Shown here: positions 1 through 64,000 of the stretch, piece by piece
Numbering within the stretch: position 1 is the stretch's first letter
Layout of the letters: each line of letters opens with the position of its first letter
Assembly: GCF_000143885.2 (NCBI RefSeq)
Contig: NC_018581.1
Location: 4,898,001-4,962,000 of the forward strand
Reading direction: 5' to 3'
DNA length: 64,000 nt
From: Gordonia sp. KTR9
GTDB lineage: Bacteria; Actinomycetota; Actinomycetes; Mycobacteriales; Mycobacteriaceae
Notes under the pieces: model-generated
Told to the model about the DNA's origin: nothing
Seen by the model: only the letters and a program-made list of their open reading frames with translations
The model's database searches: none
Program-made: the position numbers and the translations under genes

Positions 1-405
1 GAATTGACCGGCATCCGGATGCGCGTGCTCACCGTCGGACTCGGCGCCATCGGCGTCGCACTCGCCGTCGCCGGCATCTGGCAGCACTTCGAGGACTGGC
101 TCAACCTGCTCGGCGTCGTCGTCCCACCGCTCGGCGCGGTCCTCATCGTCGACCAGGTGCTGCCCCTGACCAGGCGGGCCGCGTCGTCCGACGCCCCGAC
201 ACCGTGGCGTGCAACGGCGTTCATCGCCTGGGGCGCCGGTGCGATCGCAGCGCTCGTCACCCACTACTTCGCCCCGGCCCTGTGCGTCGTCGCGGTGGGG
301 ATCGTCGTGTCCGGCGCCCTCGCGGCAGTTCTGAGCCGGCGGACGTCCGCCACGTCGTCGACGCCGGACGTCACCGTCGAGGACACCACCTCGGCGCCGG
401 TGTGA
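1..405 (+). CDS. C-terminal part of an NCS1-type nucleobase permease (5' end outside window)
   Basis: The reading frame is open from the first base, so this is the end of a longer gene; 134 codons are visible. The visible part is hydrophobic, with about four membrane stretches and a Thr/Ser-rich hydrophilic tail. The segment [14 protein letters not shown] resembles the conserved PP-G-G-V-I-D loop near the C terminus of cytosine/purine permeases such as CodB. The family would import nucleobases or related ring amides across the cytoplasmic membrane. The next gene, 62 bp downstream on the same strand, is an amidohydrolase of the biuret/ureidoacrylate type, which supports a nitrogen-scavenging uptake-plus-hydrolysis unit. 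The specific substrate cannot be read from this fragment. Confidence 0.6.
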
Positions 406-467
406 CTGATGTTCGTCATCACCCAGATCACCACCCGACATCCGCACCCCCCGACCAGGAAACGACC

Positions 468-1199
468 ATGACATCTGCTGCACCACATGAATTCTCGACC
501 ATCGGCGGCGCACGGCCGTATGCGTGGCCCTACGACGGCGGGTTCGACCCCGCCTCCACCGCACTCCTCTGCATCGACTGGCAGACCGACTTCTGCGGTC
601 CCGGCGGCTACGTCGACTCGATGGGCTACGACCTGTCGCTGACGCGGGCACCGCTCGAGCCGACCGCCCGCGTCCTGGCCGCGGCGCGCGACGCCGGCCT
701 CACGATCATCCACACTCGGGAAGGTCACCGCGCCGACCTGTCCGACCTCCCGGCCAACAAGCGCTGGCGGTCGGGACGGATCGGGGCCGAGATCGGCTCC
801 ACCGGCCCCTGCGGGCGCATCCTCATCCGCGACGAACCGGGATGGCAGATCGTGCCGGAGGTCGCTCCGCTCGACGGCGAGATCGTCATCGACAAGCCGG
901 GCAAGGGCGCCTTCTATGCGACCGACCTCGATCTCGTGTTGCGCACCAACGGGATCACGCACATCATCCTCACCGGCATCACGACCGATGTCTGCGTCCA
1001 CACCACGATGCGCGAGGCGAACGACCGCGGTTACGAATGCCTCATCCTCTCCGACTGCACGGGTGCGACCGATCCCGCCAACCACGAGGCGGCGCTCAAC
1101 ATGGTCACGATGCAGGGCGGTGTGTTCGGCGCCGTCGCCGCGTCGTCGGACCTCCTCGACGTGCTCGGCGCGGGGGTCGCCGACGCGCTCGCCGGATAG
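468..1199 (+). CDS. Isochorismatase-family cysteine hydrolase, biuret-hydrolase-like
   Basis: 243-residue cytoplasmic hydrolase. The Cys-Asp-Lys triad of the family is visible as D37 (IDWQTDF), K143 (DKPGKG) and C176 (TTDVCVHTT). These positions and the surrounding segments ([27 protein letters not shown]) strongly recall biuret hydrolase BiuH, which converts biuret to allophanate and ammonia; ureidoacrylate amidohydrolase RutB is the main alternative. The ATG at 468 is preceded by AGGAAA and matches the expected N terminus; longer upstream reading in this frame overlaps the permease gene. The permease fragment just upstream suggests an uptake and deamidation pair for ring-derived nitrogen compounds. 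The family call is firm; the exact substrate is inferred by recall of BiuH. Confidence 0.75.
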
Positions 1200-1224
1200 C
1201 GCTCTCGTCCCCGCGGGGCGGTGT

Positions 1225-1257
1225 GTTCGCTGCCGGAGGATTCCTCCGGCAGCGAAC
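1225..1257. terminator. Perfect 33-bp palindrome after the amidase gene, probable terminator
   Basis: Two 16-base arms (1225-1240 and 1242-1257, starting GTTCGCTGCCGGAGGA) are exact reverse complements around one central base. It lies 25 bp after the amidase stop and just before the MerR-type promoter of the next gene. No T-tract follows, as is common for actinobacterial hairpins, so it may terminate in either direction or be a structural repeat. Confidence 0.5.
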
Positions 1258-1261
1258 AAAG

Positions 1262-1292
1262 TGGACTTGAAGCCAACTTGAAGTTCTACCGT
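1262..1292 (+). promoter_or_regulatory. MerR-type promoter with 19-bp spacer for the ABC transporter
   Basis: A -35-like TGGACT (1262-1267) and a -10-like TACCGT (1287-1292) are separated by 19 bp, the elongated spacing typical of MerR-controlled promoters. The spacer holds two copies of ACTTGAAG (1265-1272 and 1276-1283) arranged as an imperfect dyad. The -10 box ends 7 bases before ATG 1300, so a leaderless transcript starting at that ATG is predicted. The core CCAACTTGAAG (1273-1283) recurs in the promoter of the MerR gene at 19 kb. Confidence 0.5.
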
Positions 1293-1299
1293 GGACGGC

Positions 1300-3216
1300 A
1301 TGAGCATGCAGTCCGTGGCCTGGGACATGATGTACAAGTCCTCCACCCAGCCGAGCAGCAAACGGTTGCGGGGCGACCGCCGGGTGACACTTCGCCGGAT
1401 CGGCGACTTCGCCCGCCCGCACCGGCGTCGTATCGCCTTCTTCCTCGTCCTGTCGGTCTTCACCGCGGTGCTGACGGTCGTGACCCCGCTGCTGGCGGGC
1501 CGGGTCGTCAACCTCATCACCGAGGGCGGCTCGGAGGCGATGATCGTGGGACTCGCGGTCGCCATCGCGCTGATCGCCGTCGCCGAGGCCGGCGCGGGCA
1601 TCGGCGTCCGGTGGCTGTCGGCGAACATCGGTGAGGGCCTCATCCTCGACCTGCGTCGCGCCGTCTTCGACCACGTGCAGCAGATGCCGGTGGCGTTCTT
1701 CACCCGTACCCGCACCGGGGCACTGGTGAGCCGGCTCAACAACGACGTCATCGGTGCCCAGCGCGCGTTCAGCGACACCCTGTCGGGCGTCGTCTCCAAC
1801 ATCGTCACGCTCACCCTGACCCTCGCCGTGATGATCGCGATCAGCTGGCAGATCACGCTGCTCGCGCTGATCCTGCTGCCGGTCTTCGTCGTACCGGCGC
1901 GGCGCATGGGCCGGCGGATGGCCGCGCTGTCCCGCGAAGCCGCCGAGCACAACGCCCGGATGTCGACGCAGATGACCGAGCGCTTCTCCGCTCCCGGCGC
2001 CACGCTGGTGAAGCTGTTCGGGCGGCCCGATCTCGAGTCCCGGGAATTCGCCGAACGTGCCGACCGTGTCCGCGACATCGGGGTACGCCGCTCGATGCTG
2101 CAGGCGTATTTCATGACGACGCTGATGCTGGTGTCGGCGCTCGCCCTCGCCCTGGTCTACGGGCTCGGCGGTTGGCTTGCGGTACAGGATCACCTGTCCG
2201 CGGGCGCGGTGGTCTCACTGGCGCTGTTGCTGACCCGGATGTACGCGCCACTGACGGCCCTGGCGAATGCCCGCGTCGAGATCATGAGTGCGCTGGTCAG
2301 CTTCGAGCGCGTCTTCGAGGTGCTCGACCTGCGGCCCCTCATCACCGACGCGCCGGATGCGATCGCGGTGCCCGGCACCGAGAGTGGCCGACCCGTGCCG
2401 GTGTCCGTCCGGTTCGAGGACGTCTCGTTCGCCTATCCGGCGGCCGACAAGGTGTCCCTGGCCTCGTTGGAAGAGGTTGCCCAACTGGACAATCGAGCCG
2501 GGACGACGGTTCTGCACAACGTCGACCTGGATGTTCCGGCCGGCAGCATGGTGGCCCTCGTGGGGAGTTCGGGTGCGGGTAAGTCGACCATCGCGAGTCT
2601 CGCGACCCGCCTCTACGATGTCGACGAGGGGTCGATCAAGCTGGCCGGGGTGGACATCCGGAAGTTGCAGACCGCGTCGGTCCACCGGACGGTCGGCCTC
2701 GTCACCCAGGACGGGCATCTCTTCCACGACTCCATTCGCGCGAACCTCGTTCTCGCGCGGCCGAACACGTCCGACGACGAGATCTGGGACGCGCTGCGGC
2801 GAGCTAGGCTCGACGACCTCGTCGGATCACTTCCGGACGGACTGGACACCGTCGTCGGCGAACGCGGCTACCGGCTGTCCGGCGGTGAGCGCCAACGGAT
2901 GACGATCGCCCGACTGCTCCTGGCCCAGCCGTCGGTCGTGATCCTCGACGAGGCCACCGCGCATCTCGACTCGACGTCGGAGGCTGCGGTCCAGGAAGCA
3001 CTCGGTGAAGCACTCGAGGGACGGACCTCGATCGTCATCGCACACCGGCTGTCGACGATCCGGGCCGCCGACGAGATCGTCGTACTCGAAGCCGGGCGCG
3101 TCGTCGAACGCGGTGATCACCCGACACTCCTCGCCCGCAACGGTCGCTACGCCGAGCTCTACCGCACCCAGTTCGCCGACGACGATCCCGAGGACTCGGA
3201 TTCGCTGACGGCGTGA
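1300..3216 (+). CDS. ABC exporter, fused membrane and ATPase domains
   Basis: About 638 residues. The N-terminal half has six predicted membrane helices of the type I exporter fold (residues about 40-340). The C-terminal half is the ATPase, with Walker A GSSGAGKST near residue 422, signature LSGGERQR near 526 and Walker B VVILDEAT near 547, followed by the H-loop IAHRLS. It works as a homo- or heterodimer in the cytoplasmic membrane; the exported substrate is unknown. An in-frame GTG at 1291 would add three residues, but the MerR-type promoter places transcription start at about 1299-1300, favouring ATG 1300 with no leader. An insert of roughly 20 residues before the ATPase core (around residues 385-405) is longer than usual. 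MerR-type control suggests induction by a small molecule, possibly a drug. Confidence 0.85.
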   Translation: MSMQSVAWDMMYKSSTQPSSKRLRGDRRVTLRRIGDFARPHRRRIAFFLVLSVFTAVLTVVTPLLAGRVVNLITEGGSEAMIVGLAVAIALIAVAEAGAGIGVRWLSANIGEGLILDLRRAVFDHVQQMPVAFFTRTRTGALVSRLNNDVIGAQRAFSDTLSGVVSNIVTLTLTLAVMIAISWQITLLALILLPVFVVPARRMGRRMAALSREAAEHNARMSTQMTERFSAPGATLVKLFGRPDLESREFAERADRVRDIGVRRSMLQAYFMTTLMLVSALALALVYGLGGWLAVQDHLSAGAVVSLALLLTRMYAPLTALANARVEIMSALVSFERVFEVLDLRPLITDAPDAIAVPGTESGRPVPVSVRFEDVSFAYPAADKVSLASLEEVAQLDNRAGTTVLHNVDLDVPAGSMVALVGSSGAGKSTIASLATRLYDVDEGSIKLAGVDIRKLQTASVHRTVGLVTQDGHLFHDSIRANLVLARPNTSDDEIWDALRRARLDDLVGSLPDGLDTVVGERGYRLSGGERQRMTIARLLLAQPSVVILDEATAHLDSTSEAAVQEALGEALEGRTSIVIAHRLSTIRAADEIVVLEAGRVVERGDHPTLLARNGRYAELYRTQFADDDPEDSDSLTA

Positions 3217-3228
3217 GCGCCCGCGGGC

Positions 3229-3510
3229 TCAGTCGTCGAGGTCGTCGAAGTTGTCGATCAACCCGCGGCGCCGGGGGCGGTCGTCGGTGTCCTTGACCCG
3301 CTCACCGAGGCGGCGCCGGAGCTGCATGCCGATCAGCACGACGTTCACGACCACCACGGCGATCCCGACGGCCACCCAGAACCACCGGCCCTCCTGCCAC
3401 CAGCCGACGGTCAGCCAGCCGATGCAGAAGATGAGGATGGTCGCGCCGACGATGGTCAGCGTCATCGAGAACGTCTGCGCGCTCCGCGAGAAGTCGGGGC
3501 CGGTGGTCAC
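3229..3510 (-). CDS. Small two-helix membrane protein
   Basis: 93 residues with two strongly hydrophobic segments (about 16-36 and 42-62) separated by a short tryptophan-rich loop (GWWQEGRWFW), then an Arg-rich stretch and an Asp-rich tail ending DDLDD. No family was recognised. It lies 76 bp downstream of the DUF202 gene on the same strand and probably shares its transcript. DUF202 proteins are often encoded next to other small membrane proteins, so a joint function in the membrane is possible but not shown. It converges with the ABC exporter gene, whose stop is 12 bp away. Confidence 0.6.
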   Translation of the reverse strand: MTTGPDFSRSAQTFSMTLTIVGATILIFCIGWLTVGWWQEGRWFWVAVGIAVVVVNVVLIGMQLRRRLGERVKDTDDRPRRRGLIDNFDDLDD

Positions 3511-3586
3511 GTCGATCTCCCTGGATGGTGGACGGCTGAGTGTCGCGGCCGTCCCGAAGGTAGGAGTGTCGTGGTGAACGGCGAGG

Positions 3587-3979
3587 TCAGGACTGGATCA
3601 CCATGACCACCGCGACGAGGACCGCCACCACCACTATCGCAGCGACCACGAGCATGACCTGCTTCGGGCCCGGCATCTCGCCTCCGGTGACCAGCGCGCG
3701 CGTCGTCCGTCGCCATCGCCAGGCCCCGAGTACGGCCAACGAAGCTCCCAGCCCGACCATCAGGACGCCCAGTGCGACGTCGATGAGCGGGGTGGTCTCG
3801 TCGGGCGACAGGTAGACGACGGCGATCCCGGCCGCCATGAATCCGAGGGCGGTCCGGACCCACGCGAGCAGCGTGCGTTCCGCGGCCAGGGTGAACCGGG
3901 CGTCCACCGCGCCCGGGGGTCTGGTCTCCAACTCGTCGGCGTAGGCGGTGCCCGGGTTCGCCGGGGCCGGGGTGTTCAC
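3587..3979 (-). CDS. DUF202 (YidH-type) membrane protein
   Basis: 130 residues. The motif FTLAAERTLLAWVRTALGFMAAG is the signature of the DUF202/YidH family, starting near residue 29 and running into the first of three membrane helices (about 40-60, 68-88 and 108-128). An Arg-rich loop (WRWRRTTR) separates helices two and three. The family is widespread; its biochemical role is not established. The gene follows the esterase gene with only four bases between them, so the two are very likely cotranscribed with the small membrane protein downstream. Confidence 0.8.
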   Translation of the reverse strand: MNTPAPANPGTAYADELETRPPGAVDARFTLAAERTLLAWVRTALGFMAAGIAVVYLSPDETTPLIDVALGVLMVGLGASLAVLGAWRWRRTTRALVTGGEMPGPKQVMLVVAAIVVVAVLVAVVMVIQS

Positions 3980-3983
3980 GTCG

Positions 3984-4958
3984 TCAGCCGGCGCGCTTGC
4001 CCGTTCGTTCGTCAGTGGTCTTGCCCTCTCGGATCGCGTCGGTGGCGAAGGCCGCGGTCACCTCGACCGCGTCCAGTGTCTCCGGGTGATGCGAGCTCAG
4101 CACCGGAAAAGCATGGATCTGCCAGGCGTAGATGTGGGCCACCGCGGTGACACCCGCCTCGTCGAGCGATTCGACGAGGTCGATGACGTCGGGCTCGAGC
4201 ATCTCCCCCTCGGCCGCGACCAGGACGGTCGGCGGAAACGACGCGAGGTCGGCGTCGACGATGCGTCGCACACCCGAGAGCGGGATCGGGCCCCTGTCGA
4301 ACTGCGGCGCCAGCCGGGCCATCTTGGTCTTCGGCAGGTAGGCGTCGGAACGGCTGGACCGGTCCGGATGAGTACCCAGGTCCATGTCGAGCAGTGGCGA
4401 GAACCCGACGAGGGCCGCCGGGGTGGGGAGGTCCCGGGCCGCGACCGCCTCGACCACCTTGGCGGCCAGGAAACCGCCGGCGGAATCCCCGGCGACGATG
4501 ACGCGACGGAACCCGCGCTCGTTGATCAGTTCGGCGTAGGCGTCGACCGCGTCGACGACGGACGTACCGACACCCGCCTTCGGCAGCTGGCGGTACTCGA
4601 GCGAGAACACCGGCACTTCACACGCCCGCGCCATCCGCGCCGCGATCGAGCGGTGCGTGCCGAGCCCGCACACCACGAAGGCGCCACCGTGCAGATAGAG
4701 CATCGCCGTGTCGCTGTCCCGGCGCGACGGCCCGACCGGCATGATCAGTTCGGCGGGCCGGCCGGCGAGGACCAGTTGCTCGCGGACCACGCCCCGGGGC
4801 TTGGGTCCGATCGCGATGAGCCGGTCGATGAGGAAGAGACCGGCGAGTCCCGGCTTGTTGACCGGCCACAACGCCAGGGTCGGCTTCAGGAGCACACGTG
4901 CACCGAGCCACATGGGGAACGACCGCAGGCTGGGCCGACGGTGGTGAACGATGGGCAT
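3984..4958 (-). CDS. Alpha/beta hydrolase of the hormone-sensitive lipase family
   Basis: 324-residue esterase/lipase-type protein. The HSL-family oxyanion motif HGGAF is at 90-94 and the nucleophile elbow GDSAGG puts Ser159 in place; D257 (in EMLEPD) and H282 (QIHAFP) complete the triad. Mycobacteriales carry many such Lip proteins that hydrolyse short acyl esters; the substrate here is unknown. The N terminus (residues 1-50) is basic and hydrophobic without a clear cleavage site, suggesting a cytoplasmic or membrane-associated location. It is the first gene of a three-gene unit with the DUF202 and small membrane proteins, and is divergent from the Pls-like synthetase with 158 bp between the two starts. 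Confidence 0.85.
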   Translation of the reverse strand: MPIVHHRRPSLRSFPMWLGARVLLKPTLALWPVNKPGLAGLFLIDRLIAIGPKPRGVVREQLVLAGRPAELIMPVGPSRRDSDTAMLYLHGGAFVVCGLGTHRSIAARMARACEVPVFSLEYRQLPKAGVGTSVVDAVDAYAELINERGFRRVIVAGDSAGGFLAAKVVEAVAARDLPTPAALVGFSPLLDMDLGTHPDRSSRSDAYLPKTKMARLAPQFDRGPIPLSGVRRIVDADLASFPPTVLVAAEGEMLEPDVIDLVESLDEAGVTAVAHIYAWQIHAFPVLSSHHPETLDAVEVTAAFATDAIREGKTTDERTGKRAG

Positions 4959-5062
4959 CAGATTCCTCCTGGCCCGAAACTACACCTCGGAGCCACACGT
5001 TTCAGTCCGTTCATCGGCGACCGCGTTCACTGTGTCGAGGCCGGTCGGTCACCTTCGTCGGC

Positions 5063-5070
5063 TATATTCT
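5063..5070 (+). promoter_or_regulatory. Probable -10 region of the Pls-like synthetase promoter
   Basis: TATATTCT stands out in a GC-rich region. A TATTCT hexamer at 5065-5070 would place transcription start at about 5077-5078, on the GTG of the short leader ORF. No convincing -35 box was found at 17 bp. Confidence 0.4.
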
Positions 5071-5077
5071 CGGACTC

Positions 5078-5116
5078 GTGACCCCATCGCGGATGTGCCC
5101 GGCAGGTGCCGGTTAG
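5078..5116 (+). CDS. Putative 12-codon leader ORF abutting the Pls-like gene
   Basis: GTG at 5078 opens a frame of 12 codons (MTPSRMCPAGAG) ending in TAG at 5114-5116; the next base begins the GTG start of the synthetase at 5117. The upstream TATATTCT places a plausible transcription start at or next to 5078, so the ORF could be translated leaderless. The synthetase start lacks a good ribosome binding site, which fits translational coupling through this short ORF. The peptide has no recognised function, and translation is inferred only from position and promoter geometry. Confidence 0.4.
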   Translation: MTPSRMCPAGAG

Positions 5117-8100
5117 GTGCCGATCCCACCCCAGTTCCTGCTGTCTGCGCAGGCAGACCCCCCTCGCACCCTCTGCGACGTACTCACCGCCACCGCCCGT
5201 GCACACCCGGACGCGGCGGCCATCGACGACGGCGAGATGACCCTGACCTACGGCCAGTTGCTGGCTGTGGTCCGCCGCACCGTCGCGCGTCTCGGCGAGG
5301 CCGGCGTCGGGCGTGGCAGCCGGGTCGGCATCCGGATGCCCTCGGGCTCGCGAGACCTCTATGTCGCGATCCTGGCAACCCTCTACGCGGGCGCCGCCTA
5401 CGTGCCGGTCGACGCCGACGACCCGGACGAACGCGCCGAGCTCGTCTTCGGCGAGGCCGACGTCGACGCCATCGTCGACGCGGGCGGACCCCGTTCGACG
5501 AGAACGGCGTCGACGGCTTCGACGTCCGCGGAACCCCCGGCCCGCCCCACACCCGAGGACGATGCGTGGATCATCTTCACCTCCGGGTCGACCGGCAAGC
5601 CCAAGGGCGTCGCGGTCACCCACCGCAACGCCGCGGCTTTCGTCGACGCCGAGGCGGCCATGTTCCTCCCGGACGCCCCGATCGGCCCCCACGACCGGGT
5701 CCTGGCCGGGCTGTCGGTCGCCTTCGACGCGTCCTGCGAGGAGATGTGGCTCGCGTGGCGCAACGGCGCGTGCCTGGTACCCGCACCGCGCTCGCTGGTA
5801 CGCAGCGGCATGGACCTCGGACCGTGGCTGGTGGCGCGGGACATCACCGTCGTGTCGACGGTGCCCACGCTGGCCTCGCTGTGGCCGCCCGAAGCCCTGG
5901 AAGCGGTGCGGCTGTTGATCTTCGGCGGCGAGGCCTGCCCGCCCGAGCTCGCCGACCGGCTCGCCGTCCCGGGCCGTGAGGTCTGGAACACCTACGGCCC
6001 GACCGAGGCGACGGTCGTCGCCTGCGCCGCACCACTGGGCGGCGGCGGTCCGGTACGGATCGGATTGCCCTTGCGCGGTTGGGATCTCGCTGTCGTCGAC
6101 GCCCAGGGCCAACCGGTGGCCGAAGGCGAGGTCGGTGAACTGGTGATCGGCGGCGTCGGCCTGGCCCGGTATCTCGATCCCGCGAAGGATGCGGAGAAGT
6201 ACGCTCCGATGCCGACGCTCGGCTGGGAACGTGCTTACCGCAGTGGCGATCTGGTGCGGCTGGACACCGCGGGCCTGCTGTTCATGGGCCGCGCCGACGA
6301 CCAGGTGAAGGTCGGCGGCCGGCGCATCGAACTCGGCGAGATCGACAACGCGCTGCAGAACCTGCCCGGGGTGAGTGGGGCAGCGGCCGCGGTCCGCAAA
6401 TCCGCGGCCGGCAACAGCCTGCTCGTCGGTTATCTCGTGTCCGCCGACCCCGGCTTCGACGTGGCCGGCGCGCACGCCGAATTGCGGCGCCAACTGCCCG
6501 CCGCCATGGTGCCCACTCTTGCCCTTGTCGACGAATTGCCCACGCGCACTTCGGGAAAGGTTGATCGTGATGCGCTGCCCTGGCCCCTGCCAGGCAGCGG
6601 CAGACCAGTGGATGACGACGTAGAACTCAGCGAGACCGAGCTGTGGCTGGCGCAACTGTGGACCGATGTCCTCGGTCTGACCGTCTCCAGCCCCGATGTC
6701 GACTTCTTCGCCGAGGGCGGCGGATCACTGGCCGCGGCACAGCTCGTCACCGCTGTCCGCGAACGGTATCCCGACATCTCGGTGGCCGACCTCTATGACC
6801 ACCCGCGCCTGGGATCCATGGCCGAGATGCTCGGCGCCCGCCGCCCGACGACGAGCATCGACGAACGCCACATCGAACCGACCCCGCGCTCGGCCGGGCT
6901 GGCACAGCTCGCACTGACCCTCCCGCTGACGACGCTCACCGGACTTCAGTGGGCGACGTGGCTCGGCGTGGTCAACAACCTCGCGGTCCTCACCGCCGAG
7001 CGGATGGACCGCACGGTCGAGTGGCTGGTCGAGATCAACTGGTGGGTCCTGCTGGCGGCGTTCCTGGTCTTCATCACCCCACCCGGACGCATGTGCATCG
7101 CGGCCGTCGGCGCGCGAGTACTCCTCGCCCGCGTCTCTCCGGGCGTGTACCCACGCGGCGGCAACGTGCACCTGCGGCTCTGGGTGGCCGAGCGCCTCCT
7201 CGACGCCAGCGGTGCCGCCAATCTGTCCGGGGCGCCGTGGATGATCTATCTCGCGCGGGCCCTCGGTGCGACGATCGGGCGCGGCGTCGACCTGCACACC
7301 ATCCCACCGGTCACCGGGCTGCTCACGGTCGGCGACGGCGTGTCCGTCGAACCCGAGGTCGACATCTCCGGCTGGTGGATCGACGGCGACGACGTCCACA
7401 TCGGTGAGATCGCGATCAAACGCGGGGCGTCGATCGGCGCCCGGTCGACACTCACCCCGGGCGCGGTCGTCGGACGCGACGCCGTCGTCGCCCCCGGGTC
7501 GGCGGTGTTCGGCCGGGTCAAGGCCCGCCAGCACTGGGCCGGTTCGCCCGCGGCGAAGATCGGGAAGGCCGAACATCCCTGGCCCGACCACCGGCCCCCA
7601 CGGGCGACGTGGTGGGTGCCGGTCTTCGGCCTGTCCTCACTGGGGCTGGCCGCGATCCCGTTGATCTCGCTGGCGTCGGGCCTGGCGGTGATCGGGTCCT
7701 GGGCATTGACCGCGGACCGCCTGCGGGACGCCGGGATTCGCGCGCTGATCCTGCTGCCCGCGGCCACCGTCACGAGCCTCTTCGTGTTCGCCGCGATCAC
7801 CGCGGCCCTGGTCCGGCTCGCCTCGCTGGGCCTGAACACCGGCTACCACCCGGTGCGTTCCCGCGTCGGCTGGCAGGTGTGGATCACCGAACGCCTCCTC
7901 GACGCCGCGCGCACCTACCTGTTCCCGCTGTACGCGAGCCTGCTGACACCGATCTGGTTCCGTATCCTCGGCGCGAAGGTCGGTGCGGGGACCGAGATCT
8001 CGACCGCACTCGTACTCCCCCGGTTCACCACCATCGGCGACGGCGCCTTCCTCGCCGACGACACGATGGTCGCGTCCTACGAACTCGGTGGCGGCTGGCT

Positions 8101-8992
8101 GCACATCGACGAGGCGAAGATCGGCAAGAGGTCCTTCCTCGGCAACTCCGGCATGACCGGTCCCGGCCGCAAGGTCCCCAAGAACGGTCTGGTGGCGGTG
8201 CTCTCGGCGACACCTGACCGGGCGAAGTCGGGGTCGAGCTGGCTCGGCAGCCCGCCGGTACGTCTGCGCCGGACCGCCGCCGAGACCGACACCTCGCGCA
8301 CCTTCGAGCCATCGGCCACGCTGAAGGTCGCCCGCTCACTCATCGAGACGCTGCGCCTGGTGCCCGTCATGGTGTCGTTCGGGCTGGGTATCGGCCTGCT
8401 GCTCGCGCTGCAATATGTGGCGGTACACGTGCATTACGGGGTCGCAGCCCTGGTGAGCGGCCTGCTGCTGCTGGTCGTCGGCGCGATCGCCTGTGTCACC
8501 GCCGCCGCGGCGAAATGGCTCGTCGTCGGACGCATCAGGGTGAGCGAGCATCCGTTGTGGAGTTCGTTCGTCTGGCGGAACGAATTGTCCGACGCCTTCG
8601 TCGAAACCGTTGCGGCCCCCTGGTTCGCCAACGCCGCGACCGGTACACCGATCCTCAACCTGTGGTTGCGGATGCTCGGCGCGAAGATCGGTCGCGGCGT
8701 CTGGTGCGAGACCTACTGGTTGCCGGAGGCCGACCTCGTCACCCTCGGCGACGGCGCGACCGTGCAACGCGGCTGCGTGGTGCAGACCCACCTGTTCCAC
8801 GACCGGGTGATGGCCATCGATCGCGTCACCCTGGGTGCGGGTGCGACCCTCGGCCCGCACTGCGTCGCCCTGCCCGCATCCGGACTCGGCGACTCGGCGA
8901 CCGTCGGACCCGCGTCGCTGGTCATGCGTGGTGATGTCGTCCCGGCGCACACCCGCTGGCAGGGAAACCCCATCGCTCCCTGGCCGCGCTGA
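5117..8992 (+). CDS. Pls/PosA-family single-module NRPS (poly-amino-acid synthetase-like)
   Basis: 1291 residues. An adenylation domain (about 1-490) shows FTSGSTGKPKG, NTYGPTE, YRSGDLV, the GRADDQVKVGGRR motif and TSGKVDR (K481). A carrier domain follows with phosphopantetheine Ser537 (EGGGSL). There is no condensation or thioesterase domain. Instead, six membrane helices in three pairs (about 595-656, 831-902, 1080-1140) alternate with three soluble blocks rich in left-handed beta-helix repeats (about 723-816, 952-1020, 1189-1276). This is the architecture of epsilon-poly-lysine synthetase Pls and related PosA proteins, which polymerise a basic amino acid at the membrane. A hand-aligned specificity code is D204, A205, E208, S247, I268, G270, T292, V300, V301, K481, close to the lysine code I remember from bacitracin synthetase. 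The GTG start directly follows a stop codon in frame, so no longer version exists. Confidence 0.85.
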   Translation: MPIPPQFLLSAQADPPRTLCDVLTATARAHPDAAAIDDGEMTLTYGQLLAVVRRTVARLGEAGVGRGSRVGIRMPSGSRDLYVAILATLYAGAAYVPVDADDPDERAELVFGEADVDAIVDAGGPRSTRTASTASTSAEPPARPTPEDDAWIIFTSGSTGKPKGVAVTHRNAAAFVDAEAAMFLPDAPIGPHDRVLAGLSVAFDASCEEMWLAWRNGACLVPAPRSLVRSGMDLGPWLVARDITVVSTVPTLASLWPPEALEAVRLLIFGGEACPPELADRLAVPGREVWNTYGPTEATVVACAAPLGGGGPVRIGLPLRGWDLAVVDAQGQPVAEGEVGELVIGGVGLARYLDPAKDAEKYAPMPTLGWERAYRSGDLVRLDTAGLLFMGRADDQVKVGGRRIELGEIDNALQNLPGVSGAAAAVRKSAAGNSLLVGYLVSADPGFDVAGAHAELRRQLPAAMVPTLALVDELPTRTSGKVDRDALPWPLPGSGRPVDDDVELSETELWLAQLWTDVLGLTVSSPDVDFFAEGGGSLAAAQLVTAVRERYPDISVADLYDHPRLGSMAEMLGARRPTTSIDERHIEPTPRSAGLAQLALTLPLTTLTGLQWATWLGVVNNLAVLTAERMDRTVEWLVEINWWVLLAAFLVFITPPGRMCIAAVGARVLLARVSPGVYPRGGNVHLRLWVAERLLDASGAANLSGAPWMIYLARALGATIGRGVDLHTIPPVTGLLTVGDGVSVEPEVDISGWWIDGDDVHIGEIAIKRGASIGARSTLTPGAVVGRDAVVAPGSAVFGRVKARQHWAGSPAAKIGKAEHPWPDHRPPRATWWVPVFGLSSLGLAAIPLISLASGLAVIGSWALTADRLRDAGIRALILLPAATVTSLFVFAAITAALVRLASLGLNTGYHPVRSRVGWQVWITERLLDAARTYLFPLYASLLTPIWFRILGAKVGAGTEISTALVLPRFTTIGDGAFLADDTMVASYELGGGWLHIDEAKIGKRSFLGNSGMTGPGRKVPKNGLVAVLSATPDRAKSGSSWLGSPPVRLRRTAAETDTSRTFEPSATLKVARSLIETLRLVPVMVSFGLGIGLLLALQYVAVHVHYGVAALVSGLLLLVVGAIACVTAAAAKWLVVGRIRVSEHPLWSSFVWRNELSDAFVETVAAPWFANAATGTPILNLWLRMLGAKIGRGVWCETYWLPEADLVTLGDGATVQRGCVVQTHLFHDRVMAIDRVTLGAGATLGPHCVALPASGLGDSATVGPASLVMRGDVVPAHTRWQGNPIAPWPR

Positions 8993-9004
8993 CGGGGTTT
9001 CGAC

Positions 9005-9082
9005 AAGCTCAACCGGCAGAGGGAAGCTCAACCGGCAGAGTGAAGCTGCAACCGGCAGAGGGAAGCTCAACCGGCGGAGGGG
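9005..9082. repeat. Four tandem 19-20 bp repeats after the Pls-like gene
   Basis: Units begin AAGCTCAACCGGCAGAG at 9005, 9024, 9043 and 9063, with small differences (one inserted G in unit 3, one A-to-G change in unit 4). They follow TTTCGACAAGCTCAACC, whose complement resembles the edge of the repeat embedded at 52953-53038. They end 6 bp before the convergent HdeD-like gene. Function unknown. Confidence 0.7.
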
Positions 9083-9088
9083 TGCGGA

Positions 9089-9676
9089 TCAGACCGCGGG
9101 CTCTCCGGCGGCCGGCTGCTCGACCTTCTTGGGCAGCGTGAGGAGTGTGGCGATCGACAGGGCGACGAGCATGATGCCGCCGACCAGGGCGAGCACCTCG
9201 AGCGAGAACGCGGGCAGCACCATCATCACGATGCCGGCGATGATCGCGACGATGCCCGACAGGATCAGGAACCAGGTCGGGGAATGACCGGACTTGGTGA
9301 TCGCCGCGTACAGGTCGGCGACGCCCTGGAAGATCCAGCCGATCCCGATGAACACCGCGAGCAGCCACACGGCATCGCCCGGGCTGAACAGTGCGATCAC
9401 ACCGGCCAGCAGCACGATTGCGCCGACGATCCCCAGCATCACCCGGACCCCGGTGCTCAGGAACGACGCCGCGAAGGCCTGGTAGATGCGGAAGATGCCG
9501 GCGATGATCAGCGAGATCGCGAACAGCATTGCAACGACGACGATGGTCGGCCCGGGCCACAGGATCGCGACGACCCCGATCACGATGCCGACGATCGACG
9601 TGATGATCAGTGCCGTGCGCACGGCACCGACCAGTTCGTCGGGGAAGTGTTTGGTGTACACCGTGGCGAAGGTCAT
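9089..9676 (-). CDS. HdeD-family (DUF308) membrane protein
   Basis: 195 residues with six hydrophobic segments in three similar pairs across residues 20-180, and short charged ends. Repeated patterns such as GIVAIIAGIVMMVLP and GIGWIFQGVADLYAAI are characteristic of the HdeD/DUF308 family, known from acid-stress membrane proteins of enterobacteria. The role in actinobacteria is not established. The gene is convergent with the Pls-like gene and divergent from the thioesterase-like gene. ATG at 9676 gives a sensible N terminus; longer reading would only add basic residues. Confidence 0.75.
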   Translation of the reverse strand: MTFATVYTKHFPDELVGAVRTALIITSIVGIVIGVVAILWPGPTIVVVAMLFAISLIIAGIFRIYQAFAASFLSTGVRVMLGIVGAIVLLAGVIALFSPGDAVWLLAVFIGIGWIFQGVADLYAAITKSGHSPTWFLILSGIVAIIAGIVMMVLPAFSLEVLALVGGIMLVALSIATLLTLPKKVEQPAAGEPAV

Positions 9677-9783
9677 GGTCGGAGGTTATCCGCCGCAGGA
9701 GGATCCGGCGCGCTATTCGCGCAGGAGTGGCACAAACCCGACCGTCGTCGTCGACGCGAATGAACACGGGGTAACAAGTAACG

Positions 9784-10665
9784 ATGACCGATATCGCTTA
9801 CTTCGAGCCGATCAGCGGAACCGGCGGGGCCGACCGCGGGATCCGGTACCGTCCGACCCGCTTCGCCGCCAGCCCGTGGGCACCCGGGACCCTGAACGGT
9901 CCGTCGGTGTGCGGCCTCGCCGCGCGCGCGGTCGAGATCGAGTTCGGCGGGGACGAGTTCCTACCCGCCCGGTGCACCATCGATCTCTTCCGGGCCGCGC
10001 GCGACATCGTCACCTCGACACGGGTCCGCCCGGTGCGATCCGGCGGACGCATCCGGGTCGTCGACGTCGAGGTCGTACAGCATCCGGAGGATGGCGACGA
10101 GGTCGTCGTCGCCCGCGGTTCCACCGTGTTCCTGCGCACCTCGAGCAACCCGCCCGGGCAACGGTGGCATCGTCCGGCCGAAACGGTCACCTTCCACCCG
10201 CCCGCGGTGGCCGCCGAGGACGACGACCTCTTCCCCCGGTTCGCCTCCGACGCCACGGCCGGGGCCGTCGGCGAGTGGGGACGGGACATGGCGGCTCATC
10301 AGAACGCGCACCGCAAGCGACGGTGGTCCCGCGCCGCGCCCATCGTGACCGGGGAGAAACCCACGCCGTTTCAGAGCGCGGTCGTCAGCGCCGAGGCCGC
10401 GAGCTTCGTCTCGAACTGGGGCAGCGCGGGCATCGGCTTCATCAACTGCGATCTGACCGTCGCGCTGAGCCGTTTGCCGTCGGATGGGCGGGTCGGCGTC
10501 GAGGCCGACCTGCACATCGAGGACGACGGCGTCTCGGTGAGCACCGCCGGGCTCTACGATGCCGACGGCATGTTCGGGACCGCCCTCGTGACCGCGGTGA
10601 ACAATGCGGCCGCACAGATCGACTTCACCACCGTCGACATCTCCGAACGCTTTCGAGAAGCCTGA
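9784..10665 (+). CDS. Thioesterase-superfamily (double hot-dog) protein
   Basis: 293 residues. The N-terminal half carries GPSVCGLAARAVE and a CTIDLFRAAR segment, and the C-terminal half carries a second hot-dog pattern with DGVSVSTAGLYDADGMFG near residues 255-275. This fits the acyl-CoA thioesterase-like family common in Mycobacteriales, which may cleave acyl-CoA or bind acyl groups. No classical Asp/Glu active-site signature can be assigned by eye. ATG at 9784 is preceded by AAGTAACG; the longer frame from 9486 runs through the opposite-strand HdeD gene and is not used. Cytoplasmic, probably monocistronic. Confidence 0.65.
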   Translation: MTDIAYFEPISGTGGADRGIRYRPTRFAASPWAPGTLNGPSVCGLAARAVEIEFGGDEFLPARCTIDLFRAARDIVTSTRVRPVRSGGRIRVVDVEVVQHPEDGDEVVVARGSTVFLRTSSNPPGQRWHRPAETVTFHPPAVAAEDDDLFPRFASDATAGAVGEWGRDMAAHQNAHRKRRWSRAAPIVTGEKPTPFQSAVVSAEAASFVSNWGSAGIGFINCDLTVALSRLPSDGRVGVEADLHIEDDGVSVSTAGLYDADGMFGTALVTAVNNAAAQIDFTTVDISERFREA

Positions 10666-10743
10666 GGACACACAGCCATTAGGCTCGCGAAGCACCGTAG
10701 TGCACCTCACACATATATCTCAGGTCTTGATAAGGTCACGGCC

Positions 10744-11814
10744 ATGACACGGCGCCTCTCACGGCTCTTCCTGGGTCTTGTCGTCTCCGTATTGGCCCTG
10801 GCCTTGACGACCACCCTGGCCGCCTCACCCGCGCACGCCGCCCCGCATGCCAACGGTCCGGCGACCATCGTCAACCGGTTGACCGGCCCGTTCGCGATGA
10901 ACGACACCATCGGGCGGTTCAACATCGTCGGTACCGATCTCGGTGTCATGTGGGACAACGGCCGCGGCGAGATCCTCACCGCGTTCGGTGACACCCAGTC
11001 GTTCAACGGGTGGTCCCTGTTGTACGGCGAGCTCTTCTACTGGCGGTCCAACGTCCTGCTCCGCAGCACCGACAGGCATCTGAACGACGGGATGACGTTC
11101 ACCTCGCATGCCGGCCGCCCCGGCCATGCGAAGCGTCTGCTGAAGCCGAACGTCCGCCGCGAGGTCACGATCATCCCGACCGCGGGGGTGGCCGCCAACG
11201 GCAAGCAGTACATGACCGTGATGTCGGTCAAACGTTGGGACTCGCCCGGCATCTGGACCACCAACTGGGCCGGTCTGGTCTCCTCCGCCGACAACGGGGA
11301 GAACTGGCGTGCGGTGAATTCGTTCCGTCCCAACGGGGGCGGCAACAAGAAGTTCCAGATGGGCGCCTTCCTCAAGGTCGGCAAGACCATCTATTACTAC
11401 GGGACGCCCGACGGACGTTGGGGCGGAGTCTATCTCGCCCGCGTCGACGAGAAGGACATCGAGAAGCTCGGGAAGTGGCAGTACTTCTCCTACGGCAATT
11501 GGGTACCGAACAACCCCGATGCCGCCACCCCGGTGATGGGCGCGCCGACAGGCGAGCTGTCGGTGCAGTGGAACGACTACCTCGGCAAGTACATCTCACT
11601 GGCCAGCCAGGATGTCGGCGTCACCCTGCGCACCGCCGACAAGCCCTGGGGCCCGTGGACTTCCGGCGAGATCGTCGCACCCTCGGTGGACCCGTACACG
11701 GGTTACGCACCCTACATCCACCCGTGGTCGAAGGGCAGCACCCTCTACTTCACCTACTCGATCTCCATCGGGTACCAGGTCTACCTGATGCGGCTACCGC
11801 TGCGCCGCGGCTGA
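10744..11814 (+). CDS. Secreted DUF4185 protein, putative endo-D-arabinanase
   Basis: 356 residues with a signal peptide (basic start, hydrophobic core about 8-27, likely cleavage after SPAHA near residue 32). The mature part contains spaced GDT, MWDNG and SSADNGENW motifs and a YGTPDGRWGG segment, as expected of DUF4185, a predicted five-bladed propeller family. As I recall, DUF4185 members were recently assigned to glycoside hydrolase family GH183 and shown to cut D-arabinan of mycobacterial cell walls. If so, this exported enzyme could remodel the organism's own arabinogalactan or lipoarabinomannan. Activity here is inferred from family only. Confidence 0.7.
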   Translation: MTRRLSRLFLGLVVSVLALALTTTLAASPAHAAPHANGPATIVNRLTGPFAMNDTIGRFNIVGTDLGVMWDNGRGEILTAFGDTQSFNGWSLLYGELFYWRSNVLLRSTDRHLNDGMTFTSHAGRPGHAKRLLKPNVRREVTIIPTAGVAANGKQYMTVMSVKRWDSPGIWTTNWAGLVSSADNGENWRAVNSFRPNGGGNKKFQMGAFLKVGKTIYYYGTPDGRWGGVYLARVDEKDIEKLGKWQYFSYGNWVPNNPDAATPVMGAPTGELSVQWNDYLGKYISLASQDVGVTLRTADKPWGPWTSGEIVAPSVDPYTGYAPYIHPWSKGSTLYFTYSISIGYQVYLMRLPLRRG

Positions 11815-11877
11815 CCTACCACTGCCCACCCCCGACACGTCGGGAGATGGACATCACCGTCCCGTGATCCGGTCGGC

Positions 11878-12720
11878 TCACGCGAATTCTCCAAGCCAGT
11901 CGTCGATGGCCTGTGCGACTTGCGCCGCGGATTCCATGGGGGCGAGATGACCGACGCCGTCGAGCGTGACCAGGTCGGGACGGCCGGGTAGTAGTTGTTG
12001 TAACCGGGTGGCTTGCTCGACGGGAATCCATGGATCATCGGCGCCCCAACCGATGCGGGTGGGACACCGCACCTGTGACAGTCGTTCCACGACGGGCCTG
12101 GTGTGCTCTGGTCGCAGGGCCGCGATCTGCCGATAGAAGCCGGCTTGGCCGTTCCCGCCGAGCCATGGCTGGACGAGCGCATCGAGCTGCTCTGCGGGCA
12201 GTCCGTGGGGTATGGCTCCGGCGATGTACTCGCGTACCAGCGCGGCGTGCAGAGCGTCGGGAAGTTGAGCAAACACCTCTGGATGGTCAGCGACCAGGCG
12301 GAAGAACGGTGATCCCCATGGATCGAGGGTCACGATGTCCCAGAGAAACAACGATGCATACCCGCAATCGCGGAGTAGATGGGCGCCCAACGCGACCGCA
12401 CCGCCGATGTCATGAGCAACGACATGCGGCCGGGTAACGCCCCACAACGACTGCACCTGGGCGAATCTCGACATCTGGGTTGTCAGGTCGAGTGGCGCAT
12501 CGGGGGTGATCGATTGGCCGTATCCCGGCATGTCCCACAGGAACACGCGGCGATCGCGACCGACATGGCGGGCTACCTCAGCCCATACACGCGCAGACCA
12601 GGGGGTGCCGTGACACATCACAACCTCTCCAACGGCCTGGTGCGTGGGCTCGAAAACGTACGTCGCAACACGTATTCCGTCGACGGTGAGGTAGTGCGGC
12701 CGCGGCAGTTCGGTGTCCAT
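11878..12720 (-). CDS. Alpha/beta hydrolase with Asp nucleophile (haloalkane dehalogenase / epoxide hydrolase type)
   Basis: 280 residues. HGTPW (37-41) forms the oxyanion loop and AHDIGG places Asp104 at the nucleophile elbow, where esterases have Ser. GADDPW and GVGHLAP near the C terminus supply the acid and the general-base His. An Asp nucleophile indicates the haloalkane dehalogenase/epoxide hydrolase branch rather than an esterase. No signal peptide is seen. It lies 103 bp downstream of the TetR gene on the same strand, and the aldo-keto reductase is divergent from that TetR, so the three probably form one detoxification or catabolic module. The natural substrate is unknown. Confidence 0.8.
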   Translation of the reverse strand: MDTELPRPHYLTVDGIRVATYVFEPTHQAVGEVVMCHGTPWSARVWAEVARHVGRDRRVFLWDMPGYGQSITPDAPLDLTTQMSRFAQVQSLWGVTRPHVVAHDIGGAVALGAHLLRDCGYASLFLWDIVTLDPWGSPFFRLVADHPEVFAQLPDALHAALVREYIAGAIPHGLPAEQLDALVQPWLGGNGQAGFYRQIAALRPEHTRPVVERLSQVRCPTRIGWGADDPWIPVEQATRLQQLLPGRPDLVTLDGVGHLAPMESAAQVAQAIDDWLGEFA

Positions 12721-12823
12721 GAGTCAGAACTCGACCTCTCTGGGGTATCGGGATGGATAGACCGCCAGGCGCGAACTCAGCGGTGGTTGCTGCACTCAGG
12801 AGCGCCAAGAGGGCGTCAGTGCT

Positions 12824-13513
12824 CTATCGCCTCGGACGCGGGGATGTCGTCGCAGCTGCGGGCGAGGTCGGTGCGGCACCGGACCGAGTGAAGCAGTGTG
12901 CATGCAATGCCGCAAGTGTGGTGCGTACCGCCAGCTCGGCGGCATTGTCATCGAGTGGTGTTGTGGTGGTGAGAAATTGGTAGTACAGCGGCGATGACAG
13001 GTGGCGTACGACGGCTGTCGCGTCGGTGTTTGCGGGAACGTCGCCGCGGTCAATGGCGTCGAGGATCGGTAGCGACCATTCCTCGACGCGTCGCCGGTAG
13101 AACTTGGCCAGTGCGGTCTTGGTGTCCCGATCGTGGGTGGCTGCGGCGATCAGCGCAGCGAACAGAGGCCCTTGACGTGGGTGTGTGAGCGTCCGTACGA
13201 GCAGTTCGGCGTTGGCGCTCAGATCGGCGTCCAGATCACCGGTTCGTGTCGCGGACACCGATCCTGTGGCCATGTCATCGAGCAGGTCGGCCACCAGAGC
13301 TTGAGCCGTCCCCCACCGGCGGTAGATCGTGGTCTTTCCCACCCCCGCCGACCGAGCGATCGAGGGCAGGTCGATTCCGGCGAAGCCGTGCTCGATGAGC
13401 GCGTCTTCAGTCGCGGTCAGCACCGCCTTGCGTACTGCAGCGGTGCGCCCGCCGGGGCGAGCAGCGACCGGATGAACAGCGACGGGGGCGGCACTCGGGC
13501 GGGACTGAGCCAT
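12824..13513 (-). CDS. TetR-family transcriptional repressor
   Basis: 229 residues. The helix-turn-helix lies at about 27-75 with the diagnostic IARSAGVGKTTIYRRWG segment. The rest is the helical ligand-binding and dimer region, with a proline/serine-rich tail. It is divergent from the aldo-keto reductase, with an inverted repeat in the shared upstream region, and upstream of the alpha/beta hydrolase. TetR repressors usually control such flanking genes in response to a substrate, so regulation of both is likely but inferred. The N-terminal 25 residues are low-complexity; the start could be a few codons later. Confidence 0.85.
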   Translation of the reverse strand: MAQSRPSAAPVAVHPVAARPGGRTAAVRKAVLTATEDALIEHGFAGIDLPSIARSAGVGKTTIYRRWGTAQALVADLLDDMATGSVSATRTGDLDADLSANAELLVRTLTHPRQGPLFAALIAAATHDRDTKTALAKFYRRRVEEWSLPILDAIDRGDVPANTDATAVVRHLSSPLYYQFLTTTTPLDDNAAELAVRTTLAALHAHCFTRSGAAPTSPAAATTSPRPRR

Positions 13514-13545
13514 GACTTCATACTACGACCGCGCACGCCTTATCG

Positions 13546-13558
13546 GGAACCCAGTTCC
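13546..13558. promoter_or_regulatory. Candidate TetR operator between tetR and the aldo-keto reductase
   Basis: GGAAC-CCA-GTTCC is a 13-bp inverted repeat, 33 bp upstream of the TetR start and about 60 bp upstream of the reductase start. Position in the shared divergent promoter region suggests an operator. The arms are only 5 bp, so this is tentative. Confidence 0.35.
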
Positions 13559-13618
13559 ATTTATGATGTTCGGCAGGTATCGTTGCTAATGGTTCTGTTA
13601 TCCCGTTAAGGAGTGGGT

Positions 13619-14653
13619 ATGGAGTATCGACAGGTGGGCCGTTCTGGTCTGGTGGTCTCGGAATTCGGTTTTGGTGCCGCCACATTCGGCGGACGGGGTG
13701 AGTTCTTCGGCGCGTGGGGAGACACCGACGTCGTGGCCGCGCGCCGGCTCGTCGATCTGTGTCTGGATGCCGGTGTCACCCTGTTCGACACAGCTGATGT
13801 GTACTCCGACGGCGCATCCGAAGAAGTGTTGGGTGCGGCACTACGCGGTCGGCGCGATCGTGTCGTGCTGTCGACGAAAGCCGCGTTGCCCATCGGTGCG
13901 GGCCCATCCGATCGCGGGACCTCCCGCACGCGGTTGATCAACGCCGTCGACGCAGCGCTGCGGCGCCTCGACACCGACTGGATCGACCTGTTTCAGCTGC
14001 ACGCCTTCGATGCCGCCACCCCCCTCGACGAGGTCACCGACACGCTGGATGTGCTCGTGCGCAGCGGCAAGGTGCGCTACACCGGTGTGTCCAACTTCTC
14101 GGGCTGGCAGTTGATGGGTTCACTGTCGACCGCCGACCGACGCAACGCCCCACGGCATGTCGCTCATCAGGTGTATTACTCGCTGATCGGGCGCGACTAC
14201 GAATGGGAGCTGATGCCGCTCGGCGCCGCCGAGGGCGTCGGCGCGATCGTGTGGAGTCCCCTCGGTTGGGGTCGGCTGACCGGACGCATACGGCGCGACG
14301 CGCCCCTGCCACCGACGAGTCGATTGCATTCCACCGCGGACGCCGGCCCACCGGTCGATGACGAACACCTCTACACCGTGGTCGACGCCCTCGACCACGT
14401 CGCCGAAGAGACCGGTCACACCGTCGCGCAAGTCGCCCTCAACTGGCTCAGCCGCAGACCCACCGTGTCCAGCGTGATCATCGGCGCCCGCAACGACTCC
14501 CAGCTCCTGGACAACCTCGGCGCGGCCGGATGGTCACTGACCACCGAACAGGTCCGCTACCTCGACGACGCCTCGGCAGTCGAGGCGCCCTACCCCTATT
14601 TCCCCTACCGACGACAGGAAGGCTTCGCCCTGCTCAACCCGCCCACCGTGTAA
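13619..14653 (+). CDS. Aldo/keto reductase
   Basis: 344-residue NAD(P)H-dependent oxidoreductase of the AKR (beta/alpha)8 fold. The catalytic tetrad is visible as D57 and Y62 (FDTADVY), K87 (LSTKA) and H128 (LFQLHAF). The cofactor-binding end has SSVIIGARNDSQL. It reduces aldehydes or ketones; the size and motifs fit the AKR subgroup with YajO- and voltage-channel-beta-like members. The ATG at 13619 follows AAGGAG with 5-bp spacing, whereas the GTG at 13613 overlaps that site, so 13619 is preferred. Divergent from the TetR gene, which probably represses it. Confidence 0.9.
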   Translation: MEYRQVGRSGLVVSEFGFGAATFGGRGEFFGAWGDTDVVAARRLVDLCLDAGVTLFDTADVYSDGASEEVLGAALRGRRDRVVLSTKAALPIGAGPSDRGTSRTRLINAVDAALRRLDTDWIDLFQLHAFDAATPLDEVTDTLDVLVRSGKVRYTGVSNFSGWQLMGSLSTADRRNAPRHVAHQVYYSLIGRDYEWELMPLGAAEGVGAIVWSPLGWGRLTGRIRRDAPLPPTSRLHSTADAGPPVDDEHLYTVVDALDHVAEETGHTVAQVALNWLSRRPTVSSVIIGARNDSQLLDNLGAAGWSLTTEQVRYLDDASAVEAPYPYFPYRRQEGFALLNPPTV

Positions 14654-14820
14654 CACACATTCCGGCGGACGCCATGGAGACTGTTCAGCTCGTCGTTCGA
14701 TCATCGGACGCGGTAACACCCAGCGAGGCGGGGGCGACCATCATCACAAGGGGGTTCGATGTAGCAAAGTCTTGCTGCACTTCCTTCCATCTTTGCTTCT
14801 TCAACAGTGAGGACCCACCC

Positions 14821-15363
14821 ATGCTCCACCGCATCCGAGCAACCGCTGCCGGGATCGCCATGGCCGGCGCCGCAGCAGTATCGATCGCCATCGCTCCGAC
14901 AGCATCAGCGACCCCAGACCCCGCAACCCCGGTCGCCGCACCGGAATTGACGTTCGCCCTCCCGGCGATCAGCGGCCCGAATGTCGGCCCGGGCTATGTG
15001 GGAGGTGGATTGTTTCGCCAAACACTCGTGACCGCCCGACCCGCCGCCGGATCATCGGTGTCATTTGCGGTCGCCAACCTGGCGCACTACAACACCTTTT
15101 ACGCCTACCAGTACGTGCAGGTGGCGTGGCGTAACCTCACCACCGGTGCAACCGGCACGGTGAACCTGAGGCACTGGCAGCGACCGAACTTCGCCCCCGG
15201 CACCATCCCCCTCACGGGATACCCCTCCACCCTGCCCACCACAGCATCAGCACCGACCGGGGCAGGACCCCTCGTATCGACCGTGACCGTGCTGCGCGAG
15301 CAGTACAGCGGCACCGTGGCCAACAACATCATTCCCGGCCTCAACGCACTCCTCGTGCCCTAA
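14821..15363 (+). CDS. Exported protein of unknown function
   Basis: 180 residues beginning MLHRIRATAAG, with a signal peptide (hydrophobic core about 7-27, likely cleavage after TASA near 31). The mature part is beta-rich in appearance, with NTFYAYQYVQVAWRNLTTG and a repeated Thr/Pro/Ala linker, and has no cysteine. I do not recognise a family. The ATG at 14821 is preceded by GTGAGGA; the longer frame from 14530 overlaps the reductase gene. A lipoprotein gene follows 39 bp downstream on the same strand, so the two are likely coexpressed at the cell surface. Confidence 0.65.
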   Translation: MLHRIRATAAGIAMAGAAAVSIAIAPTASATPDPATPVAAPELTFALPAISGPNVGPGYVGGGLFRQTLVTARPAAGSSVSFAVANLAHYNTFYAYQYVQVAWRNLTTGATGTVNLRHWQRPNFAPGTIPLTGYPSTLPTTASAPTGAGPLVSTVTVLREQYSGTVANNIIPGLNALLVP

Positions 15364-15402
15364 CCCCTACGACCCACCACCAGACAGCAAGGGGCACAAC
15401 CG

Positions 15403-15951
15403 ATGAGGCATATCCGCACACTCACCGCCGTCGCGGCCGCCGCCACGGCGCTCGCACTTGCCGGCTGTACCAGCGACCCCACCGACACCCCACCCCAGTC
15501 ACCGTCAGCGCCGGGCAGCGCAGCCACGGGCAGCACCAGCACATCGGCGGCCGGTGAATCCACTGCAGCTCCCCGCGGTGCCCCCGGCGCCGAAACCGGC
15601 ATCGACCCCGGCGTCGACGCCCCGGATCAACCGCAGCCCACCGAGGCGACCGGTCCCACACCCGACCAGGGAGCACCCCCAGCCGCCGAACGCCCTACCG
15701 ATCCCAACGAACCCTCCGCCGCAGGCACCTACTGCGGGGCCGGCTACAACGGCCTGGCCATATGGGCCTTCGGACCCGACTGCGCCACCGCCCAATCGGT
15801 GTCATCGGCCCTGGGCGCTCAACGCGCCACCGGCGCCCAGTTCCCCATCACAGTCACCGTCGCCGGAAGCACCTGGAACTGCTACCAAGGCGGCACACCC
15901 GTGCCCTACATGGAATGCTCCGGCCTCGGCGCCGTCCGACTCACCTCCTGA
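15403..15951 (+). CDS. Lipoprotein with disordered linker and small Cys-containing C-terminal domain
   Basis: 182 residues. The signal peptide ends in a lipobox LALAGC with lipidated Cys22. A long Ser/Thr/Pro/Ala linker (about 23-105) leads to a C-terminal domain of roughly 75 residues containing four cysteines (in TYCGAG, GPDCAT, TWNCYQ, YMECSG) that could form two disulfides outside the membrane. Function unknown; the layout resembles surface-anchored small domains of mycobacteria. It follows the exported protein gene and converges on the nitroreductase gene. Confidence 0.75.
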   Translation: MRHIRTLTAVAAAATALALAGCTSDPTDTPPQSPSAPGSAATGSTSTSAAGESTAAPRGAPGAETGIDPGVDAPDQPQPTEATGPTPDQGAPPAAERPTDPNEPSAAGTYCGAGYNGLAIWAFGPDCATAQSVSSALGAQRATGAQFPITVTVAGSTWNCYQGGTPVPYMECSGLGAVRLTS

Positions 15952-16049
15952 GACACCTCCCCCAGCGTCCGAACCGCCGTGGCTGTGGTCGACCCCAGGC
16001 GCGCCAGATCCGATTGCCGCGTGAACACGCCGAACTCCCCGCGCTCAGG

Positions 16050-16577
16050 TCACGTGGGGAGCGCCCAGCCCTCGCCGGCGATGGTGAGCACGACCAGCGG
16101 GATGGGGCGCTCGACCTTGGACTGGAAGTCCGCCAGCAGTGGGTTGTTGGCCAGCACCCAGGCTGCGAACTCGTCATAGTCCACGCCTTCGAGCACCTTG
16201 CCGGTCCCCTGGTGGGTTTTGTCCCGGAACTCGATCCTGACCTGTGGATTCGCCTTGATGTTGTACCACCATGCCGGGTACTTGTCCTCGATGAACGAGC
16301 TCACGTACATGGTGTCGTCGCGGTAGCAGGGTCCCAGTGGAGTCGTGTGTGGCTTTCCGCTCTTGGCCCCGATGGTGGTGAGCAGGATGAGGTCGGTGCC
16401 TGCGTAAGCGCCGGCCACCTTGCCCGCGTTCTCCCGAAACTCCTTGATCACATCATCGTTCCAGTTGGCGATGCCGCCCTCTTGGTCCCACGCCTGGTTC
16501 CACGGCGCGTTCGGATCGTCGTAGTCGGTGATAGTGGTCTGATCGGGCTGTCCTGCAGTCGATTCGATTTCACTCAT
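16050..16577 (-). CDS. F420-dependent nitroreductase/quinone reductase family (Ddn-like) protein
   Basis: 175 residues of the deazaflavin-dependent split beta-barrel family. Diagnostic segments are LTTIGAKSGKPHTTPLG (about 67-83) and the AWWYNIKANPQVRIEF block (about 101-116), as in the mycobacterial Ddn/DUF385 group that uses reduced F420 to reduce quinones or nitro compounds. It has an unusually long acidic N terminus (residues 1-45, ITDYDDPNAPWNQAW) compared with small Ddn proteins. An exact inverted repeat sits 17-45 bp upstream of the start and may bind a regulator; the neighbouring region upstream was later hit by an IS element, so a linked regulator gene may have been lost. Confidence 0.85.
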   Translation of the reverse strand: MSEIESTAGQPDQTTITDYDDPNAPWNQAWDQEGGIANWNDDVIKEFRENAGKVAGAYAGTDLILLTTIGAKSGKPHTTPLGPCYRDDTMYVSSFIEDKYPAWWYNIKANPQVRIEFRDKTHQGTGKVLEGVDYDEFAAWVLANNPLLADFQSKVERPIPLVVLTIAGEGWALPT

Positions 16578-16593
16578 GATCCGAGTGTGTCGT

Positions 16594-16622
16594 CGAGTTA
16601 GGACAGTTACGGTCCTAACTCG
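16594..16622. promoter_or_regulatory. Perfect 11-bp inverted repeat upstream of the nitroreductase gene
   Basis: CGAGTTAGGAC (16594-16604) and GTCCTAACTCG (16612-16622) are exact reverse complements with 7 bases between. It begins 17 bp upstream of the start codon, a usual place for an operator of a dimeric repressor. No cognate regulator gene adjoins it; the nearest upstream DNA is the IS481 copy. Confidence 0.5.
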
Positions 16623-16624
16623 AT

Positions 16625-17705
16625 TCGATACGAAAACTCGTCCTGCCGCGTCGCCAACTAGATGTATGAGGCCATGACGTTCGCTACGCCAGCCGGGGCT
16701 CGGGAGGCCGGCGGTCTACCGGCGGCAGCGCCGTGGGGGCGGTGGTAGTTGTAGTGCACGTTCCAGACTTGAAGTGCCCGTTCTCGTTGTTCTTCAGAGT
16801 TCCAGACGCGGGCGTAGAGGAACTCTTCGGCGAGATTCGGTTATGGCGCTCGACTTTACCGTTGTGGCGCGGGGTGTATGGGCGGGTCCTTTTGTGTTGT
16901 TCGCCGAGCAGTGCGTGAGAGAAGGTCACGGCGCGATAGCAGGCTCCGTTGTCGGTGACGATCTGCTCGATTCTGTTGATAGCGTGCGCTAATAACCGTG
17001 CGTGGGCCCGGTGTAGAAATCCGATTGCGGTGACCGCCTTTTCGTCCGGCAGTGCTTCGGTGTAGGCGAGGCGAGTGTGTCCGTCCACGGCGGAGTGCAG
17101 GTAGACGTATCCGCGCCTGCCGGTCTTGGTCTTTGTTCGTGATGCGGCCTTGGCTTGTTCGGAGTCGCGGCCGTGGACGCGCCAACCTTCGCCGTCTGGG
17201 ATGCGCCCAACCTTCTTCACGTCCAGGTGCACCATGTGACCGGGTCGTTTCGCGACGATGGCCTGCGGTTTACGATTGCCTTCGACGTTGGGGTCGATGA
17301 ATCTTCGGCGGTGCAGGCCGAGTCGGGCGAGTGTCCGAGTGACAGTACGACGGCTGATCGCTATGCCGTCCTGATTGAGCTCGAAGGCGATTCGGGAAGC
17401 TGACCACTTGTGTTCACGTCGCCACTGCTCAACCTGGGCAACCACTTCCGGCGGCGTAGCGCGCGGTTGCCGACACGGTGTCGAGGCACGATCTTGCAGA
17501 CCGGTTTCACCGTAACGGCGGTAACGGTTGACCCACTTCGACACACACGCCCCGGAGATGCCCATTTCCGCGGCGACGTGCGCGATCGGACGGTTTTGAC
17601 ACCGTTTCACAAGACGGCGACGCACCTTAATCGACAGGGGCGCGTTGGTATGGGTCATTGTGTCGCACTTGGTGCCGAGGGCCGGGGCGTGGTGTCATGG
17701 GCGCT
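16625..17705 (-). mobile_element. IS481-family insertion sequence (ends approximate)
   Basis: A transposase of the IS481 type occupies 16658-17658. The boundaries are estimated. Sequence just outside the coding region on both sides shows weak inverted similarity (GTCCTGCCGCGTCGCCAACTA near 16640 against GCCCCGGCCCTCGGCACCAAG read inward from near 17695), but neither precise termini nor a target duplication could be fixed by eye. The element lies between the nitroreductase and a TPR-like gene and its right end overlaps the latter's stop codon. Confidence 0.55.
16658..17658 (-). pseudogene. IS481-family transposase with a single-base frameshift
   Basis: The frame from ATG 17658 encodes an N-terminal HTH (VAAEMGISGACVSKWVNRY), a second HTH and the start of the DDE core (MVHLDVKKVG, IVTDNGACY). 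After RHNGKVERHNRI the expected family ending is lost; the frame runs on to a stop at 16684 as an unrelated Thr/Pro-rich tail. Reading one base over from near 16835 restores a typical ending (AEEFLYAR, RALQVWNVHYNYHRPH, GVANVMASY) with stop at 16658. One missing C near 16833-16838 explains this, so the transposase lacks its correct C-terminal catalytic Glu region and is probably inactive unless rescued by frameshifting or unless this is a sequencing error. Confidence 0.8.
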
Positions 17706-18164
17706 TATGGCCTGGCGCACCTCGTTGATGGCTGTGCGGATCATGTCGCCGTAGCCATCTCGCGCCAGGGCGGAAGTGTGCTGTCCAGCGCGATCGATGT
17801 AATCGGTAGCTGCCTCGAACGAGCCCAGTCGGCGGAGGTTGTCGGCAATGTTCAGCAGCAAGCTCGGGTAGAAGCCCGCCACTTGGAGGCTTGCATGGTG
17901 CTGCTGAGCCCGGTGATTGGTAATTGTGGCGGCGGCATCAAAAGCCCGGACATCCCACATGAGTGCCACGGCAGGGCTGTCGTATAAGTCGGCGAGGTAA
18001 TGCGCGAGAGTGCAGCGATGGAACGGGTCACCGTCCACCCCGATTCGGTTCCAAATATCGAGGAGGTCTCGTCGAGCCGACTCGGTGTCGCCTTCGCGGC
18101 CGATAGTCACGGCTTTGCCGATGGATTCCATTGTCGGGTCAGGCATAGCTGCGTTCGTGGTCAT
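17655..18164 (-). CDS. TPR-like helical protein next to the MerR-clamp regulator
   Basis: 169 residues, almost wholly helical in appearance, with paired helices such as ESARRDLLDIWNRIG, HRCTLAHYLADLYD and GSFEAATDYIDRAG that resemble tetratricopeptide repeats. It is downstream of the MerR-sliding-clamp gene by 68 bp on the same strand; similar gene pairs occur in actinobacteria as far as I recall. The final 15 or so residues (HDTTPRPSAPSATQ) look like IS-derived sequence, and the stop codon overlaps the transposase start, so the natural C terminus may have been replaced by the IS481 insertion. Biochemical role unknown. Confidence 0.65.
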   Translation of the reverse strand: MTTNAAMPDPTMESIGKAVTIGREGDTESARRDLLDIWNRIGVDGDPFHRCTLAHYLADLYDSPAVALMWDVRAFDAAATITNHRAQQHHASLQVAGFYPSLLLNIADNLRRLGSFEAATDYIDRAGQHTSALARDGYGDMIRTAINEVRQAISAHDTTPRPSAPSATQ

Positions 18165-18232
18165 GGCGTTATTCAGTCCTTGCTGTTTTCGGCGGTGTAC
18201 GGCATGCTTTCGGCGTCGGCTCTAGGCGTGGT

Positions 18233-19300
18233 TCAGCCGGTGATCGAGGAAGGGTGACGGCAGGGCATCACGAGTACGGTGAGATCGCCGGCGTCAGCCG
18301 ATCGGACTGTGGCCGGCTGGTCGGGCCCGCGGAGGTCGAGCATTACGTCGTTGCCGACGGTATGACCCAACGCTGGATACAGCGTTGTGAGCTCGAACCA
18401 GAGTGTGAGGTCGGGACCTGTCGCCGAGCCGTTGAGGTCAATTCTGGCGTCGGGCAGCAGGAGAACCGGTTTGCTGTCGATCACCTCGAGGCCGACCGTG
18501 TCTGGCGCAGTTTGTTCCAGTGCGGTGAGAATCTGCTGATTGTCGATGGTGACACGGTGCGTCACCAATGCAAGGGAACGAATCAGCATTTTGTAGTCAG
18601 GGAACGTCTCGGTTAAGAGCCGGCAGTGCGCCACGGTGCCGTCGACCATGCGAAAGGTCAGGGTTCGTTCACCCGCCTCGGCAATCACACGGGGACTTCG
18701 CCGCAGTCGCGAGATCGCGCCCTGCAGATCTTCACCAGCGAGCGTCCCCGCCCATGAACCGGCAAACGGTTTGTCCGGGAACAGTGTTCGTGTCGCCAGG
18801 CGGTACCGGTCGGTCGCTGTCAGCGACACCGAATCAAGGTCGGTTTCCATTCGCACACCACCGAGAACTGGGATGTGTCGATCGTGAACGGTGGTAGCGA
18901 GTACCTGATCGACAGCGGCCGCGAGCACCGGCCCCGAAAGCTCGCACACAGTGATGTGGGCGCCCTCTCCGAGGGATGCCTTCAGCGCTGCAGCAACCTG
19001 GTACATACCGACGGTGTCGGCGGCGACCCTGGCAATCTGATCATCAATCAGACGTGCCTTTTCGTCGTCGCCCGCCGTGAAGAACGTACCGATAGCAGAC
19101 AGCGGCATGCCAACCTCGCGTAGTCGCCGCAGCTGCAGGGCGGGTTCGAGCTGGGCATCGCTGTACAACCGGTAGCCAGTCAGTGGGTCGACGAGCTCAG
19201 GCCGAAGCAGCCCTGCGTCGTCGTAAAACCGTAACGCGCTTGTCGTCAATTCAGCGAGCTTTGCGAACTCGCCAATCGACATCAATCTCGGGTCACTCAC
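18233..19300 (-). CDS. MerR-family regulator fused to DNA sliding-clamp (DnaN-like) domains
   Basis: 355 residues. The N terminus (about 7-75) is a MerR winged helix-turn-helix: SIGEFAKLAELTTSALRFYD, then a GYRLYSDAQL wing and LRRLREVGMPL. Residues about 110-350 match bacterial beta-clamp domains II and III: PVLGGVRMETDLDSVSLTATDRYRLATRTL is split here by a helix, and the C-terminal end VLVMPCRHP mimics the clamp ending LLMPVR. Clamp domain I is absent, its place taken by the DNA-binding domain. A dimer would carry four clamp domains rather than the six of a ring. Start: GTG 19300 lies exactly one start distance (6 bases) from the -10 box of a MerR-type promoter, indicating a leaderless, self-regulated gene; a TTG at 19321 is an unlikely alternative. 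Signal sensed and targets are unknown. Confidence 0.8.
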   Translation of the reverse strand: MSDPRLMSIGEFAKLAELTTSALRFYDDAGLLRPELVDPLTGYRLYSDAQLEPALQLRRLREVGMPLSAIGTFFTAGDDEKARLIDDQIARVAADTVGMYQVAAALKASLGEGAHITVCELSGPVLAAAVDQVLATTVHDRHIPVLGGVRMETDLDSVSLTATDRYRLATRTLFPDKPFAGSWAGTLAGEDLQGAISRLRRSPRVIAEAGERTLTFRMVDGTVAHCRLLTETFPDYKMLIRSLALVTHRVTIDNQQILTALEQTAPDTVGLEVIDSKPVLLLPDARIDLNGSATGPDLTLWFELTTLYPALGHTVGNDVMLDLRGPDQPATVRSADAGDLTVLVMPCRHPSSITG

Positions 19301-19306
19301 AGGAAC

Positions 19307-19337
19307 ATCATCAGGCCTCAACCAACTTGAAGGTCAA
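19307..19337 (-). promoter_or_regulatory. MerR-type 19-bp-spacer promoter of the MerR-clamp gene
   Basis: On the minus strand, TTGACC (19337-19332) and GATGAT (19312-19307) are 19 bp apart. The spacer region carries the imperfect dyad CCTTCAA-GTTGG-TTGAGGC. The -10 box ends 6 bases before GTG 19300. This is the classic geometry for autoregulation by a MerR protein. CTTCAAGTTGG is the exact complement of the motif in the ABC-exporter promoter at 1273-1283. Confidence 0.6.
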
Positions 19338-19420
19338 ACCCCAATCCGGCCGATGTTCCGCGTCAACAACGTGCTGGCCCGCAACAACTAGAGCCGTCGG
19401 TAGGTGACCCACCGACACGT

Positions 19421-19459
19421 CGGGGCGGTTGACGTCCGTCTCCGGACCCAACCGCCCCG
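19421..19459. terminator. GC-rich hairpin downstream of the DUF305 gene
   Basis: CGGGGCGGTTG (19421-19431) and CAACCGCCCCG (19449-19459) are exact 11-bp inverted arms with a 17-base loop. It lies 18 bp after the DUF305 stop on the minus strand. No T-tract is visible. Confidence 0.5.
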
Positions 19460-19476
19460 GCGTCGTCGGTTGGGGC

Positions 19477-20148
19477 TCAGCTCTGGCCGAGCATCCCCTT
19501 CATCTGGTCGATCTCCGCCTGCTGGGTTCGCTTGACCTCTTGGGCAAGGGCTTTCGTCGCAGGGTTGACGCCGTCGGCGAGTACCGCATCGGCCATCGCG
19601 ATGGCGCCTTCGTGGTGCCGGATCATGCCCTCGAGCCACAGCCGGTCGAACTCCCCACCGCGTGCGTCGCGTAGGGCGGCCATCTGGTCCGGGGTGAGCA
19701 TGCCGGGCATCGCGGAGTGACCGTCATGGCCCATGTCCCTGCTCCCCATGTCACCATGCCCCATGTCCCCGTGGTCGTCGCCTGGCTCGCCCCAGCTCTC
19801 GAGCCGGTCCTCCATCTGCTCGATCTCGGCGTCCTGGGCCTTCTCGATCGTCGACGCGAGGGCGATCAGTTCCGCGTTGTCCGTTCGGCCCTCGACGAGT
19901 TCAGCCATCATGACGGCCTGGCGATGATGTCCGATCATCGTCGAGGTGAATTCGACGTCGGCCTCGTTGTGAGCGGTCGACGCAGGCGCGGAGGTCGTCG
20001 CCGACCCGGAGGTCGAGGTGGCATCGGCCGTGGTGCCACCCGGCGACTCGTCCGGCGAGCACCCGGCGACCGCGATGAGTGCCGCCGCGGTCAGCCCGAT
20101 TCCCGCCGCTGGCCGGATACGGCGTCGAGATGTGTTGTACGTGTGCAT
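19477..20148 (-). CDS. DUF305 lipoprotein, Met/His-rich
   Basis: 223 residues with a lipobox (IAVAGC, lipidated Cys30) and an S/T/G-rich linker to about residue 58. Two DUF305 halves follow, each with a four-helix-bundle, ferritin-like pattern: MIGHHRQAVMMAELV near 71-86 and MIRHHEGAIAMADAVL near 172-188, both with paired His. Between them is a Met/His/Asp/Gly-rich segment with repeated GDMGH and HSAMPGM motifs (about 124-150), typical of copper-handling proteins. It is anchored outside the membrane. The downstream-reading partner DUF6153 gene lies 102 bp upstream. A copper- or metal-related role is inferred from residue content and pairing; no CsoR-type operator was seen. Confidence 0.85.
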   Translation of the reverse strand: MHTYNTSRRRIRPAAGIGLTAAALIAVAGCSPDESPGGTTADATSTSGSATTSAPASTAHNEADVEFTSTMIGHHRQAVMMAELVEGRTDNAELIALASTIEKAQDAEIEQMEDRLESWGEPGDDHGDMGHGDMGSRDMGHDGHSAMPGMLTPDQMAALRDARGGEFDRLWLEGMIRHHEGAIAMADAVLADGVNPATKALAQEVKRTQQAEIDQMKGMLGQS

Positions 20149-20250
20149 GAGTGAGTTCCTTGCTGCTGTCGAAGTTTCCGGCGGGCGCGACGGCCGACCG
20201 GATGGGAGAGATGAGGACAGAGCGGACCCAGCGGTCCGCAGACGCTCATC

Positions 20251-20727
20251 TCAGCAGCGGATCACCTGTAGTTGCAGATGGGAGTAGATGGCCCACGGCG
20301 GCGGACGACCCAGGACTGTCGTTCGGCGGCGAGCGATGTCGGCGATGCGCGGCAGCGCCGCGAGCGACCAGACGAGGAGGACGAGCACCACGGCCGGGAG
20401 ATCGACGCCCGCCGCGCGGATGAAGACGCAGTCGTGCGAGTGCTCGCCGCAGTCGTCGGTGTCGGTCATCTCCGGGCCGGTCAACTCCGGCGCGGCGCTC
20501 ATCGTCGACGACCCGCTGTGCGCCGAATGACCGGCGTGGTGCGACATCCCGCTGTCGCCGCCGGATGGCCCGGCCTGAGAATGACCCGCTGCCGAAGCGG
20601 ACGATGCCGGCGAACCCGAGTGACCCGACACCACCGTGTGCATCAGCATCACGGCGAGAGCGAGCACGAGAACCAGCCCGCGGCGCCGGCGTACGGCACC
20701 GCGACCCGTTCCACGGCGGCGGCTCAC
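20251..20727 (-). CDS. DUF6153-type small His-rich membrane protein
   Basis: 158 residues. A basic start precedes a membrane helix (about 17-34), then an external segment rich in His, Ser and Met (SGMSHHAGHSAHSGSSTM, about 60-77), a Cys pair (DDCGEHSHDC) and a second membrane helix (about 110-130). This layout matches the DUF6153 family, which I recall as a frequent neighbour of DUF305 genes. His/Met/Cys content suggests metal binding on the outer face of the membrane. It precedes the DUF305 lipoprotein on the same strand, probably in one unit. Confidence 0.65.
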   Translation of the reverse strand: MSRRRGTGRGAVRRRRGLVLVLALAVMLMHTVVSGHSGSPASSASAAGHSQAGPSGGDSGMSHHAGHSAHSGSSTMSAAPELTGPEMTDTDDCGEHSHDCVFIRAAGVDLPAVVLVLLVWSLAALPRIADIARRRTTVLGRPPPWAIYSHLQLQVIRC

Positions 20728-20744
20728 GGTGCCAGGTTACGAGC

Positions 20745-22013
20745 TCACGACGCCGGCGTCGACGCCCTGGCGCCGTCGGGGACCGAATCGTCTCCCGACT
20801 CCCCCGCTGCCTCTTCGGCAGCCCGGCGTCGTTGTCGTGGGATCAGAATCTTGCGGTCGATGACCAGGTAGGTTGCCACCACCGCGGCGGCCAGCGCCCA
20901 CCCGAGCACGATGTCGAAGATGTAGTGCTCGGCGGTGTACACCAGGGCGAACGCCATCGCGAAGGCGTAGCCCATGAACAGTGTTTTGCCCAGAGCCTTC
21001 ACGCGTGGCCACATGAAGAGGGCCAGGAGCATCGTCAGACCGGCGTGCAACGACGGGATCGCGGCCACCAGATTGGACTTGCCCTGACCGACCTCGACGA
21101 GGTTCGAGGCGGCGTGGATGTTGAGGAAGCCCCAGCCCCGCGCGGAGATGCGTTCGACGTAGGGATTGGCGTCCGGGTACGCGTTGTCCAGCGGCCCCAG
21201 CAGCCCGCCGGGTTCTTTCGCCTCGGGCGAGTACATGCAGATCGGGTCGCGCGGGAAGTCCTGGACCTCGGCCGCGGTGCATCGCGCGGCGGCCCACGGC
21301 GGAGCACCCGGGACGAGGGTGTATCCGACGAGGGCGAGGAAGGTCGTCGCCACGAAGCACGCCGCGTAACGTCGCCATGCGGCCCGGTCCTTCAGCCACA
21401 GCACCGCCGCGACCGCGTACGGAATGATGAAGTAGGACATGTAGACAACGCTGACGATGACCTCCCACCAGGGCGGGGTCGCCTGCTTGAGGTTCTCCTG
21501 CAGCCACGCCGTGGGATTGACACCACCGGTCAGCCAGGCGTCGAAATCGATCGCCAGATGCCAGTGGGTGGGCATGTCGACGATGCGCGCGACGTCGCGC
21601 GTCCAGTCGTAGAGGATCAGGATCAGCGCGAACGGCGCCCAGTCGATGAGGATCGTGATGAACTTGCGCCGGCCGATACAGGCGGCGGCGAGTCCCAGAC
21701 ACATCAGGACGATCAGTCGCGTGCGGTCGAATGCGAGGCCATAGAGCGCGACGTGCACCGCCATGAGCACGACCCAGGCGCCGATCGCGATGCGCCGGAC
21801 CATAGTCAGATCGCGGCGGCTCTCCGGGTCGGCCTCCATCTCGGCGGCCGCGGCCAAGTCGTCGAGGACCGGATTCACACCCGCGGGACCGGTGTCCTCG
21901 CGATCAGCGTCCTCACGTTCGGTGTCCAGCGAGGAGTCGGTCTCGGCGGTCGTCTCGGGATTCTGGCGCTCGTCGCGCTTTGAAGGTCTTCTGCCCGGCT
22001 GCGGGACGCCCAT
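20745..22013 (-). CDS. PAP2-superfamily polytopic membrane protein
   Basis: About 422 residues from ATG 22013 (TTG 22040 or GTG 22031 would add up to nine). An acidic, disordered N terminus (to about 70) is followed by at least eight membrane helices. PAP2-like motifs are AAIPSLHAGLTM (near residue 315) and YTAEHYIFDIVLGW (near 360), the SLHAG and H-x3-D parts of the phosphatase triad; the acyl/inositol-phosphotransferase (AUR1-like) branch has the same pattern. It may dephosphorylate or transfer a lipid phosphate head group on the outer face of the membrane. The tail is Ala/Glu-rich. Lies just downstream-adjacent to the DUF6153 gene (17 bp) in the same direction, so cotranscription is possible. 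Confidence 0.75.
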   Translation of the reverse strand: MGVPQPGRRPSKRDERQNPETTAETDSSLDTEREDADREDTGPAGVNPVLDDLAAAAEMEADPESRRDLTMVRRIAIGAWVVLMAVHVALYGLAFDRTRLIVLMCLGLAAACIGRRKFITILIDWAPFALILILYDWTRDVARIVDMPTHWHLAIDFDAWLTGGVNPTAWLQENLKQATPPWWEVIVSVVYMSYFIIPYAVAAVLWLKDRAAWRRYAACFVATTFLALVGYTLVPGAPPWAAARCTAAEVQDFPRDPICMYSPEAKEPGGLLGPLDNAYPDANPYVERISARGWGFLNIHAASNLVEVGQGKSNLVAAIPSLHAGLTMLLALFMWPRVKALGKTLFMGYAFAMAFALVYTAEHYIFDIVLGWALAAAVVATYLVIDRKILIPRQRRRAAEEAAGESGDDSVPDGARASTPAS

Positions 22014-22265
22014 CGTCTCGTCGACACTCACCCGACACAACCCCGCCTGTCACACCCCGCAGGGCAACCACCCACTTAACCTGCCGTCAGTGTAATGGCC
22101 ATCTCTTGTTGGCGAGCGACCCCGACGGTCAGGCATGTCGGATTCGAGTGGTTTCGGCGCGGCGCCGCCCAGCCCACGCGCGCCGACAGCGGTTTTCGCG
22201 GACGCCTCGCCCGACGGGGTGTTGTGGATCACACTGGAGTCGTCGATCCCCTGAAGGAGGCCTCG

Positions 22266-22481
22266 GTGCCCAATCGCTACCTGCGCTACGGCGACCAGCG
22301 CTACATCATCAACAAGGAGGCGGAGGCCCGCCTCAACCGCACTCTCGACGCCGTGTACGCCGACGGGACCCGCGGTCACGAGTGGCTGAACCTCTATCAC
22401 GACAGCGCGGCACCGTGCCGGCTCCTCATCGCACCCGGGGTGCCGATCACCATCGAGACCGAGCCGTGCATGGGTGAGTAG
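22266..22481 (+). CDS. Small conserved-looking protein, 71 residues
   Basis: A strong ribosome binding site AAGGAGG (22254-22260) sits 5 bp before GTG 22266, so this short frame is very likely translated, starting MPNRYLRYGDQRYIINKEAE. The protein is soluble and mixed-charge, with Tyr-rich N terminus and two cysteines. No family recognised. It lies in the divergent region between the PAP2 gene and endonuclease IV and could share a transcript with the latter, which begins 115 bp downstream. Confidence 0.65.
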   Translation: MPNRYLRYGDQRYIINKEAEARLNRTLDAVYADGTRGHEWLNLYHDSAAPCRLLIAPGVPITIETEPCMGE

Positions 22482-22595
22482 CGGCCCCGGACAGGGGTTC
22501 GAGACGACGGGACGAATTCCGGCGCCCACGGCGTGTCCGCCGATCGACGTCGACGGGGGCGTCCGACCGTCGGTGAGGGCAACTATCGTTGTCGC

Positions 22596-23366
22596 ATGCG
22601 CATCGGAGCACATCTTCGCGAGGACGCCGATCCCCTGGCCACGGCCGCCGAGCTCGGGATCGACGTCTTCCAGATGTTCGTCACGGACCCCCAGAGCTGG
22701 AAGAAGCCGCAGCCGAACCCCCGCGCGGCGGAGTTCCGAGAATCCGACATCGACGTCGTCGTGCACTCCAGCTACCAGATCAACGTCGCGAGCCTGAACA
22801 ACCGGCTGCGGATGCCGTCACGCAAGGCCGTCGAACAGCAGGCCGCGGCCGCCGCCGAGCTGGGTGCCTTCGGACTCGTCGTCCACGGCGGGCACCTGCG
22901 CGACGGCGAGGAAAGTGCCGAGGGATTCGCCAACTGGCGCAAGCTGTTCGACCGTCAGGTCGACAAGGGCGGCTTCGGTGTCCCGATCCTGATCGAGAAC
23001 ACCGCGGGCGGCGACCACGCGATGGCACGCACCCTGGAGTCGATCGACCGGCTGTGGGAGGCCGTCGGCGACTTCGATCAGGCGGGATTCTGCCTCGACA
23101 CCTGCCATGCCTGGGCCGGCGGCGAAGATCTGGTCGGGCTCGTGGAGCGGGTCCGCCAGATCACGGGCCGGATCGATCTGGTGCACCTCAACAACTCTCG
23201 CGACGAGTTCGACTCCGGTCGCGACCGTCACGCCAACCTCGCGTCGGGTCACATCGACCCCGAGGTCCTCGTCGCGGTCGCCGAGGCGGCGGGCGCTCCG
23301 GTCATCCTGGAGACGCCCGGGGACGGCATCCCCGACGATCTCGCCTATCTGCGAGAGGCGCTGTAG
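22596..23366 (+). CDS. nfo: Endonuclease IV (AP endonuclease)
   Basis: 256 residues starting MRIGAHLRED. The TIM-barrel metal ligands are visible: VVHSSY (His), VVHGGH (His), LIENTAGG (Glu), FCLDTCHAW (Asp, His), HLNNSRDEFDSGRDRHANL (Asp and His) and VILETPG (Glu). The enzyme nicks DNA at abasic sites in base excision repair using a trinuclear Zn centre. The size matches the compact actinobacterial form (about 252 residues in M. tuberculosis, as I recall). The ATG at 22596 gives the expected N terminus; the longer upstream reading lacks similarity. It converges with the exported-protein gene, stops 9 bp apart. Confidence 0.93.
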   Translation: MRIGAHLREDADPLATAAELGIDVFQMFVTDPQSWKKPQPNPRAAEFRESDIDVVVHSSYQINVASLNNRLRMPSRKAVEQQAAAAAELGAFGLVVHGGHLRDGEESAEGFANWRKLFDRQVDKGGFGVPILIENTAGGDHAMARTLESIDRLWEAVGDFDQAGFCLDTCHAWAGGEDLVGLVERVRQITGRIDLVHLNNSRDEFDSGRDRHANLASGHIDPEVLVAVAEAAGAPVILETPGDGIPDDLAYLREAL

Positions 23367-23375
23367 GCGTTCACC

Positions 23376-23927
23376 TCACGAGGTCGGAACCCGCACCGGG
23401 TAGGCGGCCACGTTCATGACGACCGTCCCCCGGCAGGGCCCGCCGTAGATGGTGGTCCGCCACACGCCCTTCAGTGATCCATCGCTCTGGGGCTTGTAGG
23501 TCGCGACCGACCGCGCCGGCCGCCACACCTTGGGCACGCCCACCCCCTGCCAGCAGTCCCACTGCCAGCTGTAACGATGCACCCACGAACCGTTCTGCCA
23601 GGTGTATCGCGGCGGCTGCGGCAACGTCGGATTGGCCGGCTTGGGACCTCCGACGACGGTCGCGACGCATCGACTGCGCACACAGTCGGTCGCGAAGGTG
23701 TAGTCGTCGGAGAAATCGGGTTCGCGCTGTCGGGCCGCGAGGCTGGTCCCGGTCTTGGACGCCGCGAACCTCTTGAGCGAGTACACGCCGTCCCACCTCG
23801 GCGCTGGCGCCGCGTCGGCGGGGGCGACGCTGACCAGCAGCCCCGCGGCCAGGGCGAGTACCGCGGCGACGACGCTCGCGGAGACGACCACGCCGTTTCG
23901 GCGTCCGGCGGTGCGGGCTCTGTACAT
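23376..23927 (-). CDS. Exported protein of unknown function
   Basis: 183 residues with a basic N terminus and a hydrophobic core (about 13-34), likely cleaved after PADA near residue 39. The mature part begins APAPRWDGVYSLKRF and has four Cys (TDCVRSRC, WDCWQG, GPCRG) and many Trp, with the pattern W-x-WDCW. This looks like a small secreted disulfide-stabilised domain seen in Mycobacteriales, sometimes attached to kinases or other exported proteins, but I cannot assign a function. Divergent from fadE5, sharing a 252-bp upstream region. Confidence 0.65.
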   Translation of the reverse strand: MYRARTAGRRNGVVVSASVVAAVLALAAGLLVSVAPADAAPAPRWDGVYSLKRFAASKTGTSLAARQREPDFSDDYTFATDCVRSRCVATVVGGPKPANPTLPQPPRYTWQNGSWVHRYSWQWDCWQGVGVPKVWRPARSVATYKPQSDGSLKGVWRTTIYGGPCRGTVVMNVAAYPVRVPTS

Positions 23928-24018
23928 TCAGTCATTGGACCGCAGATCCGGCCCGCGCGTCGGCGTTGGGAGATTCTCGTGTCGAAGTCGCCGCCGGCGC
24001 AGATCACACATCTTCCGA

Positions 24019-24066
24019 TTGATCAGACCGGGAGTTCGGTCTATTCTGGTGGTTACCGGCGAGTAA
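24019..24066 (+). promoter_or_regulatory. fadE5 promoter with TTACY-N4-RGTAA operator
   Basis: TTGATC (24019-24024) and TATTCT (24042-24047) are 17 bp apart, an excellent sigma-70-type promoter. The palindrome TTACC-GGCG-AGTAA (24053-24066) lies directly at the predicted start point. The same palindrome type recurs at 35489-35502 and 38601-38614. A repressor bound here would block initiation. Confidence 0.6.
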
Positions 24067-24179
24067 CTTAGCTTGAGCCGAACAGTCACCTCGTCCCGGC
24101 CGGTACGCGAACATCTCGTGAGCGATCGGACCGGGCCGAAGACGCCAACGCAGACGGCCACACCAGACAAGGAACCACC

Positions 24180-26015
24180 ATGGGCCATTACAAGAGCAAC
24201 ATGCGCGACCTGCAGTTCAACCTCTTCGAACTGTTCGAGCTCGACAAGGTACTGGAGTCCGGCGACTTCGGAGACCTCGACCACGAGACCGCCGTCGACA
24301 TGCTGCGCGAGGTCCGTGCGCTGGCCGAGGGCCCGATTGCGGAGTCCTTCGTCGACGCCGACCGCAATCCCCCGGTCTTCGATCCCGACGAGCACAGCGT
24401 CACGATCCCCGAGTCGTTTAAGAAGTCCTACAACGCCCTGGTCGAGGGCGGCTGGGACAAGATCGGCATCGCCGAGGAACTCGGCGGCCTCCCCGCGCCG
24501 CGGTCGCTGTACTGGGCGATCGGCGAGATGATCCTCGGTGCGAACCCCCCCGTGTTCATGTACGCCGCCGGCGCCGGCTTCTCCAACATCTTCTACAACA
24601 ACGGCACCGACGAGCAGAAGAAGTGGGCCGCCATCTGTTCCGAGCGCGGCTGGGGCGCCACCATGGTGCTGACCGAGCCCGACGCCGGCTCCGACGTGGG
24701 CGCCGGACGCACCAAGGCCGTTCAGCAGGAAGACGGCTCGTGGCACATCGACGGCGTGAAGCGGTTCATCACCTCGGCCGACCAGGACATGACCGAGAAC
24801 ATCTTCCACCTCGTGCTCGCCCGCCCCGAGGGCGCCGGACCGGGCACCAAGGGCCTGTCGCTGTTCTTCGTGCCCAAGTTCCACTTCGACTTCGAGACCG
24901 GTGAACTCGGCGAACGCAACGGCGTGTACGTCACCAACGTCGAACACAAGATGGGCATCAAGGCGTCGGCCACCTGCGAGGTCACCTTCGGTCAGCACGG
25001 CACGCCCGCCAAGGGCTGGCTCGTCGGCGACGTCCACAAGGGCATCGCGCAGATGTTCGAGGTCATCGAGCACGCGCGGATGATGGTGGGCACCAAGGCC
25101 ATCTCGACCCTGTCGACCGGCTACCTGAACGCGCTCGAGTACGCCAAGGAGCGTATCCAGGGTGCGGACATGACCCAGATGACCGACAAGGCCGCACCGC
25201 GCGTGTCGATCACCCACCATCCCGACGTGCGCCGGTCGCTGATGACCCAGAAGGCCTACGCCGAAGGTCTGCGCGCGATCTACCTCTACACCGCGTCGCA
25301 CCAGGACACCGCCGCCGCTCAGATCGTGTCGGGCGCCGACCCCGAGATGGCCCACCGCGTCAACGATCTGCTGCTCCCGATCGTCAAGGGCGTCGGCTCC
25401 GAGCGCGCCTACGGCACTCTCGGCCACGAGTCGCTGCAGACGCTCGGTGGTTCCGGATTCCTCCAGGACTACCCGATCGAGCAGTACATCCGTGACTCCA
25501 AGATCGACTCGCTCTATGAGGGCACCACGGCCATCCAGGCCCAGGACTTCTTCTTCCGCAAGATCATCCGCGACAAGGGCCAGGCGCTCGCACACGTCGC
25601 CGGGCAGATCCAGACCTTCATCGACTCCGAGGCGGGCAACGGCCGGCTCAAGACCGAGCGGACACTGCTGAAGACCGCGCTCGACGACGTGCAGGCGATG
25701 GCCGCCTCGCTGACCAACGATCTGATGGCGGCGCAGGAGAACTCGGCCGAGCTCTACAAGGTCGGACTCGGTTCGGTTCGCTTCCTGATGGCCGTCGGCG
25801 ACCTGCTCATCGGCTGGCTGCTCCTCCGCCAGTCCGAGGTCGCCCTCGCCGCCCTCGACAACGGGGCCTCCGACGCCGACAAGTCCTTCTACGAAGGCAA
25901 GGTCGCCGTTGCCAGCTTCTTCGCCAAGAACATGCTGCCGCTGCTCACCTCCGTCCGCGTCACCGTCGAGAACATCGACAACGAAATCATGGAACTCGAC
26001 GAAGCGGCCTTCTGA
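24180..26015 (+). CDS. fadE5: Acyl-CoA dehydrogenase FadE5-like
   Basis: 611 residues, the same length as M. tuberculosis FadE5 (Rv0244c). FAD-binding and substrate motifs include [17 protein letters not shown] (about 160-178) and [10 protein letters not shown]; the catalytic base is Glu447 in [10 protein letters not shown]. Extra C-terminal helices beyond the short-chain acyl-CoA dehydrogenase core fit this long subgroup, which oxidises fatty acyl-CoAs of broad chain length in beta-oxidation. ATG 24180 has AAGGAACCACC upstream. The promoter carries the operator shared with fadA2/fabG4 and tetR, so it probably belongs to that regulon. A strong hairpin terminator follows. Cytoplasmic. Confidence 0.93.
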
Positions 26016-26030
26016 GACGCTCTCCGCTCA

Positions 26031-26072
26031 ACAAGAACTCCCACCGGTGCAATCGCCGGTGGGAGTTCTTGT
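26031..26072 (+). terminator. Strong hairpin terminator after fadE5
   Basis: Perfect 17-bp arms (26031-26047, starting ACAAGAACTCCCACCGG, and 26056-26072) with an 8-base loop, the 3' arm ending in TTCTTGT. It starts 15 bp after the fadE5 stop and also faces the convergent gene ending at 26122, so may act both ways. Confidence 0.85.
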
Positions 26073-26121
26073 TTGCGTGGAGTCAACGCAGATCGCGGCT
26101 CAGGCCCACGATACGGCGACG

Positions 26122-26871
26122 TCACTCGATCACGCTGAAGCAGTACCCGACCGGCTTCGGCTTCTCCGCGAAGTAGGTCCCGTCCGAACCGGAACAGTCG
26201 GGCTCGCCCGCGGCCTTCGTGTCGACACGGATGTTGGTCCCGCCCGATACCGGTGAATCACAATCGATCTCACGGATGTCGGCAAGCGCGGTACCACCGG
26301 TCGCAGACGGCAGATGGTAGCAACGACCCTCCTGGTACACCTGCGCCAGGCACAGCGCGCCGTCCTCTCCCGCGACCCAGTACCGCGAGTACTGAGATCC
26401 GCAGAGTCCCTGCGAGATGGACTTCTCCGCGACGACGAAGTGGAAATCGGTGTCACCACACGATACTTCTGTGGCCTTGAGCGTGTCCGGCTCCGCGGTC
26501 ACGGTGATGCAGTCGCCGGCATCGACGTCACTGACGTCCGAGATCCCGCCACCCTGCGCCGACGACACCAGCACCCGCGCCACGCCGCCGGCGATCACGA
26601 TCAGCAACAACACCCCCACGACGCCCAGTGCGACCCACAAGCCGGTGCGCTTCTTCTTCGGCGGCGGCGGGAACGGCGGCCCGGGTGGGTACATCCCTCC
26701 CGGCATCGGACCGCCTGGATACGGCTGCGGCGCGCCGTAGGGCATCTGATTCGGTGGCGGAGCCCCGTAGGGCTGATTCGGTGGCGGGAACCCGCCGTGC
26801 GGTGGGTACTGGCCGGGCTGTTGTTGTGGCCCGTATCGCGGGTCCCCCGGCTGATATGGCGAGTTGGTCAC
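26122..26871 (-). CDS. Proline-rich single-pass membrane protein, LppU-like (copy 1)
   Basis: 249 residues. The N terminus (1-70) is a Pro/Gly/Tyr/Gln-rich cytoplasmic tail. One membrane helix lies at about 77-98 after KKKR. The outer domain (about 105-249) has six or more Cys (GDCITV, VSCGD, GLCGSQ, ALCLAQ, GRCYH, IDCDS, PDCSG, GYCFSV), arranged like the LppU/SCO3897 type of exported domain. It is a close paralogue of the gene at 26954-27688. The start is GTG 26871. Function unknown; such anchored disulfide domains are frequent in Mycobacteriales. Confidence 0.7.
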   Translation of the reverse strand: MTNSPYQPGDPRYGPQQQPGQYPPHGGFPPPNQPYGAPPPNQMPYGAPQPYPGGPMPGGMYPPGPPFPPPPKKKRTGLWVALGVVGVLLLIVIAGGVARVLVSSAQGGGISDVSDVDAGDCITVTAEPDTLKATEVSCGDTDFHFVVAEKSISQGLCGSQYSRYWVAGEDGALCLAQVYQEGRCYHLPSATGGTALADIREIDCDSPVSGGTNIRVDTKAAGEPDCSGSDGTYFAEKPKPVGYCFSVIE

Positions 26872-26953
26872 GCGCGAAGACTACCGGCACCCGCCGGTAC
26901 GTCCAGCGCATCGGCACCATCGTCAACGGACCAGAATGAATGCCGAGAACTGA

Positions 26954-27688
26954 TCATTCGAGGAGGCTGACGCAGTATCCGGCGGGGGTCGGTTTCGGGA
27001 CGTAGTACAACCCTTGACCTGGATCGCACGTGGGTTCCCGAGAGACCTTCGTGTCGACGCGGAAGTTGGTTGCCCCAGGCTTCAGCACCGGCCCGTCACA
27101 ATCGATTTCTCGAATCTCAGCCAGCGCAGTCCCGCCGACCGCGCCCGGCTCGTGATAGCAGCGGCCCTGTTGGTAGACCTGGGCCACGCACAGCGTCTCG
27201 CTTGTTCCGGGCCGTGCGTGGACAAACCAATATCGCGAGTACTCCGGTCCGCAATTCGATTCGTCGATCACCTTGTCCGCCACAACGAAGTGGAAGTCTT
27301 TCGTTCCACAGGGCACTCGTTCAGCGTCGAGGTACCCCTCGCTGGCCGACACACGGACGCACTCGCCGACGGCCACATCATCGCTAGTGGTGATAGCGGC
27401 ACTCGGTGGTAGTGAATCCACCATCTTCGACATAATCAAGAAAGCGGAGACAGCCACCACGACAGCTATCACCACCAGCGAGACCCACACCCACGCGCGC
27501 TTCTTCGTCCGCTGCGGCGGGAACGGCGGTCCTGGCGGGTACATGCCTCCGGCAATCGGACCTCCATATGGGGGCGGAGCCCCGTACGGCTGAGTCGGCG
27601 GTTGAAAGCCCGGGTGCGGAGGGTACTGCCCTGATGGGGGTAGTGGTCCGAATCGCGGATCCCCCGACTGATATGGCGAATTGGTCAC
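26954..27688 (-). CDS. Proline-rich single-pass membrane protein, LppU-like (copy 2)
   Basis: 244 residues, a tandem paralogue of the downstream gene at 26122-26871: both start MTNSPYQ-GDPR, share the Pro/Gly-rich tail, the KK-R-anchored membrane helix and the Cys pattern (GRCYH, GTALA-IREIDCD, GYC-S). GTG 27688 is chosen because it aligns exactly with the start of copy 1; the longer frame from 27739 adds unrelated residues. The two copies have diverged strongly in the linker after the helix. The 82-bp gap suggests cotranscription. Function unknown. Confidence 0.7.
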   Translation of the reverse strand: MTNSPYQSGDPRFGPLPPSGQYPPHPGFQPPTQPYGAPPPYGGPIAGGMYPPGPPFPPQRTKKRAWVWVSLVVIAVVVAVSAFLIMSKMVDSLPPSAAITTSDDVAVGECVRVSASEGYLDAERVPCGTKDFHFVVADKVIDESNCGPEYSRYWFVHARPGTSETLCVAQVYQQGRCYHEPGAVGGTALAEIREIDCDGPVLKPGATNFRVDTKVSREPTCDPGQGLYYVPKPTPAGYCVSLLE

Positions 27689-27725
27689 GCCGCGAAGACT
27701 ATCCCGAACCGCGCGAATCCGGTCC

Positions 27726-27797
27726 CACATATCCACCACTTTTGGGCATATCCACCCAGTCCAGAGGGGGTGGATACGCCCAAAAGTGGCGGATGTG
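27726..27797. repeat. Long imperfect inverted repeat upstream of the LppU-like pair
   Basis: Left arm 27726-27757 and right arm 27768-27797 are near-complementary over about 30 bp (shared core CCACTTTTGGGC and TATCCACCC), loop about 10 bases. The left arm also has two direct copies of ATATCCACC. It lies 8 bp past the glycerate kinase stop and could be its terminator; the length is more like a small mobile or REP-type repeat. Confidence 0.7.
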
Positions 27798-27804
27798 CGA
27801 ACAG

Positions 27805-29022
27805 TCAGACGGCCTTCTTCCGCTTCCGCTGTCCCGCGCGGGCCGAAACCGCGGCGCCCAGCAGGATCATCCGCATCGTGCGCTCGGCGGCGTCGGCGAG
27901 GAGCTGCTCGCCGTTGGCGACCGCCTCCGACAATGGCATGGGTACCGCGATGATCGAGGCGATCGCGCCGATCCCGACGTCGTGGACCGACGGTGCACCA
28001 TGCCCGAGCGAACCCCCCAGTGCGACCACGGGCACACCCCGCAGCTGGGCGCGGCGAGCCACCTCGGCGGGCACCTTCCCGTGCGGGGTCTGGAAGTCGA
28101 TGGAACCCTCGGCCGTGATCACGAGGTCCGCCTTGCCGATCCGATGATCGAGGTCGATTCCCGACAGGCCGGAATCGAGCAGCGCGTCGAACCGGGAACG
28201 CAGGATTCCGCCGACCGCGGCGAGACCCGCCCCGAGCCCGCCCGACGCGCCGGAGCCCGCTCCGTGGCGATAGTCGATGTCGGCCAGCCCATCCCGCTGC
28301 AGGACGTCTGCCCAGATGTCGAGCGCGGAAGCCAGCGAGTCGACCTGCGCGGGTGTCGCTCCCTTCTGGGGGCCGAAGACCCGGGCGACGCCGCTCGGTC
28401 CGGTGAGGACGTTGTGCGGATTGCCCGCGACCACCACCTCCGTCTCACGCAGTCGCGGATGCAGACCGGTGAGGTCCAGCGACGCGGCACGTGCCAGTTC
28501 GTCACCACCGCGCCCGATCTCGCGTCCGTCGCGGTCCAGGACGCGGGCGCCGAGTGCTTGCAGCGCGCCGGCCCCGCCATCGCAGGTGCCCGAGTCGCCG
28601 CAGCCGACGAGAATCGCCGACACACCGGCGTCGAGGGCCGCGGCGATCAGTTGTCCGACTCCGAAGGTGGTGGTGGCGCCGGGGTCGCGCTGCCCCGCAG
28701 GAACGAGCGCCAGCCCTGCGGCAGCGGCCATCTCGACGACGCCGATACGGTTGCGGCCGGCGCCCACTTCGGCCCAGTGCGATTGCACGGGCTCGCCGGT
28801 GGGGCCGCACACGGTCAGCTCGTGGAGTCGGCCGTTGCCCGCGGCGGCCAGGATGCGCGCCGTTCCCTCACCTCCGTCGGCGATGGGCGCGATGTCGACG
28901 CGCACTCCGGGAATCGTGCGCCGAACCCCCGCGGCGATGGCGGCCGCGACCGACACGGCGTCGAGGCTCTCCTTGAAACCGCTCGGGGCGACCAGGATTC
29001 GTTGCGGAACTCGGACGGACAT
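27805..29022 (-). CDS. Glycerate kinase (GK-I family)
   Basis: 405 residues beginning MSVRVPQRILVAPSGFKESL, a typical GK-I N terminus. Further family blocks are IADGGEGTARIL (about 48-59), GCGDSGTCDGGAGALQALG (about 145-163) and VITAEGSIDFQTPHGKVP (about 300-317). The enzyme phosphorylates glycerate, usually to 2-phosphoglycerate in this class, feeding glyoxylate/allantoin or serine-derived carbon into glycolysis. ATG 29022 has AGGAG upstream, excluding the longer frame to 29124. A basic RKRKK tail is unusual. The SLC13-type permease gene lies 109 bp upstream on the same strand, suggesting uptake and phosphorylation of the same organic acid. Confidence 0.9.
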   Translation of the reverse strand: MSVRVPQRILVAPSGFKESLDAVSVAAAIAAGVRRTIPGVRVDIAPIADGGEGTARILAAAGNGRLHELTVCGPTGEPVQSHWAEVGAGRNRIGVVEMAAAAGLALVPAGQRDPGATTTFGVGQLIAAALDAGVSAILVGCGDSGTCDGGAGALQALGARVLDRDGREIGRGGDELARAASLDLTGLHPRLRETEVVVAGNPHNVLTGPSGVARVFGPQKGATPAQVDSLASALDIWADVLQRDGLADIDYRHGAGSGASGGLGAGLAAVGGILRSRFDALLDSGLSGIDLDHRIGKADLVITAEGSIDFQTPHGKVPAEVARRAQLRGVPVVALGGSLGHGAPSVHDVGIGAIASIIAVPMPLSEAVANGEQLLADAAERTMRMILLGAAVSARAGQRKRKKAV

Positions 29023-29131
29023 CGGCACTCCTGTTGATCGATCGGACGAGGGTGTGGTGACGGGTAGAGATTCGGGCCAGCAGGACCTGCGCGGCACAGC
29101 TGTAAGGAACGAGTCGGTCGGCACGAGACGG

Positions 29132-30697
29132 TCAGGACGAGAGAAGGGGAAGCCCGAGATGGGGCCAGACCCAACCGGCGAAGACGATGAGCAACACCAG
29201 CGAGACCGGTGCGAGCAACGCCGACATCGTGAGGAGATGTCGCGGTTGATAACCCGGCACGTCGTCGCTCGCGGCGAACATGGCGACCGGTTTGGCCGAA
29301 CTCGTGAGGGTGATGCAGAAACCGGCGGCGGCGGTCGACAAGAAGGCCGCGGCGACCGGATCCACCCCGACGGCCGGGGCGGTCACCACGATGATGGGGA
29401 TCAACACCGCCGATCGGGCAGAACGGGATTGGATCACCAGGTGCGCGAGCAACGACACGACCGCCGACACGACGACGAACACCATCGCAGCGGCCGGGCC
29501 GGTCTCGGCGATGGAACCGAGAGCACGATCCGCCAGCCACTGTGCGGCGCCGCTGGAGTTGAGGGCCATGCCGAGGGCGAGGGTGGCGGCCATGAACAGC
29601 AGCAGCGTCCACGGGATGGTCTTGAGTGCCGCGCTCAGCGTCGTCGCTCCGACCGCCGGCGCGGACGCGGCCAGGGCGCCGAGTACCGCGACGATCGCCG
29701 GGTCGACGCCGTGCAGCGGTTCGGAACACCAGAGCACCACCACGATTCCGAGAATGACGGACACACGACGCTGCGCGGAGGTGAGCGGTCCGGAGGTCGC
29801 CGTCCCGGTCTCCTCGAACGCGGCCGGCGGCACGCACAGCCCACGTGCCCGTTCGTCGTGATCGGTCATCAGCCACAGCGCCGCCTCGGCCGCCAGGTGC
29901 GACCACACGATGGCCAGAGGTACACCGAGGACCGCCCAGTGCACGAAGCCGATACCCTCACCCGTTGCCGCCGAGACGATCTCGGCGGTGATCAGGTGAG
30001 CCCCGGCTCCCAGGAGCGACCCGACCGCCGAGAAGAGGATCACCAGCGGGAAGACCAGCGCGAGGCACAGCACCAGGCGCGGCCGGTCGCGCAGTACCGC
30101 GGCGAGCGTGAGGAAGATCGGGAGCGCGAGTGCCGCGCGCCCGGAGGTCGCCGGGATCGCGAAAGTGGTCAGCAACAGCGCGGCGGTGATCAGATGAACC
30201 AACTGACGAGGCGTGCGGGCCCGGCGGACCACCCGCGCCGACACACGAGCGGACAATCCCGACGCCGTGACCGCAGCCGCGATCACGAAAGCGCCTATCA
30301 GCAGCCAGATCACACCCGAGCCCAGCGTTCCCGCGAAGGTGTCGGCGTCGATGATCCCGAAGATCACCAGCGCTATGCCGCCACCCAGGGCGACGTAGGT
30401 GTCGTCGAGCGGCGAGAAGATCCACGCCCACACCGCGACCAGGAACACGAGCAGCGTGACAACGGCGTCGAACGACAACCCACCCGACCAGCCGGCGTGT
30501 CCGACGAACGCGCCGGCGAGCACGATCACGACGAGACCTGCTGCCGCCCAGGGCGACAGCGCTCCGCCGCGGATGTCGGCGAAGCTGCGTCGAGACGGCG
30601 GCGGCGGCACCATCGGCCGGACGGGTGGGCGCGTCGCGTACATCGTCACCGGCCCCGGGTGGTCCGGGAGTCGTTCGGTCGCGGGCGGAACGTTCAT
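29132..30697 (-). CDS. SLC13/DASS-family anion permease
   Basis: 521 residues from ATG 30697. A Pro-rich cytoplasmic start (1-50) precedes about 11-12 membrane helices. Two helical-hairpin/unwound motifs typical of the family are seen, FAIPATSGRAALALPIFL near residue 188 and a C-terminal CITLTSSAKPVAMF near 480. The family carries di- and tricarboxylates, sulfate or related anions, often with sodium. Upstream of glycerate kinase in the same direction, so glycerate or a precursor is a reasonable but unproven substrate. The longer frame from 30733 has no better start signal. Confidence 0.8.
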   Translation of the reverse strand: MNVPPATERLPDHPGPVTMYATRPPVRPMVPPPPSRRSFADIRGGALSPWAAAGLVVIVLAGAFVGHAGWSGGLSFDAVVTLLVFLVAVWAWIFSPLDDTYVALGGGIALVIFGIIDADTFAGTLGSGVIWLLIGAFVIAAAVTASGLSARVSARVVRRARTPRQLVHLITAALLLTTFAIPATSGRAALALPIFLTLAAVLRDRPRLVLCLALVFPLVILFSAVGSLLGAGAHLITAEIVSAATGEGIGFVHWAVLGVPLAIVWSHLAAEAALWLMTDHDERARGLCVPPAAFEETGTATSGPLTSAQRRVSVILGIVVVLWCSEPLHGVDPAIVAVLGALAASAPAVGATTLSAALKTIPWTLLLFMAATLALGMALNSSGAAQWLADRALGSIAETGPAAAMVFVVVSAVVSLLAHLVIQSRSARSAVLIPIIVVTAPAVGVDPVAAAFLSTAAAGFCITLTSSAKPVAMFAASDDVPGYQPRHLLTMSALLAPVSLVLLIVFAGWVWPHLGLPLLSS

Positions 30698-30783
30698 GGC
30701 GACAACTATGGGTCGCCGGCGTGACACCTCCATGAGACGCGGATGAAAGTTCTTTCACGTGACCAGGTCCCGGACAACGAGAA

Positions 30784-30808
30784 ACGCACCGCCGGATCGG
30801 CGGTGCGT
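30784..30808 (-). terminator. Hairpin terminator after the lipoprotein gene
   Basis: ACGCACCGCCG (30784-30794) and CGGCGGTGCGT (30798-30808) are perfect arms with a 3-base loop. Read on the minus strand it is followed by TTCTCGTT. It lies 33 bp past the stop of the lipoprotein gene at 30842. Confidence 0.7.
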
Positions 30809-30841
30809 CTACTCGTCGACGGTCCTCATCGCCGACGTCGG

Positions 30842-31279
30842 TCAGCTGCCCTGCAGCAGAAGGTTGTCCTTCAGAAGCATGTCGGGGTCGCCCACACAGA
30901 ACGCGCGAACCAACAGGTAACTGTTGGGGTTGCTCTTGACCAGTTCCTTGCCGTGCCGGTCCGCGAACGCGGTGATCGTGGCGATCTGCTCGGAATCGGT
31001 GAGCGACAGATAGGTGCCGCAGGTCATCTCGTCCGGGTCGGTCGCCGCACCCGCCTGCGGCGGGACCGCCGCCGGTGGCCGGGTGGCCCGGCCGGTCGTG
31101 GCGGGTGACGTCGTGGTCGTCGCGGTCGAGGTCACCGCGGATTCAGTTGTCGTCAGGGCGATCGGCGAGACCTCGGGGACAGCGGTCCCCGAGGTCTCGG
31201 TTGCACACGCGGCCGAGATCAGCACGGCCGCCATCGCTCCGATCAGACCCAGGCCGGCGTTCCGGCGGGAGTCGATCAT
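30842..31279 (-). CDS. Small lipoprotein with Thr-rich linker
   Basis: 145 residues. The signal peptide ends in a lipobox (LISAAC, lipidated Cys25). A Thr/Ser/Pro linker (about 30-75) leads to a 65-residue C-terminal domain with Cys in MTCGTY and AFCVGD that may pair. The domain LSLTDSEQIATITAFADRHG looks helical; I do not recognise a family. The gene starts 9 bp after the short-chain dehydrogenase stop and is probably cotranscribed with it. Surface function unknown. Confidence 0.7.
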   Translation of the reverse strand: MIDSRRNAGLGLIGAMAAVLISAACATETSGTAVPEVSPIALTTTESAVTSTATTTTSPATTGRATRPPAAVPPQAGAATDPDEMTCGTYLSLTDSEQIATITAFADRHGKELVKSNPNSYLLVRAFCVGDPDMLLKDNLLLQGS

Positions 31280-31288
31280 GGCTGTTGA

Positions 31289-32068
31289 CTACTTCGGTGG
31301 CATCCGGATGCCGCCGTCGACGCGGATGACCTCGGCGTTCATGTAGCTGTTGGTGACCAGCTCGACGACCATCGAGGCGAGCTCGTCCGGCACGCCCAGG
31401 CGGTGCGGGAACAGCACCGACTCACCGAGCTTGGCCTTGAACGCCTCGGCCGATTCGCCTTCGCCGTAGATCGGGGTGTCGATCAGTCCGGGGGCGATGG
31501 TGTTGACGCGGATGCCGACCGCCGACAGGTCGCGCGCGACCGGGAGGGTCATGCCGACGACGCCGCCCTTGGACGACGAGTACGACGCCTGGCCGATCTG
31601 GCCGTCGAATGCCGCGACGCTGGCCATGTTGACGATCGCGCCACGCTCACCGTGGGCGTCGAGCGGCTCGTTGCGGCTCATCGCGGTGGCGGCGAGGCGG
31701 ATGGCGTCGAAGGTGCCGATCAGGTTGATCGCGATGACCTTCTTGTAGGCGTCCAGGTTGTGTGCCGAACTGAACTCGCCGTCGCGGCCGATGGTGCGTT
31801 GCGCCCAGCCGATTCCGGCCGAGTTCACCAGCGCACGCAGCGGGCCGAGTTCGGTTGCCGCATTGACCGCGGCCTCGATCTGCTCGGTCGAGGTGACGTC
31901 GACGCTGACGAACTGCCCGCCGATCTCCTTGGCGAGTTCCTCGCCCTTGTCCGCGTTGAGGTCGGCGACGACGACCTTCGCACCCTTGGCCGCCAGCTGG
32001 CGAGCCGCTGCTGCGCCGATGCCGGAGGCGCCACCCGTGACGATTGCACTAGCTCCATTGATATCCAC
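31289..32068 (-). CDS. Short-chain dehydrogenase, 3-hydroxyacyl-CoA dehydrogenase type 2-like
   Basis: 259 residues. The NAD-binding motif TGGASGIG is at 11-18, with Asp in VVVADLN selecting NAD. NSAG, the catalytic Ser in MASVAAF and YSSSKGG supply the active site. The [16 protein letters not shown] segment and ending DGGIRMPPK fit the HSD10-like group that oxidises 3-hydroxyacyl-CoA in beta-oxidation; other alcohols are possible. Likely cytoplasmic tetramer. It lies upstream of a lipoprotein gene with a 9-bp gap and downstream of the VanW gene by 63 bp. No copy of the TTACY operator was found at its start. Confidence 0.85.
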
Positions 32069-32131
32069 GACTCGGAGCCTATCGATCGTTCTATCGCTCG
32101 GTAAAGTCCCTCCGCGAAACGCCCCGTCGGG

Positions 32132-33829
32132 TCAGACGCACTTCACGATGGGTTCGGGCGCATAACGGACGGTACGGGTGGACCGGTCGATCTCCCGTCC
32201 CGTGCGCGCATCCTTGATGATGCGGGTGTCCGACGTGGTGAAACCCTTGCTCCCGCTGCTGGGGATGCAGTCGTCTCCGCGCGGAACGCGGACGCGCTGC
32301 GGGTCGGTCGTCGCGTACCGTTCCCCGGTCACCGACTCCACCTCGAACGCTTTGGTGCCCCACAACCTCACTGTCACCGACGACGACGACCAGCTGGTCT
32401 CGATCAGGACGCCGTGCCGCGTGTTGTTGCGGAACTTCAGGTCGATGGCCCCTTCGAAGACCGTCGCCTCCCGCGCCTCGGGGTACCGCGAGATGTAATA
32501 CGCGTGCTCGGTGTGATCGACGTCCTCGAGTCCGGCGAAGTACGCCGCGTTGTACAGGGTCGTCGCGAACTGGGAGATACCGCCGCCGACGGCGGTCGAC
32601 GCCCGGCCCTGGTCGATGATCGTCGACTCGACATATCCCTGCTCGGACCCGCGCGGTCCGGTGTGTCCGTTGAGCGAGAACACTTTTCCGGGCATGACGA
32701 GCGCCCCGTCGACCTCGGCGGCGACGAGCCGGATGTTCTCCCCGGAGGCACTCGAAAAGCCACCCGTCGTGTACTCGCTGATCAGTTCCGTGACACCGAG
32801 CTTGCGGGCGGCATCGGTCGTGAGCTTCGGTTCCACCTCGTCGTAGACGACCTCGACCGTGCGGTTGCCACCGTCGGCGGCCGCACTCTTCGCGACGGCC
32901 TCCAGCGTCTTCGGCCAGTTGATCGATCCGCCGGCGACCCCGGGCACCACCGTCGGACGGCCGGACGCGAGGCTGAACCTCGCACTGACCGGGGCGCGCT
33001 GCGACGCGTCGAGGTCCGGGGCGAGGACCTGGCGGGCCAGCTTCTCGTCGGCTCGGGGCGTGAGTCCGCCGCGCCCGTCGGGACCGAAGGTCACCATCGA
33101 CGCCAGGTCTCCCGCGGGTACCTCGACCGTCCGTTTCCGCCGGTCGACGAGACGCACGGGAGCCGACGTCACGCGTTCGGCAGGTCCGGCGACGGTGGCC
33201 GCCACGACCTCGGCGCTGACGGTCGGCGAGAAGGGCTCCATGGGCAGGTCGACGGGTCTGCCGTCCAGCCAGTGGTCGACGAGTGCGGCGGCCGCCGCGT
33301 CCCGGGCGATGCGTTCACCCGCGGCGGGTTGATCTCCGACGGGCCGGGTGCCGTCGTAGTGCACGCCACCTTCGACCGCCGCCTTCTCGAGAGATGTGCG
33401 CTGGGCGTCGAGAGCGGCGTTCATCGCGGTCCGATCCAGCCTGACGACCGGTTCGACGTGGGCGTCCCGGCCGAACAGGGCGCCCAGTCGCACGAGAGGG
33501 TTGCGCGGTTGCTCGAGCAGACGTGTGCGTGTCGCGCCGAGGTCGAAGGAGAGTCCGAGATCGGCCGGCGCGACTTCGGCCGAACCCTCCGGCGTCCGCA
33601 CGATGACCGGCTGGGTCGAGCGCGCCGCCAGCTCGTCGAGGACGGGAGTGAGTCCGGCGGTGTCCCGACCACCTGCGTCGATTCCGCCGACGACGGCGTT
33701 GCGCGCGGAATCGGAGCGGGTGGCGACGAATTCGGCGGCGAGGACGAGGGTGACCACGGCGACGACGGCGAGCACGGCGCGAAGCGCGGATCGTGCTCGG
33801 CGAGAGCCTGGGGTCACATCTCCATCCAT
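32132..33829 (-). CDS. VanW-family membrane-anchored protein with PG-binding-type repeats
   Basis: 565 residues. One membrane helix near 17-36, then an outer part. Two repeats of the kind found in PG_binding_4 domains occupy roughly 55-190 and 215-330 (VEPVVRLDRTAMNAALD, GGSINWPKTLEAVAK). The VanW domain follows (about 340-480), with SEYTTGGFSSASGENIRL, VFSLNGHTGPRGSEQGY and GGGISQFATTLYNAAYFAG as core motifs. The tail has a G5-like beta segment with two Cys. VanW proteins are widespread and linked to the cell wall, but the reaction is unknown; the repeats suggest contact with peptidoglycan. ATG 33829 is used; nothing better lies upstream. Confidence 0.85.
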   Translation of the reverse strand: MDGDVTPGSRRARSALRAVLAVVAVVTLVLAAEFVATRSDSARNAVVGGIDAGGRDTAGLTPVLDELAARSTQPVIVRTPEGSAEVAPADLGLSFDLGATRTRLLEQPRNPLVRLGALFGRDAHVEPVVRLDRTAMNAALDAQRTSLEKAAVEGGVHYDGTRPVGDQPAAGERIARDAAAAALVDHWLDGRPVDLPMEPFSPTVSAEVVAATVAGPAERVTSAPVRLVDRRKRTVEVPAGDLASMVTFGPDGRGGLTPRADEKLARQVLAPDLDASQRAPVSARFSLASGRPTVVPGVAGGSINWPKTLEAVAKSAAADGGNRTVEVVYDEVEPKLTTDAARKLGVTELISEYTTGGFSSASGENIRLVAAEVDGALVMPGKVFSLNGHTGPRGSEQGYVESTIIDQGRASTAVGGGISQFATTLYNAAYFAGLEDVDHTEHAYYISRYPEAREATVFEGAIDLKFRNNTRHGVLIETSWSSSSVTVRLWGTKAFEVESVTGERYATTDPQRVRVPRGDDCIPSSGSKGFTTSDTRIIKDARTGREIDRSTRTVRYAPEPIVKCV

Positions 33830-34133
33830 CGTGGCTGACAGCCGGGTGGGGCTGACGAGTGGGCAGATCAGGGGGTGGCCGCAGAACTACGGTCGGAAAG
33901 TAGGCGCTCCGGCCGAGCTGTCGGGTCGGGGGTCTGACAGCGCAGCCGGAGCTATAGACATATTTACGCTACTTTTCGGCCGGAAGCATCCCCGGAAGGA
34001 CGATTCTGCCGAATATGTGACGAAGTACCCCATTTCGTCCCACGAAGGTGAGACGGATCGGTTGATCAGTCGCCGACCCGTCCCACCTGTCGGGATCCGG
34101 TCCCTCGCCGCGCCCGATGCGACCTCGTCCGGG
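33830..34133. other. 304-bp intergenic region without a recognised gene
   Basis: Between the VanW start and the fadA2 stop. The middle (about 33950-34050) is distinctly A/T-richer than its surroundings, with CTATAG and CATATTTACG, and may hold the VanW promoter on the minus strand. I see no ORF with a convincing start and no strong hairpin. Confidence 0.5.
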
Positions 34134-35447
34134 TCAGCCCTCGATGATCGCGGTGACGCCCTGCCCGCCGGCGGCACAGATCGAGATCAGTGCGCGACCG
34201 CCGCCGTTCTCCTTGATCTGCTTGGCCGCCTGCGCGACGATCCGGCCGCCGGTGGCGGCGAATGGGTGACCCGCGGCCAACGACGAACCGTGGACGTTGA
34301 GCTTGCTGCGGTCGATCGAACCCAGCGCGGAGTCGAGGCCGAGACGCTCCTTGCAGTACTCCTCGGACTCCCACGCCTGCAGGGTGGCGAGGACCACCGA
34401 CGCGAAGGCCTCGTGGATCTCGTAGAAGTCGAAGTCCTGCAGGGTGAGTCCGTTGCGGGCGAGCAGCCGCGGAACCGCATAGGTCGGTGCCATCAGCAAT
34501 CCGTCGGGACCGTTGACGTAATCGACTGCGGCCGTCTCACTGTCGACGAAGTAGGCGAGCACCGGTAGTCCGCGGTCGGCGGCCCACTCGTCGCTGGCCA
34601 GCAGCACGGTCGACGCGCCGTCGGTCAGCGGGGTCGAATTGCCCGCGGTCATGGTCGCGTCGCCGAGGGAGACACCGAAGACCGGCTTGAGCTTGGCGAG
34701 CTTCTCCGCGGTGGAGTCACCGCGCAGGTTCTGGTCGCGGGTCAGGCCGAGGAACGGGGTGATCAGGTCGTCGAAGAAGCCCGCGTCGTACGCGGCCGCC
34801 ATGTTCTGGTGGCTGCGCGCGGCGAGCTCGTCCTGGTCGGCGCGCTTGATGCCGAACTCCTTGGCGGTGACGGCGGCGTGCTCACCCATCGACATGCCGG
34901 TGCGGGGCTCGCCGTTGCGCGGGATCTCGATGCCGAGCTTGGTCAGCAACTTCGCGGCGCCGAGGATCTGGTCCTTGGTGCTGCGTGCCCGGTTGACCTC
35001 GAGCAGCTGACGACGCAGCCCCTCACCCACGGCGATCGGGGCGTCGGAGGTGGTGTCGACGCCGCCGCCGATCGCGGCGTCGTAGCGGCCACGGGCGATG
35101 CCGTCGGCGACCGTCGTGATGGCCTGCAGACCCGTTCCGCACGCCTGCTGGATGTCGAAGGCGGGGGTGTACGGCGAGAGGGCCGAACCGAGCACGGACT
35201 CGCGGATGAGATTGAAATCACGAGCGTGCTTCAGCACGGCACCGCCGGCGACCATGCCGAGTTGCTCACCCTGCAGGCTGAATCGGCTCACCAGGCCGTC
35301 GAGGGCCGCGGTGAACATCTCCTGATTGCCGACCTTCGCGTACGCCTTGTCCTGGCGCGCGAACGGGATGCGGTTGCCGCCGAGGATCGCGACCGGGCGG
35401 TCGGTCCGGGTCTTGGGCTTGCTGGCGGGGTTGGACTGTTCGGCCAC
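34134..35447 (-). CDS. fadA2: Acetyl-CoA acyltransferase (thiolase) FadA2-like
   Basis: 437 residues. The thiolase nucleophile is Cys103 in [10 protein letters not shown]; His394 in [11 protein letters not shown] and Cys424 in SICAAGGQG complete the active site. The enzyme cleaves or forms 3-ketoacyl-CoA in beta-oxidation. Length and neighbours match M. tuberculosis FadA2 (Rv0243), which is also divergent from fabG4. The shared 89-bp upstream region holds a TTACY-N4-RGTAA palindrome overlapping the expected -35 zone of a minus-strand promoter with -10 TATAGA (35480-35475). Confidence 0.92.
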
Positions 35448-35488
35448 GTCGATCTCCCAGGGTCGTGTGCGGTATCTATAGCGTATTC

Positions 35489-35502
35489 TTACTCATCAGT
35501 AA
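35489..35502. promoter_or_regulatory. TTACY-N4-RGTAA operator in the fadA2/fabG4 divergent promoter
   Basis: TTACT-CATC-AGTAA is a perfect 5-bp-arm palindrome, extended to CTTACT...AGTAAG. It overlaps a plus-strand -10-like TATTCT (35484-35489) for fabG4 and lies over the -35 zone for fadA2. It matches the sites at fadE5 and at the tetR gene. Probably bound by the TetR protein encoded at 37949-38551. Confidence 0.6.
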
Positions 35503-35536
35503 GTTCGTTGTCGAACGACCGTCAGAGGAGATCACC

Positions 35537-36901
35537 GTGGCCGCCAACGGAAACACTGGCCTGTACTCGAGCTTCGTCCATTCCGCGCCCGGCGCATTCA
35601 TCGCCAAGCAGGCCGGATTGCCCGTCCCGCCGCCGTTGCGGCGCTACAAGCCCACCGAGCCGCCGCTGCCCGGTCCGGTGCTGCTCGGCGGGTCCGGCCG
35701 ACTCGTCGAACCACTTCGCGAGATGCTCTCCACCGAGGACTACGACCTCATCCAGAACGCCACGACCGGCCGCAGCGCCGACAAGTTCGGCGGCCTGGTC
35801 TTCGACGCGACCGGCATCACCTCCCCCGCCGAGCTGCGTCAGCTCTTCGAGTTCTTCCAGCCCGCGATGCGTTCGACCGCACCGTGCGCCCGGTTCCTCG
35901 TCATCGGCACCACCCCGGAACTGGTGACCGACCCGTCCGAGCGTGTCGCACAACGCGCGCTCGAGGGCTTCACGCGCTCGCTGGGCAAGGAACTCCTGAA
36001 GGGCTCCACCGTCCAGCTCGTCTACGTCTCCCCCGACGCCAAGACCGGTCTGACCGGCCTCGAGTCGACCGTACGCTTCGTCCTGTCGGCGAAGTCGGCT
36101 TTCGTCGACGCCCAGGTCATCCGGGTCGGCGGTGCCGATGCGACAGCCCCGAAGAACTGGGACAAGCCGCTCGAGGGCAAGGTCGCCGTCGTGACCGGTG
36201 CCGCCCGCGGCATCGGCGCGACGATCGCCGAGGTGCTCTCGCGCGACGGCGCGCACGTGATCGCCGCCGACGTCCCGCAGGCGGGTGACGCACTGTCGGA
36301 GACCGCGAACAAGGTCGGCGGCACGGCCTTCCCGCTCGACGTCACCGCCGCCGACGCCGGCGCCAAGCTCGCCGAGCACGCCCTCGAGCGGCACGGCGGC
36401 ATCGACATCATCGTCAACAACGCCGGCATCACCCGCGACAAGCTGCTCGCCAACATGGACGACGCCCGCTGGGACGCGGTCATCGCGGTCAACCTCATCG
36501 CGCCGCAGACCCTGGTGGAGACGCTGCTGGAGAAGGGTGCGCTGCGCGAGGGCGGCGCCGTCGTCGACGTGTCGTCGATCGCCGGCATCGCGGGCAACCG
36601 CGGCCAGACCAACTACGGCGCCTCCAAGGCGGGTGTCATCGGACTCGTCGACGCCTACGCGCCGATCCTGGCCGAGAAGGGCATCACCATCAACGCGGTG
36701 GCCCCCGGCTTCATCGAGACCAAGATGACCGCGGCCATCCCGCTCGCGACCCGCGAGGCCGGACGCCTGATGAGCTCGCTGCAGCAGGGCGGCCAGACCG
36801 TCGACGTCGCCGAGACCGTGGCCTACTTCGCCAACCCGGCGAGCAATGCCATCACCGGCAACGTGGTCCGCGTCTGCGGCCAGGGATTCCTGGGGGCCTG
36901 A
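35537..36901 (+). CDS. fabG4: High-molecular-weight 3-oxoacyl reductase FabG4-like
   Basis: 454 residues, as in M. tuberculosis FabG4 (Rv0242c). The N-terminal half (about 1-205) is a flavodoxin-like domain peculiar to this group. The C-terminal half is a short-chain dehydrogenase with VTGAARGIG (about 219-227), [16 protein letters not shown] and the catalytic YGASK (Y360, K364). It reduces 3-ketoacyl-CoA or -ACP with NADH. The start GTG 35537 has GAGGAG 6 bp upstream and gives the known N terminus; reading from 35465 is ruled out by this. The stop overlaps the htdX start by one base (TGATG), indicating translational coupling. Confidence 0.92.
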
Positions 36902-37788
36902 TGCCGAAGACGATCACACTCCCGGCGGCACCCGGCACCGGTGAGCTGTACGGCAAGGCGGTCACCGCGCTGCTGCCCGGCATCGGCAAGCCGCCGCGTG
37001 TCCCCGCCGACGCGACCGCACCCGAGACGCGCTACCGGCTCGAGGGCATACGCGTGGACTCGGCTGCGCTGCAGGCGTATTGCCACGCGACGGGGCAACG
37101 TTTCGGCGACACCCTGCCGCTGACGTACCCGTTCGTGCTGCAGTTCCCGGTGACCATGAAACTGATGACGTCCGACGAATTCCCGTTCGGCGCCGTCGGT
37201 TCCGTGCACATGACGAACACGATCGAGCGCAAGCGGCCCATCGCGGCCGGCGAACCGCTCGACATCGTCACGCACGCGCAGAATCTCCGCGAGCACCGCA
37301 AGGGCATCCTGATCGACGTCGTCAGCGAGGTCAGCGTCGGATCGGAACTGGTCACCACGCAGACGGCTACCTTCCTGAAGCAGCAGCGCACCAGCCTGTC
37401 CGACGAACCGCGTGGTCCCGAACCGAAGTCGAAGACCCCACCGCCGCCGGACGCGATCCTCGCCGTCGACCTCAAGCGGATCCGTGAGTACGCGGCCGCC
37501 TCGGGCGACCGCAACCCGATCCACATGGGCAACCTGCCGGCCAAGGCCTTCGGCTTCCCCAAGGCGATTGCCCACGGGATGTGGAGTGCGGCAGCGGCCA
37601 TCGCGAACGTGGAGGCGCAGCTTCCCGACGCGGTCACCTACGACGTCAAGTTCGGCAAGCCGATCCTGTTGCCGGCCAAGGTGAATCTGTACACCCGCCG
37701 CATCGACGGCAAGGGCAGCTTCGACATCGCGATCCGCGACCGTCGCAAGGGATTCCCGCACCTCACCGCGACCACGCGGGAGGGCTGA
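36901..37788 (+). CDS. htdX: MaoC-like 3-hydroxyacyl dehydratase HtdX-like
   Basis: 295 residues, a double hot-dog dehydratase. The N-terminal half (about 1-170) is the degenerate fold; the C-terminal half carries the hydratase 2 motif with YAAASGDRNPIHMGN and AFGFPKAIAHGMW (about 195-225), including the catalytic Asp and His. It hydrates or dehydrates between 3-hydroxyacyl and enoyl thioesters. Overlapping fabG4 by one base, it should be made together with the reductase, giving two consecutive steps of fatty acyl conversion. The homologue is Rv0241c. A large hairpin follows. Confidence 0.9.
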   Translation: MPKTITLPAAPGTGELYGKAVTALLPGIGKPPRVPADATAPETRYRLEGIRVDSAALQAYCHATGQRFGDTLPLTYPFVLQFPVTMKLMTSDEFPFGAVGSVHMTNTIERKRPIAAGEPLDIVTHAQNLREHRKGILIDVVSEVSVGSELVTTQTATFLKQQRTSLSDEPRGPEPKSKTPPPPDAILAVDLKRIREYAAASGDRNPIHMGNLPAKAFGFPKAIAHGMWSAAAAIANVEAQLPDAVTYDVKFGKPILLPAKVNLYTRRIDGKGSFDIAIRDRRKGFPHLTATTREG

Positions 37789-37803
37789 GGGCTTCCGCTC
37801 TTC

Positions 37804-37873
37804 GCTCCCGCGGTCCCGTTTCCATCCCGCTGATTGGATCTGATCAGCGGCTGGGAGGCGGGGCCGCGGGAGC
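37804..37873. terminator. Nested hairpin between convergent htdX and tetR
   Basis: Outer arms GCTCCCGCGGTCCCG (37804-37818) and CGGGGCCGCGGGAGC (37859-37873) pair with one mismatch; an inner stem CCGCTGAT/ATCAGCGG lies inside. Located 15 bp after the htdX stop and 75 bp from the tetR stop, so probably a bidirectional terminator. Confidence 0.75.
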
Positions 37874-37948
37874 TTCTGCGGCACAGAGGTTGTCAGCTCT
37901 CAAAAGGCCCAGAGGCTGCGCTCCCGCGCTCGTCCGGGGCCAAGTCGC

Positions 37949-38551
37949 TCAGGAGTCGGTACCGACACCCTTCAGGCCGCGCCAGGTGATGCCGACGAGG
38001 AGGTTGGTGGCCTTCTCGAGGTCGACGTCGCCCTCGGTGATGCGGTCGGCGACGGCCTCGGCGGCACCGACGATCGAGACGGCGGTGAGCTCGAAGTCGA
38101 GGTCGCTGGCGCCCTCGACCGTGGTGCCGGCCTTGATCAGCTCGGTGACCATCTCGGTGACGCGCTGGCGGCTCTCGGAGACGATGCCGGCGAAACCGGC
38201 CGTGCCGATGGCCACGCGGTACAGAACTCGCCAGGACTGACGGTGCTCGTGCACGAAGCGGAGGAACTCGCGGATCACCGTGACCGCCTGCTCGCGCTGC
38301 GAGAGCGAGGGATCGAAGCCGACGCTCATCGCGTCGATGAACAGGCCCGACTCGCGGGCGATGCAGGCACTGAAGAGCTCGTCCTTGGAGCCGTAGTACA
38401 GATACAGCATCGGCTTGGAGATCTGCGCCTCGGCGGCGATCGCATCCATCGACGTCTCACGGAAGCCGTTCTGCGCGAACACCTTGACGGCCGCATCGAG
38501 CATCTGCTGCTCGCGCACCGCGCGCGGCAGTCGCTTGGTTCCGCCCGACAT
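37949..38551 (-). CDS. TetR-family regulator, probable regulator of the fad/fab genes
   Basis: 200 residues. The helix-turn-helix (about 15-62) has the typical IAAEAQISKPMLYLYYGSKDEL segment (quoted in part). The remainder is an all-helical ligand and dimer domain. ATG 38551 is preceded by GGAGG with 8-bp spacing; the GTG at 38560 overlaps that site and is rejected. A TTACC-AATC-GGTAA palindrome lies 50 bp upstream, consistent with autoregulation, and the same palindrome occurs at fadE5 and fadA2/fabG4. It corresponds in position to Rv0238. An acyl-CoA or fatty acid effector is plausible but inferred. Confidence 0.85.
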   Translation of the reverse strand: MSGGTKRLPRAVREQQMLDAAVKVFAQNGFRETSMDAIAAEAQISKPMLYLYYGSKDELFSACIARESGLFIDAMSVGFDPSLSQREQAVTVIREFLRFVHEHRQSWRVLYRVAIGTAGFAGIVSESRQRVTEMVTELIKAGTTVEGASDLDFELTAVSIVGAAEAVADRITEGDVDLEKATNLLVGITWRGLKGVGTDS

Positions 38552-38600
38552 GACCGCCACCTCCGTTCACCACATCCGTTCGACCGACGATATCAACAAC

Positions 38601-38614
38601 TTACCAATCGGTAA
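38601..38614. promoter_or_regulatory. TTACY-N4-RGTAA operator upstream of tetR
   Basis: TTACC-AATC-GGTAA, extended to CTTACC...GGTAAG, 50 bp upstream of the tetR ATG. Matches the sites at 24053-24066 and 35489-35502 in arm sequence and spacing. Confidence 0.6.
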
Positions 38615-38651
38615 GGTGAAACCCCATTCGCCTGGGCCGGGCCGACGCAGT

Positions 38652-39887
38652 TCAACATTTCACCACACCCTTGGACCGCAGGATGCGCACCACCTTGTCG
38701 TCGAGGCGGGCGGGTGCGAGACGACCGGTCGACACCGCGCGCTCGAGGTTGTCGAGCACCGAGTCGACGCGGTCGGTGGACAGCCACAGCGCGACGTCGC
38801 CGCCCGCGAGGATGAACTTCTCCACCGCCTGCTCGATGGGGTACTGCGCGCTGATCGCCGCCATGCCCGACAGGTCGTCGGAGTAGATCACGCCGTCGAA
38901 GCGCGGACCGTCGTAGCCGACACCGGTGCGCAGCATCTGGATCGCGGGCCGGCTGATGCTCGCGGGCAATCCCTTCGTCAGGCCCGGGACGATCAGGTGT
39001 CCGACCATCGCGCCCGCGGTCCCGGGGTCACGCAACAGCGTCCGGAACGGCACGAGGTCGCTGTCCTGCAACTCAGCGAGCGAGGGGACGGTCACGACGC
39101 CCAGGTGCGAGTCGCCCGAGCCGTGTCCGTGCCCCGGAAAGTGCTTGTACACCGGCGTGATTCCCGCGTCGGCCAGCCCGGCGGCGTAGGCGCCCGCATA
39201 TCGGGTGACGACCTCGGGGTCGTTGCTGAAGGAGCGGTCGCCGATCACCTCGTCATCAGATTCGTCGCTGACGTCGGCGACGGGAGCGAAGTCGACGGTG
39301 ACCCCGAGGCTCTTCAGCTCGCGTCCCACGCCGGCCGCGATGGCCCGCACCTGCTCGGGCGTGTTGGTCTGCGCCAGCTCGCGCGGCGAGGCGTGGTCGA
39401 TGCCCAGGGCCGAGAGCCGCGACACCCGGCCGCCTTCCTGATCGACCGTGACCATCAACGGGATCGGGGAATTCTGTGAGATCCGTGCTGCCGCACCGCT
39501 TGTCAGGATCGCCTTGTCGGTCCAGCTCCCTACGAAGATCCCGCCGATCTCCTCGTTCTCGACGATCTGCTGCGCATCGGCCGCCCCGGTCACACCGACG
39601 ACGATCAGCTGCGCGAGCTTCTGGCGGACCGACAACTTCGCGAGTTCGGTTGCACCGCAAGCGTTCGCGACCGGGGTGGCGGATGTCGACGCCGATGAAG
39701 ACGTCGCCCCCGCATCGGCCGACGCCGAGTACGAGGGCGTCGGCGGTGGCGAGTCCGGCGTCGACGACGTGCACGCCGCGAGCGCCGCACACACCACGGC
39801 GACCGTTCCCGTCGTCACCGCATTGCGAATCCACGCGTGACGAACCCCCTCAGGACGAATCCGCCGGGGTCTGCGAGTTGGGCCCAT
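38652..39887 (-). CDS. lpqI: GH3-family lipoprotein, LpqI/NagZ-like beta-N-acetylglucosaminidase
   Basis: 411 residues from ATG 39887. A signal peptide with lipobox (ALAAC, lipidated Cys39) and an S/T/P linker anchor it outside the membrane. The GH3 domain starts near 85; TVDQEGGRVSRL, the NagZ motif KHFPGHGHGSGDSH (about 258-271) with its His-Asp dyad, and the nucleophile in GVIYSDDLSGMAA are present. The enzyme removes N-acetylglucosamine from muropeptides in peptidoglycan recycling. It matches Rv0237 (LpqI) in order between tetR and the aftD region. The longer frame to 40016 is Arg-rich and not credible. Confidence 0.9.
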   Translation of the reverse strand: MGPTRRPRRIRPEGVRHAWIRNAVTTGTVAVVCAALAACTSSTPDSPPPTPSYSASADAGATSSSASTSATPVANACGATELAKLSVRQKLAQLIVVGVTGAADAQQIVENEEIGGIFVGSWTDKAILTSGAAARISQNSPIPLMVTVDQEGGRVSRLSALGIDHASPRELAQTNTPEQVRAIAAGVGRELKSLGVTVDFAPVADVSDESDDEVIGDRSFSNDPEVVTRYAGAYAAGLADAGITPVYKHFPGHGHGSGDSHLGVVTVPSLAELQDSDLVPFRTLLRDPGTAGAMVGHLIVPGLTKGLPASISRPAIQMLRTGVGYDGPRFDGVIYSDDLSGMAAISAQYPIEQAVEKFILAGGDVALWLSTDRVDSVLDNLERAVSTGRLAPARLDDKVVRILRSKGVVKC

Positions 39888-39916
39888 GGCTCGAGTCTGG
39901 CATGTAGTCTGAGCCA

Positions 39917-40474
39917 ATGGACGCGGGGTCCGTTTCGTCCGGGTCCGCCGCCGCCGGAAGCGGCAGCGGCGGTGACAACGGCGCGCAGACACTGATGATC
40001 GCCTACGACGGATCACCGAACGCCGATCGCGCCATTCGCTACGCCGGACAATTCCTACGCGCGCAGTCCGCGGTGGTCGTCACCGCCTGGCAGCCCGGCG
40101 GCATGACCCCGGCGCGGATGTCCACCCTCGCGGGCGGGATGCAACCGTTCATCGACACCCAGCTCGACGCCGGCGTCGACCAAGCCCTCGAAGACGAGGC
40201 CGCCGCAATCAATGAGCGTGGCGTGACGCTCGCCGCCGAGTGCGGGCTGTCCGCGCGTGGAACGCTCGTCGAAGTGGAGTCGACGGTGTGGGGCGCGCTC
40301 GTCGCCGCGGCCGAGGCGCTCGACGTGGACCTCCTGGTCACCGGCACCCGCGGGGCGTCGGGACTCAAGGCATTGTTGCGCTCCAGCGTCGCCGAGCGGG
40401 TTCTCAAACACTGCCATCGACCGGTGTTCATCGTTCCCGCCAAGTGCGAGAAGGCGCCACAGGTCACGCCGTAG
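39917..40474 (+). CDS. Universal stress protein (UspA family)
   Basis: 185 residues. After a Gly/Ser-rich start (1-23) a single Usp domain follows, with LMIAYDGSPNADRAIRYA (Asp30) and the ATP-binding loop VTGTRGASGLKALLRSSVAERV near 140-160. ATP-binding Usp proteins are associated with stress and dormancy in actinobacteria. It is divergent from lpqI with 29 bp between the start codons, so the two promoters must overlap or be leaderless. Cytoplasmic. Confidence 0.88.
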   Translation: MDAGSVSSGSAAAGSGSGGDNGAQTLMIAYDGSPNADRAIRYAGQFLRAQSAVVVTAWQPGGMTPARMSTLAGGMQPFIDTQLDAGVDQALEDEAAAINERGVTLAAECGLSARGTLVEVESTVWGALVAAAEALDVDLLVTGTRGASGLKALLRSSVAERVLKHCHRPVFIVPAKCEKAPQVTP

Positions 40475-40536
40475 ATGTCCTGATCTGTGGGATGCGTGGC
40501 CTGGACGCCACGGTGTGGGTCGGAAACGATGTCCTC

Positions 40537-41502
40537 ATGACTCGATCGGTGCTGATTCTCGGCTATCCCGGGGTGCAGGCCCTGGACGTGACCGGTCCGG
40601 CCGATGTGTTCACCACCGCATCCCTCGCGCTCGCCGACCGGGGCTCACCCATCTCCTATGACCTGCGTCTGGTCTCGCACTCGGGACAACCCGTCGGCAC
40701 CGGCGTCGGCCTGGAGTTCGTCGCGCACCCGCTGCCCGATCCGGCCGATCCGATCGACATCCTGATCCTGCCCGGAGGCACCGGCGTCCACGACGCTTCT
40801 CGGGATCCCGATCTCGTCGACTGGATCCGGCAGGCCGCCGGACGGGCGAGACGGGTCGTCAGCGTGTGCAACGGCGCGTTCCTCGCAGCCGAGGCGGGCC
40901 TGCTCGACGGCAAGCGCGCGGCGACCCACTGGGCGGCGGCCGGCCTGCTCGCCGAGCGGTACCCCTCGATCGAGGTCGACGCCGAGGCCCTGTTCGTCCG
41001 CGGCTGCGACCGTGTGTGGAGTTCCGCGGGCGTCACCGCCGGCATCGACCTCTCGCTCGCCCTCGTCGAAGATGACCACGGCACCGACCTCGCGCAGCTC
41101 GTCGCACGGTGGCTCGTCCTCTACATGCGGCGCCCCGGCGGTCAGAGCCAGTTCGCGCCACCGGTGTGGATGCCGCGGGCCCGGCGCACGGTGATCCGCG
41201 AGATCCAGGAGCGCATCGAGGCCGAACCGAGCCGGCCACACCGCGTCGACGACCTCGCCCGCGACGCGTCGATGAGTCCTCGTCATTTCTCCCGCATCTT
41301 CACCGACGAGACCGGCGAAGCGCCCGGCGCCTACGTCGAACGAATCCGGACCGACGCCGCCCGACGCGCACTCACCGAGAGCGACGACACGATGCCGGTG
41401 ATCGCCACCCGGTGCGGATTCGGGTCCACCGAGACGATGCGCCGGACCTTCATCCGGCGACTCGGCGTCCCGCCGGAGACCTATCGCCGCACCTTCCGCT
41501 GA
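40537..41502 (+). CDS. GlxA-type AraC-family transcriptional regulator
   Basis: 321 residues from ATG 40537. The N-terminal half (about 1-190) is a DJ-1/PfpI-like domain, with LDVTGPADVF and the nucleophile-elbow segment VVSVCNGAFLAAEAGLL. The C-terminal half (about 215-321) is a double AraC HTH: DLARDASMSPRHFSRIFTDE and IATRCGFGSTETMRRTF. Such regulators often activate neighbouring DJ-1-like enzymes, and one follows 51 bp downstream. An in-frame ATG at 40492 would add 15 residues. Effector unknown. Confidence 0.88.
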   Translation: MTRSVLILGYPGVQALDVTGPADVFTTASLALADRGSPISYDLRLVSHSGQPVGTGVGLEFVAHPLPDPADPIDILILPGGTGVHDASRDPDLVDWIRQAAGRARRVVSVCNGAFLAAEAGLLDGKRAATHWAAAGLLAERYPSIEVDAEALFVRGCDRVWSSAGVTAGIDLSLALVEDDHGTDLAQLVARWLVLYMRRPGGQSQFAPPVWMPRARRTVIREIQERIEAEPSRPHRVDDLARDASMSPRHFSRIFTDETGEAPGAYVERIRTDAARRALTESDDTMPVIATRCGFGSTETMRRTFIRRLGVPPETYRRTFR

Positions 41503-41553
41503 ACCCGCTCCCTCGACACTTCTCCGCCCATCCCGCCTACCGAAAGGCTCCCC

Positions 41554-42276
41554 ATGACCCAGATCGCGATCGTCCTCTACCCGCAGTTCACCGCGCTGGA
41601 CTTCATCGGCCCCTACGAGGTGCTGCGCGCCCTGCCCGACGCCGAGGTGAGGTTCGTCTGGCACGAGCCGGGGCCGATCGTCGCCGATTCGGGCGTGCTC
41701 GTCGTCGGTGCCACGCATTCGTTCGACGAGACGCCGGCGCCGGACGTCGTCCTCGTGCCGGGCGGGCCGGGATTCCTGTCGGCGTCGCAGGACGAGAAGG
41801 TCCTCGACTGGCTGCGTGCCGTGCGACCCGGCGCCCAGTGGACGACGTCGGTGTGCACCGGCTCGATCGTGCTGGCCGCCGCGGGTCTGCTCGACGGCAA
41901 GCCGGCCACCACGCACTGGTCCTCGATGGCCGGACTGACCCTGCACGGGGCGAAGGCCGTGTCCGACGAGCGCGTCGTCCGCGCGCTGCCCGACGACGAC
42001 CTCGTCACCGCCGCCGGCGTGTCCGCCGGGATCGACCTCGCGCTGTGGCTGGCCGAGCAGATCGCCGGGCGCGCACGAGCCGAGGCGATCCAGCTGATCA
42101 TCGAATACGACCCCCAACCGCATCTGGACTCCGGACATCGTTCCAAGGCGTCGGCCGGCACGATCGCCACATCGACGATGCTGCTCACCCGCGACGTCGA
42201 CAAACCCGAGCTGCTCAAGGCGAGCGCGCGTCTGTTGTGGGATCGCGCCCTCACCACAGTGCGCTCCCGGCGCTGA
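41554..42276 (+). CDS. DJ-1/PfpI-family protein, isonitrile-hydratase-like
   Basis: 240 residues. Asp16 (ALDFIGPYEV), Cys101 and Thr102 (SVCTGS) correspond to the three residues reported as essential in Pseudomonas isonitrile hydratase (Asp17, Cys101, Thr102, from memory). TTHWSSMAGL and AAGVSAGIDLAL complete the fold. It may hydrate isonitriles to N-substituted formamides, though many relatives have other or unknown roles. The C-terminal extension (about 195-240) is longer than the minimal DJ-1 fold. Downstream of a GlxA-type regulator, likely its target. Cytoplasmic. Confidence 0.75.
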   Translation: MTQIAIVLYPQFTALDFIGPYEVLRALPDAEVRFVWHEPGPIVADSGVLVVGATHSFDETPAPDVVLVPGGPGFLSASQDEKVLDWLRAVRPGAQWTTSVCTGSIVLAAAGLLDGKPATTHWSSMAGLTLHGAKAVSDERVVRALPDDDLVTAAGVSAGIDLALWLAEQIAGRARAEAIQLIIEYDPQPHLDSGHRSKASAGTIATSTMLLTRDVDKPELLKASARLLWDRALTTVRSRR

Positions 42277-42351
42277 TCGCGGCGGAGTGGATACGCAGGT
42301 CTCCGCGGGTGTCACCCGGAATCGGACTTCGGCGATGGTAGTTTCATCGCC

Positions 42352-42552
42352 ATGACCAACAACCGCCTTGTCGCCGGAGCCGTCGCCGGAGTCGCCGGCA
42401 TCCTGGTGGGACTCGGCGCGGTGTTCCTCGGCGGTTTCCTGGCCTCCGAGAACAGCCCGTCCACCGACCTGAACAACATCAGCCCGAACAACGGATTCAT
42501 CCAGGGCTCGGTGGACTACGGTTCGCGCGGCGGAGCCGGCGACACCAACTGA
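42352..42552 (+). CDS. DUF2613 small membrane protein
   Basis: 66 residues: a single Gly/Val/Ala-rich membrane helix (about 8-31), then a short Asn/Ser/Gly-rich outer tail. This matches the DUF2613 family (Rv0236A in M. tuberculosis), a small protein always next to aftD as far as I recall. The ATG lacks a ribosome binding site; TAGTTT (42339-42344) lies 7 bases before it, so a leaderless transcript is likely. It may assist AftD in the membrane, but that is inferred from position only. Confidence 0.8.
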   Translation: MTNNRLVAGAVAGVAGILVGLGAVFLGGFLASENSPSTDLNNISPNNGFIQGSVDYGSRGGAGDTN

Positions 42553-42703
42553 CACATCCGCGACGCCGCCGGTCCCGGCGTCCCCTGATCGACGGCAGCA
42601 GCAACTGAGTACTCCGCCTCCACCACCGGATCGGTCCGTCCTGACTCGGTCTGGGCTCGATCGGTCTCGGCTGAGTCGGCGCGGCGTCGCCGTCGTCGCC
42701 GCC

Positions 42704-45700
42704 ATGTCGCTGCTGATCTGCCTGCTGCAGTCACCGGGCCGCATCGCCGCGGACACCAAACTCGACCTCACCGAGAATCCGCTGGGTTTCCTGGCGCGCG
42801 CCGCGCATCTGTGGACGCCGAACGCCCCGATGGGGCAGGTACAGAACCAGGCCTACGGGTACTTCTTCCCGCACGGCGCGTTCTTCACGGTGGGCGACCT
42901 CCTCGCCGTCCCGCCGTGGATCGTGCAGCGCCTGTGGTGGGCGGTGCTGCTCACCGTCGGCTTCGTGGGCATCGTCCGCCTCGCCGAGATCCTGCGACTG
43001 GGGTCGCCGGCCTCGCGGGTCATCGCCGCCACCGTCTTCGTGCTGAGCCCTCGGGTCCTCACCACGCTCGGCTCGATCTCGTCGGAGACCCTGCCGATGA
43101 TGCTCGCGCCGTGGGTGCTCCTGCCGGTGGTGCGGGCGCTGGACACGCGCGGTGCCGACGACGGTCCGCCGCTCTGGCGTGAGGCCGCACGTGCGGCGGC
43201 CGCGGTCGCACTGATGGGTGCGGTCAACGCCGTCGCCACGCTGGCGGCTCTCGGCGTCGCCGCCCTGTGGTGGCTGCTGCACAGCCCGCGCGACCGCCGC
43301 TGGTGGCGATTCGGCGCCTGGACCGCGGCCGGCCTGACCCTGGCCTGCGCGTGGTGGGTCGTCCCGTTGCTGATCCTCTCGCGCGTGAGTCCGCCCTTCC
43401 TGGACTACATCGAGTCGTCCCGGGTCACCACGCAGTGGACCTCGCTGACCGAGGTGTTGCGCGGGGCCAGTTCGTGGACGCCCTTCGTGTCCCCGGAGCG
43501 CGTCGCCGGGGCGGTGCTCGTGACCCAACCCGCCGCGGTCCTGGCTACCGGGACCATCGCAGCCGCGGGGCTCGCCGGATTGTGCATGCGGCACATGCCG
43601 TTCCGCGGCCGGCTCGTCGCGATCCTGGGTGTCGGTCTCGTCGTGATGTGCATCGGCTACGCGGGCGGGCTGGGGTCGCCGATCGCCGAGCAGGTACGCG
43701 TCTTCCTCGACGGTTCCGGCGCGCCCCTGCGCAACATCCACAAGTTCGAGCCGCTTCTCCGTATCCCGCTGGCCCTCGGTGTCGCCCACCTGCTCGCTCG
43801 GGTCCCGCTGCCGGGGAGCGCGAGTCGCCGCGAGACGCTCTCCGCCTTCGCCCAGCCCCAGCGGTCGCGTCCGGTCGCCGCGGCGATCGTCCTGCTCGTC
43901 GCTGTGATCGGCGCCGGATCGCTGATGTGGACCGGCCAGCTCGCACCGAACGGGACCTACCGGGAGATCCCGCGCCACTGGCAGGACACCGCGAACTGGC
44001 TGGCCGAGCACGGCGAACGCAGCGACGGCGCCCCACCCGCCCGTGCACTGGTCGTCCCCGGCGCCCCGTTCGCCGACCAGCTGTGGGGACTCACCCGCGA
44101 CGAACCGCTGCAGCCGCTGTCCGACACCCCGTGGGCGGTCCGCGACGCGATACCCCTCACGCCGCCGGGCGCGATCCGAGCGCTCGACTCCGTGCAACGC
44201 GAGATCGCCGCCGGCCGCGGATCACCGGGCCTGGCCGCCACCCTCGCCGGGCAGGGTATCGGATTCGTAGTCCTGCGAGCCGATCTCGACCCCGAGACCT
44301 CACGGTCGGCCCGTCCGCTGCTCGCGCAACAGGCACTCGACGACTCGCCCGGACTACGCCGCGTCGCGACGTTCGGTCCGCGGATCGGCCCGCCGAGCGT
44401 TCGAGGGGTGGTGCGCGACAACGGCTTGCGGCCCACGATGCCCGCGGTGCAGATCTTCGCCGTCGGTGCTGCCGGCGTGCCGGACGCCGGCACCGGACCC
44501 CGCCTCGTCGACACCGCGGGACTGCCGCGGGTGGCCGGTGGTCCCGAAGCCGTCGCCGAACTGGCGGAAGTTCGTGCACGTCAGGGACTTCCGCCGCTCG
44601 GACCGGTCGTGCTCGATGCCGATGCACGCCGCGCCGGCGTCGTCGACGGTCCGTTGATCGTGACCGACACACCCAGCGACCGGGAGACCGACTTCGGCCG
44701 CGTCGACGACCACAGCTCGGCGATCAGATCCCCCTCGGATCCGCGTCGAACACAGAACTCCGTCGCCGATTATCCCGTCGACAGCCAGCCACTGGTGCAT
44801 GGAGAGTGGTTGCTGGACAACGACAGCGGCGAGGTCGACGTGTCCACGTCGGGATCGGCGGCGGACGCGGTTCAGCCCGGGCAGACCTCACCGGCCAACT
44901 CGGCGGCCGCGGCCTTCGACGGCAATCCGCAGAGCGCCTGGGTGAGTGGCGGTCTGGAGAGTGCGGTCGGACGATGGATGCGCATCGGTTTCACGACCCC
45001 GCGGTCCGACCTCGCACTGACCCTGACGACCGCGAAGGCACTCGGACCCGATGTCACCAGTGCGTTGGTCACCACCGAGGCGGGTAGCACGGTGGTCTCG
45101 GGGCTCGAACCGGGCGAACCGATGACGGTGACCGCGCCCAGCGGGGCCACCCGCTGGGTGCAGATCCGTGCACTGCGCACCGACGACGGCACGGCCGGAA
45201 ACCAATTCGCGCTCGGCGAGGTGACGGTGTCCGACCTGCGGACCGCGACGCCGTTGCGAATCCGCCATCGCGTGGTCCTGCCCGAACTCGAGGCCGGCAC
45301 CGAGGTGGCCCAGTGGCTGCTGTACCAGGAGTTGTCCGGCCGGGCGTCCTGCGTCGCCGACCCGGAGCGGCAGATGACCAGATGTGCACCGGGACTCGGC
45401 CTCTCCCCGGAGACGTCCGCGGTGTTCGGACGCGCACTCTCGGTTCCGTCGGATGTCACCGTATCTCCCACCACGATCCTGCGGCCCCGGCCCGGCGATG
45501 CTCTCGATCGGCTACTCGCCGAGGATGATCGGGTCACGGCGCGCGGGCCCCGTCCGGTGACCGATCCGCGCGGCGGGCCCGCGGCCGCCGTCGACGGCGA
45601 TCCGGGAACGTCGTGGACCGCACCGGAGATCCCTGACGAGCGGGCGTCGCAGAAGCGTGAGGGTGCAGCAGCGGATGGCGCGGAGACCGACCCGGCAGCG

Positions 45701-47026
45701 GACGAGAACAGTCCCACCCTGGTGCTGGATCTCCCGCGCGCACAGCGGGTGGATTCGCTGACCATCGACGCCCCGCGGGGCTATCCCGCCGCGCCCACCG
45801 AGGTCGCCGTCGACCTCGGTACCGGGGAGCAGATCCGCGAGGTCGACGAGAGCGGCATCGTGCGGCTCGACCCCGCGGTGACCGACCGCGTGGAGATCAC
45901 CATCCGCGCCCAATCCGACCTCATCGACGTCAACAGCCTCGGATTCGCCAGTCCCGCACCACCGGGGATCGCCGAGGTCCGGGTGTCACCGTCGCCACCG
46001 GCCGGCGTGGACGAAGGGCGGGTCGTCGAAATCGGTTGCGACGCCGGGATCGGCCTCACCGCCGCGGGCCAGGTCGTCCGAATGTCCGTGCGCGCCACCG
46101 CGGCCGACCTCCGCAACGGACAACCGGTCATCGGGCGGCCATGCGGCGACGGCCGGTTCGCCCTGCCCGCCGGTCAGCAGGAGGTGTCGGTCAATCCCGG
46201 CGACGCCTTCACCGTCGACGCCCTCTCTCTGGTGAACGGAGACCCGGTGTCGGCACCGGCGTCGGTTGTCCCCGAGGTCACCGAATGGTCGGCGGTACGG
46301 CGTGCGGTGACCGTCGAGAGCGGCCCGCAGCGACTGCTGGTCGTGCCCGAGAGCACCAACCCCGGGTGGCAGGCGCGGCTCGGCGGGACGCCACTGCGGC
46401 CGGTCGTCGTCGACGGCTGGCAACAGGGCTGGGTGGTGCCGGCCGGGACGGCCGGCACCATCGAACTCACCTACCGATTCGACTCGCTGTACCGCTGGGC
46501 CCTGGTGATCGGCCTCGCGCTCATGGTGCTGCTCCTCGTCGCCGCGTGGTGGCCGTCGACGCGTCGCCCACCGGCCGGAGCGCCGATCGTCGCCCCGGCC
46601 GGGCGGGGGACGGTGCTCGTCGCCGGTGGCGCAGTGCTCGCCGCGGCGTGGCTGGTGTCGGGCTGGTGGGGACTCGCGGCGGCGGTCGTGGTCGGCGCCG
46701 TCGCCGCTGCGGTACCGCCGAAGGCCGGCGTCACCACGGCATTCGTCGCGATGATGACCGCGACGATCGGGCTGGCGGCCGGGCCGTGGCACGCCTCCGG
46801 GGGCTACCACGGGTCGCAGTGGTGGGTTCAGCTGCCGGCGCTGGTGGCGGTGTCGATGACCGCGTGGCTGGTGTTCTGGTCGGCCGTCGACGGCCGGTCG
46901 TCGGGTGCGGTGCCGATCGAGGCCGGCGCAGACGAGGCGTCGGACGAGACGTGGCGCGCGCGGTTGCGACGACGATTTTCGCGGTTGCGCAACCAGTTCC
47001 GCGTCGGCTCCTCGATGAAGGCGTAA
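42704..47026 (+). CDS. aftD: Alpha-(1->3)-arabinofuranosyltransferase AftD (DUF3367)
   Basis: About 1440 residues. The N-terminal third is a GT-C membrane domain with roughly 10 helices; NQAYGYFFPHG, RVLTTLGSISSETLPMMLAPW and the LLRIPLAL loop match AftD. The long middle (about 520-1230) is extracytoplasmic, with jelly-roll/F5-8-type carbohydrate-binding modules (WVSGGLESAVGRWMRIGF, AAVDGDPGTSWTAP). The C terminus returns to membrane helices and ends in an Arg-rich tail. The enzyme adds alpha-1,3 arabinofuranose branches to arabinogalactan/lipoarabinomannan using decaprenyl-phospho-arabinose. Oddity: ATG 42704 falls inside the first helix. The frame is open back to 42473 without ATG, GTG or TTG; only CTG codons (42605, 42641, 42671) could supply the expected basic N terminus. 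Its last 199 bp overlap the opposing acyltransferase gene. Confidence 0.93.
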   Translation: MSLLICLLQSPGRIAADTKLDLTENPLGFLARAAHLWTPNAPMGQVQNQAYGYFFPHGAFFTVGDLLAVPPWIVQRLWWAVLLTVGFVGIVRLAEILRLGSPASRVIAATVFVLSPRVLTTLGSISSETLPMMLAPWVLLPVVRALDTRGADDGPPLWREAARAAAAVALMGAVNAVATLAALGVAALWWLLHSPRDRRWWRFGAWTAAGLTLACAWWVVPLLILSRVSPPFLDYIESSRVTTQWTSLTEVLRGASSWTPFVSPERVAGAVLVTQPAAVLATGTIAAAGLAGLCMRHMPFRGRLVAILGVGLVVMCIGYAGGLGSPIAEQVRVFLDGSGAPLRNIHKFEPLLRIPLALGVAHLLARVPLPGSASRRETLSAFAQPQRSRPVAAAIVLLVAVIGAGSLMWTGQLAPNGTYREIPRHWQDTANWLAEHGERSDGAPPARALVVPGAPFADQLWGLTRDEPLQPLSDTPWAVRDAIPLTPPGAIRALDSVQREIAAGRGSPGLAATLAGQGIGFVVLRADLDPETSRSARPLLAQQALDDSPGLRRVATFGPRIGPPSVRGVVRDNGLRPTMPAVQIFAVGAAGVPDAGTGPRLVDTAGLPRVAGGPEAVAELAEVRARQGLPPLGPVVLDADARRAGVVDGPLIVTDTPSDRETDFGRVDDHSSAIRSPSDPRRTQNSVADYPVDSQPLVHGEWLLDNDSGEVDVSTSGSAADAVQPGQTSPANSAAAAFDGNPQSAWVSGGLESAVGRWMRIGFTTPRSDLALTLTTAKALGPDVTSALVTTEAGSTVVSGLEPGEPMTVTAPSGATRWVQIRALRTDDGTAGNQFALGEVTVSDLRTATPLRIRHRVVLPELEAGTEVAQWLLYQELSGRASCVADPERQMTRCAPGLGLSPETSAVFGRALSVPSDVTVSPTTILRPRPGDALDRLLAEDDRVTARGPRPVTDPRGGPAAAVDGDPGTSWTAPEIPDERASQKREGAAADGAETDPAADENSPTLVLDLPRAQRVDSLTIDAPRGYPAAPTEVAVDLGTGEQIREVDESGIVRLDPAVTDRVEITIRAQSDLIDVNSLGFASPAPPGIAEVRVSPSPPAGVDEGRVVEIGCDAGIGLTAAGQVVRMSVRATAADLRNGQPVIGRPCGDGRFALPAGQQEVSVNPGDAFTVDALSLVNGDPVSAPASVVPEVTEWSAVRRAVTVESGPQRLLVVPESTNPGWQARLGGTPLRPVVVDGWQQGWVVPAGTAGTIELTYRFDSLYRWALVIGLALMVLLLVAAWWPSTRRPPAGAPIVAPAGRGTVLVAGGAVLAAAWLVSGWWGLAAAVVVGAVAAAVPPKAGVTTAFVAMMTATIGLAAGPWHASGGYHGSQWWVQLPALVAVSMTAWLVFWSAVDGRSSGAVPIEAGADEASDETWRARLRRRFSRLRNQFRVGSSMKA

Positions 47027-48165
47027 CTGGCCGCGGCGACACCGATCGACAGACCGAGGGTGATCACCAGCACCTGGAGGGTGTCACCGCTGAACGGCAC
47101 GATGCCGAACAGCGGGAAGACCACCGCCAGGATCGCGACGTGCCAGATGAAGATCCCGTACGACCACCTCCCGAGCGCCAGCATCACCCGCGAGGTGAGG
47201 ATGCGGAACGGTCCGTCGTTGCAGACGAGCGGTGCGAGCAGTGCGTAACCGCAGAGGGCGCCGAGAACCATCTTGGTGGCGAACTCGATCTCGGTGACAG
47301 CGCCCAGACCCGTCGGACCGGCGAGCCGGGTGCACGCCAGCGCATAGGCGACGACGAGCACGCCCAGCATCAGCGGACGGTTCGCGCTCAGGCGGATCGC
47401 ACCGGCCAGCCAGCGTCCCGGACGGGTCTGCCCGGCACCCGAACCGGAGTCGAGGACCCCGGCGACCTCGGCCAGGACCAGACCCGCGACGAACCACGGC
47501 AGGTGACCGAACACCCAGTTCTTGGTCTCCACTCCGGCGGCCACGGGCAGGGAGGTGCCGACCCAGGCCCAGCCCAGGCTCACCGCGGCCAGTAGCAACA
47601 ACACCGGGATGCGCGCACGCAGGCGACTCCCGCGCAGCCGCAGGAGCGCGAAGCCGATGAGCGGGAGCAGGGCGTAGAAGGCGATCTCGACCGACAGGCT
47701 CCACATCTGGGTCAGACCCGCGGTGAGTGTGAGCGGCACGAAGACCTGGGTGAGCGTCAGATTCGCCAGCCAGACCTGGGCGTCGGCGCCCTGCGCCTCG
47801 GGAAGCAGCAGGATGACCAGGGTGACCACGACCAGGTAGGCGGGCCAGATCCGCACGATCCGGTGGCGGAAATACCTCGGCACCGACGGATGACGGGTTC
47901 CGCGATGCGCGGCGTCGACCCACGGTCGCCACAGCAGGAAACCGGAGAGCGCGAAGAACAGGGCGACCGCGAGGTCGAGGCGTCCGAGCACCGGTCCGAG
48001 CACGGGGATCTCGACCGCCCGCGTCTGGAACGCCACGTGGGTGACCAGGACCCCGATCGCGGCGATCGCCCGCATGCCCTCGAGCTGCGGATAGAACCGT
48101 CTGGCGGAGCCTGCGACGGTCTCGACGGCGGCGGGGGCGACGGAATCGGGGTCGGTGCTGGTCAT
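46828..48165 (-). CDS. Acyltransferase-3 family membrane protein, TmaT-like
   Basis: 445 residues, ten or so membrane helices. The family motifs are QLEGMRAIAAIGVLVTHVAF (catalytic His, about 27-46), FFALSGFLLWRPW and the RIWPAYLVVV segment, with a WSLSVEIAFYALLP motif at about 155. Acyltransferase-3 proteins O-acylate sugars. By position near aftD and DUF3068 it resembles Rv0228, which I recall as a homologue of TmaT, the trehalose monomycolate acetyltransferase needed for mycolate export. The disordered Arg/Ser-rich tail (about 385-445) is encoded within the antisense of the aftD end (199 bp tail-to-tail overlap). Confidence 0.8.
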   Translation of the reverse strand: MTSTDPDSVAPAAVETVAGSARRFYPQLEGMRAIAAIGVLVTHVAFQTRAVEIPVLGPVLGRLDLAVALFFALSGFLLWRPWVDAAHRGTRHPSVPRYFRHRIVRIWPAYLVVVTLVILLLPEAQGADAQVWLANLTLTQVFVPLTLTAGLTQMWSLSVEIAFYALLPLIGFALLRLRGSRLRARIPVLLLLAAVSLGWAWVGTSLPVAAGVETKNWVFGHLPWFVAGLVLAEVAGVLDSGSGAGQTRPGRWLAGAIRLSANRPLMLGVLVVAYALACTRLAGPTGLGAVTEIEFATKMVLGALCGYALLAPLVCNDGPFRILTSRVMLALGRWSYGIFIWHVAILAVVFPLFGIVPFSGDTLQVLVITLGLSIGVAAASYAFIEEPTRNWLRNRENRRRNRARHVSSDASSAPASIGTAPDDRPSTADQNTSHAVIDTATSAGS

Positions 48166-48209
48166 GCTGCTGACAGGGTAACCGGGAGGCGTTGCGTACC
48201 CTCGCCTCC

Positions 48210-49442
48210 ATGTCCTCGCCGTCCCAGTCGTCCCCAGACCCCGAGACGTCGTCGCCGGACTCCGAGACCCATCCGCAGCCTCATCGCTGGTCGACGGCAG
48301 ACCTCGCCGGCCCGACCCTGATCTTCGTCGGCGGCTTCCTGCTCGCGGTGACCATCGCCCTCCCGACGTTGCTCGTCGGAGGTTTCCGGACGATCCCGCT
48401 CAGCACCGACTTCACCACCGTCGCCACCGCCGACGACGCGACGATCTTCGACCGGTGCTCGCTCGGGACCCGTTCGGCCCGCACCGTCGGCGCCGACCTC
48501 GTCCGCCAGCAACGCGTCGTGGCGGTGCAACCGTCCGACGAACACCGGGTGACCCTGCAGGCCGGCACGTCCATCCAGGCCGAGACGCTGCGCATCGACG
48601 ACCGTGAGGTCGACCCCGGCGATCCGCGCCCCGGCGCCGACCCCGGAAACCAGTCCGACGACGGGTCGCAACCGTGCAACGACGCGACCGTCAACGCCGT
48701 CAAGGATCGGGTGACACTCGACCGGAAGAACGCGCTGCCACGACTCGCCGCGCGCGGGGCGTCGGAGATCCAATACGACAGCGGACAGGCGGCCGTCCTT
48801 GTCCCGGACCGCCGCGGCGTCACCTATCTGTTGCCCTTCGACACCGAAACGGCCGACCGGGAGTTCTTCGACGCCGTCACCCGTACCGCCGTGCCGCTGG
48901 TGTACGACGGCGACACCGAGGTCCGCGGCCGCGACGTCGCCCGGTTCCGCGCCGAGGTCCCCGACACCGACCTCGCTCGCGAGGCGCTGGGCCGGCCCGT
49001 GGGCACCAACGTCTCGATCACGCGGCCGGCGTCGTGGTTCGGTGTCGGCGACACGAGCCGACCGTTGACCGCGGACCTGCACCACCGGAGTTCATGGGAT
49101 CTCGCCGTCGACCCGCGGACCGGCACGATCGTCGACGCCACGATCACCGTCGACGAGGTGTACCGCTTCCCCGACGGCACCCCCGGCGTCCCGGACGACT
49201 TCGAATTGCCGCACCTACGAGCGACATTCACCTACGACGACGACACCCAGGCGCGGATGACCGACCTGGCCGCCGACCTCGCGTCCCCGATCCTGATCTG
49301 GGGCCGCCTGGTGCCGATCGGCACCGGAATCCTCGGCGTCGCGGCCCTGCTGGCCGGGCTGATACTGATCAATCCCGCCTGGCTGCCCGCCCGGCTTCGG
49401 CGTCAGCGTGACGCGAAAACCGTTGGCGGGCAGCCGGAGTGA
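48210..49442 (+). CDS. DUF3068 membrane-anchored protein
   Basis: 410 residues. A Ser/Pro/Glu-rich N terminus, a membrane helix near 28-50, a large extracytoplasmic domain (about 55-365) and a second helix near 373-393 with a basic tail. The ASWFGVGD and LPFDTETADREFFD segments fit DUF3068, represented by Rv0227c, an essential M. tuberculosis protein of unknown function. Here the outer domain has an insert (about 140-165) rich in Asp/Pro/Gly. ATG 48210 is preferred over TTG 48192. It is divergent from the acyltransferase with 44 bp between starts, a conserved arrangement. A role in cell-envelope assembly is inferred. Confidence 0.85.
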   Translation: MSSPSQSSPDPETSSPDSETHPQPHRWSTADLAGPTLIFVGGFLLAVTIALPTLLVGGFRTIPLSTDFTTVATADDATIFDRCSLGTRSARTVGADLVRQQRVVAVQPSDEHRVTLQAGTSIQAETLRIDDREVDPGDPRPGADPGNQSDDGSQPCNDATVNAVKDRVTLDRKNALPRLAARGASEIQYDSGQAAVLVPDRRGVTYLLPFDTETADREFFDAVTRTAVPLVYDGDTEVRGRDVARFRAEVPDTDLAREALGRPVGTNVSITRPASWFGVGDTSRPLTADLHHRSSWDLAVDPRTGTIVDATITVDEVYRFPDGTPGVPDDFELPHLRATFTYDDDTQARMTDLAADLASPILIWGRLVPIGTGILGVAALLAGLILINPAWLPARLRRQRDAKTVGGQPE

Positions 49443-49454
49443 TCGGGATCGGCG

Positions 49455-49925
49455 TCAGGACGCCGACTCGGCGGCGAGCCGGCCGAGGGTGTCGTTGAGC
49501 TGATCCTCGGTCACGAGCGGGAATTTGACCTTCTCGAGCAGCTTCTTGTCGGTGACCTTCGACCAGTCGTAGGTGTGGCGAACCAGCGTCTCGTTGGGAC
49601 CCTGGGATTCCAGCTCCCACAGCCACTCCCATCCGGGCGGCTGGGTGCCGGCGGGCGCGGTCTGCCATGCCAGGAGCTTGTCCTTGGCGTAGCCCGTGAC
49701 ATGGTTGTCCGTCTTGTACTCGCCGCCCATGTGGTCGCCCGCCATGTTCATGGTGAACACGTCACCCACCTGCTGGATGCGGTCGGCGTGGTCCACGCCG
49801 CGGATGAACCCCGAACCGTCGAGCGCCTGATGCCGTTCGGGATTGGAGAGAACGTCGAACACCGCGTCGACGGGCGCCTCGATCGTGCGTTGGACAGTGA
49901 CCTGTGTGCTCTCGTTGTCGCTCAT
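49455..49925 (-). CDS. SRPBCC (START-like) superfamily protein
   Basis: 156 residues. VTVQRTIEAPVDAVFDVLSNPERHQALDG at the N terminus (quoted in part: TIEAPVDAVFDVLSNP) and TLVRHTYDWSKVTD near 115 are typical of the polyketide-cyclase/AHSA1-like hydrophobic-pocket fold. Such proteins bind hydrophobic ligands; the ligand is unknown. It converges with the DUF3068 gene (12 bp between stops). The intergenic repeats at 49980-50190 lie just upstream of its start. Confidence 0.8.
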   Translation of the reverse strand: MSDNESTQVTVQRTIEAPVDAVFDVLSNPERHQALDGSGFIRGVDHADRIQQVGDVFTMNMAGDHMGGEYKTDNHVTGYAKDKLLAWQTAPAGTQPPGWEWLWELESQGPNETLVRHTYDWSKVTDKKLLEKVKFPLVTEDQLNDTLGRLAAESAS

Positions 49926-50013
49926 GACACAACACTGCCGAAAGTTCGGGTACTCGGCAACGTCCGGTCACCACCCTGTGCTCCCTGAGGAGCCCCGGAG
50001 CCTGCGGAGGGCG

Positions 50014-50059
50014 CGTCACGAAGGGTCCGGTGACCGAGGTTGCGAGACCCTTCGTGACG
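50014..50059. repeat. Perfect 14-bp inverted repeat
   Basis: CGTCACGAAGGGTC (50014-50027) and GACCCTTCGTGACG (50046-50059) with an 18-base loop. It forms the left part of a repeat-rich intergenic region and may be a REP-type element; also possible as a terminator for nothing evident, since both flanking genes read away or end beyond it. Confidence 0.65.
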
Positions 50060-50061
50060 CT

Positions 50062-50196
50062 CGCAAGCTCGCTCCTCAGGGAGCGGGCGTGGAGGGCGCA
50101 AGCTCGCTCCTCAGGGAGCGGGCGTGGAGGGCGCAAGCTCGCTCCTCAGGGAGCGGGCGTGGAGGGCGCGAGCGCGCTGCTCAGGGAGCGGATTCG
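50062..50196. repeat. Tandem array of a 35-bp repeat (about four copies)
   Basis: Units start at 50062, 50097, 50132 and 50167 (CGCAAGCTCGCTCCTCAGGG and on); the last copy is degenerate. Each contains the palindrome GCTCC-TCAG-GGAGC, and an inverted copy of it (GCTCCCTGAGGAGC) lies at about 49980. The array fills the gap upstream of the flippase-like gene stop. Function unknown. Confidence 0.8.
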
Positions 50197-50218
50197 TTGA
50201 CCATGATGGCGGGGCGAA

Positions 50219-51403
50219 TCAGCGCGCGACCGCCCACGTCCCCAGCGCGGCGATCGTGGCAGCCACCGCGGCGGTTCCGGCGACTCCGATCACCGACCCG
50301 GCGACCGTGAGGATGATCAGCACCTCGGCGGCCACCACCAGCCAGGTACCGAGCGCGACGCGCGTCCGGTCGCGCGCGATCGCCGACAGCAGGACGACCT
50401 GCAGGACGGCGAGCGCGGCGCCGATGTAGGCGAACAACCACAGGATCGGCACGAGCGTGTCGTAGCCGTCCCCGAAGACGAGCGGGACGACCGGCCCGGC
50501 CGCACCGGCCAGGACGGTGAGTACTACCCCGATCCCGGCGACGACCGTCACCGCCTGACGCAGCGAGGCCCGCGACCGCGCGGGATCGGCCAGGCGGGGA
50601 TAGAAGACCACGCCGATCGCCTGCGGGAGCCAGAAGGCCACCTTGGTCGCGATCGCGCCGAGTGCGTACACCCCGACCTCCTCCGCGTCGAGGACCCGGG
50701 GTGAGAGCAACAGGTCGATCGACGAGGCGACGATCAGCACCAGCTGGACCTGGGACGCGCGCACCACGCTGAGCACTCCCGCGGAACCCGACGCCCCACC
50801 TCGAGGCCGGACGGCCCGCGCCACCGACCACACCACGAGCCAGACGACGACCGCGGAGGCCGCGGCACCCAGCGTCCCGGCCAGGAGCCCACCCGCCGGC
50901 CCGGCGCCGGCGGCGAACGCCCCGATGATCGGCATCGACCGGGCGACACCGACCACGGCCAGCACCCAGGACAGCACCCGGAACTCGCCGCGGCCCTGCA
51001 GAATCCCCTGACCTGCGGCGATGAGGGCGAGTAGCGGCGCGGAGGCGAGCGCTGCCGCTGTCGTCGCCACGTCGGTGCGCAACAGCAGCGCCACCAGCGG
51101 GGTGGCGACCACGGTGAGCACGACAACCCAGGACGTCGTCACCACCCCGAGCGCGCGGAGGCGTCCCTCGTCGCCGCCGAGCACGACCTCCCGGGCGATG
51201 ACGTTCTGAAGGGCCATCGCCGGCACGCCGAGCACGAGCATGGCCGACAGCAGCACCGCGAACTCGCCGTATTCGCTGACATCGAGGAAGCGGGCACTCG
51301 CGGCGAGGTGCACCACGTACATGCAGACGTTGGCCACCATCGAACCGACCGCCACCGACCCGACGGCGCCGACGGTGCCCGTCGTCCGGCGCGTCTGCTG
51401 CAT
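50219..51403 (-). CDS. Polysaccharide-flippase-like (MOP/MATE superfamily) membrane protein
   Basis: 394 residues, about 12 hydrophobic helices with few charges. The start MQQTRRTTGTVGAVGSVAVG leads straight into helix 1. Helix-loop patterns such as SEYGEFAVLLSAMLVLGVP and VGVYALGAIATKVAFWLPQ are those of Wzx/MviN-type oligosaccharide flippases. It probably flips a lipid-linked glycan across the membrane for the envelope genes around it; substrate unknown. ATG 51403 is used; the longer frame lacks similarity. Divergent from the CitE-like lyase gene. Confidence 0.75.
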   Translation of the reverse strand: MQQTRRTTGTVGAVGSVAVGSMVANVCMYVVHLAASARFLDVSEYGEFAVLLSAMLVLGVPAMALQNVIAREVVLGGDEGRLRALGVVTTSWVVVLTVVATPLVALLLRTDVATTAAALASAPLLALIAAGQGILQGRGEFRVLSWVLAVVGVARSMPIIGAFAAGAGPAGGLLAGTLGAAASAVVVWLVVWSVARAVRPRGGASGSAGVLSVVRASQVQLVLIVASSIDLLLSPRVLDAEEVGVYALGAIATKVAFWLPQAIGVVFYPRLADPARSRASLRQAVTVVAGIGVVLTVLAGAAGPVVPLVFGDGYDTLVPILWLFAYIGAALAVLQVVLLSAIARDRTRVALGTWLVVAAEVLIILTVAGSVIGVAGTAAVAATIAALGTWAVAR

Positions 51404-51515
51404 GGACCAAGTGTGCCGATCGGGCGCGAGGCGCTTTGCACCGGCCGTCGTCCGTAGGCAACGATGGGAAGGCTGCTGTCCACCCAGCCCGAGCTCCACA
51501 GACCGAGAGACCCTG

Positions 51516-52454
51516 ATGTACGACGACAACCCCACCTACGACGCCGAGTCGACAGACATCGGTTCGCGCATCGACCCGGTGCTGGCCCGGAGCTGGCTGC
51601 TGGTCAATGGTTCCCACTACGCGAAGTTCGAGCCGGCGTCCCGTTCGCGCGCCGACATCGTCGTGTTGGACATCGAGGACGCCGTCGCTCCCAAGGACAA
51701 GGTCGAAGCGCGCGACAACGTCGTCCGCTGGCTCGGGCCGAAGGACGGGACCGCCGGCCCCGGCGCCGGAGACTGGGTCCGCGTCAACGGATTCGGCACC
51801 CCTTGGTGGGCCGACGACCTCGAGGCCCTGTCGCAGACCGCGGTCGGCGGGGTGATGCTGGCGATGGTCGAGTCGGTCGACCACGTCACCGAGACCGCCA
51901 AGCGCCTGCCCGGTCTGCCCATCGTGGCACTCGTCGAGACCGCGCGGGGGCTCGAGCGCATCAGTGAGATCGCGGCCGCCAAAGGCACCTTCCGCCTCGC
52001 GTTCGGCATCGGGGACTTCCGCCGCGACACCGGTTTCGGCGACAACCCGCAGACCCTCGCCTACGCCCGTTCGCGTTTCACCATCGCCGCCAAGGCCGCC
52101 CACCTGCCCAGCGCCATCGACGGCCCGACAGTCGGTTCGAGCGCACTCAAACTCAGTGAGGCGACCGCGGTCAGCGCCGAGTTCGGCATGACCGGCAAGA
52201 TCTGCCTCACCCCCGGCCAGTGCGCGCAGGTCAACGAGGGCCTCTCCCCCTCCCAGGACGAGATCACCTGGGCGCGTGAGTTCTTCGCCGAATTCGAGCG
52301 CGACGGCGGTGAGATCCGCAACGGCTCCGACCTGCCACGGATCGCGCGGGCGACCAAGATCCTCGACCTGGCCCGGTCGTACGGCATCACCGAATCGGAC
52401 TACGACGACGATCCGGTGCACGCTCCCGCGCCCTCGGACACCCACCACTTCTGA
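51516..52454 (+). CDS. HpcH/HpaI aldolase / citrate-lyase-beta (CitE-like) family protein
   Basis: 312 residues. The TIM-barrel signature is visible: IVVLDIEDAVAPKDK (Asp/Glu magnesium ligands, about 46-60), RVNGFGTPWWADDLE, VALVETARGLERI and FGIGDFRRDTGFGDN. Family members cleave or form carbon-carbon bonds of 3-hydroxyacyl-CoA such as citramalyl- or malyl-CoA. The acidic N and C termini are longer than usual. ATG 51516 begins MYDDNPTYD; the longer frame from 51240 overlaps the divergent gene. The next gene starts 14 bp downstream, though its function looks unrelated. Confidence 0.85.
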   Translation: MYDDNPTYDAESTDIGSRIDPVLARSWLLVNGSHYAKFEPASRSRADIVVLDIEDAVAPKDKVEARDNVVRWLGPKDGTAGPGAGDWVRVNGFGTPWWADDLEALSQTAVGGVMLAMVESVDHVTETAKRLPGLPIVALVETARGLERISEIAAAKGTFRLAFGIGDFRRDTGFGDNPQTLAYARSRFTIAAKAAHLPSAIDGPTVGSSALKLSEATAVSAEFGMTGKICLTPGQCAQVNEGLSPSQDEITWAREFFAEFERDGGEIRNGSDLPRIARATKILDLARSYGITESDYDDDPVHAPAPSDTHHF

Positions 52455-52468
52455 TCGGCATCACCGCG

Positions 52469-54310
52469 GTGACCCCCCGACGACTGCTGCCGGCCCTGTA
52501 CGGCACCGGTATCGGCGCGACCGCGGTGATCCTGGCGCCGCTGCTGCCGGGCCTGATCGGGGTCGGCGACCGTCACCTGCTGTACCGAGATGCGGTGTCC
52601 ACACCGCGTACCCACGTCACGGACACCACGCTCGGGATCGGCGACCTGCCGCCGCGCGCCGTGCCGCAGGACTGGTTCCTCGCGATGGTGAGCACCGTCC
52701 TCGACGGCGGGGTCGTCGTGCTGGCAGTCCTCGCCGCGGCGCTGGTGTGCGCGGGAGTCGGCTACGGACGCCTGGCGGCCCGACTGGTCCCGGGCGCCGG
52801 GCGGGCCGGTGCCTCGGCGGCCGCGCTCGTCGCGGTGTGGAATCCCTATGTCGCCGAACGGCTCCTGCAGGGCCACTGGAGCCTGCTGGCCGGGTATGCG
52901 GCACTGGGGTGGATTCTCGTTGCGGTCATGGACCTGCGGGAATGCCCCCCGCTGGTTGAGCCGGCACCGAGCGCAGCCGCCGGGTCGAGTAAGCGACGAA
53001 GGAGCGCATCGAGATCGAGGAGCCGAGTCGAAGCCACCTGGCGACCGGACCCCGGAGCGGACGCCGTCCGGCTGCTGCAACTGGGTGGGCTGTTCGCCGT
53101 CGCCGGACTGACGCCCACCGGGTCCGTCCTGGCCGGAATCGTGCTGGCGGTGGCGCTTCTGGCGCGCCCGATCGGCTCGCGACCCACGGTGGCCGCCCTC
53201 GCCCTCTGGGGTCTCAGCACGCTGCCGTGGTTGCTGACGTCACTGATCACCGACGCCCCGACCACCTCCGCGGCCGCCGGGGTGGAGGCGTTCGGTCTGC
53301 GCTCCGAGCCCTGGCTCGGGCCCGTGGGCACGGTCGGTTCCCTGGGCGGGATCTGGAACGCCGACGCCGTGCCCGCCAGCCGGACCATCGGGTGGGCCGC
53401 GGTGGCCACCCTCTGCCTGCTCCTCGTCGTCGCCGTCGGCGCGCGGTATCTGTGGCGTCGTCGCGGGGAGCTGGATCCGTCGGTGCCAGCCATCGCGGTC
53501 CTGGCGTCGGTCACCGCGATCGTGTTGCTGCTGAGCACGTTCGGCCCGGCCCGTACCGTCCTGGGCTTCGTCGTCGAGCACCTCGGCGGCGGCGGACTCC
53601 TGCGCGACACCCAGAAGTTCTCGGCGCTCCTCGTCCCGGCGGTCGCGGTCTGCGTGGCGGCGGCCGTGGCGGCGGCGCGGCGTCGTGTACCGGCGGGTTT
53701 CGCGCTCACCGCGGTCGTACTGCTGGTGGTGGCGCCGCTCCCCGACCTCGCGTGGGGCGTCGGTGGCGCGGTGCGCGCGATCGACTATCCCGACGAGTGG
53801 CGACAGGTCGCGGAGATCGTGCCGCCGGATCGGGGTTCGGTCGCCCTGTGGCCTCCCGGAACGGTCCGCGAGTACCCGTTCGCCCATGACCCGTCGCTCG
53901 ACCCCGCCGCACGGATGATGCGGGCGCCGGTCGTCGAGTCCGGCGAGCTCCGCGTCGACGGAGAGGTGATCGACCCGCCCGGCGTACACGCCGCGGCAGT
54001 GACGCGGGTACTGGAATCCGGTGGGTCACCGACTGCTCTCACCGAACTCGGCGTCGGGTGGGTACTGGTCGAGAACGGTTCCCCGCCAGCACAACTCGCC
54101 GATTCCGGGCACCTCGCCTTCGACGGTCCGTCGCTGCAGCTCTATCAGGTGGGCGACCCGGCGGATCGCTCCGCGGGCGTCACCGACCGGGCGATCGCCA
54201 CCGCCGCACACCTGGTGTGGGCCGCGCTCCTGGTCGCCGGGCTGATCGGCGTCGGTATCGGTGTGGTCAGCGGCCGGGCGCGGACAGCACGGCGTCGAAC
54301 GTCGCCATGA
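52469..54310 (+). CDS. GT-C-like polytopic membrane protein (Rv0226c-type)
   Basis: 613 residues with 11 or more membrane helices and a C-terminal outer region (about 440-575). WNPYVAERLLQGHWSLLAGYAALGW (quoted here as NPYVAERLLQGHWSLLAGYA, about 129-148) resembles the first loop of lipid-linked sugar transferases such as AftD. This fits the uncharacterised Rv0226c family, next to the Rv0225 glycosyltransferase homologue as here. Between helices, residues about 162-190 form an Arg/Ser-rich stretch (SSKRRRSASRSRSR) encoded by a repeat element at 52953-53038, kept in frame. GTG 52469 is the start. The 3' end overlaps the opposing glycosyltransferase gene by 44 bp. Confidence 0.75.
   Translation: MTPRRLLPALYGTGIGATAVILAPLLPGLIGVGDRHLLYRDAVSTPRTHVTDTTLGIGDLPPRAVPQDWFLAMVSTVLDGGVVVLAVLAAALVCAGVGYGRLAARLVPGAGRAGASAAALVAVWNPYVAERLLQGHWSLLAGYAALGWILVAVMDLRECPPLVEPAPSAAAGSSKRRRSASRSRSRVEATWRPDPGADAVRLLQLGGLFAVAGLTPTGSVLAGIVLAVALLARPIGSRPTVAALALWGLSTLPWLLTSLITDAPTTSAAAGVEAFGLRSEPWLGPVGTVGSLGGIWNADAVPASRTIGWAAVATLCLLLVVAVGARYLWRRRGELDPSVPAIAVLASVTAIVLLLSTFGPARTVLGFVVEHLGGGGLLRDTQKFSALLVPAVAVCVAAAVAAARRRVPAGFALTAVVLLVVAPLPDLAWGVGGAVRAIDYPDEWRQVAEIVPPDRGSVALWPPGTVREYPFAHDPSLDPAARMMRAPVVESGELRVDGEVIDPPGVHAAAVTRVLESGGSPTALTELGVGWVLVENGSPPAQLADSGHLAFDGPSLQLYQVGDPADRSAGVTDRAIATAAHLVWAALLVAGLIGVGIGVVSGRARTARRRTSP
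52953..53038 (+). repeat. Repeat element embedded in frame within the Rv0226c-type gene
   Basis: The segment begins TGGTTGAGCCGGCACCGAGC and ends GAGCCGAGTCGAAGCCACC. These are the two edges (GGTTGAGC..., ...GTCGAAACC) of a repeat type I associate with intergenic DNA of Gordonia-like genomes; the complement of such an edge precedes the tandem repeats at 9005. Here it adds about 29 codons rich in Arg and Ser without breaking the frame. Confidence 0.6.
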
Positions 54311-55436
54311 ATCCGTCGCAGGTCGCCGACCACGAGTAGCGGCTCGCCTTGACCTGTGCGTTACGTCCGAGACGGCGTGCCTCATCCGGATTGTCGATGA
54401 GTTTTCCTGTCGCGCTGGCCAGTTCGTCGACCCCGTCGACGAGCAATCCGGTGTTCCCGTCGTCGATGGAGTCGGCGAGTCCGGCGGCACCGCGGTAGCC
54501 GATCGTCGGGACACCGTGCTGGGCGGCTTCGACGACGGCGAGTCCCCACCCTTCCTTCCGCGACGGCATGAGGTGGACCCGGGCCCGGGCGAGGAGTTCG
54601 TGTTTGCGGTGTTCGTCGACGTGGCCGTGGAAGGTGACCGCGTCGGTCACCGCGAGATCGTTTGCGGCGCGGAGCAGTTCGTCCGCCCACCAGCCGCCGC
54701 CGATGACGTCGAGGTGGGCGTCGACACCGTCGTGGCGCAGCCGCGCGAGCACCGTCAGCGCATCCTCGACCTGCTTGTGCGGCACCAGCCGCGACAACAC
54801 GCAGAGCCGCACCGGGCCGTCCGGCCCACCGGGAACCGCGTCCCGATCGGGACCGGTCGCCCCGATGCCCTCGGGCAGCGGATCGATCCCGTTGCGCACG
54901 ACCGCGATCCGCTCGGCGTCCACCCCGAGTGCGACGAGTTCGGATTTCGACGGCGCCGAGACCGTCACGTATCGGTTGCGACGATGGACCCGAGGCGAGA
55001 CCCGCGACTCGAGAAACCATCCCACGTGACCGAGGAGACAACCGGCGACCGGCCACTGTTCGCGGTGACAGTGGTGGACGAGGACCACCGTCGGGGCCGG
55101 CGAGACCAGCGCCGAGAAGAACGGGACACCGTTCTGGGTGTCGACGACGACATCGGGCCGGCACCCGGCCAGCGGCCCGAGACCGAGCCGGCCGCCGAGG
55201 ATCGTCGCGAGCATGCGCGGATACACACTGATGCGTCCGCCGGCGCGGATGAACCGCATGCCGTCCCGCGTCTCCTCGCGGACGGACCCGGGGTAGGCGG
55301 AGGTGAGGAAGGTGACCCGCGCGCCGCGGCGGGCCAGTTCGGCCCCCACGCGTTCCAGGTAGGTCTCACTGCCGCCGCCCTGGGGGTGGCGGGTGTCCCG
55401 CCAGCACAGGAGCAGGACGTCAGACGGTGCGCGCAT
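54267..55436 (-). CDS. GT4-family glycosyltransferase (Rv0225-type)
   Basis: 389 residues, GT-B fold. HPQGGGSETYLERVGAELARRG opens the acceptor domain (quoted in part: PQGGGSETYLERVG, about 18-31); the donor domain has VLSRLVPHKQVEDAL (about 212-226) and the EX7E motif in EGWGLAVVE (about 311-319). It would transfer a sugar from a nucleotide donor in the cytoplasm to an envelope glycolipid or polysaccharide. It is convergent with the GT-C-like gene (44-bp overlap) and divergent from the methyltransferase gene, the order seen for Rv0226c-Rv0225-Rv0224c. Acceptor unknown. Confidence 0.88.
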   Translation of the reverse strand: MRAPSDVLLLCWRDTRHPQGGGSETYLERVGAELARRGARVTFLTSAYPGSVREETRDGMRFIRAGGRISVYPRMLATILGGRLGLGPLAGCRPDVVVDTQNGVPFFSALVSPAPTVVLVHHCHREQWPVAGCLLGHVGWFLESRVSPRVHRRNRYVTVSAPSKSELVALGVDAERIAVVRNGIDPLPEGIGATGPDRDAVPGGPDGPVRLCVLSRLVPHKQVEDALTVLARLRHDGVDAHLDVIGGGWWADELLRAANDLAVTDAVTFHGHVDEHRKHELLARARVHLMPSRKEGWGLAVVEAAQHGVPTIGYRGAAGLADSIDDGNTGLLVDGVDELASATGKLIDNPDEARRLGRNAQVKASRYSWSATCDGFMATFDAVLSAPGR

Positions 55437-55510
55437 CGTCCGTCAGCCTACCCACCGCGGCCGGAGCGCCGGTACCCACCGCACGGGCGCGCCACTAGAG
55501 TGACCCGACG

Positions 55511-56293
55511 ATGACGACTCCACTCCCCGGCGGTGCGCGGATGGCCCGGCTCGCCACCCTGCGCCGTGCCGCCGGACTGCTGAACGACTTCCGCTACGAG
55601 CAGTCCGACCCCGCTCGCTTCTACGGCGCGCTCGCCGCCGACACCGCGAACATGGTCGAGGCGTTCGTACCGGACCTCGCCGGGACCGGTCCCGACGGGG
55701 CGGTGATCCTCGACGTGGGCGGCGGCCCCGGGTACTTCGCCGACGCCTTCCGGGCCCGGGGCGCGCACTACGTGTCCGTCGAACCCGATCCCGACGAGAT
55801 GCACGCCGGCGGGCTCGAGCATCGTGGCTCGGTCCGCGGCTCCGGCCAGGCCCTCCCCTTCGCCGACGGCTGCGTCGACGTCTGTCTGTCGTCGAACGTC
55901 GTCGAGCACACCCCGACGCCGTGGCAGATGGCCGACGAGATGCTGCGGGTGACGCGTCCCGGCGGCATCGTCATCATCAGCTACACACTCTGGTGGGGAC
56001 CGTTCGGCGGCCACGAGATGGGCCTGACCCATTACCTCGGCGGCCACCGCGCGGCCCGGATCTACACCAGACGCAACGGTCACCCGCCCAAGAACCTCTA
56101 CGGGACGTCGCTGTTCGCGGTCTCCGCCGCCGACGGGCTGCGCTGGGCCCGGTCGGCGACCGGCAGCGGGCATGCCGAACTCGTCGCGGCGTTTCCCCGC
56201 TACATCCCGCGCTGGATGTGGTGGGTGATGCGCCTACCGGTGCTCCGCGACGTTCTCGGCACCAACCTCGTGCTCGTCCTGCGTCGACTGTGA
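55511..56293 (+). CDS. Class I SAM-dependent methyltransferase (Rv0224c-type)
   Basis: 260 residues. Motif I ILDVGGGPGYFADAF is near 68-82, with acidic VSVEPDPDEM (motif II) and VCLSSNVVEHTPTPWQMADE (motif post-I/III) following. A Rossmann methyltransferase of the methyltransf_11 type; the homologue Rv0224c has been suspected to act on envelope compounds. The substrate is unknown. The C-terminal WMWWVMRLPVLRDVLG segment could contact the membrane. The gene ends 7 bp before the left end of the IS3-family element, which therefore nearly hit it. Confidence 0.85.
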   Translation: MTTPLPGGARMARLATLRRAAGLLNDFRYEQSDPARFYGALAADTANMVEAFVPDLAGTGPDGAVILDVGGGPGYFADAFRARGAHYVSVEPDPDEMHAGGLEHRGSVRGSGQALPFADGCVDVCLSSNVVEHTPTPWQMADEMLRVTRPGGIVIISYTLWWGPFGGHEMGLTHYLGGHRAARIYTRRNGHPPKNLYGTSLFAVSAADGLRWARSATGSGHAELVAAFPRYIPRWMWWVMRLPVLRDVLGTNLVLVLRRL

Positions 56294-56371
56294 GTATCCG
56301 GTTGCGGTTTGTCCCGGTTCCGGTGGTTGCCACTCTGGATGTGAGTCACTCCTGATGGGGAGGAGCACACT

Positions 56372-56773
56372 GTGAGCATGTCACCGGGCTACACGGTCGA
56401 GGAGATCGAAGCTCTTGTGGAGGAGTACATGACTCTTCGACAGGGGCAGAAGGGGCCGTGGCTGAAAGCCAGGTCGATCAGTAAATATCAGCTACACCGA
56501 TGGCGCCAGGCCTATCTGGCCGGTGATCTGGCACGCGGGCTGGTGCCGCGTGACTCGGTGACCCGCCCGGACGCGATCCGACGGGCGATCGAAGCCGAGA
56601 AACAATTAGAAGCTCAACAGCGTGCTCATGCCGACGAACTCGAACGGTTACATCGGCAGATCGAGACCCTGCAAGGCGGTAATGCCGCGTTGGGAAAAGC
56701 TATCGGGCTCTTGCGCGAGTTGGACTCGCAAGAGCCCGGGACGACACCGGACGATCCCACCTGCGAGAAATAA
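56372..56773 (+). CDS. IS3-family orfA (HTH protein)
   Basis: 133 residues. The N-terminal half has an HTH (SISKYQLHRWRQAYLAGDLA, about 32-51) and the C-terminal half a coiled coil (about 68-118, AEKQLEAQQRAHADELERLH) as in OrfA proteins that dimerise and bind IS ends. The start GTG 56372 follows GGGGAGGAG with 6-bp spacing. It stops at TAA 56771-56773, while orfB lies in the -1 frame, so a fused OrfAB would need a -1 frameshift. A 12-bp stem lies in its 3' end. Confidence 0.85.
   Translation: MSMSPGYTVEEIEALVEEYMTLRQGQKGPWLKARSISKYQLHRWRQAYLAGDLARGLVPRDSVTRPDAIRRAIEAEKQLEAQQRAHADELERLHRQIETLQGGNAALGKAIGLLRELDSQEPGTTPDDPTCEK
56704..56738 (+). promoter_or_regulatory. 12-bp stem-loop near the orfA/orfB junction
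   Basis: CGGGCTCTTGCG (56704-56715) and CGCAAGAGCCCG (56727-56738) are exact arms with an 11-base loop, inside orfA, 32 bp before its stop. It could stimulate frameshifting or limit readthrough. It lies upstream, not downstream, of a possible slippery GAGAAAT, so its role is unclear. Confidence 0.5.
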
Positions 56774-56826
56774 GGTTCGGCCTGATCGCCGAACTCACAG
56801 CCTCGGGGTATTCCCAGCGGTCGGCG

Positions 56827-57795
56827 TTGACGATCGCTGGGGTATCGCGCGGATCGTTTCACTACCGTCGCCGGCCACGACCTGCGGTGTCACATCCGAT
56901 CGCCCAACGAGACCGGGCCTATCCCAGCCGACTCAACTCCGCCGACGTCGCGACGATCAGCGAGTTGATCCGGGCCGGCTGGTCCCAGGGGCAGTCGGTG
57001 CTCGATACCTTCGCCCGCACCTGGGATTCGGGCCGGTACTTGGCGTCGCCGCGCACCTGGTATCGCATTGCCAACCGGATCGATCAGTCCACCCGCCCTG
57101 CCTCGCCACGCCTGCGCACACGTTCCCCACGGCAGGTGCCGGTCGTGGCGGCCACCGCCCCCGGACAGGTGTGGATGTGGGATATCACCGACCTCAACGG
57201 CACCTACGTCGGGCAGCGCTACAAGGCGTACTCGATCCAGGATCTGTACTCGCGCAAGATCATCGCGTCCTGCGTGGCACCTCGCGAGGACGAAGACATC
57301 ACGGCGGGCTTGTTTGCTGCAGCATTCGACACCGATCAGGTTCCGCGCGTCATCCATTCCGACAACGGGTCGGTCATGCGGTCAGCGCGACTGGCCCAGC
57401 TGTGTGCGGCGATGAACGTGACCATGTCGTACAGCCGTCCACGAGTATCGAATGACAACCCGTACAAGGAATCCGAGTTCCGCACCATGAAACACCGGCC
57501 GTCATATCCGACCACTTTCGACGACATCCACAGCGCTCGGGACTGGGTCGAGTCCTACGTCGACTGGTTCAACCGCGAGCACCACCACCGTGGACTGGCC
57601 TTGTTCACTCCACAATCAGTCCACGACGGCAACTGGCGGAGGCACCACAGCGTGCGCACCTCAACACTCAACACCTACTACGCGCACAACCCCGACCGGT
57701 TCCGCCATCGTCGTCCCAGCGTGCACCGCCCGCGCAGCCGCGTCGGCATCAACCTGCACCACGAACACAACCAGATCGCACTAAACACAAACTAG
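56827..57795 (+). CDS. IS3-family orfB transposase (DDE)
   Basis: 322 residues from TTG 56827; the same frame is open further upstream to at least 56750 (reading REIRFGLIAELTASGYS), as expected if it is reached by -1 frameshift from orfA. The DDE residues are in WMWDITDL (Asp), IHSDNGSV (Asp) and NDNPYKESEFRTMK (Glu). The core is intact with no internal stop, so the element may be active. The C terminus HHEHNQIALNTN ends at the start of the right terminal repeat. Confidence 0.88.
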   Translation: MTIAGVSRGSFHYRRRPRPAVSHPIAQRDRAYPSRLNSADVATISELIRAGWSQGQSVLDTFARTWDSGRYLASPRTWYRIANRIDQSTRPASPRLRTRSPRQVPVVAATAPGQVWMWDITDLNGTYVGQRYKAYSIQDLYSRKIIASCVAPREDEDITAGLFAAAFDTDQVPRVIHSDNGSVMRSARLAQLCAAMNVTMSYSRPRVSNDNPYKESEFRTMKHRPSYPTTFDDIHSARDWVESYVDWFNREHHHRGLALFTPQSVHDGNWRRHHSVRTSTLNTYYAHNPDRFRHRRPSVHRPRSRVGINLHHEHNQIALNTN

Positions 57796-57865
57796 TGACT
57801 CAACACAGGTTGACACCCACCGTTCCCGGGACAAAACGCAACGGGAAGGCCGGGGTTTGCCCGGA

Positions 57866-58645
57866 CTACTCCGCAGCGAGGTCCGCGGTGCAGTTGAGCG
57901 TGCCGCCCTGGCTGGTCGCGGCAGCCAGTTGCTCGCCGTCGGCGAGGATCGCGCACGACACCGGGCCGCGGACCACGATGGCCGACAGGCTCGCCCGGGT
58001 CCCCTCGAGTTGCACCCGCTGGGACCACGGCGACCCCGTCGCCGGGATCACGGTCGGCGACCCCGGGCCACGACGGAACGTGAGCGCGACGACGTCGCCG
58101 TTGCCCGTCAGCTGGTAGGTGACGGTTCCGGAGCGCTGCGTCGTCGTGGTGGTCGACGTCGTCTCCTCGGTGGTCGTGGTGCTCGACGATGTCGTCTCGC
58201 TGGTCGTCGCCGGGCCGGTCGACTCGGTGGTCGACGAGGAGGCCGCACTGGTGGAGTCGCCGTCGCCCGACCGGGTGACCAGGACGACGACCAGGCCGAG
58301 CACCACGAGCGCGATCAGCGCAGCCAGCGCCAGCCCGATCGTCCGCCCCTTCGATCCGGAACCGCGAGGCGGCTCGCCACCGGCCGGTGCATCGTAGGGC
58401 GAGGACGCGTACGGCGAGCCGCCTGTGTAGTGGGGATCGGCGTACTGGGGCTCGGTGTACGGACCCGGATAGGGCTGCCCGCCCTGGTGCGGCTCGGTGT
58501 ACGGACCCGGGTACGGCTGTCCGGGCTGCTGTTCGGTGTAGGCCTGCGACGGCGGCGCCGACGGGTCGAAGTCGGGATCGAACTGCCGGGTCTCAGGCGG
58601 ATCGTTCCGCGGATCGTTGGGATCGCCCTCTGGTGGTCGGGTCAT
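57866..58645 (-). CDS. Proline/Thr-rich membrane protein with MmpS-like C-terminal domain
   Basis: 259 residues. A Pro/Tyr/Gly-rich cytoplasmic tail contains repeated QPYPGPYTEP units (about 40-66). One membrane helix lies at about 101-123, followed by a Ser/Thr/Glu linker (about 128-170). The final 90 residues (GTVTYQLTGNGDVVALTFRR, then Cys in VSCAIL and LNCTAD) resemble the small beta domain of MmpS proteins, partners of MmpL transporters. No MmpL gene is next to it; the ABC exporter lies upstream 54 bp away in the same direction. The IS3 element ends 23 bp after its stop. Role inferred only by resemblance. Confidence 0.6.
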   Translation of the reverse strand: MTRPPEGDPNDPRNDPPETRQFDPDFDPSAPPSQAYTEQQPGQPYPGPYTEPHQGGQPYPGPYTEPQYADPHYTGGSPYASSPYDAPAGGEPPRGSGSKGRTIGLALAALIALVVLGLVVVLVTRSGDGDSTSAASSSTTESTGPATTSETTSSSTTTTEETTSTTTTTQRSGTVTYQLTGNGDVVALTFRRGPGSPTVIPATGSPWSQRVQLEGTRASLSAIVVRGPVSCAILADGEQLAAATSQGGTLNCTADLAAE

Positions 58646-58699
58646 GCGCTCGATTCTGTCATCTGAGGATCGGGCTCGACCCGACCACCGTGAACTGCG

Positions 58700-61264
58700 T
58701 CAGATGTCGGCGATCGCTTCCAGTGGCCCGGTTCGCGCCGCGCGGACCGCGGGCCACAACGCGGCCAGCACTCCGACAACCGCCGACGCGACGAGAGTGA
58801 TCACGATCAGCGACCACGGGACCACCGGGGCGCCCAGGCCCCATTCGGCGAGCGTCCGTACCAGCGCGACGCCGATGACGGTCCCGAGGAGCACACCCAG
58901 CACGGCACCGAAGATCGAGATCAGCACCGACTCGAGGTAGATCGAACGCCGGACCTGGGCCCGGACCATGCCGATCGCGCGCAGCATCCCGATCTCACGT
59001 TTGCGTTCGACCACCGACAGCGCGAGCGTGTTGATGATGCCGAGTACCGCGATCAGCAGCGCCAGCCCGAGCATCGCGTACAGCGTGCCGAGCATCTGGT
59101 CGATCTGCGACGAGATCTGCCCCTTGAACTGATCCCGATCCTGGATCTGGACCGTGAGATACGCGGCCGTCGCGTCCTCGAGATCGGTGCGCAGGGTCTC
59201 GAGGTCGGTACCCGGGGCAGCGTTCACGAAGAGCGTGACGTTGACCCGCGCGAAGGGCGGGACGAGTTTCTCGTAGACGTCCGGACCGACCACCCACGGT
59301 TGCAGCGCCTCGTTGTCGGCATACACGCCGGCGATCGGGACCTGGACCTGCGCGCCCGTCGCGGAGGTGAACGTGACCACGTCGCCGCGCTTCCAGCCGT
59401 TGGACTTGCCGGTGCGCTCGCTGATCAGCATCCCGTCGGCGGGCAGATCCGACGACGCGCCGTCCTGCATGTCCATCACGGTCACGCTGTTGAGCGGTCC
59501 GCCGAGCGCGGAGAACCCGGTCTCCGACTTGTCGTCGACCTTGGCCTGGACGATGCCGAACGACACCACGTCGCCGACGCCGGGCACACCGTCGATCGCG
59601 TCGGTCACCGCCGGAGGCAGCGGCGACTGATTGGTGCCCGCCACGATGTAGTCGGCGGTGATACCGGCGTCGACCGCGTCGTCGACCGTGCCCTTGAACG
59701 ACTGTCCGAGGGTGCCGATGATCGCGACCAGCATCAGTCCGAGGGTGAGCGCGAACGCCGTCGCGGCAGAACGCCGCGGGTTGCGGACCGCGTTGGTCCG
59801 CGCCAGGCGTCCGATCATGCCGAACGGTGCCCCGATGACCCGGCCGAGCACGCTGACGAACGGGCGGGCGAGCGCCGGACCGACGAGGACGGCCGACAGG
59901 ACCGCACCCGCGGCGCCGGCACCCACCGTGACCGCGGGGCCGGTCCCTTCACCCATCGCACCGATGACGATCGCGGCGATCGAGGCGACGCCGATGATCG
60001 CGCCGAGGATGGTGCGGTTGCGCAACGAGGCCGACCCCTCGGCGGCCGATGCGCGCATCGCCTCGACCGGCGGCACACGTGCTGCTCTCGCCGCGGGTAC
60101 CCACGCACTGATCATCGTCACCACGACGCCGACCAGGACGCCGGCCAGGATCGCATCCGGGCCGACGGCCAACTCACCGTCGGGCAGGCCCGACGTCGCG
60201 CTGGTGATCGCCTTCAGGCCGGCGGCCAGTGCGATCCCGATGGCCAGACCGAGGGCGCCGCCGAGGACGCCGACCACGAAGGCCTCGAACAGCACCGACC
60301 GCGACACCTGGCGTTGGCTCGCGCCGACCGCCCGGAGGAGCGCGAATTCGCGGTTCCGTTGCGCGACGATCATCGAGAACGTGTTGTAGATGATGAACGT
60401 GCCGACGACGAGACCGATCGCGGCGAACGCCAGCAGGATGTACTGGAAGATCTGCAGGAACTCGTTGACCTGGGCCTTCTGATCCTCGCGGACCTGATCG
60501 CCGGTGCGGACGTCGTAGAGGTCGGCGTCGGCGCCGAGCCCGGCGATGATCCGGTCCTGCAGCTGCTCGGGGGTGACCCCGGCGGCGGCCGACATGTCGA
60601 CGACGCCGACATGCTCGCCGTCGGTGAACAACCGGGACGACGTCGCGGCGTCGAACTGGACGTTCACATACCCACCCGTCGAGCTCGGCGCGTCGACGAG
60701 ACCCACGACGGTCACCTCGAGCGGCGTGGCATTGCCCTGGCCCACGACGACCTTGGTCTTCGACCCCACCTTCAGGCCGGCAGCCTCGGCGGCCGAGGTG
60801 TTCAGCGCGATCTCACCGGCGTTCTCGGGCCCGCGGCCGCCCGGCAGGATCGTCGACTCCTCCGGCGAGAGCGCCTCGTCGGGCGGGATGTAGGTGCTGC
60901 CCACGCTCGGGGCACCACCGGTCTGGATGGCCTTGCCGTCGGAGTCGGCGACCGTGACCAGTCCGTTGTTGTTGACGACGAGCTTGTCGATGCCGAACTG
61001 CGCGCGCTGATCCCGGAGCTGGTCGACGATCGAGTTCGGCACCCCCGGCGACTGCCGGTCGGCCGGGGTCACCTCGACCGCGACGCCCGGTGCGGCGCTG
61101 TCGAAGATGTCGTTGAACGCCTTCGAGATGGATCCGGTGAACACCATCGACCCGGCCACGAACGAGGTGCCCAGGACGATCGAGAAGAGGGTCAGGAAGA
61201 GACGGAGCTTGTGCGCGCGGAGGTTTCGCAGCGAAACCCTGCGCATCACCGAGGAGGAGGCCAC
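58700..61264 (-). CDS. MacB/FtsX-type ABC transporter permease
   Basis: 854 residues. It has the two-repeat FtsX layout: helix 1 near 15-38 (MRRVSLRNLRAHKLRLFLTL before it), a large outer domain (about 45-255), three helices (about 265-405), a second N-like helix (near 500), another outer domain and three C-terminal helices (about 720-845). ERKREIGMLRAIG and RNREFALLRAVGAS are the coupling-helix motifs of this family. It works with the ATPase encoded 3 bp upstream, forming an exporter or lipoprotein/peptide-handling complex. Substrate unknown. Confidence 0.88.
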   Translation of the reverse strand: MASSSVMRRVSLRNLRAHKLRLFLTLFSIVLGTSFVAGSMVFTGSISKAFNDIFDSAAPGVAVEVTPADRQSPGVPNSIVDQLRDQRAQFGIDKLVVNNNGLVTVADSDGKAIQTGGAPSVGSTYIPPDEALSPEESTILPGGRGPENAGEIALNTSAAEAAGLKVGSKTKVVVGQGNATPLEVTVVGLVDAPSSTGGYVNVQFDAATSSRLFTDGEHVGVVDMSAAAGVTPEQLQDRIIAGLGADADLYDVRTGDQVREDQKAQVNEFLQIFQYILLAFAAIGLVVGTFIIYNTFSMIVAQRNREFALLRAVGASQRQVSRSVLFEAFVVGVLGGALGLAIGIALAAGLKAITSATSGLPDGELAVGPDAILAGVLVGVVVTMISAWVPAARAARVPPVEAMRASAAEGSASLRNRTILGAIIGVASIAAIVIGAMGEGTGPAVTVGAGAAGAVLSAVLVGPALARPFVSVLGRVIGAPFGMIGRLARTNAVRNPRRSAATAFALTLGLMLVAIIGTLGQSFKGTVDDAVDAGITADYIVAGTNQSPLPPAVTDAIDGVPGVGDVVSFGIVQAKVDDKSETGFSALGGPLNSVTVMDMQDGASSDLPADGMLISERTGKSNGWKRGDVVTFTSATGAQVQVPIAGVYADNEALQPWVVGPDVYEKLVPPFARVNVTLFVNAAPGTDLETLRTDLEDATAAYLTVQIQDRDQFKGQISSQIDQMLGTLYAMLGLALLIAVLGIINTLALSVVERKREIGMLRAIGMVRAQVRRSIYLESVLISIFGAVLGVLLGTVIGVALVRTLAEWGLGAPVVPWSLIVITLVASAVVGVLAALWPAVRAARTGPLEAIADI

Positions 61265-61267
61265 GGC

Positions 61268-62083
61268 TCAGTGCGCTTTGGCGGCGTCGGGCGCAGGGAC
61301 GTTGTCCAGGTTCTTCATGACCTCGAAGACATCGTCGGCGGAGGGCCGGGAGAGCTCCTGCACGATCTGGCCGTCGGCGAGGAACACCACGCGATCGGCA
61401 TACGACGCGGCCCTCGGATCGTGCGTCACGATGACGACGGTCTGTTTGAACTCGTCGGTCGCGGCCCGCAGGATCGACAGCACCTCGCCGGAGGAACGGG
61501 AATCCAGGTTGCCCGTCGGCTCGTCGCCGAAGATGATCGACGGCTTGCCGATCAGTGCGCGGGCACACGCGACGCGCTGCTGCTGACCACCCGACAACTC
61601 ACTCGGGAGATGTCCGAGCCGGTCGGTGATACCCAGCCGGGCCACCACGGCGTCGAACCATTCGGTGTCCACGGTGCGGCCGGCGATGTCGACCGGCAAG
61701 GTGATGTTCTCCTTGGCCGTCAGCGTCGGCACGAGGTTGAACGCCTGGAAGACGAAGCCGATACGGTCGCGGCGCAGCATCGTCATCGCCTTGTCCGACA
61801 ACGCCGTCAGATCGGTGTCGCCGATGAAGACCTTGCCGTCGCTCGCGACGTCGAGGCCGGCCAGACAGTGCATCAGGGTCGATTTGCCCGACCCCGACGG
61901 ACCCATGATGGCGGTGAACTCGCCCTCCCGAAACGAGATCGAGACGCTCTTCAGGGCTTCGACGGCGGTGTCGCCGACGCCGTACCGCTTGGAAAGGTTG
62001 TCGGCTCCGGCAGCCACCGCATGCTTGGGCGCCCCGAAATCATCGCCACCGTCGTCTCGAGCGGCCACATCAGTCGTCGTCAT
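61268..62083 (-). CDS. ABC transporter ATP-binding protein (MacB/LolD-type)
   Basis: 271 residues. Walker A GPSGSGKST (about 61-69), Q-loop FVFQAFNLVP, signature LSGGQQQR (about 163-170) and Walker B IIFGDEPTGNLD are complete. This pattern, with NLDS after Walker B, is that of ATPases paired with FtsX-like permeases. An extra 30-residue N-terminal and a 25-residue C-terminal extension are present. The permease gene begins 3 bp after its stop, so the pair is an operon. ATG 62083 is used. Confidence 0.92.
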   Translation of the reverse strand: MTTTDVAARDDGGDDFGAPKHAVAAGADNLSKRYGVGDTAVEALKSVSISFREGEFTAIMGPSGSGKSTLMHCLAGLDVASDGKVFIGDTDLTALSDKAMTMLRRDRIGFVFQAFNLVPTLTAKENITLPVDIAGRTVDTEWFDAVVARLGITDRLGHLPSELSGGQQQRVACARALIGKPSIIFGDEPTGNLDSRSSGEVLSILRAATDEFKQTVVIVTHDPRAASYADRVVFLADGQIVQELSRPSADDVFEVMKNLDNVPAPDAAKAH

Positions 62084-62166
62084 GCCCTCAACCGTGCCAA
62101 ATCCTGCGCCGGTTGGCCATCAGGTATCACCCTGACCCCACCCTGACAGGGGTGACGTTCGGCACT

Positions 62167-63174
62167 CTACTTCGGGATCTGGACCTCGAACGAGTGCAAC
62201 CGGTTGGGCGATCCGACGTTGTCGGAGACCACGAGGAGGGTGCGCGTGCGGGTCTTGGCGAACGGGTTGTCCGGGTGCCAGTTACCCCAGGCGAGACCCG
62301 ACATGTTGCCGGTGAGCAGGTGCGGCGTCGCGGTGGTGGAGAAGATCCGCCGCTTGGTCATCGCCTTCTCGCGTCCGCTCAGCTTCTTCTTGTTCGTCAC
62401 CGACGTGGCACCGCGGGTGGTCGTCCAGAAGATGTTCGCGAGCCGGCCCGGTCCACGCTCGAGGACCAAGAAGTCGGTCGAGTTGACGGCGAGTACGTCG
62501 GCGGCCACCTTGTTCGCGTCGGTGCGGTAGACGAACTCGCGATTGCTCTTGCCGAAGGTCAGCAGGCGGGCCGAACGCGCGGCGTCCTGCCGGAGTCCAC
62601 CGGCCGTCAGAACGCTGACCTGACCCTGCGGTCCGACCGCCGCACCCGTGAGTCCGCGCTGGCCCGCCAGACCCGACTTCGGTGACGGCCGCCACGCCGA
62701 GGGGATCGGCAGGTCGCGGATGACCTGTCCGATGGGCCCGATCTGACGGACGAACTGGTTGTTGCCACCGCTGACGACGGTGTAACCGCCCGCGGACCGG
62801 CGGATGCCCTCGAACTGCGCCTGGCCGGGCAGCAACGGGAGGAACCACGGACCGAGGACCGTGCCGCCCCCGTTGATCCGCGGCTGCCCGGCGAATGCCG
62901 CGGTCACCGAGGTGTATCCGATCGACGCGGTGAAGAAGCGTGCCGGCAGCACGTCTTCGGCGATCAGCACATAGGTGCCGTTACCGGTCCGGTCGATTCC
63001 GGAGATCCGGTTGACCGTGGGGAGCCCGTCCCCGATCGTCGTCGAATCGGTGAAGAACGCCGACACGCCCGCCCCGGAAGGCGGTGTCGCGGAGGCCGGT
63101 TGACCTGCGATCGGAGAGGCCAGACCGAGTACGCAGGCACCGACGATCGAGGCGCCCCACACACGTAGTTTCAT
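62167..63174 (-). CDS. Secreted phytase-esterase-like beta-propeller protein
   Basis: 335 residues from ATG 63174 (MKLRVWGASIVG). A signal peptide with hydrophobic core about 6-22 is probably cleaved after QPASA near 29. The mature part has repeated short strands with Gly-rich turns (ISGIDRTGNGTYVLIAED, NKVAADVLAVNSTDFLVLERG) as in the esterase-like activity of phytase family, a propeller fold. It is presumably exported and may hydrolyse phosphate or acyl esters, but the activity is not visible from motifs. GTG 63183 would add three residues. It lies 83 bp upstream of the ABC ATPase in the same direction. Confidence 0.7.
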   Translation of the reverse strand: MKLRVWGASIVGACVLGLASPIAGQPASATPPSGAGVSAFFTDSTTIGDGLPTVNRISGIDRTGNGTYVLIAEDVLPARFFTASIGYTSVTAAFAGQPRINGGGTVLGPWFLPLLPGQAQFEGIRRSAGGYTVVSGGNNQFVRQIGPIGQVIRDLPIPSAWRPSPKSGLAGQRGLTGAAVGPQGQVSVLTAGGLRQDAARSARLLTFGKSNREFVYRTDANKVAADVLAVNSTDFLVLERGPGRLANIFWTTTRGATSVTNKKKLSGREKAMTKRRIFSTTATPHLLTGNMSGLAWGNWHPDNPFAKTRTRTLLVVSDNVGSPNRLHSFEVQIPK

Positions 63175-63248
63175 GAGGGGCACGATACCTCAACCGTCAC
63201 TTCTGACCCATCCGTACATTCAGCCCCGAACCCCGCAGCACGCCCGCG

Positions 63249-64000
63249 TCAGGCCAGGCGCTGCTTCAGACCGTCCAGCTCGTCACGCAGCGAACTCGGC
63301 AGCTTCTCGCCCACGAAGTCGAAGAGCTCCTCGATCGACGGGATCTCCTCGCGCCATTCCTCGGGCTTGAAGGCAAGCGCCTCCGCGACGTCCTCGGCGG
63401 GTACGTCGAGGCCGCTGACGTCGATCGACTCCGGCTTGGCGACGATGCCGATGGGCGTCTCGATACCCTCGGCCTCACCCTCGATGCGCTCGATGATCCA
63501 CTTCAGCACGCGGCTGTTCTCGCCGAATCCCGGCCACAGGAAGCGCTTGTCGTCGCCACGACGGAACCAGTTGACGTAGAAGACCTTCGGCAGCTTCGAC
63601 TCGTCGGCGTTCTTGCCGATGTTCACCCAGTGCTGCAGGTAGTCACCGACGTGGTAGCCCATGAACGGCAGCATCGCCATCGGGTCGCGACGCACGGTGC
63701 CGACCTTGCCCTCGGCGGCGGCCGTCTGCTCGGAGCCGACGGTGGCGCCCATGAAGACACCGGTCTGCCAGTCGCGGGCCTCGGTCACCAGCGGAACCGT
63801 GGTCTTGCGACGGCCACCGAAGAGGATCGCCGAGATCGGCACGCCCTGCGGATCATCCCACTCGTCGGCCAGCGACGGGCACTGCGAGATGGGGGTGCAG
63901 TAGCGCGAATTCGGATGTGCGGCCTTGTGATCGGACTCCGGAGTCCAGTCGTTGCCGAGCCAGTCGGTGAGGTGCGCGGGCGCCGGGCCGTCGATGTCCT
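63249..64000 (-). CDS. pckA: Phosphoenolpyruvate carboxykinase (GTP), C-terminal part
   Basis: The frame is open through 64000, so the 5' portion lies beyond the window; about 250 residues are visible. [20 protein letters not shown] is the conserved substrate and nucleotide block, followed by [31 protein letters not shown] and [19 protein letters not shown], all typical of GTP-dependent PEP carboxykinase. The enzyme makes PEP from oxaloacetate, linking the TCA cycle with gluconeogenesis. The end [14 protein letters not shown] is the usual C terminus. It corresponds to Rv0211 in M. tuberculosis. Likely monocistronic. Confidence 0.95.

Follow-up and report, generated by a model that had tools for sequence, protein, structure and literature searches.

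Among described systems, the closest to the gene reported here are MerR regulators of the TipA class, in which, as set out in the accessible portion of PMC7762955, one self-regulated gene joins a MerR DNA-binding part to a ligand-sensing domain and serves as drug sensor, activator, and neutralizer. A second body of work concerns the replication clamp DnaN. The available text of PMC11139829 places the glutamine of the binding motif in subsite II of the protein-binding pocket in most ligands and the Leu-Phe end of the motif in subsite I, and it gives I272, L273, and acidic dimer-face residues of DnaN. DnaN-directed peptides of actinomycetes exist, and GriR and MypR are second DnaN copies tied to self-resistance, according to the accessible sections of PMC10817943.

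Here we describe a gene in which a MerR DNA-binding domain is followed by a module that corresponds to DnaN domains II and III. It lies in the window, by which we mean the whole 64-kb stretch of DNA that was analyzed. As in the TipA class, a MerR part and a putative ligand-sensing domain share one gene, and the predicted promoter anatomy suggests control of the gene's own promoter; unlike in TipA, the effector is a clamp copy, the TipAS effector domain was absent among the 5 families returned by a Pfam scan of the fusion up to E 10, and there is no conserved internal start. By analogy, TipA would be the nearest working model. The best solved-structure matches of the MerR part are the multidrug-efflux transporter 1 regulators 7ckq and 3iao, which we take to be BmrR; the effector domain of BmrR has another fold, and the fusion carries DnaN domains II-III instead. 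With DnaN, the fusion has in common the fold, domains II and III, and the larger part of pocket subsite I, but it has neither domain I nor the ring segment, and its lumen and subsite II are altered. GriR and MypR resemble it as actinomycete DnaN copies kept for a use other than standard replication but differ, as far as the accessible text of PMC10817943 goes, in being DnaN genes within antibiotic clusters and not regulators. A literature search of titles and abstract openings, with subscription papers mostly outside its reach, returned no description of a MerR-clamp protein. Our reading, to which as a whole we assign a probability of roughly 0.6, is that the gene encodes a one-component MerR regulator with an effector derived from DnaN domains II and III, in which docking of a ligand would lead to self-activation of the operon.

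Domain composition of the fusion

18233-19300, minus strand: MerR-clamp fusion gene, 355 aa from GTG at 19300 (open reading frame, Pfam, NCBIfam, start distance)
19082-19282, minus strand: MerR winged helix-turn-helix, residues 7-73 (MerR_1, E 1.2e-13; helices in the model)
18971-19069, minus strand: long helix, residues 78-110, at the position of the MerR dimerization helix (monomer model)
18263-18955, minus strand: clamp domains II and III with pocket subsite I, residues 116-346 (Pfam, model, pocket columns)

Read from its first TTG, the open reading frame spans 18233-19321 on the minus strand (362 aa). The GTG at 19300, where the first-pass annotation had also begun the gene, is the likely start because the promoter-to-start distance is conserved. 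MerR_1 matches residues 14-80 of the 362-aa version at 51.4 bits against a cut-off of 21.6, and DNA_pol3_beta_2 matches at residues 129-242 (E 6.4e-8); both pass their Pfam cut-offs, and domain III has no separate Pfam match. In phmmer searches, residues 130-344 and 131-348 align with the solved mycobacterial clamps 5ah2 and 6d47 (E ~1e-5), and the structure model superposes on clamps across residues 98-350. Identity of the clamp part in the rows listed is 25 to 28% to mycobacterial clamps and 14 to 16% to that of E. coli. The first-pass annotation had read the frame as a MerR helix-turn-helix joined to clamp domains II and III, with the DNA-binding domain replacing clamp domain I; the Pfam and phmmer matches and the model alignment, including the structural match of the C-terminal region to DnaN domains II-III, bear this out. 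Full DnaN membership was rejected, as the NCBIfam dnan model reached 46.3 bits (E 2.8e-12), far short of its cut-off of 137.65, and the three domains of DnaN are represented by II and III only.

In the MerR family, the helix at the position of residues 78-110 serves in dimerization. It comprises 33 residues in the monomer model, with a mean pLDDT of 72, and 64 over residues 91-110. Since pTM is 0.68 and this linker helix is of middling confidence, the model leaves the arrangement of the fusion's parts loose.

Of 8000 candidates scored, 445 proteins match the fusion at E 1e-3, the weaker of which may share one part only. Named sources among the 120 matches listed are actinobacteria, e.g., Mycobacterium, Gordonia, Rhodococcus, Nocardioides, Amycolatopsis, Streptomyces, and Brevibacterium, and database names of the homologs include MerR family regulator and DNA polymerase III subunit beta family protein. 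When 30 of the listed homologs were aligned, 55 columns were invariant; the MerR part contributed 21 of them, and the other 34 lie at or beyond residue 103. Separate MerR and clamp HMMs each matched 37/37 loci, which had been picked by whole-protein similarity. By homolog count and invariant columns, the pairing of the two domains is more than chance.

Conservation of the clamp-derived pocket

We aligned DnaN with 66 fusions (30 from set A1 and 36 from the loci, partly redundant), of which 46 remained after a 75% filter. The first alignment included nine DnaN rows, one of them (L123) a wrong open reading frame, and the second used 30 different DnaN sequences, reduced by filtering to 24, with one partial. 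Eighteen pocket residues were defined after the accessible part of the review PMC11139829. Mean agreement with DnaN was 0.578 at these columns versus 0.237 over domain II-III columns, a value reached by 0/20,000 random draws. Among DnaN-conserved positions only, 15 pocket columns agreed at 0.69 and 72 others at 0.33 (p 0.00095). This conservation may be partly due to folding.

Six pocket residues, L155, R174 (G in E. coli), R176, P242, M362, and P363, are identical in 46/46 nonredundant fusions, and at the H175 position (Y), M362, and P363 the fusions are in the same state as actinobacterial DnaN. Within subsite I, T172 is kept in 45/46 and Y175 and L177 in 43/46 each, while the V360 position holds L, as in DnaN, in 35/46; departures are V247, mostly M (28/46), and R152 and R246, which vary. 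Subsite II has N320 replaced by E or D (36/46), Y323 by T (38/46), and V344 by D (34/46), and R365 remains R in only 16/46. Judging from these columns, subsite I is mostly retained and subsite II rebuilt, and we infer that the pocket may suit a ligand unlike the standard QLxLF motif.

One possible ligand is a drug. The clamp copy might act as a decoy sensor for griselimycin- or mycoplanecin-type compounds, binding the drug, inducing itself, and mopping the drug up much as TipA does. Such drugs bind the corresponding pocket of DnaN in the accessible text of PMC10817943, and the drug-bound clamps 5ah2, 8cix, and 8ciy are among the structural matches, alongside other clamps. The same text has griselimycin-type drugs filling both subsites and mycoplanecin A using R365, so that the altered subsite II and the loss of R365 in most fusions speak against simple griselimycin binding. 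The TipA parallel is also incomplete in that a conserved internal start is absent: a linker start with a Shine-Dalgarno-like stretch occurs in 13/37 loci, scattered, and none was found in the window's gene. We consider a griselimycin decoy unlikely.

Free clamp-binding motifs offer another candidate, in line with the sensing of clamp-binding proteins or of replication stress that the first-pass annotation had entertained. Were the fusion a sensor of replication stress, motifs of polymerases or repair proteins would dock and trigger the operon. Such motifs insert their Leu-Phe end into subsite I, and the conservation of most of this subsite suits the idea; one plasmid copy of the fusion also lies ~3.6 kb downstream of a dnaE gene. 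But subsite II, where the glutamine would sit, has been remodeled and now carries acidic residues. We hold replication-stress sensing to be improbable, and operator and neighborhood (below) bear on it as well.

Ring segment and lumen

The lumen and dimer residue lists used for comparison with DnaN are a working assumption, for which PMC11139829 bears out I272, L273, and the acidic residues of the dimer face; in the hand-made dimer list, column S274 lacks a residue in DnaN as well. The segment of domain III that closes the ring (E. coli I272/L273) is a gap in 66/66 fusions and in 46/46 nonredundant ones. At lumen positions, K198 is D or E in 32/46, R205 is S, A, or P in 39/46, and R282 stays R in just 7/46, whereas R245 is retained in 38/46. 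Conservation of the five lumen positions among fusions about equals that of the average column, and the median net charge of the clamp part is -7.5 versus -11 in DnaN, i.e., not more negative.

The first-pass annotation had suggested that a MerR dimer would unite four clamp domains and possibly form an open clamp. The retained R245 would suit such a clamp around DNA, but with the ring segment missing throughout and three lumen residues mostly lost, the suggestion fails, and we give it almost no credence. The module bears the pocket but is, as these sequences read, unlikely to close a ring.

A conserved promoter with a 19-base spacer

19301-19337, minus strand: predicted MerR-type promoter/operator (from sequence; binding is presumed)
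19337-19332, minus strand: -35 box TTGACC, part of the predicted fusion promoter
19312-19307, minus strand: -10-like block GATGAT, 6 bases before the GTG start

Between the -35 box and the -10-like block lies a 19-base spacer that carries an imperfect inverted repeat. We compared the context of 37 loci, 36 from carrier genomes (see Distribution) and the window's own. The block is common to all 37, with the consensus TTGACCTTCGAGTTGGTCGAAGCCCCATGATG; TTGACC recurs across them with one or two changes in a few, and in the -10-like block the second and last bases are most constant, although some blocks are poor, e.g., that of L057. The promoter matrix aligns 36 loci without gaps, each with a 19-base spacer, the length that the first-pass annotation had anticipated for a MerR target; L061, outside the matrix, also has the -35 box. 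Counted from the first base of the -35 box, the distance to an in-frame start codon is 37 bases in 34/37 loci and 38 bases in 3/37. With the start codon about 6 to 7 bases past the -10 block, the message would be leaderless. A generic sigma-70 scan found nothing at this promoter, as expected because it permits only 16- to 18-base spacers.

The operator at 19301-19337 is the sole site above 18 bits in the window. Of 15 class-level loci outside the matrix, 12 pass 20 bits, one reaches 18.7, and two (L112 and L113) fall below 15, while 3/3 plasmid loci examined outside the matrix exceed 30 bits. Control loci totaling 163 kb (30 DnaN and 7 other MerR loci) gave no operator site above 20 bits. We also searched 20 partner-type loci without an adjoining fusion match (18 in genomes where a search at E 1e-30 gave no fusion and 2 second copies in fusion genomes); only L093 had a site above 12 bits, and it was found to hold a divergent fusion. 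There the partner comes first and the fusion second, and the site precedes the partner; therefore, the site goes with the operon. Taken together, the promoter anatomy suggests that the fusion regulates its own promoter.

At up to 2 mismatches, the window's own genome has 2 sites and 0 for the reversed pattern. The second copy (45.1 bits; L156:5001-5032, C2:2964446), outside the window, is flanked by a glutamate dehydrogenase-like gene and by a convergent gene resembling AlkD by eye; it points antisense into the latter and serves no obvious gene. Its position, driving no obvious gene, counts against the replication-stress sensor. A wider regulon was rejected: a looser pattern with 2 mismatches in 40 genomes gave scattered matches, also in genomes without the fusion (10 in G038, versus 3 for the reversed control). 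Among the matches listed, 12 had zero mismatches, 11 at the fusion's own promoter and one elsewhere (G152:C1:3584473).

The TPR-like partner and the neighborhood

17655-18164, minus strand: partner gene, 169-aa all-helical TPR-like protein, 68 bases downstream of the fusion on the same strand
19477-20148, minus strand: DUF305/CopM-like gene, upstream of the fusion on the same strand
20745-22040, minus strand: PAP2-family gene, upstream of the fusion on the same strand

For the partner protein, no Pfam family scores above its cut-off and NCBIfam gives no match, but 841 of 1011 candidates are relatives, some named tetratricopeptide repeat protein. Its model is all helix (pLDDT 88.8), and Foldseek matches are weak, the best (E 0.0026) a designed protein and the next mostly TPR proteins, none below 0.001. 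The partner lies directly downstream of the fusion in 26/37 loci. Among the neighbor clusters listed, it is the only other gene common to most loci, which again argues against a replication-stress sensor; the DUF305/CopM-like and PAP2-family genes are not prominent there. An IS481-family transposase gene (16684-17658, minus strand) has a start codon that overlaps the partner's stop codon, a position that suggests an insertion exactly at the end of the operon.

In a genome search for the domain pair and its neighbors, as proposed in the first-pass annotation, the partner is adjacent to the fusion in 40/57 fusion genomes, and a partner relative occurs in 41/57 of them versus 55/144 others (Fisher p 1.9e-5, not corrected for relatedness). 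Partner-type genes thus also occur without the fusion. In three such loci (L084, L087, and L091), a protein-kinase-like open reading frame (by eye) lies upstream and other shared frames downstream, hinting that the partner is part of a wider adaptor family. Conversely, a search at E 1e-8 finds no partner in 16/57 fusion genomes, and 11/37 loci retain promoter and pocket without it. In these 11 loci, filtered open reading frame lists showed no other shared operon gene, and a partner HMM found nothing in 3-kb flanks. In L053 and L055, the partner matches as two reading-frame pieces. Loci that keep the fusion promoter without the partner fit a one-gene system of the kind the drug decoy supposes.

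TPR folds commonly bind peptides or proteins. The partner itself could accordingly be the ligand of the clamp domain, restraining or activating the regulator in an intra-operon feedback. Adjacency in 40/41 fusion genomes that have a partner-type gene, and the co-occurrence above, would favor this; yet the partner is missing from the 16 genomes, the 11 loci examined keep promoter and pocket regardless, and inspection by eye showed no clamp-binding motif in its sequence. We judge the partner quite unlikely as the ligand.

Distribution

The fusion was found in 57/201 sampled genomes of the window's family (E 1e-30). In a class sample, 96/296 genomes match at E 1e-20, mostly as MerR-only or DnaN-only rows; 15 rows cover nearly the whole profile, and 12 more, divergent, span both parts. 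In a phylum sample, 5/198 genomes match at E 1e-34, every one within the class. A scan of genome contigs returned two MerR-only matches. The fusion also occurs on four Streptomycetaceae plasmid records, with promoter and partner matches in 3/3 examined. The window's protein is 70% identical to an Actinomadura protein, compared with 39 to 41% to three of four other carriers in its own genus and 63% to the fourth; together with the patchy presence, this suggests transfer or old paralogs. Divergent MerR-clamp subfamilies occur in other actinobacteria (L110-L115 and L093), with an operator match that is weaker or absent, and in several of them domain III falls outside the profile match.

Prophage origin was rejected, since none of 14 matching phage records reaches 80% query coverage; each of the 12 listed aligns with one part, either clamp or MerR. 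An anti-phage annotation was likewise set aside: the sole PADLOC match, mad1, covers residues 11-60 in the MerR part, and the partner protein has none.

Proposed mechanism and implications

MerR proteins untwist promoters with over-long spacers. In our preferred account of a self-activating regulator, the protein would dimerize through the MerR helix and sit on the 19-base-spacer operator, and a ligand with a hydrophobic anchor would dock in the clamp-derived pocket. The dimer would then untwist the promoter, as MerR proteins do, and switch on its own operon, yielding more regulator and partner from a presumably leaderless message in positive feedback. The clamp-derived domain is the probable sensor, and the TPR-like partner probably acts as adaptor or effector; in genomes that lack the partner, the conserved unit is reduced to the regulator. 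A broader version, possible if doubtful, is that the clamp copy, shorn of its ring and DNA roles, baits molecules directed at the clamp, whether natural-product antibiotics or proteins of phages or rivals, and then induces itself together with the TPR effector.

Thanks to the conserved promoter, a single reporter strain would be enough to test candidate ligands, and a reporter that induces itself in response to clamp-binding compounds could directly aid the search for DnaN-directed antibiotics. An effector domain that arose from a replication clamp turned sensor would have an unusual origin, and the decoy reading, if true, would possibly represent a new principle.
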